From: Candidatus Kapaibacterium sp.
GTDB lineage: Bacteria > Bacteroidota > Ignavibacteria > Kapaibacteriales > UBA4661
Reading direction: 5' to 3'
NCBI GenBank assembly: GCA_025055035.1
Contig: JANWZB010000019.1
Coordinates: 1 to 32,800 of the forward strand
DNA length: 32,800 nucleotides
Under the pieces are notes generated by a model that had not been told where the DNA came from, did not search any database, and worked only from the letters and a program-made list of their open reading frames with translations. The translations under genes and the position numbers were made by a program. Shown one piece after another: positions 1 to 32,800 of this stretch. The stretch's first letter is position 1. Every line of letters starts with the position of its first letter.

Positions 1-3000
1 TCACGATGCTCAGCCCTAAGCCCGTACTGTGCTCGCCACCTGTTGGACGTGCCGAGAGCCGTACAAACTTTTGAAACAGTTTGTACTTATCTTGCTCAGC
101 GATGCCAGGTCCTTGATCTTGAACTTCCCAGCGCAACGCACCCGATTCCGCTTTGCAGATACGAACAATGATATCTGAACCTAACGGTGAATATTTGACC
201 GCATTCGATAGCAGATTGTCGAGAACTTGTGGCAGTAAAACGGTATCTGCGTACACAATTGGCTGCACACCATTCTGCTGGTAATGCAGAGTAATGCGCT
301 TTGTTGCAACACGCGCTTGGTATGCATCAAGCACAGTTCGTGTTATAGCGTCAAGATTACAGGGTACAATATCCACGCGTACCTTTCCCATTTCAAGGGC
401 ATTGATATCCAGCAGCTTTCCAATGAAGTCTAGCATTTGCTCACTCGCGCTTTGTATCTTTGCCAGATACTCAAATACCTCTGTCTGAGAGAGTTCACTA
501 AAGCGTTGTCGCAAGAGCTTCACAGCAAGCAGGGTTGCCACAAGAGGGTTTCGGAGATCATGCGACACAATAGCTAGAAGCTCATTCTTTTCATTGTTCA
601 GATGTGTAAGCTCGTGATTACGCGCAACAAGCATCTCATTGATGCCGTCGAGCTGCTTATAAGCTCGCTGAAGTTCGAGTGCTTGTTCTTGCTGTGCTAT
701 CATTTGACGTTGAATTTCTTCGTGAGCCTGCTCAAGCTTGTGATTAGTTTCTTGCAAGCTTTGTGTACGCATTTGAACAAGTTGTTCCAAGCGCCGTGTA
801 CTCTGGCGTAGAGCATACACTCGTGCTTGATATGTAGCAAGCGTACCAAGAATTACTGCTAGACCGATGCTGAGACGGAAATACCATGTTCCCCACCATG
901 GTGGAATAACACGGATATGCAATACAGCACCACGAGTATTCCAAACTCCATCATTATTGCTTGCCTGTACACGGAATATATATTCTCCCGGCTCAACATT
1001 GGTATATACAGCCTCCCGGCGCGTTCCCGCTTCTACCCACTGCTTATCGAAACCCTCCATGATGTAGCGATAGCGATTCTTCGAACTACCAACAAAATTG
1101 AGTGCGACGAATTCTAACGTAAAACTTGAGTACATATACGGCAACTCTATCATTGTGCGCTCACTGATAGCTGTATCGAACTCTATATTCTTTCCGAACA
1201 CCGCACAGTTTGTAATGACTACAGGTGGAATATACTGATTATCGCGAATACCGTCGGGATAAAACATGCTGTAGCCACCAATTCCTCCCACATACAAGCC
1301 TCCATCGGAACCATGGAGTACAGCATTACCATTAAATTCATTATGTTGTAGACCGTCCTGGCGTGTGTACAACGTACATGCCATTGTTGATACATGAAAG
1401 CGCACTAGCCCTTTATTTGTTGTAAGCCAAAGAAATCCCGCAGCATCTTCCAGAATGCCGTAGATAACATCATTTGGCAACCCGTCAGATTCCGTAAACC
1501 TTTGTATAACACCCGTTCTTGGATTAATACAATTCAGCCCGTCAAGTGTTCCAACCCATATATTCCCATGCGTGTCTTCGTGAAAGCAGCGTACTGTATT
1601 GTTACTCAGCCCATATTCTGGGATATTTTCATCATGCCGATATACTGCCCTAATACGGTTATGCTGTTTATCAAGAACGATAACTCCTAAGTTGACTGTT
1701 CCAATCCACAGTGTGCCGTCAGAGGCATGAAGTATTGCTCGGATAGCATCCGACGGCATATCCGACCCTACAACAACACTATCATTATGAACACTAAAGC
1801 ATAGACGCCTAAATGTCTGCGATTCCGCATTCAATCTGCACAAACCACCAAAGTTTGTTCCTACCCACAGCGTACCATCACGGTCAATATGTAAACAACG
1901 AATAACATTACTCGACAGCGAGTGCGAATCCTGAGGTCGATGGCGATAGACACGGCGTTTCCTTGTCCGAGGATGATACGCAAATAATCCATTCTGTGTT
2001 CCTATCCACAGTGTACCATCTTTTGCTGCTGCAAGTGCCCAAACATCTTCTGCACCTAGCGCCGTATCACCAGGTGGAACATAATTATGGCGTTCGAATA
2101 TACCTTTACTGCGAATGAAACGATTCAGCCCACCATCGATAACTCCTATCCACACCGTTCCATCCTTGTCTTCAGCAAACGCTCGCACAACATCAGATGA
2201 AAGACTTTGAGGATTCAACGGCTCATGACGATACGTTGTAAACCGCTGTGCTCCAGCAGCGTATTGATTCACACCACCTATCGACGTACCAATCCACATT
2301 GTACCAGCATTATCGCAGTATAGCGCACGTATCATATTATCACTAATGCTGGTGGGGTTATAAGGGTCGTGAACACACGACACAGTCATACCACCGTAAT
2401 GATGATAGACACTCACACCACGTCCGTCAAAGCCTACCCATATATTTCCTTTGTTGTCGGGGCATACAGAAAATACATCATTCGAAGCTGCTGGTGTAAG
2501 ACGCTTATTCCATATCATCACCTCTGCAGCAGTATACAATACTCGTTCCCACTGACGCTGCTGCACATCTACCCGAAGGAGTCCTCCTCCGCGGGTTCCT
2601 ACCCACAATATCCCCTCAGGGTCAGCATATAGTGCTGTAATGTAGCTATTTTCAGGCATAGCGGCATGAGGGAACGCCTGAGCAAACTCCTTGTCGTTGG
2701 TGGTATAAAACCACTCCCTAAGAATACCTCGTGGAGCAAACTCATAGGGTGCATCAAAATACATCCGAACAAATGAGGAATCATGCGGTTTGAAAAAACA
2801 TAATCCTCCGCCTAGCGTTGCAATCCAGAGAGTGTTGCGCACATCTGCTGTAATGGCAGATACTCGATTCGCTGGCAAGCTTCTAGTATCTTGTGCTGTA
2901 TGCACGAAGTTCCGCGCTGTTCCTGTTGCAGGGTCAAACAGACTTAGGCCTCCTTGTTCAGTTCCGACCCAAATTTTTCCTACACAGTCTTGGTATAATG

Positions 3001-3457
3001 CTAGAATGTTGTTATCCGCTATACTGTGTGGATGACGTGTATCGTGGACAAACGCCGTAAAACGATTGGTATAGTAGTCGTAGCGATTCAAGCCACCGCC
3101 AAATGTTCCTACCCACAAACAATGCTGTTTATGGTCGAATAATAAACTCCGTATATAGTTACTGCGTAGGGAATACGGAGCTTTATGGTTATGACGGAAT
3201 ACCCTAACACTGTATCCATCATATCGGCATAAGCCATCTTGTGTGCCAAACCACAAGAATCCATGATGATCTTGTGTAATTGCAAAGACGCTATTTTGAG
3301 GAAGTCCATGTTCTATTGCTACATGCTGAAATACCATTTGTGCGGAAGGCCATAAATTGGGCTTTGCTGACAGGTACAATGGCATGCACATGCTCCAGAC
3401 AAGTACATTAGAACACAGCATTCCAATGGTTTTTGCATTATACCGCCACTGAAACAT
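1..3457 (-). CDS. Two-component-regulator-propeller (HTCS-like) sensor histidine kinase, 3' end truncated by window start
   Basis: Not in the ORF track because no stop lies inside the window. Manual translation from ATG at 3457: MFQWRYNAKTIGML...VFQHVAIEHGLPQNSVFAITQDHHGFLWFGTQDGLCRYDGYSVRVFRHN (propeller repeat signature). Same frame verified at ~2614 (GILWVG), ~1558 (GNIWVGTLDGLNCI) and ~79 (LFQKFVRLSARPTGGEHSTGLGLSIV, HATPase G2 box). HisKA H-box IVSHDLRNPLVATLL near 540-590. Confidence 0.9.
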   Translation of the reverse strand, partial: MFQWRYNAKTIGMLCSNVLVWSMCMPLYLSAKPNLWPSAQMVFQHVAIEHGLPQNSVFAITQDHHGFLWFGTQDGLCRYDGYSVRVFRHNHKAPYSLRSNYIRSLLFDHKQHCLWVGTFGGGLNRYDYYTNRFTAFVHDTRHPHSIADNNILALYQDCVGKIWVGTEQGGLSLFDPATGTARNFVHTAQDTRSLPANRVSAITADVRNTLWIATLGGGLCFFKPHDSSFVRMYFDAPYEFAPRGILREWFYTTNDKEFAQAFPHAAMPENSYITALYADPEGILWVGTRGGGLLRVDVQQRQWERVLYTAAEVMIWNKRLTPAASNDVFSVCPDNKGNIWVGFDGRGVSVYHHYGGMTVSCVHDPYNPTSISDNMIRALYCDNAGTMWIGTSIGGVNQYAAGAQRFTTYRHEPLNPQSLSSDVVRAFAEDKDGTVWIGVIDGGLNRFIRSKGIFERHNYVPPGDTALGAEDVWALAAAKDGTLWIGTQNGLFAYHPRTRKRRVYRHRPQDSHSLSSNVIRCLHIDRDGTLWVGTNFGGLCRLNAESQTFRRLCFSVHNDSVVVGSDMPSDAIRAILHASDGTLWIGTVNLGVIVLDKQHNRIRAVYRHDENIPEYGLSNNTVRCFHEDTHGNIWVGTLDGLNCINPRTGVIQRFTESDGLPNDVIYGILEDAAGFLWLTTNKGLVRFHVSTMACTLYTRQDGLQHNEFNGNAVLHGSDGGLYVGGIGGYSMFYPDGIRDNQYIPPVVITNCAVFGKNIEFDTAISERTMIELPYMYSSFTLEFVALNFVGSSKNRYRYIMEGFDKQWVEAGTRREAVYTNVEPGEYIFRVQASNNDGVWNTRGAVLHIRVIPPWWGTWYFRLSIGLAVILGTLATYQARVYALRQSTRRLEQLVQMRTQSLQETNHKLEQAHEEIQRQMIAQQEQALELQRAYKQLDGINEMLVARNHELTHLNNEKNELLAIVSHDLRNPLVATLLAVKLLRQRFSELSQTEVFEYLAKIQSASEQMLDFIGKLLDINALEMGKVRVDIVPCNLDAITRTVLDAYQARVATKRITLHYQQNGVQPIVYADTVLLPQVLDNLLSNAVKYSPLGSDIIVRICKAESGALRWEVQDQGPGIAEQDKYKLFQKFVRLSARPTGGEHSTGLGLSIV

Positions 3458-3490
3458 ACACCCTACACCACTAAAATTCTACACAGCATC

Positions 3491-3514
3491 GTTCTGATTT
3501 ATGTTCTGATTTAT
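3491..3514. repeat. Perfect 12-bp tandem duplication (gttctgatttat x2) upstream of the propeller kinase gene
   Basis: Read directly: gttctgatttat gttctgatttat, 34 nt upstream of ATG 3457. Confidence 0.85.
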
Positions 3515-3649
3515 CAACGTGATATGAAGATATCTATACGCCTAAACAGCACACAAGCCCTGCAGGAAAGGCACATTTGCTTGCAGTGCCGTTACCTGAA
3601 GGGCTCTGGTGCTATGAGTGTCTTGAACTAGGATTGTTTTCCTGTAGTA

Positions 3650-5317
3650 TCACTCTCTCAAGAGGCGACGTAGTATCTTACCCACGTTGCTTTTAGGCAG
3701 CTCATTACGAAACTCTACATGTTTTGGTACTTTATATCCTGTCAGGTGCTGTTTACAGAACTCTTTAATCTCTTCGGCAGTTAAGCTGGGGTCTTTCTTC
3801 ACAATGAAGGCTTTAACAGCTTCATGGGACTTCTCATCGGGTACACCAATCACTCCAACCTCTAGTACTTTCGGATGCATAGCAATGACATTTTCTACTT
3901 CATTTGGGTACACATTAAAGCCCGACACGAGAATCATTTCTTTTTTCCTGTCCACGATTTTGATAAAACCATCTTCATCCATTACACCGATATCACCTGT
4001 CTTGAACCAGCCGTTATGCATAACATTCGCTGTTTCTTCAGGGCGTTGCCAGTATCCTAGCATAATCTGCGGACCGCGTGCCCAGATTTCACCACGCTCT
4101 CCTATTGGTACCATCTCATTGTTATCGTTGAAGATACCAATTTCCGTACTCGGTAAGGGCAACCCAATATACCCACGGCGGTGCGTTCCGTCCATTGGAT
4201 TCACCGTAAGACCCGGCGACGTTTCCGTCAGACCATACGCTTCATACAGCACACAGCCCGTTACCTTTTCCCATTTTTCCGCAACAGCATCTTGCACTGC
4301 CATACCACCGCCTAGCGTAATATTTAAGCGCGAGAAATCGCATTTTGTGAACTCAGGATGATTCAGCAGACCGTTGAAGAGCGTGTTCACACCACTGATA
4401 ACAGTGAACTTATGCTTCTTTAGTTCTTCGACAAAGGCGTCCATATCACGCGGGTTAGTAATCAAAACATTCTTTGCTCCATACCGCATTGGACCGAAAA
4501 AGTTGAACGTCAAAGCGAAAATGTGATAGAGTGGAAGTGCGGTAATAATAATCTCTTCACCGGGATTTTTGAGCTTAGGAAACATCCACGCAACGAGCAT
4601 CTCCATGTTCGACAGAATATTTCTGTGCGTTAGCATCGCCCCTTTGGAAACACCCGTTGTACCCCCTGTGTATTGCAAAAATGCAAGATCGTTGCTTTTG
4701 ATATCGGGCTTTGTATACTGTGCTTTTGCACCTTCGTTCAAAGCATCCTTGAGCATGATTGCATTTGGAATATCGTAGGGTGGTACCATCTTTTTTATAT
4801 ACTTGATGGCAGCATTCATCAGCCAGCCTTTGATTCCAGGTACCATATCAGCTACTTCGGTAATAATCACTGTGTGAATTTGCGTTTCGGCAAGAATACT
4901 TTGCAGATTTGCAGCAAAGTTTTCGACAATCACAATTGCTGTTGCACCGGAATCATTAAACTGGTGCCGCATCTCTTGCGGCGTATAGAGAGGATTAGTG
5001 TTCACAACAGTTAAGCCCGCACGCAGCGCACCCATGACTACAACTGCATACTGAATAAGATTGGGCATTTGCACAGCAATACGATCGCCTTTCTTAAAGC
5101 CACGCTTTTGCAAAAATGCAGCAAATTGAAGGGCAAGCCTGTGAACCTCATTGTAAGTTAGCACCACACCCAAATTCTCATATCCCGGTCTATCGCCATA
5201 TTGCTGTAGGCAATCATCCATAAATTCTAGGAGCGACGGAAAACGGTCGGGGTTGATATGCTCAGGAACGCCTTTGGGATAGGACTTCAGCCAGATTTTT
5301 TCTACTTCTTGCACCAT
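3650..5317 (-). CDS. fadD: Long-chain-fatty-acid--CoA ligase (AMP-binding)
   Basis: YTGGTTGVSKGAMLTHRN AMP-binding motif, YGLTETSP, GWFKTGDIGVMDEDGFIKIVDRKKEMILVSGFNVYPNEVE, PKSNVGKILRR. Start chosen at internal MVQEVEKIW (5317) rather than the track start 5374. Confidence 0.92.
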   Translation of the reverse strand: MVQEVEKIWLKSYPKGVPEHINPDRFPSLLEFMDDCLQQYGDRPGYENLGVVLTYNEVHRLALQFAAFLQKRGFKKGDRIAVQMPNLIQYAVVVMGALRAGLTVVNTNPLYTPQEMRHQFNDSGATAIVIVENFAANLQSILAETQIHTVIITEVADMVPGIKGWLMNAAIKYIKKMVPPYDIPNAIMLKDALNEGAKAQYTKPDIKSNDLAFLQYTGGTTGVSKGAMLTHRNILSNMEMLVAWMFPKLKNPGEEIIITALPLYHIFALTFNFFGPMRYGAKNVLITNPRDMDAFVEELKKHKFTVISGVNTLFNGLLNHPEFTKCDFSRLNITLGGGMAVQDAVAEKWEKVTGCVLYEAYGLTETSPGLTVNPMDGTHRRGYIGLPLPSTEIGIFNDNNEMVPIGERGEIWARGPQIMLGYWQRPEETANVMHNGWFKTGDIGVMDEDGFIKIVDRKKEMILVSGFNVYPNEVENVIAMHPKVLEVGVIGVPDEKSHEAVKAFIVKKDPSLTAEEIKEFCKQHLTGYKVPKHVEFRNELPKSNVGKILRRLLRE

Positions 5318-5605
5318 AGCTCTACAGAATTTGAAGGTGGATAAAAAGGAACTAGCTATCGATAGAACACACACGCTCTCGTGGCGCTGAAAGATACATG
5401 CACAGTGCTTCCGCTAGGCTAGGCGGCGTTATCGCGGGCTTACTATTATTCGTGCGCGGCGAATTCGTTTTGACATGTCGATACGGAAAATATGAAAAAA
5501 ACTGCAAACACAACACGGAAATTTTGTCTTGCACTCCTTCCTTGAACATAGAAGTGCAGCGCTATACAGAAGAAAACACCTCCCACCGTGCTACATCATT
5601 TCTTG

Positions 5606-6877
5606 CTACTCTTCTTTCTCAAAAGCAGCAGTTTGCATCTGGAACTCTCCTTCACTACAGGCAACAGCAATCGTTGCCACGACGTTTCCAACCAGATTGG
5701 TAAGTGCGCGTGCTTCGGACATGAATCTATCAACGCCTAATAATAGCGCAAGACCTTCTACAGGCAGAATGTGTGTCGCTGAAAGCGTCGCTGCAAGGGT
5801 TACAAACCCTGAACCCGTAACGCCTGCTGCACCCTTTGAGGTTATCAGCAATATTCCCATGATAGAGAGTTGCTGAGCAAACGATAGCTTAATCGCAAAA
5901 GCTTGCGCAATAAAGATAGTCGCCATTGCAAGATAGATTGCTGTACCATCGAGGTTGAACGAATACCCCGTAGGAACAACAAGCCCAACAATATGCTTAC
6001 TACAACCGAACCGCTCAAGTTTCGTCATAATGCGCGGCAGCACACTTTCCGACGATGATGTTCCAAGAACAATCCAGAGTTCATCACGAATCCCACGCAG
6101 CACGTTCCACAGCGAGACTTTGTAATACCTCAACACTGCGTTGAGCATTCCAAAGACAAATATAGCACAGGCAAGATACACTGCTCCCATAAGTTGGGCA
6201 AGCTTTGCCAGCGCCTCCAGACCAAACGTTCCCACAGTGAATGCAATAGCACCAAGCGCACCAAGTGGGGCTATCTGCATAATCATGCTCACAATGCGGA
6301 AAAATACCGCCCCTATGCGTTCCAGTCCCCGACAAATTGGCGCACCATTCTCACCCATACCCGCAAGCGCTACTCCAAATACCAGTGCAAAAAACAAGAC
6401 TTGCAGCATATTGCCGCCAATGAATGCTCCTAGAGCAAACTCAGGAACAATATTCATAACAAACTCTAGCGCTGATGTATACTCACCTACACGAGTATAG
6501 CGCGATACATCGGCACGTGCTGTTCCAGAAACATCAATACCATAACCGGGCTGCACAACGTTCACCACAGCTAGACCGATTCCAAGTGCTGCTACCGTGG
6601 TTATCTGAAAGTATACAAATGCTTTGATGCCAACACTCCCAACTGTTCGCAAGTTTCCCACTGCTGCTATGCCCGTTACAATTGTAATAAAGACGATTGG
6701 CGCAATGACCATTTTGACAAGCTTGACGAATATATCTGCTAACGGCTTGAGCAACACAGCAGCTTCAGGAGCGGTCATTCCTAATACAATGCCAATACAC
6801 ATGCAAAGCACAACACGAACAGTCAGATTCTTATACCACACTTGCCGTTGCGTCGTTTGTTCATGTAGTAACACCAT
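5606..6877 (-). CDS. dctA: Dicarboxylate/amino acid:cation symporter (DAACS, DctA/GltP-like)
   Basis: KNLTVRVVLCMCIGIVLGMTAPEA...LVKMVIAPIVFITIVTGIA, GTSSSESVLPRIMTKLERFGCSKHIVGLVVPTGYSFNLDGTAIYLAMATIFIAQAF, SKGAAGVTGSGFVTLAATL, VDRFMSEARALTNLVGN. Confidence 0.92.
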   Translation of the reverse strand: MVLLHEQTTQRQVWYKNLTVRVVLCMCIGIVLGMTAPEAAVLLKPLADIFVKLVKMVIAPIVFITIVTGIAAVGNLRTVGSVGIKAFVYFQITTVAALGIGLAVVNVVQPGYGIDVSGTARADVSRYTRVGEYTSALEFVMNIVPEFALGAFIGGNMLQVLFFALVFGVALAGMGENGAPICRGLERIGAVFFRIVSMIMQIAPLGALGAIAFTVGTFGLEALAKLAQLMGAVYLACAIFVFGMLNAVLRYYKVSLWNVLRGIRDELWIVLGTSSSESVLPRIMTKLERFGCSKHIVGLVVPTGYSFNLDGTAIYLAMATIFIAQAFAIKLSFAQQLSIMGILLITSKGAAGVTGSGFVTLAATLSATHILPVEGLALLLGVDRFMSEARALTNLVGNVVATIAVACSEGEFQMQTAAFEKEE

Positions 6878-7994
6878 ACGCTTGTGTTTTTTCTTCTGCT
6901 CCAGTATCCTCGACAGGCAATGCTACAGTAACACAAGTGCCAACATCAACCTCTGACCAAACCTCAATTGTACCACCAAGCACATCTACTAGTCCCTTTA
7001 CTAGAGCAAGCCCTATGCCCAATCCTCCATGCAAGCGTGTAGAACTACCGTCTTGCTGGTGAAACTTCTCAAAGAGATGGCGCTGAAATTCTGCTGTCAT
7101 ACCAACACCTGTATCACGCACTATGAACTGTATATGCGCTCTACGATGCTCACTGCCAGCGAGCCAGACAACTTCCACCACGACAGAACCTTGCTCGGTA
7201 AACTTCACAGCATTCCCAACAAGATTGTACAGAATTTGCCGCACACGTTTTCCGTCAATCATCACCATTGCTGGAAGGTTACCATCTAGCAAAACCTGGA
7301 TGTCAAGATTCTTCTGGAGAATACTCACCGCAAAGAGATTGGTAACACTTGCTACAAGGTCTTGAATACTTGTCGGCTCTGGCCGTGCACAGAGGCGCTC
7401 TGCTTCCAAATGCACGATATCGAGCAAATCGTTAATAATCCTGAGCAAGGCATTTCCACTACGGTACATCACATCTAGAAACACTCTGGCATCAGCACTA
7501 GAAACCCACTCTTGCAAGATTTCTATCGCAGCAAGGATAGAAGCTATGGGCGTACGAAGTTCGTGAGAAAGATTAGCGAGAAATTCCGATTGCATTTTAT
7601 GTGCAAAGGAAATTTCTTCAAGTGCTTGTTCGGTCATCGCAAGCATTACTGCATCTTTTTGGCGAGCTTGTTCTTCTTGTTGCTGAATAATAGCAATAGC
7701 ATCATGCACTTTCTGTTCAGTGGCCGCCTGTTCTTCTGCAAGACGGTGCAATGCTTGCTCTGTAGCATCTTGCTTTACCCCAGCAATATAGGCAAACAAC
7801 CCTAGAAAGAATGGCGCAGTAGCAATAATCCAGAACAGCGGATCGTTCACAATGATATGCCATACCGCATTCTCACTACTTTCATATTGCGCCACACGAA
7901 TCACAGTAGCAATACTAGGGAAAAAGGTTCCAAACAACGCTCCATAAAACGCATAGCGCCATGAGTTTGTCCACGCTTGCATAGCCATGTTCAC
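6861..7994 (-). CDS. Membrane sensor histidine kinase (2 TM, short periplasmic loop, HisKA + HATPase_c)
   Basis: FLANLSHELRTPIASIL H-box, NLVGNAVKFTEQG N-box, VRDTGVGM G1, HGGLGIGLALVKGLVDVLGG G2. Two hydrophobic N-terminal segments. Stop overlaps the start of dctA by 17 bp. Confidence 0.9.
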   Translation of the reverse strand: MNMAMQAWTNSWRYAFYGALFGTFFPSIATVIRVAQYESSENAVWHIIVNDPLFWIIATAPFFLGLFAYIAGVKQDATEQALHRLAEEQAATEQKVHDAIAIIQQQEEQARQKDAVMLAMTEQALEEISFAHKMQSEFLANLSHELRTPIASILAAIEILQEWVSSADARVFLDVMYRSGNALLRIINDLLDIVHLEAERLCARPEPTSIQDLVASVTNLFAVSILQKNLDIQVLLDGNLPAMVMIDGKRVRQILYNLVGNAVKFTEQGSVVVEVVWLAGSEHRRAHIQFIVRDTGVGMTAEFQRHLFEKFHQQDGSSTRLHGGLGIGLALVKGLVDVLGGTIEVWSEVDVGTCVTVALPVEDTGAEEKTQAYGVTT

Positions 7995-8036
7995 TATTTG
8001 TACTGTGCTAGCACATTACTGTTAGGGACAATCCTA

Positions 8037-10202
8037 TCACGTCGCCTGCTGTAGTAGTGGCAGCTGTACAACAATCCTTGCTCCTTCGCCTTCCTTGCTT
8101 ACAATGTTTATTGTTCCTTGATGCAACTCTACAATCTGGCGGGCAATTGCTAAGCCAATTCCGTGCGATGATTCACCGCTAGTTGGTTGTGCCGATAGCC
8201 GCTGAAAAAACTCGAACCCCTTGAGCTTATCTTCCTCTGTAAATCCTATACCCTCATCGCGGATACTCCATATGGCGTGAGTATCATCTGCTACATCAAC
8301 ATCAATCCAGATTGTTCCACCCTCAGGCGAGTACTTGATAGCATTGCTCACAAGATTATCGAATACTTGAAACAAGCGCTGCGTATCGCCCATGACCCAT
8401 ACTTCACACCTATACCCTAACAGAAACGACTGATGCTTGCGTTCAGCTGCGTACTGGTGATGTGCTACGACGCCCGATGTAAGGCTACAAAGCTCGACAG
8501 GTGCTTTATGCAGCACAATATTTCCCATACTGCGTGCAGCTGTATCAAGTAGATCTCGCACTAGCATACCCATTCTTTCACCAGATTCTGCAATATACCG
8601 CAAAGCCTCACGCATTCGCTCATCTAGCTTCGGACTGTCCAGCAATACGGATGCTATGCCAGTGATGGAAACAATAGGATTTTTCAGGTCATGCGACACT
8701 ACACTGAGCATATTCAAACGAAACTGTTCGGCATTCACCAGCGCTTGATTCTTTTCTTGCAGCTCGTTGTTCATCAGGGCAAGATTACTCATCGCTTCCT
8801 GGAGCTCTACATTTGCATATTCAATCTGTTGTGCTTGTTCAGCTTGCACTTCGAGCTGCCGTTGAATCTCTTCATTCGCTCTGCTCAGCTGTATATTGGC
8901 TTCCGCCAATTCTTGTGTTCGCTCACGAACTTGGCGTTCCAAGAGTGTCTGCTGCTCGCGCAGTATGCGTTCATTCTCCAGTAGCACCTGCTGACGCTCT
9001 CTCTGCAACTGCCGAATCCGATAGGCTAGTGCAAATGACATCAGTAACAACTCAACAGCCGCTGCTATATTCGGAAGCGCAAGCATCGCAGGAGAAAATG
9101 GTATCCAACCCTCTAACGAGGGAGGAACAATAAACAATGAACACAGCACAAGAGACCATGCTGTGAGATATATCCATGCTGCACGATTACCTCGCATGCC
9201 AGACATAACACTGACAACGACACAGTATAGCACAGACACCATAGAAAGCACTATTGCTATGCTAATAAGCACCGTATTCGCCGACCGAACAACGAAGAAT
9301 GCCCCCCACACTATGGAAAGCAAGATAAGGAGAATGTACCCCGGAAGAAGCATTGCTACTAACGTAGTAGTGATGTGGAAGAATCGCATAGCAAATGCAA
9401 CACTCAGAAAGGAAATACACATCACAATCTGCAAAACCCTACCGTGTAGCACTTCTGCGATGTATTCCCCCGCTATAGGCACGATCATACCCGTCACATA
9501 TGCTACATACGTAGCTGTTGATAAGCCATAGAGTGTGTACAAGGCATAGGTACTACTTTGCATCATAAGGCTGAGAAAACCATTATAGCACACAATCGCC
9601 AGCATCATGCCTACAAGAATTCCATATAGCAAGAGCCGTTTGTTGTAGAACATTCGCATGGCATGTTCCGTGCCACAGTATAGCATTGTAAACACAGGCT
9701 CACGGCTTACTAGCCGAATATATACATGCTGGAGAGCAGTATCTACGCGTGCACAGTATATCATTGTGGTTGGTAGCCCGGAAGCTGTGCGCGAAGAAAA
9801 TGTCAAGCCTGCATACTCTTGTAGTACGTTACTCTGTTCCCCTACATTTCCATTCTGCGCTTCGCCGACAAATGTGAAGACTTGAATAGTATCTAAACCA
9901 CTATCATCGAACCAGACAATCACTGGCTCGTGTGTATTATTGCGAATATCAAAGCGCAGCCACACAGCGTATGGTGTCGCTGGTACAGAAAATGCAATAG
10001 TGGATTCTAGCGTTGTGCTACGTTTGAGAACATCGTTAATGCTGTAAGAGCGGGAAACGGTAGGATACACTAGTGGTTTTTCCAATTGTACAACATCGTT
10101 GCTGTTCACCGTAATCAAAGGAACGTGTGGCGATGCATACACTCTAAGGTGCAGAAAAAGAGCGCATATACAGACATATGATAGGCAGGCGCAAGACATC
10201 AT
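8037..10202 (-). CDS. 7TMR-DISM-type sensor histidine kinase (7TMR-DISMED2 extracellular + 7TM + coiled coil + HisKA + HATPase_c)
   Basis: Signal peptide, beta-rich extracellular region (TPYAVWLRFDIRNNTHEPVIVWFDDSGLDTIQVF), seven hydrophobic segments starting LLLYGILVGMMLAIVCYNGFLSL, long coiled coil, VVSHDLKNPIVSITG, NLVSNAIKYSPEGG, RDEGIGFTEED, HGIGLAIARQIVELHQG. Confidence 0.9.
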   Translation of the reverse strand: MMSCACLSYVCICALFLHLRVYASPHVPLITVNSNDVVQLEKPLVYPTVSRSYSINDVLKRSTTLESTIAFSVPATPYAVWLRFDIRNNTHEPVIVWFDDSGLDTIQVFTFVGEAQNGNVGEQSNVLQEYAGLTFSSRTASGLPTTMIYCARVDTALQHVYIRLVSREPVFTMLYCGTEHAMRMFYNKRLLLYGILVGMMLAIVCYNGFLSLMMQSSTYALYTLYGLSTATYVAYVTGMIVPIAGEYIAEVLHGRVLQIVMCISFLSVAFAMRFFHITTTLVAMLLPGYILLILLSIVWGAFFVVRSANTVLISIAIVLSMVSVLYCVVVSVMSGMRGNRAAWIYLTAWSLVLCSLFIVPPSLEGWIPFSPAMLALPNIAAAVELLLMSFALAYRIRQLQRERQQVLLENERILREQQTLLERQVRERTQELAEANIQLSRANEEIQRQLEVQAEQAQQIEYANVELQEAMSNLALMNNELQEKNQALVNAEQFRLNMLSVVSHDLKNPIVSITGIASVLLDSPKLDERMREALRYIAESGERMGMLVRDLLDTAARSMGNIVLHKAPVELCSLTSGVVAHHQYAAERKHQSFLLGYRCEVWVMGDTQRLFQVFDNLVSNAIKYSPEGGTIWIDVDVADDTHAIWSIRDEGIGFTEEDKLKGFEFFQRLSAQPTSGESSHGIGLAIARQIVELHQGTINIVSKEGEGARIVVQLPLLQQAT

Positions 10203-10274
10203 CCATCTCTGTATTCACATGCAACAACTACACACTGTCATTTTTCATAGACAACGAATACCACCTTACAATCT

Positions 10275-10826
10275 TCACTGTATAACCTGTGCAATTTGGA
10301 GGAGTTCCGCAGATATTTCCTGCGCTTCGTTTTTTAACTGCTGGCGATGAACGATAATATTTGCCTTGCCATTTCTGATACCAAGAGCAATTGAGGCTTT
10401 CCCAGTTCGCGCAAGCATTGGGATACCGGTAATCGACAGGATACGATGTTGTGCACAAATCTTCTCAACGTTCAGCACGCCGGGACTAATATACACTACT
10501 TGAACGTCGGCGATGCTTTTTTCAAGTGCTGATTCCAATACTGCTGTTGTTGCTATACCTTGCGCCTCAAATGCAGCAACCAGGCTATCCTTTATATCAC
10601 TCGAAATGCTGCTATACACAACAGCAAGCTTCAGCTTCTTTTTTCCTTCAAAGGATTTGTTGAACAAGAACACACGACGAAAGATTTCCGCTTGCGTTTC
10701 GATGCGCAATGGCATTTCTTGTGCTGCTCCGATAGCACACCACAGGTACCAGAACGCTAGTATGCAGAACAAGCGCGTTCTGGCATTGCATCTCGCACGA
10801 CCATGCAGCATTATCGAGCATCTCAC
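10275..10826 (-). CDS. YfiR family (DUF4154) periplasmic protein
   Basis: Signal peptide ending CAIGAAQEM; QAEIFRRVFLFNKSF near N-terminus; VQVVYISPGVLNVEKI...RILSITGIPMLARTGKASIALGIRNGKANIIVHRQQLKNEAQEISAELLQIAQVI matches the DUF4154 C-terminal pattern. First codon is GTG at 10826; alternative ATG at 10811. Confidence 0.82.
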   Translation of the reverse strand: MRCSIMLHGRARCNARTRLFCILAFWYLWCAIGAAQEMPLRIETQAEIFRRVFLFNKSFEGKKKLKLAVVYSSISSDIKDSLVAAFEAQGIATTAVLESALEKSIADVQVVYISPGVLNVEKICAQHRILSITGIPMLARTGKASIALGIRNGKANIIVHRQQLKNEAQEISAELLQIAQVIQ

Positions 10827-13225
10827 CGCTCACTCCTCCCAAATGTTAGCTGTACTCCCACTGTGGCCCGTAATGGAAGCTGGGGAGTTCCACGCAGAAA
10901 CTCGATTTCACTATACTGAGGTATAGTAACAGCTTCGGGGTGTGTTAAATCGGCAACAACACGGTAGCGTGCATCAAGGACATTGTCTACACGTACAAAT
11001 GCTTCGAGCCATGACAGCAGCGTATATCGTGCTGTGAGATTAACAAGCGTATATCCGTCAATTGTCTGCCGTCGCTGAGGATTTTGGGACTGAAAGGGCA
11101 CAGTACGCTGTCGGTCTTGCCAAATCACTCGTGCGCTCACCTGAAGACGTTCATGGTTCAGCTGCACACCACCTTTGAACGCCAACGGAGAGACGTATGG
11201 AATTTCGCGCCCTTCGCTCTCATTATCCGTGAGACTAATCCTTCCGTCAATCCACGACAGTGCACCAAAAAGCTCTACACGTGTTGTTTGATTACGAAGT
11301 GGGATGTACTGTGCGCTGAGCGTTGCACCATAGGTAACTTGGCGACCTTGATTGGTAAAAATGACAATCGTTGAAACAGGATAACCTTTGTATCGCCCAC
11401 CGTATAGATTGAGCGTGGAAGCATCAGGAACTTCGCGAAAGAGACCGTTCAGCGCCGTCATAAAACCACTTGCTGTAAGACTAACGTCATCATTCAGAAA
11501 CGACAACAGCACTAGCTCTGCCGTTTGAGAGGTAATCGGTTTGAGATTAGGATTAGCGAGCTTCCAAAAGCTTCCAGTGTATGTGTTATTCACACTGTCA
11601 TACGAAAATGAACCATACTGTTCAAATGCATAGCGTGGAGCAGCACCCAGAAACGCTGTCCCATACATTACTTTTGCGGTGAAGGAACGCGATGGCGACC
11701 ATACGGCACCAAAACGTGGGTTGAGCGACGCACCAAAGAGCGAGTTTGCATCATACCGCCCGCCAACATTCACATTAAGCTGCGATATGGGCGTCCATTG
11801 GGCTTGTACAAAGCCTCCTACATTGAGATAGGGTATGTAAAAAATATCGGCATCTATCCCAAGTGGATTACGTGCATTCGCAGTACCGAAAATTCTCCCT
11901 TGAAGATACGGTAAGCCAACACTTGATACCATCGGGGACTCGAGATCAGTAGTCTTGGGTACAGAGATAAAATATTCAGCTGTCAGGCTACCACTTACAG
12001 TCAATCTGTCAGACCATGCATGCTGCACAAGTTGCTCTACTTTAAACATCGAGCCAAACGCATACTTGTAGCCCGGACCGAGATTATTAAACAGGTTGCG
12101 ATAATTCGATATCGGGTCTAATTCATATTGGCTATATACTACAGAGGATATCAGAGTTGTGCGCCCAAGTGCCGCTTGATACATTCCCGACAGCATAGTG
12201 AGCGTTGGTGCAAAGAATACGTCATCGTTGTACACGGCATTGTATTGTGGATAGCCGAGACACGTTGTTGAACGAGCATATGAACGAAAGAGGCTGACTG
12301 TCAGCCCAGCAGCTTCTACTTTAAGCCATTGAGCATTTGCACTAATAGGCGATCCCCATTGCTGACGAATAGGACTTTGCGGGCGCATAATACCAAAGCC
12401 TGTTCGAAAAATTCCTGTTTGTAGTGTGTTCTCCCGACCATAATCTTCGGGATAGAACTGCCGCATATCTGGCATTGGGTCATACATATACTGTGCACCC
12501 ATCATGACATTGATATTGTCGTTGAGTGTAAAACCAGCTAGAATATTTCCTTGAAAGCGGCTATACATTGAGCCGCTGGAACTGGCTTCCACCGGACCGT
12601 CCATATCAAAAGAGCGTTTCGATACAATGTTAATCACGCCCATCACTGCATCTGCACCGTAGAGCGACGATGCAGGGCTATAGATTACTTCAATTTGCAG
12701 TGCTAGATGCACGGGATAGTTTTCGAGCAGCGGCATAAACTCATTGGTTGGCGAGGAAATCCGCACACCGTCGAGCAAAACAATAAATTTGTCTTGACCG
12801 AACACTCCACGGACATTGATGCGGTTGACGGATTCTTGATTTGCTAGCCCCTCAATTTTGTAGTCGGGTAAATCCATCAAAACATCTGTCAGTGAGGTAT
12901 AACCACGCGCACGAATTTGTTCTGCAGTAATTGTGGTAACCGTTGCAGCGGCGTTTTTTGCCGACATGTACTGCGTGCGAGACACAGCAGCCACATCAAC
13001 ACTGCTAACCGCCGATAGATCTAGATATACTCCTATGAGAGATTTCAGTTCTTCCTTGCCTGTGGAGTAGTCTATACTTTGCCCTTTTGTCGTGGAATCC
13101 TGATGCTTAGCTTCTTGAGCATCTACACAAAAGTAAGGAGCTGTGCACCATGCGAAGAATAGCGCATACCGAATAAGAGCCGTACTCAGGTGTTTATCCT
13201 TGAGTACCTCATGGAACAATATCAT
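10823..13225 (-). CDS. TonB-dependent receptor (plug + beta-barrel)
   Basis: Signal peptide (YALFFAWCTAPYFCVDAQE); plug TVTTITAEQIRARGYTSLTDVLMDLPDYKIEG...NVRGVFGQDKFIVLLDGVRISSP...IEVIYSPASSLYGADAVMGVINIVSKR; C-terminal barrel with VRVDNVLDARYR and terminal TVGVQLTFGRSER. Confidence 0.92.
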   Translation of the reverse strand: MILFHEVLKDKHLSTALIRYALFFAWCTAPYFCVDAQEAKHQDSTTKGQSIDYSTGKEELKSLIGVYLDLSAVSSVDVAAVSRTQYMSAKNAAATVTTITAEQIRARGYTSLTDVLMDLPDYKIEGLANQESVNRINVRGVFGQDKFIVLLDGVRISSPTNEFMPLLENYPVHLALQIEVIYSPASSLYGADAVMGVINIVSKRSFDMDGPVEASSSGSMYSRFQGNILAGFTLNDNINVMMGAQYMYDPMPDMRQFYPEDYGRENTLQTGIFRTGFGIMRPQSPIRQQWGSPISANAQWLKVEAAGLTVSLFRSYARSTTCLGYPQYNAVYNDDVFFAPTLTMLSGMYQAALGRTTLISSVVYSQYELDPISNYRNLFNNLGPGYKYAFGSMFKVEQLVQHAWSDRLTVSGSLTAEYFISVPKTTDLESPMVSSVGLPYLQGRIFGTANARNPLGIDADIFYIPYLNVGGFVQAQWTPISQLNVNVGGRYDANSLFGASLNPRFGAVWSPSRSFTAKVMYGTAFLGAAPRYAFEQYGSFSYDSVNNTYTGSFWKLANPNLKPITSQTAELVLLSFLNDDVSLTASGFMTALNGLFREVPDASTLNLYGGRYKGYPVSTIVIFTNQGRQVTYGATLSAQYIPLRNQTTRVELFGALSWIDGRISLTDNESEGREIPYVSPLAFKGGVQLNHERLQVSARVIWQDRQRTVPFQSQNPQRRQTIDGYTLVNLTARYTLLSWLEAFVRVDNVLDARYRVVADLTHPEAVTIPQYSEIEFLRGTPQLPLRATVGVQLTFGRSER

Positions 13226-13357
13226 GAAGCAATGCTGGAACTGATAGACTATTGCATTGACGAATGCGTGTCTTCAAATATGGTACGATTCCTTGTCTTG
13301 TGCAAGTTTTTTCCTATATTTGCTCGCACATGTTTTTCCCTTTCGTTTATCTTGTGT

Positions 13358-14758
13358 ATGGCCTTCCACCATCGTGCGCTTGCCTCTTACGTTCGCCATC
13401 AACGTTCATCAATTAGCACCCAAATCTCTCTTCTTATTTTCCTGTTTATTATTGCTCTGACTGCGCTGAACGTCATTGCGTCGTCTATCCAGCAAAAAGA
13501 AAGTGGCGAAGAATTTGTGCTACAAGAAACACGCGCTATTGGAGAGCTTGCAGCAGCAGGCAGCACAGGCGGAGTTGTATTCAACGATCGCGACTTTTTG
13601 GCAAAATCTATGCAAGGTATTGAACAACTCTCCACATTCGAGGCAATTATTATTCGCAATACCACCGGCGATAGTATCTACACAAAAAACGCTTCTATCC
13701 TTACACCGTTTCTCGGCTCGCGCCAGACACAGCAACCAGATACACTCATTCGTGTTTTTCTCCACAATGATATCGCTATCGCCCGTGTACCTATTGTCGC
13801 TGTTGTCAATCGAGAATATCTCGGCGAAGTATTCCTTGCACTCAACACGCGTGCTACCCAACAGAGCATTCAGCGTAGCCGAACCACTCTATTGCTCATT
13901 GGTATTCTTGGAGCAATGGTTTGTACAGTTGGGGCTCTCTATTTTGCGCTGCACCTCGCAAAGCCAATCGTAGCGCTTTACAATGCGGCACAGCGTATTA
14001 GCGAAGGAGATTTACGCCAGCGTGTGCACATTGCTGCATCATCCCACGAGGTTGACGGCTTAATACAAGCGTTTAACAGCATGATGGATAGCTTAGAACA
14101 CTCGAATCAAGCACTTAAGGTTGAGCAGGAACGCTCTGAGCACCTTCTTCTCAATATGCTTCCTGCACCTATCGCAGAGCGCATGAAAGCAGGAGAAAAG
14201 CTCATCGCTGATACATACCATGCTGTTACAGTCATGTTTATCGACATTGTTGGCTTTACTACACTCGCTTCTACTATGCCTGCTGAACACCTCGTTGCAA
14301 TGCTCAATCAGGTATTCTCGCACTTTGATACAATCTTACGCAAGCACAAAGTCGAAAAAATCAAAACTATTGGCGATGGCTACATGGCTGTTTCTGGTCT
14401 GCCATACAGTGCCGCAGAGCATGCACACAACGCTGCATATACGGCACTTGAATTGATTGACAGCATGAGCAGACTTAATAGTGAGCAAGGGTTGTCTCTT
14501 GACATTCGTATTGGACTACATGCAGGAACAGTTGTTGCAGGAGTGATTGGTCAACACAAATTTGCCTACGACCTTTGGGGTGACACCGTCAATGTTGCAT
14601 CGCGCATGGAATCGCATGGTGAAAAGGGGAAGATTCATTGTTCTGAAGCAGTCTATGCACTGTTACACCATGACTTTGCCTTTGAAGAACGAGGCGCCAT
14701 GCACATTAAAGGAAAAGGTGATATGAAGACGTACTTCCTTCTGCACCCGCTACACTAG
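13358..14758 (+). CDS. CHASE8-like periplasmic sensor + HAMP + class III adenylate/guanylate cyclase (residues suggest adenylate cyclase)
   Basis: Track ORF begins 13190, overlapping the divergent receptor; start MAFHHRALASYVRHQRSSIS at 13358 preferred. IGELAAAGSTGGVVFNDRDFLAKSMQGIEQLSTFEAIIIRNTTGDSIYTKN (CHASE8-like), LAKPIVALYNAAQRISEGDLRQRV (HAMP), VTVMFIDIVGFTTLAS, KVEKIKTIGDGYMAVSGLP, DIRIGLHAGTVVAGVIGQHKFAYDLWGDTVNVASRMES (cyclase core). Confidence 0.9.
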   Translation: MAFHHRALASYVRHQRSSISTQISLLIFLFIIALTALNVIASSIQQKESGEEFVLQETRAIGELAAAGSTGGVVFNDRDFLAKSMQGIEQLSTFEAIIIRNTTGDSIYTKNASILTPFLGSRQTQQPDTLIRVFLHNDIAIARVPIVAVVNREYLGEVFLALNTRATQQSIQRSRTTLLLIGILGAMVCTVGALYFALHLAKPIVALYNAAQRISEGDLRQRVHIAASSHEVDGLIQAFNSMMDSLEHSNQALKVEQERSEHLLLNMLPAPIAERMKAGEKLIADTYHAVTVMFIDIVGFTTLASTMPAEHLVAMLNQVFSHFDTILRKHKVEKIKTIGDGYMAVSGLPYSAAEHAHNAAYTALELIDSMSRLNSEQGLSLDIRIGLHAGTVVAGVIGQHKFAYDLWGDTVNVASRMESHGEKGKIHCSEAVYALLHHDFAFEERGAMHIKGKGDMKTYFLLHPLH

Positions 14759-14794
14759 CGCAGTTGACAGGACAACGCAACGTAAATCTGATAC

Positions 14795-16033
14795 TCAAAA
14801 AAGCATCACCTCAATTTGCATACCTTCGTCCATCGCCGTATCAGCATCCAGAAAGACAATTCCATCCGCCTCAGTCAGCGAGGTTAGCATATACGAATCT
14901 TGCTTGTTCAAAGCTTCAGCTACCAATCCACTGCTTTCTTGCGTCAGACGCACACGCACAAATTCTGCTCTCCCATGACGGTTTACCAGTGAAGATCCCA
15001 TCACTGCTTTAGCCGTTTTCCACACTGATGAGTATCTACGCATCGCGGCGATCACAGGCTGCACATAGTACCGAAAACATATGTATGCCGATACAGGATT
15101 ACCGGGCAAGCCAAATAGCAAAACGCGGTTACGACGAGCAAAGAAGAATGGCTTACCGGGTTTCTGTCGTACCCTCCAGAACACTGTTTCAAACCCAAGA
15201 CGTTCTGCCGCCCTGCGTATATAATCATGCTCTCCAACCGATACTCCTCCCGTTGTGCAAATAATATCTGCACATTCTATTGCCTTCTGGAGTGCCTGCT
15301 CGCTGGCGTAGAGCTCATCGGGAATACGTTGAACCATGCATACATTTCCGCCAGACTCGCGCACAGCTGCTTGAAGCATTGGTGTATTCGTATCGTATAC
15401 TTGCGCATCGCTAAGGTCACAGCGCTCGCTAGCATCAACAAGCTCTTGTCCACTAGCAAGAAGAGCAACGCGCGGTGCATCCCACACCGCTAGGTGCGAC
15501 AGCCCTAGCTGTGCAGCTAGTGCACAATGCGCTGGACGAATAAGAGTACCAGCACGTAGAACACACGATCCCGCACTATATTCCGTGCCCCTGTGTCGTA
15601 TCCACTGTCCCGGACGAACGCTTTGTATTATATGTACAGTGCTACCGTTCACCACATAATCTTCCCGTGGAACAACAGTATCAACGCTCTCAGGGACTAC
15701 TGCACCCGTGCTTATAGTGATTGCTTGGCCATGTAATACTTCACCTTTGAAGGGCTTCCCAGCTGCACTTTCCCCTACAACAGTCAACACCCTACACTCA
15801 GGGGAATACGCATACGCAATACCGTCCATCGCACTGTTTGTCGTGCGTGGCGAAGGTTCTTGGGCAATGCTGTCACAAGCAAGAACATACCCAACTGCTT
15901 CGAGGATACTCTTCTGTACTACGCGTGGTTCGGGTGTATACGCTTGCACGTAGCGTCGAGCTTCAGCAACAGATATCATCGTGCTATCTCTGGCATTATA
16001 GTTGTTGTTGTTAGTAGGCATTTCTAACACCAT
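14795..16033 (-). CDS. moeA: Molybdopterin molybdotransferase
   Basis: RTTNSAMDGIAYA, GQAITISTGAVVPESVDTVVPREDY, DTNTPMLQAAVRESGG, IICTTGGVSVGEHDYIR, KPGKPFFFARRNRVLLFGLPGNPVSAYICF. Start may be MISVAEARRYV at 15979. Confidence 0.93.
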   Translation of the reverse strand: MVLEMPTNNNNYNARDSTMISVAEARRYVQAYTPEPRVVQKSILEAVGYVLACDSIAQEPSPRTTNSAMDGIAYAYSPECRVLTVVGESAAGKPFKGEVLHGQAITISTGAVVPESVDTVVPREDYVVNGSTVHIIQSVRPGQWIRHRGTEYSAGSCVLRAGTLIRPAHCALAAQLGLSHLAVWDAPRVALLASGQELVDASERCDLSDAQVYDTNTPMLQAAVRESGGNVCMVQRIPDELYASEQALQKAIECADIICTTGGVSVGEHDYIRRAAERLGFETVFWRVRQKPGKPFFFARRNRVLLFGLPGNPVSAYICFRYYVQPVIAAMRRYSSVWKTAKAVMGSSLVNRHGRAEFVRVRLTQESSGLVAEALNKQDSYMLTSLTEADGIVFLDADTAMDEGMQIEVMLF

Positions 16034-16146
16034 ACCTGCTCAACCATCGCCTTCACCATCTTCTGGACAATGCTCAACCCCAATCCTGTACCACGTCTTC
16101 CATCAGCGTTTGCATGATACTCTTCCCACAAAGTAACGAAGGTACC
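16024..16146 (-). pseudogene. Relic of a histidine kinase C-terminus (HATPase_c G2 box)
   Basis: Manual minus-strand translation: GTFVTLWEEYHANADGRRGTGLGLSIVQKMVKAMVEQVWC*; preceded in frame by TAA at 16147-16149; no kinase-like sequence found further upstream in the three minus frames to ~16260. Confidence 0.65.
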
Positions 16147-16337
16147 TTACAACTTTAGTTTCTACCTACTCTTTGTGCATATAGTCCTTACTCTTACTCA
16201 GCACTACTAGCTTTGCATGACAGTACATCATGTCTCTCAATATTGTTGCGTGATACCATCTTAACTTAAGTTCTTGCAAAAATATACAAGCTCTTACCTA
16301 GAAAAAAAATTATAGCTCTTGTGTGGCGCAAGTGTAT

Positions 16338-16351
16338 CTGTCATGTGACAG
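16338..16351. promoter_or_regulatory. Inverted repeat CTGTCA-TG-TGACAG upstream of comF (possible operator)
   Basis: Perfect 6-bp arms with 2-nt spacer, ~100 nt upstream of comF ATG 16451. Confidence 0.3.
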
Positions 16352-16450
16352 CTTGCAATCCGAGCTATTAGGGGGTTGTTTGGCGAATTAACACTGATGT
16401 AATACTTTATGATTGTGTCAATAATCTCATGCACTACGCGCCTAAGTATT

Positions 16451-17206
16451 ATGATACAGAAGCTTTGGAAGCATTTTCTCAACGTTCTTGCCCCACAGGA
16501 ATGCCTTCTTTGTTCGTGCCCCCTAGACAACGAGGCTCTGGACAACGATATATACGACATATCCCAGTACGTCTGCCAACGCTGCCAAGATTGCTTGAAT
16601 CCTGCTTCTTCTCGTGATACGCTCTTAAGTAGCGTAACGCACAACCTCGCCCCCGATGTCTGCAGACTACAGCATATTGTTGCTCGGTACGCTTATTCTC
16701 CCGTAGAGCGTAGTTTTGCAGAGCCAGATACTCTGTCCTTGTCGCCTGCAACATTGCTATACGCTATAAAGTATCATGGCAAAAAGCATCTCGCTAGAGC
16801 ATTAGGGCGTGAGCTTGGGGCTATTCTTCGCATGCTGGGAATAGTTCAATACCACTATATTGTACCCATACCTATCCACACTGTACGTCGGCGCGAGCGT
16901 GGCTACAATCAGTCTGAGCACATCGCCTATGGCGTCGCCGATGTTCTGAGCATACCAGTACGGACATCTCTGATATACCGTAGAGCATACACTCTTTCGC
17001 AAACCTACCTGAGTTCACACGAGCGCCGCAACAACGTCCGCACCGCTTTTGCTGTGCACCACCATAGCCGGTCGGATATCAACGGGGCATCACTTCTCCT
17101 TATTGATGATATTCTCACAACAGGCGCCACACTTAACACCTGCGCAACGCTTCTTGCAGAACACGGAGCGCAGCGTATTGATGCCGCAACGGTCTTTGCT
17201 GCATAA
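16451..17206 (+). CDS. comF: ComF family phosphoribosyltransferase-like protein
   Basis: N-terminal CLLC...CQRC zinc ribbon, VRRRERGYNQSEHIA, RRAYTLSQTYLSSHERRNNVRTAF, LLLIDDILTTGATLNTCATLLAEHGAQRIDAATVF (PRTase loop). Start MIQKLWKHF at 16451. Confidence 0.9.
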   Translation: MIQKLWKHFLNVLAPQECLLCSCPLDNEALDNDIYDISQYVCQRCQDCLNPASSRDTLLSSVTHNLAPDVCRLQHIVARYAYSPVERSFAEPDTLSLSPATLLYAIKYHGKKHLARALGRELGAILRMLGIVQYHYIVPIPIHTVRRRERGYNQSEHIAYGVADVLSIPVRTSLIYRRAYTLSQTYLSSHERRNNVRTAFAVHHHSRSDINGASLLLIDDILTTGATLNTCATLLAEHGAQRIDAATVFAA

Positions 17207-17463
17207 TTCCCCGTTTCACCATATTCCCTAGCACACATACTGTGTATACTATTGTCAACAACTGTCAGATTACCACAACACGTTAACACTTACTACCACT
17301 TACTTATACGATAATTTAGAAATCTGAATAAGCAGTTATTCTTCTAAGACTACAAATTTCAATGCTATACAAGCAATTTAAAACTTTGGCACATAAAATG
17401 CTATCCTTGAGAATAAATGCACACTTAATTGTTTTCTCATCACTCAACTCAAAGGACAGCATT

Positions 17464-17715
17464 ATGATTAAGAAACTTGTTATCGAGGACGGTCGTAAAG
17501 TTATTCTCAAGCGCGAAGAAGGCGACCGGACATTTTTCACACAAGGTGTGATTGCATATGAGGGCAGACTGTGGTATGCAATTCTTCTTGAAAATGAAGC
17601 GCTCATTAAAATCCGTAAAAATAGCGGAAAGGAGTATCGTGTTAAGTACGGCGGCTGGACACTGTGCGAGATTCACAATACCTCAGGAGACCAGCGCACC
17701 AGCCTCAATGCTTAG
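17464..17715 (+). CDS. Small hypothetical protein (83 aa)
   Basis: MIKKLVIEDGRKVILKREEGDRTFFTQGVIAYEGRLWYAILLENEALIKIRKNSGKEYRVKYGGWTLCEIHNTSGDQRTSLNA; AAAGGA Shine-Dalgarno-like sequence just upstream of ATG 17464. Confidence 0.6.
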   Translation: MIKKLVIEDGRKVILKREEGDRTFFTQGVIAYEGRLWYAILLENEALIKIRKNSGKEYRVKYGGWTLCEIHNTSGDQRTSLNA

Positions 17716-17966
17716 TGTTTTTCCTCCATGAGTATCTTCTTGTTCTATACGGTAGCATACATACGCGTTCATGCAGCACAAAAGTATTCCACATCTTAAA
17801 AAAAAAATGCAATTTAGTGGCTTGTAATTTCGTAGCAGCTTTGCTGAGCGTACGCTCATGTTGTACGCGGTGCTTAACTAGCTGTTTTTCCATCTCCGAT
17901 AACGCAATCTGTATCGCGGTAGGAAACCATCTCCTAATGTTTGTATAGTTTCTGAATTGGAATACC

Positions 17967-19988
17967 GTGCTGCTCCCAATGCAGCCCTCTCTCCGTATGA
18001 TGCACCAACATGTAGTACTCTGTAGGTCTTTGCTACAGCGTCTCCATTTTTGTAGATCTCTATTTCTATCTTGCACAGCTTTTTCTTGGGTGTGGGCATG
18101 CACTCTGATGTTAGTGAGTGTCGAAACCGTACTTCTCGCTCAGCCGAAGAAGAAGATCATTCCCAAAATGCTTCAAGTGCAAGGTGTATCTGTAAGCAAA
18201 GTTGAAGCATTATGTTCTCCGTTTCGGGAGACAAACATCACCTTGTCGCCTGACAGACGCGTTATATACTTCATGTCCGAACGTGGCAGTCAGCCATGGT
18301 CGCAGTTTGACGAGAAACTCCATCGCTACGATGGCGACATCTGGTATGCTGAACGCAAGGATGGTGTGTGGCAACCTCCTCAGCCTCTTCCTACATCTAT
18401 TAACTCTTCTTTTTCAGAAGATGAGCCTAATCTTAGCCCTGATGGACAGATAGTATTGTTTCAGAGCTTTCGCAGCGGTTGGGAAGAACAAGGCGGTCCG
18501 TATTTTATGGCGGAACGCAAAGGGAAAACATGGGAAAATATCGTTGGCTTAGGCGGTACCCTTACAAGTTTCTTCATCAATCAAAGCAGGGATAATAACG
18601 GCTCAGTTGCTACTGATGGCTCTTCGATGTCTCCAACAGGAACCATATTCATTTTTACCTGCGGCAAAGACCTTCATCCTAAAACTCCCCACGATATCTA
18701 CATTGCTAGGCGCTTTCTCGATGGAACGTTCTCTCAGGTAGAACGCTTAGAGATTAGTACACCCAAAAATGAACGCTCCGTTTTTATCGCCGCCGATGGT
18801 AAAACGCTTTACTTTGCTTCCAATGGGTATGGTGGTTTAGGTGGTCTTGATATTTTCAAGACAACGCTGAACGACGACGGCACGTTTGGCACACTGTATA
18901 ATCTTGGCGAGCCATTCAACAGCAAAGATGATGATTACGGCTTTGTTTTAAGTGCTGATGGTAAGGAAGCTTACTTTATTCGCGACGGAGATATTTACGT
19001 TGCCGATCTGTCTCAGCTCGACTCCCGCGAACTGAAAGCTGCGCCAGTAGTGCTCCTTACGGGCACTATCAAAAGCAAAGCGACTGGCTCTCCCCTTGAA
19101 GCATCAATCGATATTAGCGAAATTCCCGCTGCAGGCATGGAAGATAGTGGCATAGGTGGCTACTCCCTAACAGCGCGCAGCAACAGTATATCGGGAGAAT
19201 ACGCTGCTATTCTGAAACCCGGAAAAACGTATATGCTCTCGGTATCAGCAAGTAAGCATAAAGGCACGAACAAAGAATTTTCCCTCAACGCAGAACACCT
19301 TGCAAGCGGAACATACAAACTCGATGTCGAGCTCGAACCGTTACCACTACGTCCATCCAAGACTAAATCTACAACAACCTCTACAGTAGCCTTAAAGAAC
19401 GCTTCTACTGTTATCCCGACCATTGCTACTATTTATTTCAAAACAGACGACTTTACACTGGAGGAAAGGTATCTTGATGAACTTGACAAAGTGTGGGAAT
19501 TTTTGAGGGCAAATCCTACCTATCAAGCTGAAATCTCTGGTTATGCAGACGACAGAGGCTCATATGAATATAATCTTCGCCTTTCACAGCGGCGCGTTAA
19601 TGCTATCGCTGATTATCTTTGGTCTCTTGGATGCGAGCGTAAACGCCTTGCGCTCAAGTTCTTTGGTGAGGAAGAGCCTGTGGCTAACAACCTTACAGCA
19701 GAAGGGCGCTCTCGCAATCGGCGTGCAGAAATTACGTTCTTCCGCAAGCTTGAAGAGCGTTCTCCAGCTGCACCTCAATCTATCAATAATAATCCACAGT
19801 CTCCTGCTCGACAGCATTCTGCCTCTCCTTCATCGTCTTCTTCAACAAACACACTAGTTTCTCCTAGAGCATCGTCGCCCACAAAGCCTGTATCTCTGCC
19901 CCCTACTGTACCGAAGGATTCAGTATCCTCAGCAAAATCCAAAACTCCACTACCGTCATCGAGTAAACCTAACCCTAATACACCGTAA
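17967..19988 (+). CDS. PD40 beta-propeller / CRD-like / OmpA C-terminal domain outer-membrane-associated protein (PorE-like architecture)
   Basis: Signal peptide; repeated LSPDGRVIYFMS, LSPDGQIVLFQS, SPTGTIFIFTC, IAADGKTLYFASNGYGGLGGLDIFKT, LSADGKEAYFI; LTGTIKSKATGSPLEASIDI...GEYAAILKPGKTYMLSVSASKHKG (CRD-like); ATIYFKTDDFTLEERYLDELDKVWEFL...ISGYADDRGSYEYNLRLSQRRVNAIADYL...GRSRNRRAEITF (OmpA). Ser/Pro-rich tail. True start may be the MM at 17997/18000. Confidence 0.87.
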   Translation: MLLPMQPSLRMMHQHVVLCRSLLQRLHFCRSLFLSCTAFSWVWACTLMLVSVETVLLAQPKKKIIPKMLQVQGVSVSKVEALCSPFRETNITLSPDRRVIYFMSERGSQPWSQFDEKLHRYDGDIWYAERKDGVWQPPQPLPTSINSSFSEDEPNLSPDGQIVLFQSFRSGWEEQGGPYFMAERKGKTWENIVGLGGTLTSFFINQSRDNNGSVATDGSSMSPTGTIFIFTCGKDLHPKTPHDIYIARRFLDGTFSQVERLEISTPKNERSVFIAADGKTLYFASNGYGGLGGLDIFKTTLNDDGTFGTLYNLGEPFNSKDDDYGFVLSADGKEAYFIRDGDIYVADLSQLDSRELKAAPVVLLTGTIKSKATGSPLEASIDISEIPAAGMEDSGIGGYSLTARSNSISGEYAAILKPGKTYMLSVSASKHKGTNKEFSLNAEHLASGTYKLDVELEPLPLRPSKTKSTTTSTVALKNASTVIPTIATIYFKTDDFTLEERYLDELDKVWEFLRANPTYQAEISGYADDRGSYEYNLRLSQRRVNAIADYLWSLGCERKRLALKFFGEEEPVANNLTAEGRSRNRRAEITFFRKLEERSPAAPQSINNNPQSPARQHSASPSSSSSTNTLVSPRASSPTKPVSLPPTVPKDSVSSAKSKTPLPSSSKPNPNTP

Positions 19989-19991
19989 AGC

Positions 19992-20672
19992 GTGCCTAGG
20001 TATAGATATATGGAGCGACAACTACTACCCAACATCACTCTCGAAGCTCAACACGTATCACATCGTTTTCAACGTAGGTTTGTATGGCAGAATATATCTC
20101 TGACGGTACATAGCACTGAGATTTGGGGCGTAACAGGTAGTAATGGCTCTGGAAAAACAACGCTTCTTCGTGTTCTCACAGGGCTTCTCACACCAACGAG
20201 TGGCTCTGTTAAAGTTTGGCTTTCTGGTCTTCCCGTAGATCCTGAGCATATTGTTCGGCATGTAGGGTTTGTCTCTCCCTACCTGACACTCTACGAAGAA
20301 TATACCCCAGTGGAGCTATGTCAGATTGTCGCTCGCATGCGTGGAATACAGTTCGATAGGCACTACTATACATCCCTAGCACATCACGTGGGTCTTGCTC
20401 TATGGTCTCACGATAACATCGCTCGATTTTCCTCTGGCATGAAGCAGCGCGTCAGGCTTATTCTTGCGCTGCTCTTTCGTCCTGCGCTCCTCGTACTCGA
20501 CGAACCCATGACAAATTTGGATGACGAGGGTATCGCGTGCGTACAAGCGCTCATACGCGAGCACCAGCAGAATGGCGGAGCGTGTATCATTGCAACAAAT
20601 GACTCGCGTGATTACGAGCTTTGTACACATATTCTTTCGCTTCCACACCCTCACCCCACACAAACACGTTAG
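19992..20672 (+). CDS. ABC transporter ATP-binding protein (CcmA-like)
   Basis: Walker A GSNGSGKTTLLRVLTGLLTPTSGSV, signature FSSGMKQRVRLILALLFRPALLVLDEPMTNLD (Walker B). Start possibly MERQLLPN at 20010. Confidence 0.88.
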   Translation: MPRYRYMERQLLPNITLEAQHVSHRFQRRFVWQNISLTVHSTEIWGVTGSNGSGKTTLLRVLTGLLTPTSGSVKVWLSGLPVDPEHIVRHVGFVSPYLTLYEEYTPVELCQIVARMRGIQFDRHYYTSLAHHVGLALWSHDNIARFSSGMKQRVRLILALLFRPALLVLDEPMTNLDDEGIACVQALIREHQQNGGACIIATNDSRDYELCTHILSLPHPHPTQTR

Positions 20673-20679
20673 AATCTAT

Positions 20680-20712
20680 AAAAAAGCCGCATGACTGCTG
20701 TATCACGCGGCT
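20680..20712 (-). terminator. Intrinsic terminator of msrA
   Basis: Minus strand reads AGCCGCGTGA-TACAGCAG-TCATGCGGCT-TTTTT; 10-bp stem with one G-U wobble followed by a T run, ~37 nt after the msrA stop. Confidence 0.85.
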
Positions 20713-20748
20713 CCTCCAACGAGAGCTTTCACAGACGACCACTCGTAC

Positions 20749-21456
20749 CTAGTGCTTGAGCTTATCCTTAAAGACAGCTTCAAATTTTTCTACCTTCGGG
20801 CGAATAACAAACATGCAATACCCTTGATTCGGGTTATTATGAAAGTAGTTTTGGTGATACTCTTCGGCGGGATAAAACGCCGTCATTGGCACAATTTGTG
20901 TTACAATAGGCTTATCCCATGCGCCTGAAGCATCAAGTTCTTTCTTGTATCGTTCTGCAAGAGCTTTCTGCTGCTCGCTATGATAAAAGATAACTGAGCG
21001 ATACTGCGTTCCTACATCATTACCTTGACGATTGGGTGTTGTCGGATCGTGCGTTTTCCAGAAAATTTTGAGGAGATCTTCATAGCGTATTTGCGTAGGA
21101 TCGTAGGTTATTTGCACACATTCCGCATGACCTGTTGTCCCTTCGCATACTTGCTTATAGGTAGGATTTGCAACTGTCCCTCCCGAATACCCAGAGACAA
21201 CCTTCAGCACGCCTTTCACGCGTTGAAAAATTGCCTCCGTACACCAGAAACAGCCTGAACCAAAGGTTGCAAGCTCTGTTTGACCCGACGCTGGCTCTTG
21301 CACTGTAAACACAGGAATAGTCCTTTCTTTTGATGATACATTCTGCTCCTGCTTATTTGACTGCGCTACACACGATAGCGCACTACACATTATTAGATAG
21401 ACACCACCTACGAGAACTAACGTTTCTACGCCTACAACACCAGTACCACGTTTCAT
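20749..21456 (-). CDS. msrA: Peptide-methionine (S)-S-oxide reductase, predicted exported
   Basis: FGSGCFWCTEAIFQRVKGVLKVVSGYSGG, GHAECVQITYDP, FWKTHDPTTPNRQGNDVGTQYRSVIFYH, FYPAEEYHQNYF; hydrophobic N-terminal segment before the catalytic domain. Confidence 0.95.
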   Translation of the reverse strand: MKRGTGVVGVETLVLVGGVYLIMCSALSCVAQSNKQEQNVSSKERTIPVFTVQEPASGQTELATFGSGCFWCTEAIFQRVKGVLKVVSGYSGGTVANPTYKQVCEGTTGHAECVQITYDPTQIRYEDLLKIFWKTHDPTTPNRQGNDVGTQYRSVIFYHSEQQKALAERYKKELDASGAWDKPIVTQIVPMTAFYPAEEYHQNYFHNNPNQGYCMFVIRPKVEKFEAVFKDKLKH

Positions 21457-21552
21457 GACTATCTCTCAACATATCGGGGAAAAAGGTATTTGTCATTGCT
21501 TCGTTTTTGACGCTGTACTGTGGGCAAAAGATTAGTATAGGATGTGTTTTTC

Positions 21553-23721
21553 TCACTCTCGTATTCCAAGGGCTTTAAGGAAGAAGGCATACTCAAACGC
21601 ACGCTCTCGTAACGCATCATAGCGTCCTGACGAACCACCGTGCCCTACACCCATTGTAATCTTGAAGAGCAGCATATTCGTGTCAGTTTTTGTTGCACGT
21701 AGTTTTGCACAAAACTTTGCTGGCTCCCAGTATGGAACTTGGGTATCATTTAATCCTGTTGTGAGAAGCAGCGCTGGGTATGCCTGTGCAGTGATATTAT
21801 CATAGGGCGAATAGGACTTCATGTAGTCGTAATAGTGCTTCTCGTTTGGATTGCCCCACTCTTCGTATTCTGCTGTTGTGAGTGGCAGGCTTGCATCGAG
21901 CATTGTATTGATCACATCAACAAACGGTACTGCTGCGTGCACAGCTTTAAATAAATCAGGACGCATGTTCATTACTGCTCCCATAAGCAGCCCTCCCGCT
22001 GAACCACCATTGGCAACAAGCTTTTGCGGATTCGTATAACCTTGAGTAATAAGGTGCTCCGCTGCTGCAATATAGTCCAAAAAGGTATTCTTCTTCTTGA
22101 GCAATTTTCCGTCCTCATACCATTGCTTTCCCATTTCTCCACCACCGCGAATATGGGCAATAGCATAGATAAATCCCCTATCTAAAAGGCTTATGCGATT
22201 ACTATTGAAGGTTGGTTCTGTAGAGATACCATATGAACCATACGCATACAGCAGTGTCGGGTTTAAGCCATTTTTCTGTAATCCTTTCCTGTACACGAGC
22301 GATAGAGGAATCATCACGCCATCATGCGATTTTGCCGCAAGACGCTCTACAACATAGTCCTCAGGATTATACCCACCTGGCACTTCCTGCTGCTTTAAAA
22401 GCACAGATGTACGGTTCACGACATCATAGTTATATACCGAGTTTGGTGTAATGAGTGACGTATATCCGTAGCGTAGGGTCATCGTGTTGTACTCAGGATT
22501 GGTACTAACATACGCCAAATACGCCTGTTCGGGAAAGCCTATACGATGAGATTTTCGAGAGACAACGTCATAGAGCTCTATCGCTGTTAAGCCGTTTTCT
22601 CGTATGGACAGCGCCCAAAACTTCGCAAATGTGTCAATATCTTCAATCTTGACATGAGGGCGATGAGGTATGACTTCTTTCCAGTACTTTTTCGACGGCT
22701 TGTCGAGAGGAGCTACCATCACACGAAAGTTTTTCGCTTGATCATTTGTAAGAATGACAAAATGCTTATCATGGTGCGTTACCGAATACTCATGCCCGTT
22801 GGTACGAGGCTCAATGCAGCGAAATGCTTGCTGTGGAGTGTTCGCATCAAGATACCAACACTCACCTGTCATTTTGCTATTTGTGCTGATAATGATATAT
22901 CGCTCGCTGCGAGTCTTGCTCACATAGCAGTCGAACTTTTCGTCGCGCTCGTGAAAGACTTCTACATCATTTGCTGGGTCTGTCCCAAGTCTGTGGCGTA
23001 GGATCTTGTACGAGCGCAGCGATGAATCGTACACGTTGTAAAAGAATGTTACATTATCATTTGCCCACGCAAACGAAGCTCCTGTTTCGGGTATTTGGTC
23101 GCTGAGAAGCTCGCCCGTCTCAAGGTTTTTGACAAACAGCGTAAAACGCCGCGCACCTGTAACGTCAAGACCATATGCCAAGAGCTTCCCATTGGGACTA
23201 ACGCTATATACTCCCAACCGCAGAAATTGCTTACCTTCGGCAAGGACATTAAGGTCAAGTGTAATTTGCTCTGGCGCTTCCATCGAGCCTTTTTTACGAC
23301 AGTATATCGCATACTGTTTGCCCTCGACCGTGCGCGAATAGTACATGTATTCACCTTGCTTATACGGCACACTCAAATCAGTTTCTTTTATACGCGACTT
23401 CATTTCCTGATAAAGCTTCTCTTGCAGTTCTTTTGTATCCTGCATCATTGCTTCGGTGTAAGCGTTTTCCGCTTCAAGATAGGCAATAACGTCAGGGTTA
23501 TTTTTCTCACGCAGCCAGAAATAGTTATCAGTGCGGGTTTCACCGTGAATTGTCTGCATCTTGGGTAGAATCCTAGCAATAGGAGGTTTTACCGTATCGC
23601 TCATAACCATTGCTGTTAAGAAACAAGGAAACACAATACTACCAATAGAGAGGGATGCTACACGGCACACCACACTGGCAGCTCTAGCAAGCAACGAATA
23701 ATTCTGTACACTCATAAGCAT
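21553..23721 (-). CDS. ptrB: S9A prolyl oligopeptidase family protein, oligopeptidase B-like
   Basis: TDNYFWLREKNNPDVIAYLEAENAY; NGGSAGGLLMGAVMN (Ser), LNDTQVPYWEPAKF (Asp), VGHGGSSGRYD (His). Confidence 0.92.
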   Translation of the reverse strand: MLMSVQNYSLLARAASVVCRVASLSIGSIVFPCFLTAMVMSDTVKPPIARILPKMQTIHGETRTDNYFWLREKNNPDVIAYLEAENAYTEAMMQDTKELQEKLYQEMKSRIKETDLSVPYKQGEYMYYSRTVEGKQYAIYCRKKGSMEAPEQITLDLNVLAEGKQFLRLGVYSVSPNGKLLAYGLDVTGARRFTLFVKNLETGELLSDQIPETGASFAWANDNVTFFYNVYDSSLRSYKILRHRLGTDPANDVEVFHERDEKFDCYVSKTRSERYIIISTNSKMTGECWYLDANTPQQAFRCIEPRTNGHEYSVTHHDKHFVILTNDQAKNFRVMVAPLDKPSKKYWKEVIPHRPHVKIEDIDTFAKFWALSIRENGLTAIELYDVVSRKSHRIGFPEQAYLAYVSTNPEYNTMTLRYGYTSLITPNSVYNYDVVNRTSVLLKQQEVPGGYNPEDYVVERLAAKSHDGVMIPLSLVYRKGLQKNGLNPTLLYAYGSYGISTEPTFNSNRISLLDRGFIYAIAHIRGGGEMGKQWYEDGKLLKKKNTFLDYIAAAEHLITQGYTNPQKLVANGGSAGGLLMGAVMNMRPDLFKAVHAAVPFVDVINTMLDASLPLTTAEYEEWGNPNEKHYYDYMKSYSPYDNITAQAYPALLLTTGLNDTQVPYWEPAKFCAKLRATKTDTNMLLFKITMGVGHGGSSGRYDALRERAFEYAFFLKALGIRE

Positions 23722-23760
23722 GAAGGATATTATGGTGATGGAGAGTAGAGTCCCTAATAT

Positions 23761-24702
23761 TTACCGAGTTTCAAGCCAGCGTTCTGCATCAATAGCAGCC
23801 ATACAGCCACTTGCAGCAGCGGTTACTGCCTGACGATACACTGCATCTTGCACATCGCCACAAGCAAATATTCCCGGAACGTTGGTATAGGTTGATTTAC
23901 CCTTTGTTATCACATATCCTTGCGCATCGAGATCGAGCAGTCCTTCAACAAGCTTGGTATTTGGCTGATGTCCAATAGCAACGAATGCTCCATCAATTGG
24001 CATGTCGCGTAGGGAGTTATCCAGCACATTGCGTAGAACAACCGACGTCATCTTTTTCAGACCTGTAGATAGTGTTTCTCCACGAAATTCTTCTACCACC
24101 GTGTTGAGAAGAAACGAGATCTTCGGGTTGTTTCGTGCTCGGTCGAGCATGATTTTAGAAGCACGGAATTCCTCGCGACGGTGCACAATTGTTACTGAGG
24201 CACAAAAGCGCGTAAGGTAATTTGCCTCCTCCATTGCTGTATCGCCTCCACCAACGACAATCACATGCTGATCCCGAAAAAAGAAGCCATCGCAGGTCGC
24301 ACACGCTGATATACCATACCCCATATATTCGCTTTCTCCCTTTACACCAAGCAGCTTCGCGGAAGCACCCATCGCAATAATGACCGCGTCGGCATAGTAC
24401 TCCGAGCCGCGCTCCGTTGTGAGAATAAATCCTTGCGTCTGGGGCTTCAGCCTAACAACAGTTTCATACACCGATTGCGCCCCAAAGCGCTGTGCCTGTT
24501 TGCGCATAACGTCCATTAGCTCCGGACCTTGGATACCATGTTCAAAACCCGGATAATTTTCCACCTCTGTTGTAATGGTCAGTTGCCCACCGGGCTGCTG
24601 TCCCTCAAACACTGTTACATGGAGATTTGCACGGGCAGCATACAAAGCTGCAGTTAAGCCTGCTGGTCCAGAACCAATTATTCCGACATTGTGGCGTGCC
24701 AT
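23761..24702 (-). CDS. trxB: Thioredoxin-disulfide reductase
   Basis: MARHNVGIIGSGPAGLTAALYAARANL, GGQLTITTEVENYPGF, CATCDGFFF redox motif, VVGGGDTAMEEANYL, FACGDVQDAVYRQAVTAAASGCMAA. Start MARHN at 24702 (alternative MKFLCSS at 24723). Confidence 0.94.
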   Translation of the reverse strand: MARHNVGIIGSGPAGLTAALYAARANLHVTVFEGQQPGGQLTITTEVENYPGFEHGIQGPELMDVMRKQAQRFGAQSVYETVVRLKPQTQGFILTTERGSEYYADAVIIAMGASAKLLGVKGESEYMGYGISACATCDGFFFRDQHVIVVGGGDTAMEEANYLTRFCASVTIVHRREEFRASKIMLDRARNNPKISFLLNTVVEEFRGETLSTGLKKMTSVVLRNVLDNSLRDMPIDGAFVAIGHQPNTKLVEGLLDLDAQGYVITKGKSTYTNVPGIFACGDVQDAVYRQAVTAAASGCMAAIDAERWLETR

Positions 24703-24737
24703 AGAACTACAAAGGAACTTCATGGTGTAAACGATGA

Positions 24738-24783
24738 ATCCTCGCTTGGTTGTGTTGTATTCGCAATACAACTCAGCGAGGAT
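24738..24783. repeat. Nested perfect inverted repeat (9-bp outer + 8-bp inner arms) between PPIase gene and trxB
   Basis: ATCCTCGCT tggttgt GTTGTATT cgc AATACAAC tc AGCGAGGAT; both arm pairs are perfect. Confidence 0.9.
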
Positions 24784-24833
24784 GTATCGATTGCATATAG
24801 CTCAAAAGGGATTTGTGCGTATTGGAAACGCAC

Positions 24834-27035
24834 TTAGTCTCTGAAATACTTTGTGCGATTATCTGTAATGTCAGCCCGCTCTCGAAGCTCATTACGCCAC
24901 TTGAAGTATATCGTGCCCTCAGCTTTGCTTTTCACAGACTGAGCAAGTGTTGAGCGAGCTGCTGCAAAGCCATTTGGATCCGCATTCTTGCGTGCTTTCA
25001 CTTGCACAATGTAGTATGCTCGCTCCCCACGAATCGGACCAATAATTTTACCGACACAAGATGGTTCTTGCATAAACAGTGCAGCCGTTAATCCTACATC
25101 CGAGCCAAGAGAGGGAACACGCCCATTATCCGTAATACCTTGAGAGCTGATAACATTCAGCGTCGAGTCTATAGTCCGAGCTTTTGCAAGAGAATCCAAT
25201 GTCGCAAGCTTTGCAAAGAGCTCTTGGGCTTTGCCCTTAAGCACATCGAGCTTCTTTCCAACAAGAAGCTTGTTTCTAATTTCATCCTTTGCATCCTCCA
25301 ATGGCTTAATACCTGCTAATCGGCTTTGTGCAAGCTGCGCAACGACAATACCTGTGTTCTTCAGCTCGATTGGATCGCACACATCGCCAACGTTGCTCTC
25401 GAAAGCAAAGTTTGTCAGCGTCCGTGAGCCTAAGATAGTGGCTATACGACGAAAATACGCTGTTTCGTAGGCAGCAATGCCTAGGCGCTTTGTTGCTGTA
25501 TCAAAGGGAACACCACTTTCAAGGCTCTGCTTCAGCGCAATAGCTGTTCGATACAACTGATTACGTGTTGCTTGGCTTACTGTGGGGGTAAGCACAATCT
25601 CGCTATACTTTATTTCATCGGTTTTACGGTCTGTTACCTTGATAATGTGCCAGCCAAACTGCGTTTCCACAGGACCAACAATCGACCCAACAGCAGCATT
25701 CATTGCGGCATCTTCAAACGGCTTGACCATCATCCCTTTACCAAAGAACCCTAAGTCTCCTCCATTCTGTGCTGATCCAGGATCTTGGGAGTTTTTGCGC
25801 GCAAGTTCCGCAAAATCTGCACCAGAGCTTGCCTCACGAAAGAGCTGCTCAGCAATTGCCTTCGCACTGTCTTTCGAGGCTTGGTTGTTCTGTACAAAGC
25901 GAATCAGAATATGGCTTGCTTTCGTCATGACGTTTGCTCCGCTGCGCCGCTCATCAAGGCGAATAAACGTCGTACCTTGTGGCATTTGAATCGGACCGAC
26001 AACTCCTCGTAGCGGCAAGCTATTGAGCATCACAAGTGTCTGTGGCGGTATGTCTTGCACAAACTTGAAATCGTGCACTTGACCACCAAAATCACCAATA
26101 TAGCGCTCGAATACCGTGTCGCGCTGTCCCGGCGTTTGTGCTACGTTCAAGTCAGTTGTGATTCGCTCCAAGCGCTTTTGAACACGCTGCGTATCGGCAG
26201 ACGAAGGAACAACAGGAATTAAAGCATATCGAAGCTTGCGCACAGACTTTTGCTTGAATGAGGATTCATGTGCTCTGTAATAGCGTTCAATCTCGCTATC
26301 GCTCACAGCAACAGCGGTATCAGAAATAATATTGGCATTCAAGGCAACAATATCTGCATCGATTGTGGAATTATCAACGCTATATTTGCGCTGGAGATAA
26401 ACAGAATCCAATGCTCCATATGCGGCGCCCACAGCTGCTTTCATGTTATTTTGCAACTTGTCTTGGCGAAGCGCATCTTCAACGCGCACAAGGTACTTCT
26501 TGAATTCAGCGGCTTGCTTTTCCGCTTGACGTATAGCATCCTGATTACCTTGTTGCTGCGCTCGTTGTGTTATGATATCAGGATTCGTAACGTATTCAAG
26601 ATAAACATCACGCAGAAATCGCCCTGTTGAATCCGTAAAGGGTCGGCGCAGAAAGTCTGGTGGATTTTCTAGAAGAACATCAAGTATTTCTTCATTGCTG
26701 ACACTAATGCCGAGCTTTTCGGCTTGCTGCCGCAGAAGAATTTCATCGACCATCTCATTCCAGACTTGCTCGCGTATAGGCGCTTCGTCGAAATCTTCAA
26801 CGTTGGGTGACTGGGCACGAGCTGCTTCCACCTGTTCCTTGAAACGGCGCTCAAAATCTACATACATAATCTTCTCGCCATTCACTGTGCCAAGAACCGC
26901 CGTTGCGAGATTTTGCCCACGATTGGCAATCGTTGGAAGGTCTAGGTCGGAAATAACCATGAATGCAACAAACATCACCGCAACAGCAATTAACACATAC
27001 GGCGAGATGTTCCGCATCTTCGAGAGTGTACCCAT
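24834..27035 (-). CDS. SurA/PpiD-like peptidylprolyl isomerase (SurA_N + PPIC parvulin)
   Basis: N-terminal TM anchor; VNGEKIMYVDFERRFKEQVEAAR...WNEMVDEILLRQQAEKLGISVSNEEILDVL; ASHILIRFVQNNQASKDSAKAIAEQLFREASSGADFAELARKNSQDPGSAQNGGDLGFFGKGMMVKPFEDAAMNAAVGSIVGPVETQFGWHIIKVTDRK. Confidence 0.92.
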   Translation of the reverse strand: MGTLSKMRNISPYVLIAVAVMFVAFMVISDLDLPTIANRGQNLATAVLGTVNGEKIMYVDFERRFKEQVEAARAQSPNVEDFDEAPIREQVWNEMVDEILLRQQAEKLGISVSNEEILDVLLENPPDFLRRPFTDSTGRFLRDVYLEYVTNPDIITQRAQQQGNQDAIRQAEKQAAEFKKYLVRVEDALRQDKLQNNMKAAVGAAYGALDSVYLQRKYSVDNSTIDADIVALNANIISDTAVAVSDSEIERYYRAHESSFKQKSVRKLRYALIPVVPSSADTQRVQKRLERITTDLNVAQTPGQRDTVFERYIGDFGGQVHDFKFVQDIPPQTLVMLNSLPLRGVVGPIQMPQGTTFIRLDERRSGANVMTKASHILIRFVQNNQASKDSAKAIAEQLFREASSGADFAELARKNSQDPGSAQNGGDLGFFGKGMMVKPFEDAAMNAAVGSIVGPVETQFGWHIIKVTDRKTDEIKYSEIVLTPTVSQATRNQLYRTAIALKQSLESGVPFDTATKRLGIAAYETAYFRRIATILGSRTLTNFAFESNVGDVCDPIELKNTGIVVAQLAQSRLAGIKPLEDAKDEIRNKLLVGKKLDVLKGKAQELFAKLATLDSLAKARTIDSTLNVISSQGITDNGRVPSLGSDVGLTAALFMQEPSCVGKIIGPIRGERAYYIVQVKARKNADPNGFAAARSTLAQSVKSKAEGTIYFKWRNELRERADITDNRTKYFRD

Positions 27036-27258
27036 TATCAGGTTGCCCTTTCAAATAACGTTCAACAACCCCCAGCCTGCGCATATGCTTCACTTCATAC
27101 AACAAGCCCACTCAGAACATACACGCAATAGCATAGGAAAACACAGACCGCAAATATACAGACTTCTTAGGATTTTGCAAGATAGTTTCTTGTGTATGCA
27201 CGATATCATGCTACGCTATCGCAGCGCTGTATAGAACTACATAGACATAGAAAAGCAT

Positions 27259-27290
27259 TTGCTATTGCAAGTAGATTGCAGTAATTTTGA
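27259..27290 (+). promoter_or_regulatory. Possible Bacteroidota-type promoter (TTTG-N20-TAATTTTG) of the Fur-family gene
   Basis: TTTG at 27259-27262, TAATTTTG at 27283-27290, matching a TTTG / TAnnTTTG layout; speculative. Confidence 0.3.
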
Positions 27291-27324
27291 AGTATACTTT
27301 ATGTTGTCTATTCTTGTTGCTGCT

Positions 27325-27819
27325 ATGTCGTTGCCTTCTGTCTCTTTGTCCCTAGAGCAGCTTCTTGAGCGTGTTCGCCGTGCTGTACCGCGCCTCACTA
27401 AAGGCAAAAAAGCTGTTCTATCGGCACTGTATGGCGCTAAACACCCCTTAACAGCGCACGAAATCTATATGCATATCGCTAAGGGCATACACCATACCAC
27501 ATCGGAAACGCCGAACACCAAACAAAATCTGCCCATAGATTTAGTTACTATCTATCGCAACCTTGAACAGCTCGAACGGCTGCACCTTGTTGTCAAAATC
27601 GAGCACTCACAGACAGGCTGGCGTTATGCACTCACGGATAGACCTCATATACACACAATTACGTGTACAGAATGTGGACAAGAAATTTCTGTAGGTGAGT
27701 GCCTTATGGCAGATATCGAACAGTTCATCGCCCAAAAAACAGGCTTTACTAATATTCACCATGTTGTGCACTTTACTGGCTCTTGTCCACAGTGCCAACA
27801 CCACAGTGCTTCAACATAG
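27325..27819 (+). CDS. Fur family metalloregulator (Zur-like)
   Basis: RLTKGKKAVLSALYGAKHPLTAHEIY, VTIYRNLEQLERLHLVVKIE, PHIHTITCTECGQEISV, CPQC; start MSLPSVSLSLEQL at 27325 (track start 27259). Confidence 0.88.
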   Translation: MSLPSVSLSLEQLLERVRRAVPRLTKGKKAVLSALYGAKHPLTAHEIYMHIAKGIHHTTSETPNTKQNLPIDLVTIYRNLEQLERLHLVVKIEHSQTGWRYALTDRPHIHTITCTECGQEISVGECLMADIEQFIAQKTGFTNIHHVVHFTGSCPQCQHHSAST

Positions 27820-27898
27820 CACACTGCAGCATTAGCGCATTGAACATGAAACTACCGGCAGACCTCCGTAGACGAGAACACTCTTTTCTTTTGAACAC

Positions 27899-28345
27899 AT
27901 GCTACGATTTTATCATCGCAACTCTATGCACCAATACACCAAGAACCCTTTGCCACCATCACTTGCAGACAGAATCGGTATTGCACTATCAAGTATCTGT
28001 GCATTTCACTGCCTTATTCTTCCAACACTTCTTCCACTTCTAGGAACACTTGCCCACTATTTTGAAAGCGATTGGACTCATACGCTACTGGCAGCACTTA
28101 TTATACCAACCGTTGGATTAACAGCATGGCGTGGGTACAAGCACCACGGTAAGTGGGAGGTCCTCTGGCTCTTAGTGATTGGTGCTCTTGCGATTTTATG
28201 TGCACTGTTATTGCAACAGTACGGGATAAGCAAACCCACCGAAACAGCAATTACAACGCTCGGCAGTGCCTTCCTTATCACAGGACACTGGAAAAACTAT
28301 AAGCACTGTTCCCTCTGTGCTGCAGGGAAGCCCCATACTCACTAG
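27899..28345 (+). CDS. MerC domain-containing membrane protein
   Basis: DRIGIALSSICAFHCLILPTLLPLLGTLAHYFES, WTHTLLAALIIPTVGLTAWRGYKHHGK, GSAFLITGHWKNYKHC. Confidence 0.82.
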   Translation: MLRFYHRNSMHQYTKNPLPPSLADRIGIALSSICAFHCLILPTLLPLLGTLAHYFESDWTHTLLAALIIPTVGLTAWRGYKHHGKWEVLWLLVIGALAILCALLLQQYGISKPTETAITTLGSAFLITGHWKNYKHCSLCAAGKPHTH

Positions 28346-28445
28346 AATTCTTGGTCGCACTCGCTTTTCATCCACAAAACGTTTGCACTGCATGCCAGCA
28401 ATTTCATATTTTCACAAAAAAGTTTCGCACACGCACTTTATTCGC

Positions 28446-29744
28446 ATGCCCATGCACAATTCTTTTGCTTCCCCAACCATCACCCGCAACCTTACTCTCA
28501 ACAATCACCGCTATCTTTTGAGTGGACTAGACCTCATCTCTCTTGTTGAAGAGTTCGGCGCACCGCTCTACGTGTACGATGCAGCAACTATCAAGCAGCA
28601 GTACGAGCGCTTAACACGCGCTTTTTCAGGACTTGAACACCAAATAAAGTATGCGTGCAAAGCGCTTACTAATATTACAATTCTGCGTTTCCTTCGCTCG
28701 ATAGGAAGCGGCCTAGATACAGTTTCTATTAACGAGCTCCGCATAGGCATGCGGGCAGGATTTGACGCACGCGACATTGTTTTTACCCCTAACAATGTCT
28801 CGTTCGAAGAAATTCAGCAAGCTATCGAGCTTGGTGCACAGCTAAATCTCGATAACCTACCCATGCTTGAACGGCTCGGACAGGTCTATGGTAGTAGCGT
28901 TCCTGTGTGCATACGCATCAACCCACATATCATGGCAGGTGGCAACGAAAAAATATCCACCGGTCATGTAAACTCGAAGTTTGGTATTTCCATCACCCAG
29001 CTTGATGAGGTTGTTCAGGTTGTGCAGCGCTATCGTCTTGATGTTGCTGGCTTGCACATGCACACTGGTTCGGAAATTGTTGACACAGACATTTTTCTCC
29101 AAGGAGCCCGTATCCTGCTTGATGCGGGAAGGCAATTCCCTTCGCTGCGCTTCTTTGATTTTGGTGGTGGCTTCAAAGTGCCATATAGCTCTGGCGATAC
29201 AGAGACCAACATCGAAGAGCTTGGAACACGCTTAACCGAACTGTGCCACGAAGAAATGCGCCATCGTGGGCAACCATTCTATGCGTGTTTCGAACCAGGC
29301 AAGTATCTTGTGAGCGAAGCAGGTCTTCTGCTTGTTAAGGCAAATGTTATCAAGCGCACACCTGCCACAACGTTCGTCGGTGTAGATTCAGGACTCAATC
29401 ACTTGCTCCGCCCTATGTTCTACAAAGCACATCATGATATCACCAATCTTTCTAATCCCTACGGCGTTCTTCAGCGCTATGCTGTTGCCGGTTACATCTG
29501 CGAAACTGATACTTTTGCATGGGATAGACCTTTACATGAAGTACGCCAAGGTGATATCCTTGCCTTCCATAATGCTGGAGCGTACGGTATTATGATGGCA
29601 TCGAACTACAACTCCCGTCCGCGACCTGCCGAAGTATTCCTCTTCGATGGAAAGGCTTACCTTATACGAAGGCGCGAAACACTTGATGATATTCTTAGCA
29701 CGCATATTATACCCGACATATGCATGGAGACATGCACAGTGTAG
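28446..29744 (+). CDS. lysA: Diaminopimelate decarboxylase
   Basis: FGAPLYVYDAATIKQQY, IKYACKALTNITILRFLRSIGSGLDTVSINEL, LHMHTGSEI, FDFGGGFKVPY, FEPGKYLVSEAG, HNAGAYGIMMASNYNSRPRPAEV. Start MPMHNSF at 28446. Confidence 0.92.
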   Translation: MPMHNSFASPTITRNLTLNNHRYLLSGLDLISLVEEFGAPLYVYDAATIKQQYERLTRAFSGLEHQIKYACKALTNITILRFLRSIGSGLDTVSINELRIGMRAGFDARDIVFTPNNVSFEEIQQAIELGAQLNLDNLPMLERLGQVYGSSVPVCIRINPHIMAGGNEKISTGHVNSKFGISITQLDEVVQVVQRYRLDVAGLHMHTGSEIVDTDIFLQGARILLDAGRQFPSLRFFDFGGGFKVPYSSGDTETNIEELGTRLTELCHEEMRHRGQPFYACFEPGKYLVSEAGLLLVKANVIKRTPATTFVGVDSGLNHLLRPMFYKAHHDITNLSNPYGVLQRYAVAGYICETDTFAWDRPLHEVRQGDILAFHNAGAYGIMMASNYNSRPRPAEVFLFDGKAYLIRRRETLDDILSTHIIPDICMETCTV

Positions 29745-29805
29745 CATTCGTATTGCTGTAGCGAACAACGCTTGCTTCACCTATTCATTTTGGGTATCCC
29801 AAATG

Positions 29806-30450
29806 CTATCTGTTACTGCTCGGGAGAAGCTGACGAAACTCTCGCATGAGAGTTTGAATCTTGCTTAGCGAAGATTTCGAGCGCACAGCAAGATTCTGCA
29901 CTTCGTTGGCAACCACAGCAAACCCCGCTCCTTGTGCTCCTGCACGGCTTGCTTCGATTGTTGCATTAACAGCAAGAAGATTGAGCGACTTCAAGATTTT
30001 CTCAATTTCATTGCTGGATGCCTCAATTTCAACGCTCTTTTCTCCCAGTGTTGCAAGCAAGTCTCGTGTACCAGATTTTATCCTTGAAATGATTCCTACA
30101 AGACATTGTTCACCTGCAGAAGGGATTGGATAGCCACGTTCATGCACCCACAGCGTTGCACCTGTGCGATTTTTGATGCGATATTCGATATCATACACAT
30201 TCCCTGTTCGGACTGCCTCTGCAACTGCAGCGTCAATTTGCGATGTGTCGTTAGGATGAATTAGCGCACCAAGTGTGATTTTGTTGCTCGTAAATTCGCT
30301 TGCATCATATCCTGTTACTGCTTTCACAGATTCCGATATTGCAAGCATTGTCCAATGCTCATCAATCCTGCACTTAAAGAAGAAGCTTTCAATGCGATTG
30401 GCAATAGTATTGTACAATGCCAACATGTCTTCGCTGGGGAGCATTTCCAT
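29806..30450 (-). CDS. Compact PAS + minimal MCP signalling-tip protein (214 aa, no TM)
   Basis: PAS: AISESVKAVTGYDASEFTSNKITLGALIHPNDTSQID...EYRIKNRTGATLWVHERGYPI; MCP tip: IEKILKSLNLLAVNATIEASRAGAQGAGFAVVANEVQNLAVRS. Confidence 0.88.
   Translation of the reverse strand: MEMLPSEDMLALYNTIANRIESFFFKCRIDEHWTMLAISESVKAVTGYDASEFTSNKITLGALIHPNDTSQIDAAVAEAVRTGNVYDIEYRIKNRTGATLWVHERGYPIPSAGEQCLVGIISRIKSGTRDLLATLGEKSVEIEASSNEIEKILKSLNLLAVNATIEASRAGAQGAGFAVVANEVQNLAVRSKSSLSKIQTLMREFRQLLPSSNR
29836..29855. repeat. Perfect 8-bp inverted repeat AAACTCTC-gcat-GAGAGTTT in the 3' end of the PAS-MCP gene
   Basis: Read directly. Confidence 0.85.
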
Positions 30451-30543
30451 AGCAATAGCAAGAAAAGTGAATAAACTACTTAAAGCTTCAAGGTGGAACT
30501 ATGAACTTACGCTGTCGCGCGAATATACGAGTTTCACTGTGAA

Positions 30544-32800
30544 CTATCTACAGCATGCTTTGTTATGCTTTTGCAACTTTGGACATATCAAGCTTCCTAC
30601 AAGCATGCAGAGACAGATAGTCAATCCAGCCATACTGATTGCCATACCAACCCGTGCCGAGAGGGGCTCGAAGCGGAACTCCACGATGCTCACTCCTTTC
30701 GGCACGGCAACTGCACGCAGAACATAGTTCGCATTCAGTATTGGACGCTCCTCGCCATTGACTAGTGCTCGCCAGCCCGGATAGAAGCTATCCGCAAGAA
30801 TCAGATATCCCCGTTCCTGTGTTGCTACTTCCAGACGCATAGAGTTATTCTGGTATGCCAGAAAGCGAATACGGTGAGGTATAGAATCCTTCTCATGCTG
30901 AATACGCTCGTAGGGTTCTTCATTGAAGAGCACCTCACGCTTGCAGAACAGAGAATCTTTAGTGAGAATAGGCATGTATGCGGCACTGTTGGGAATCCGC
31001 ACAAGACGCTTTGGTTCATATCCTGCGACAACACGATAGCGATAACGCATATATGCGCGCTCTTCTGCTATTGTGTTGCGATATACACATGTCGCTCCAG
31101 AATCCACGAGCTTGAGCAGTGGATGCGCACAGGGATTTTTTGCCGAAGCAACATAATACTTCACATTCGCCAAAGCACCCAAGCGAATATGCTGGGTTTG
31201 CACAGGATAAGACAGTGTTCCAGCAAGCATAGAAACATTGCGCGCAAATATGCTTTCGTATCCCTGTACGCACGCAATACCGTACATATCGTTTATATTG
31301 GGCTGCATCACACGATGCGATGCAGTATCGAACAACGGCAGAAAGCGATAAAGACTTGTATCGCGTTGGAGGGTTTCAATTGCAGGAGCAGAGGGATAGA
31401 GCGGGAATTGAGTTGTTTCTATCATTGGTAGCCACGATGCAGCATAGATCCAGAGCTGTACGATTGTTAGGATGAGCAAGGCACTACACAGTACTTCAGG
31501 TCTGTGATGGTAGTGTCTACTGCGATGATGATTTCCAGAACAATATTGCCAGATTAGCCACACAACACTGCCCGGAATAAGAAAAGCTACATATAGGAAG
31601 GGATTGCGCCACGAAAAATGCTCCACAAAGACTTCCACACGCCGAAGCATCCATGCACGACTACCAGCAGCAAGCTGTGCAGTGTGCATGTTTTGCTCTA
31701 CATACGCACGTAATTTTCCCGCAATAGCTTCGTAGTGCACTGCAAGTACCACGTTACCAATGCATACCGCGAGCGCTACTACACCAAGCCCTATTCCTAC
31801 ATACCGCAGAAAGGTACAAACTCTACGCCGCAAGCTTTCGTGCTGTACTGAGTCGTTGTGAGTAAACAACAGATACTGCCCAGCCGCTGCGCCAACGACA
31901 CAAATACCGAGAACATACAGTGCAAAACTACGATGGTAGAGAAACTTGTATAGCGGCGTCGCTAGCGGCAAGAGCAGTCCTAGCACAGCAAGTAATATGA
32001 AGCTTCGTATAACCGAATGCTCGGTGAACGTTACCCGACTACGAGGCGATTGCTTCCAAAACAGCACGCACCCCAGAACACCCAAGAGACAAGGAGCAAA
32101 GCCAACGTAAGCATTGAAGTCATTCATATCTGCTTGGGCAATCTTTGCAAGATCAAAGCCACGTGGTGTTCCGATAAGTTCTGGTATCACAAACGATACA
32201 AGCAGTGGCAAACTTTTTAGACTGTTAAGCATAGAGAATGGCTTCCCTGCTGCACGGATATTCTCATTATATGCAAAGAGCTCGAGGGCTGGAAGCCACA
32301 TTATTGCAGAAAGCATCCATCCGAGCACACTAGCAGCCATAAAAACTATTGCTTTCTGCATGAACCAGCCATGAGGCTTGTAGAAACGCTCTTGAGCAAG
32401 AATGCTTACCACAACTACTAGAATGCCAAGCACAGCAATTGCTATTGTTTGCAACGACCCACTCAAGCACACTCCCGCAAGGCATAGAGCCGCATATACG
32501 CTATAACGCAGCGTGAGTATCATGGTGTCCGCACGAATAAGCCTGATACTGCACACAAGCGTCCATGGCGTCCACGCCATTGCTCCCACTAACCACTGAT
32601 GATGGAGCGTTGTAATAAAGAGACTATTCAGCATATATGCCACAGCAGCGGTTGCTCGTACAAGACCATGAATCCTTTCCCCTGCAATCCTCAAAGAACT
32701 CAGCAACACCCACATCCCTAAACCAGCAATTAAGAGTTTTACGAGTATTTGCAAATGATAAGCAGCAGGCATATCGCCTATGAGCAACATGATGTTTGTC
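30544..32800 (-). CDS. YfhO-like multi-TM membrane protein, 5' end truncated by window end
   Basis: Many TM segments; C-terminal ILADSFYPGWRALVNGEERPILNANYVLRAVAVPKGVSIVEFRFEPLSARVG. Reading frame remains open upstream of the track start at 32790 (codons ACA AAC ATC), so the ATG there is probably internal. Confidence 0.82.
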   Translation of the reverse strand, partial: TNIMLLIGDMPAAYHLQILVKLLIAGLGMWVLLSSLRIAGERIHGLVRATAAVAYMLNSLFITTLHHQWLVGAMAWTPWTLVCSIRLIRADTMILTLRYSVYAALCLAGVCLSGSLQTIAIAVLGILVVVVSILAQERFYKPHGWFMQKAIVFMAASVLGWMLSAIMWLPALELFAYNENIRAAGKPFSMLNSLKSLPLLVSFVIPELIGTPRGFDLAKIAQADMNDFNAYVGFAPCLLGVLGCVLFWKQSPRSRVTFTEHSVIRSFILLAVLGLLLPLATPLYKFLYHRSFALYVLGICVVGAAAGQYLLFTHNDSVQHESLRRRVCTFLRYVGIGLGVVALAVCIGNVVLAVHYEAIAGKLRAYVEQNMHTAQLAAGSRAWMLRRVEVFVEHFSWRNPFLYVAFLIPGSVVWLIWQYCSGNHHRSRHYHHRPEVLCSALLILTIVQLWIYAASWLPMIETTQFPLYPSAPAIETLQRDTSLYRFLPLFDTASHRVMQPNINDMYGIACVQGYESIFARNVSMLAGTLSYPVQTQHIRLGALANVKYYVASAKNPCAHPLLKLVDSGATCVYRNTIAEERAYMRYRYRVVAGYEPKRLVRIPNSAAYMPILTKDSLFCKREVLFNEEPYERIQHEKDSIPHRIRFLAYQNNSMRLEVATQERGYLILADSFYPGWRALVNGEERPILNANYVLRAVAVPKGVSIVEFRFEPLSARVGMAISMAGLTICLCMLVGSLICPKLQKHNKACCR

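Follow-up and report, generated by a model that had tools for sequence, protein, structure and literature searches.

A candidate relay from a TonB-dependent receptor to cyclic AMP, by way of a YfiR-like protein and a CHASE8-like adenylate cyclase, in a Candidatus Kapaibacterium genome

Can the state of an outer-membrane receptor be read in the periplasm and turned directly into the synthesis of cAMP? The question is raised by three neighbouring genes in a window of 32,800 nt (the whole stretch of DNA that was analysed, i.e., contig C110 of G000, a 3.16-Mb genome that is 99.5% complete), which an earlier note on this DNA had proposed to be a new system. The natural term of comparison is YfiBNR of P. 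aeruginosa (YfiR-DgcN-YfiB in E. coli), with which the locus has in common a periplasmic YfiR, an effector with CHASE8 and HAMP that works through a nucleotide messenger, an outer-membrane partner and a motif resembling AAVVF. Unlike YfiBNR, however, it has an adenylate cyclase instead of GGDEF, a TonB-dependent receptor (TBDR) instead of the YfiB lipoprotein, a YfiR that lacks the conserved cysteines and an effector gene that is divergent. A gene for a YfiB lipoprotein of the OmpA/PAL type is absent from the cluster in the window, where the adjacent genes encode the TBDR, a kinase and moeA. Most work on the YfiR-CHASE8 core has dealt with it as a c-di-GMP switch. At this locus it is apparently tied to a TonB receptor and to a cAMP enzyme, so that an outside signal could pass directly into cAMP, which makes for a path from outer membrane to second messenger that can be put to the test.

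The coordinates that the earlier note assigned to the three genes are correct (Table 1), and each of the parts is what it had been taken for, that is, a DUF4154 match, a protein with Plug and beta-barrel domains, and a protein with HAMP and Guanylate_cyc domains (the latter called AC hereafter). The YfiR-like gene had also been described as translationally adjacent to the receptor gene, as borne out by the 4-nt overlap of the receptor stop with the YfiR start (10823-10826). The AC gene diverges from the receptor gene, and moeA lies tail-to-tail beyond it.

Table 1. Positions in the window of the genes, domains and motifs of the locus.
Feature	Position	Strand	Remarks
YfiR-like (DUF4154) gene	10275-10826	-	183 aa, GTG start
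TonB-dependent receptor (TBDR)	10823-13225	-	800 aa, plug and beta-barrel
TM-CHASE8-like-TM-HAMP-class III adenylate cyclase (AC)	13358-14758	+	inner-membrane (predicted); longest ORF opens at GTG 13190
CHASE8-like periplasmic sensor of AC	13490-13876	+	residues 101-229; profile comparison
GGVVF motif in AC sensor	13568-13582	+	residues 127-131; aligned with AAVVF of YfiN
HAMP domain of AC	13943-14098	+	Pfam PF00672, residues 252-303, 1.8e-11
Class III catalytic domain of AC	14210-14743	+	Pfam PF00211 (Guanylate_cyc), 9.1e-66
Conserved divergent promoter region (predicted)	13277-13322		44-bp block and TTG-N19-TATATTTG
7TMR-DISM histidine kinase	8037-10202	-	72 nt downstream of the YfiR gene

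The distance of 132 nt given for the two divergent starts (13226-13357) is right provided that AC starts at ATG 13358, and the longest ORF of AC begins within the receptor gene. The DNA of a close relative, Candidatus Kapaibacterium sp. Prado071 (G007), bears on this point: positions 13277-13320 form with it an ungapped block of 44 bp with 41/44 identical positions, reaching a local score of 35, where none of 1000 shuffles exceeded 15. Since the reading frame of the block differs between the two genomes and the identity is nonetheless this high, the block would be conserved as DNA and not as protein, which supports its being non-coding promoter DNA. It runs, in addition, into TTG-N19-TATATTTG (13293-13322, + strand), which we take to fit the promoter consensus of the Bacteroidota type, and from this promoter-like end together with the conservation at the DNA level, ATG 13358 is most likely the start of AC. 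A scan for sigma-70 promoters gave no more matches than expected by chance.

Of the two proteins encoded on the opposite strand, the receptor matches Pfam PF07715 (Plug) and PF00593 (beta-barrel), and no STN domain was detected in it by Pfam. The YfiR-like protein, for which a signal peptide ending near ...GAAQ is predicted, passes the Pfam DUF4154 model (PF13689) with 26.1 bits, above the cut-off of 24.9, in agreement with the family assignment of the earlier note. Moreover, a profile of its family (A6), built without any sequence from E. coli or Pseudomonas, matches the P. aeruginosa YfiR structures with E of about 1e-11, and the AlphaFold model of the protein (pLDDT 95.5) matches the YfiR structures 4zhu, 4yn9 and 5eb1 in Foldseek. 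The disulfide pair of PAO1 (Cys145-Cys152) is absent, Ala139 and Ala147 standing at the aligned sites, and in the patch that binds YfiN the hydrophobic character is kept while the central Phe is replaced by Ile (Phe162 of PAO1 by Ile157, and Leu183 by Ile178, according to the alignment). Judged on these comparisons, the protein belongs to the YfiR family without resembling PAO1 YfiR closely.

Is the periplasmic part of AC a CHASE8 domain, as the earlier note had it? In the strict sense of the Pfam model it is not, as PF17152 gives no match to AC at E<1 and none in the close relatives of AC either, and its CHASE8 identity therefore called for more sensitive profiles. With these the likeness stands. 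A search with nothing but the AC sensor retrieves Pfam-positive CHASE8 proteins from relatives (E=2.5e-11 and 5.8e-6); the periplasmic part of AC, once the TMs are removed, matches a profile of Pfam-positive CHASE8 proteins with E=1.4e-11 (the best of 500 shuffled controls reached 0.018), all other matches of the periplasmic profile being CHASE8 proteins; and a comparison by hhalign with a CHASE8 profile in which E. coli DgcN is represented yields a probability of 98-99%, placing GGVVF on AAVVF. Two NCBIfam models agree, both over spans that include HAMP, namely NF053592 (sensor of YfiR-associated histidine kinases; E=1.5e-11, positions 4-222 of 223) and the DgcN/YfiN model (E=3.2e-8). The AlphaFold model of the sensor (pLDDT 88.7) matches the periplasmic domain of CitA (1p0z, 2v9a), the fold on which the model of the YfiN sensor was based by Malone et al. 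(PMC3375315), who also identified AAVVF as the YfiR-binding motif of YfiN. The position of Phe131 is at least 90% conserved in the CHASE8 set, and the motif Phe occurs in 74 of 78 YfiR-adjacent sensors (two of the remaining four are gapped at the motif). On this profile evidence, the AC sensor belongs to a divergent subfamily of CHASE8 which escapes the Pfam model. A cyclase with a CHASE8-like sensor from another genome, G008, in which no YfiR was found, had been considered as a control for loss of the Phe motif and was dropped due to its ambiguous alignment (VSIGF fits with a small gap).

Class III cyclases bind metal through two Asp residues, select adenine with a Lys/Asp pair and use an Asn and an Arg in the transition state. 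In the alignment of the AC catalytic domain both metal Asp, the adenine-selecting Lys (EKIKTIGD) and Asp (YDLWGD), the Asn and the Arg are present, and AC is thus predicted to be a class III adenylate cyclase with complete catalytic residues. Its genome has 12-13 class III cyclase matches (two of them partial) and 6 cNMP-binding matches, and contains no GGDEF domain according to a search whose eight control genomes, E. coli among them, all gave GGDEF matches. The Kapaibacterium-type host therefore appears unable to make c-di-GMP, and given the missing GGDEF and about a dozen class III cyclases, second-messenger signalling in this lineage apparently rests on cAMP and not on c-di-GMP. The proposal of a cyclic-nucleotide output in the place of c-di-GMP fits the catalytic residues, the cNMP-binding proteins and the lack of GGDEF alike.

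How general is the arrangement? YfiR genes of relatives and of sampled genomes of the phylum and the class were collected, each with several kb of flanking DNA, resulting in a survey of 123 genes in which a neighbour was any gene within 3.2 kb. A TBDR lies near 87 of the 123, in keeping with the outer-membrane slot that had been given to the receptor, a CHASE8 protein near 75 and both near 60, so that TBDR-YfiR-CHASE8-X recurs as an arrangement. With the TBDR present, X is a histidine kinase (29), a kinase-receiver (17), a chemoreceptor (13), an adenylate cyclase (2) or undetermined (3), the two CHASE8-adenylate cyclases of the survey being those of the window and of G007. The association exceeds chance, since the 7 full-length CHASE8-like sensors of the 3.16-Mb genome would place about 0.02 sensors within 3.2 kb of a YfiR gene. 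Elsewhere, the CHASE8 genes beside YfiR are almost always co-directional with it, usually follow it and usually encode kinases. On contig C209 of the window genome, the closest paralogous locus has the order TBDR-YfiR-CHASE8-HAMP-MCP. Furthermore, a receiver-class III cyclase is encoded directly upstream of TBDR-YfiR-CHASE8-kinase-receiver in L163:3874-5316 and L194:8519-9961, and upstream of TBDR-CHASE8-kinase-receiver, where the ORF screen called no YfiR, in L197:9471-10925 (three genomes of two other families). The adenine-selecting residues of these cyclases differ, which makes their product uncertain; they seem to be a second link, of the phosphorelay type, between the TBDR-YfiR module and cyclic nucleotides, and a connection of the TBDR-YfiR-CHASE8 module with cyclic nucleotides seems to have arisen repeatedly.

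In G007, moeA, AC, TBDR and YfiR are all kept (57, 72, 74 and 70%, respectively), which provides, along with the 44-bp promoter block, the conserved neighbourhood that the earlier note would lead one to expect. The gene below YfiR in that genome is not the 7TMR kinase but a CHASE8-HAMP-kinase, whose sensor is sister to that of AC (50% identity, clade support 99/99 in the tree) and which flanks the same YfiR; BLAST had suggested that this protein was a second cyclase, a candidate discarded once domain scans returned CHASE8-HAMP-histidine kinase. As moeA is also kept, the synteny of two congeneric genomes was judged weak, and the moeA loci of other members of the genus and family were therefore checked. 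In G001, G003-G006 and G009 the AC-TBDR-YfiR block is absent from these loci, and close orthologues of AC or YfiR are lacking in the same genomes, from which the block appears to have been gained or lost together and to behave as a unit. G002 has TBDR-YfiR (71%) and no AC orthologue in its assembly, in which the contig ends inside the receptor; G008 has the CHASE8-like cyclase already mentioned and no YfiR found, being only 70% complete. No clear match to the AC-type sensor turned up in 396 genomes that belong to the phylum but not to the genus, and several members of the sensor subclade (MCPs and kinases) have no YfiR nearby.

Taking the observed parts, motif and linkage together, the best explanation, to which we give somewhat better than even credence, is a TBDR-YfiR-CHASE8 relay with a cAMP output, whose binding, receptor coupling and sign would be as follows. 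The outer-membrane receptor would change its state upon ligand binding or TonB engagement; the periplasmic YfiR-like protein would be held by the receptor or released from it, the state of the receptor thus setting the amount of free YfiR; this, we infer, would dock on the exposed surface around Phe131 (GGVVF) of the CHASE8-like domain; and HAMP would transmit this to the dimeric cyclase and in this way govern the synthesis of cAMP. If YfiBNR is taken as the model, YfiR is most likely an inhibitor whose effect is lifted when the receptor is engaged, the sign of regulation probably being the least certain step of the relay. Arguing for the relay, as far as sequence comparisons go, are the assignment of the sensor to CHASE8 by several routes, the conservation of the Phe that would bind YfiR and the recurrence of TBDR-YfiR-CHASE8-X; the retention in G007 of AC-TBDR-YfiR with its promoter, the kinase with the sister sensor beside the same YfiR and the apparent joint gain or loss of the block; and the paralogue on C209, the 12-13 cyclases and 6 cNMP-binding proteins in a genome lacking GGDEF, and the receiver-cyclases upstream of the module in three genomes. 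Against it count the divergent AC gene, where CHASE8 genes elsewhere are almost always co-directional, the restriction of the AC version to two congeneric genomes, with G002 carrying TBDR-YfiR without AC (at a contig end), the members of the sensor subclade without YfiR, and a YfiR with Ile157 for Phe162 and without Cys145/Cys152. A broader formulation, for which the chances look evenly balanced, is that the TonB receptor has direct control of cAMP synthesis, exerted by way of a soluble, periplasmic YfiR-like protein and a CHASE8-like AC. This would be a tri-layer relay in a lineage without c-di-GMP and one example of a more general TBDR-YfiR input module for cyclases, kinases and chemoreceptors.

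A serious alternative, although an unlikely one, is that the YfiR-like protein binds a small ligand in the manner of LuxP for LuxQ, taking up the substrate of the receptor in the periplasm and, once loaded, influencing the CHASE8-like domain, perhaps by activating it. The best Foldseek matches of its model are indeed ‘substrate-binding proteins’ of Rhodothermus marinus (6k1x, 8wgl and 5z6v), alongside YfiR, the model of the AC sensor also matches the periplasmic domain of LuxQ, and a TBDR is an importer; a similarity of fold is by itself, however, no proof of ligand binding, and the mode of action of YfiR in P. aeruginosa is protein-protein sequestration (PMC3375315, PMC4655355). Distinctly unlikely is that TBDR-YfiR signals to another protein (the 7TMR-DISM kinase or some other CHASE8 protein), AC being merely a divergent neighbour: this kinase is on the same strand as YfiR and closely spaced from it, and the CHASE8 partner elsewhere is as a rule encoded after YfiR in the same direction and is in most cases a kinase, but by Pfam the 7TMR kinase has no CHASE8 domain and it does not adjoin YfiR in G007 or G002, whereas AC has both the YfiR-type sensor and the motif and is a conserved neighbour in G007 with its promoter. 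Improbable, finally, is an ordinary Cache/PDC-type sensor in AC with its own small ligand and independent of YfiR, since the fold shared with the ligand-binding domains of CitA and DcuS, the missing CHASE8 call by Pfam, the sister sensors (MCPs and kinases) away from any YfiR and the G008 cyclase in an incomplete genome are set against the conserved YfiR-binding motif, the linkage to YfiR in both genomes and the G007 kinase that carries the nearest sensor and flanks the same YfiR.

Is the candidate relay, then, a new system? Like the TonB-dependent transducer/anti-sigma signalling of the Fec/Fpv type, it would have a TonB receptor from which a signal of external origin crosses the periplasm and reaches the inner membrane. 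Receptors of that type signal by means of an STN domain at their N-terminus and an anti-sigma factor, and neither of the two was detected in the window. Closer still is a trio modelled in NCBIfam (TOL_0244 TBDR, TOL_0243 YfiR-like and YfiR-like-associated histidine kinase; NF053590-NF053592), which has the same TBDR, YfiR-like protein and CHASE8-type sensor. Its output is a kinase whereas that of the window is a cyclase, and the window proteins are far below the equivalog cut-offs (62.8/645, 16.5/125 and 44.3/194 bits), as in the case of the receptor against the TOL_0244 family (E=2.3e-17). Already in 2012, Malone et al. (PMC3375315) proposed that the YfiR-YfiN core is modular with interchangeable outputs (kinase, GGDEF-EAL, HPT and MCP), and in the window, likewise, YfiR would control a CHASE8-HAMP protein with a swappable output, although their main text mentions neither a cyclase output nor a TonB receptor. 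In view of this modular core and of the trio, the claim of a new system falls and that of a known module with a new output takes its place, the new element being the predicted direct cAMP output, which occurs in two genomes, that of the window being one without a GGDEF domain. In the openly accessible literature that was searched, no paper was found that connects YfiR and TonB receptors, or CHASE8 and adenylate cyclases, in this sense, nor any describing the role of the widespread TBDR-YfiR gene pairs, for which the window locus suggests a function.

Some further arrangements were noticed around the same families. A CHASE8-like histidine kinase lies between two class III cyclases in three genomes (L187:5984-11716, L188:4533-10774 and L067:1-5176), the last of them being on C209 of the window genome, a few kb from the paralogous TBDR-YfiR-CHASE8-MCP locus. 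Tandem CHASE8-HAMP pairs (MCP and MCP, or MCP and kinase) stand beside one TBDR-YfiR in L137:4192-5904 and 2256-4106 and in L076:5476-8837, which suggests that one YfiR may serve several outputs. In the window itself, 29806-30450 encodes a short PAS-MCP protein (214 aa), in which the match to the MCP signalling domain is confined to positions 28-99 of 172. Lastly, nine genomes of the family of the window have a YfiR-like gene with a signal peptide between atpH and atpA, 61-166 bp before atpA (L070:4031-4531, on contig C221 of the window genome, where the identity of atpH as ATP synthase delta/OSCP was checked by Pfam, and L147, L134, L136, L153, L144, L083, L139 and L152).
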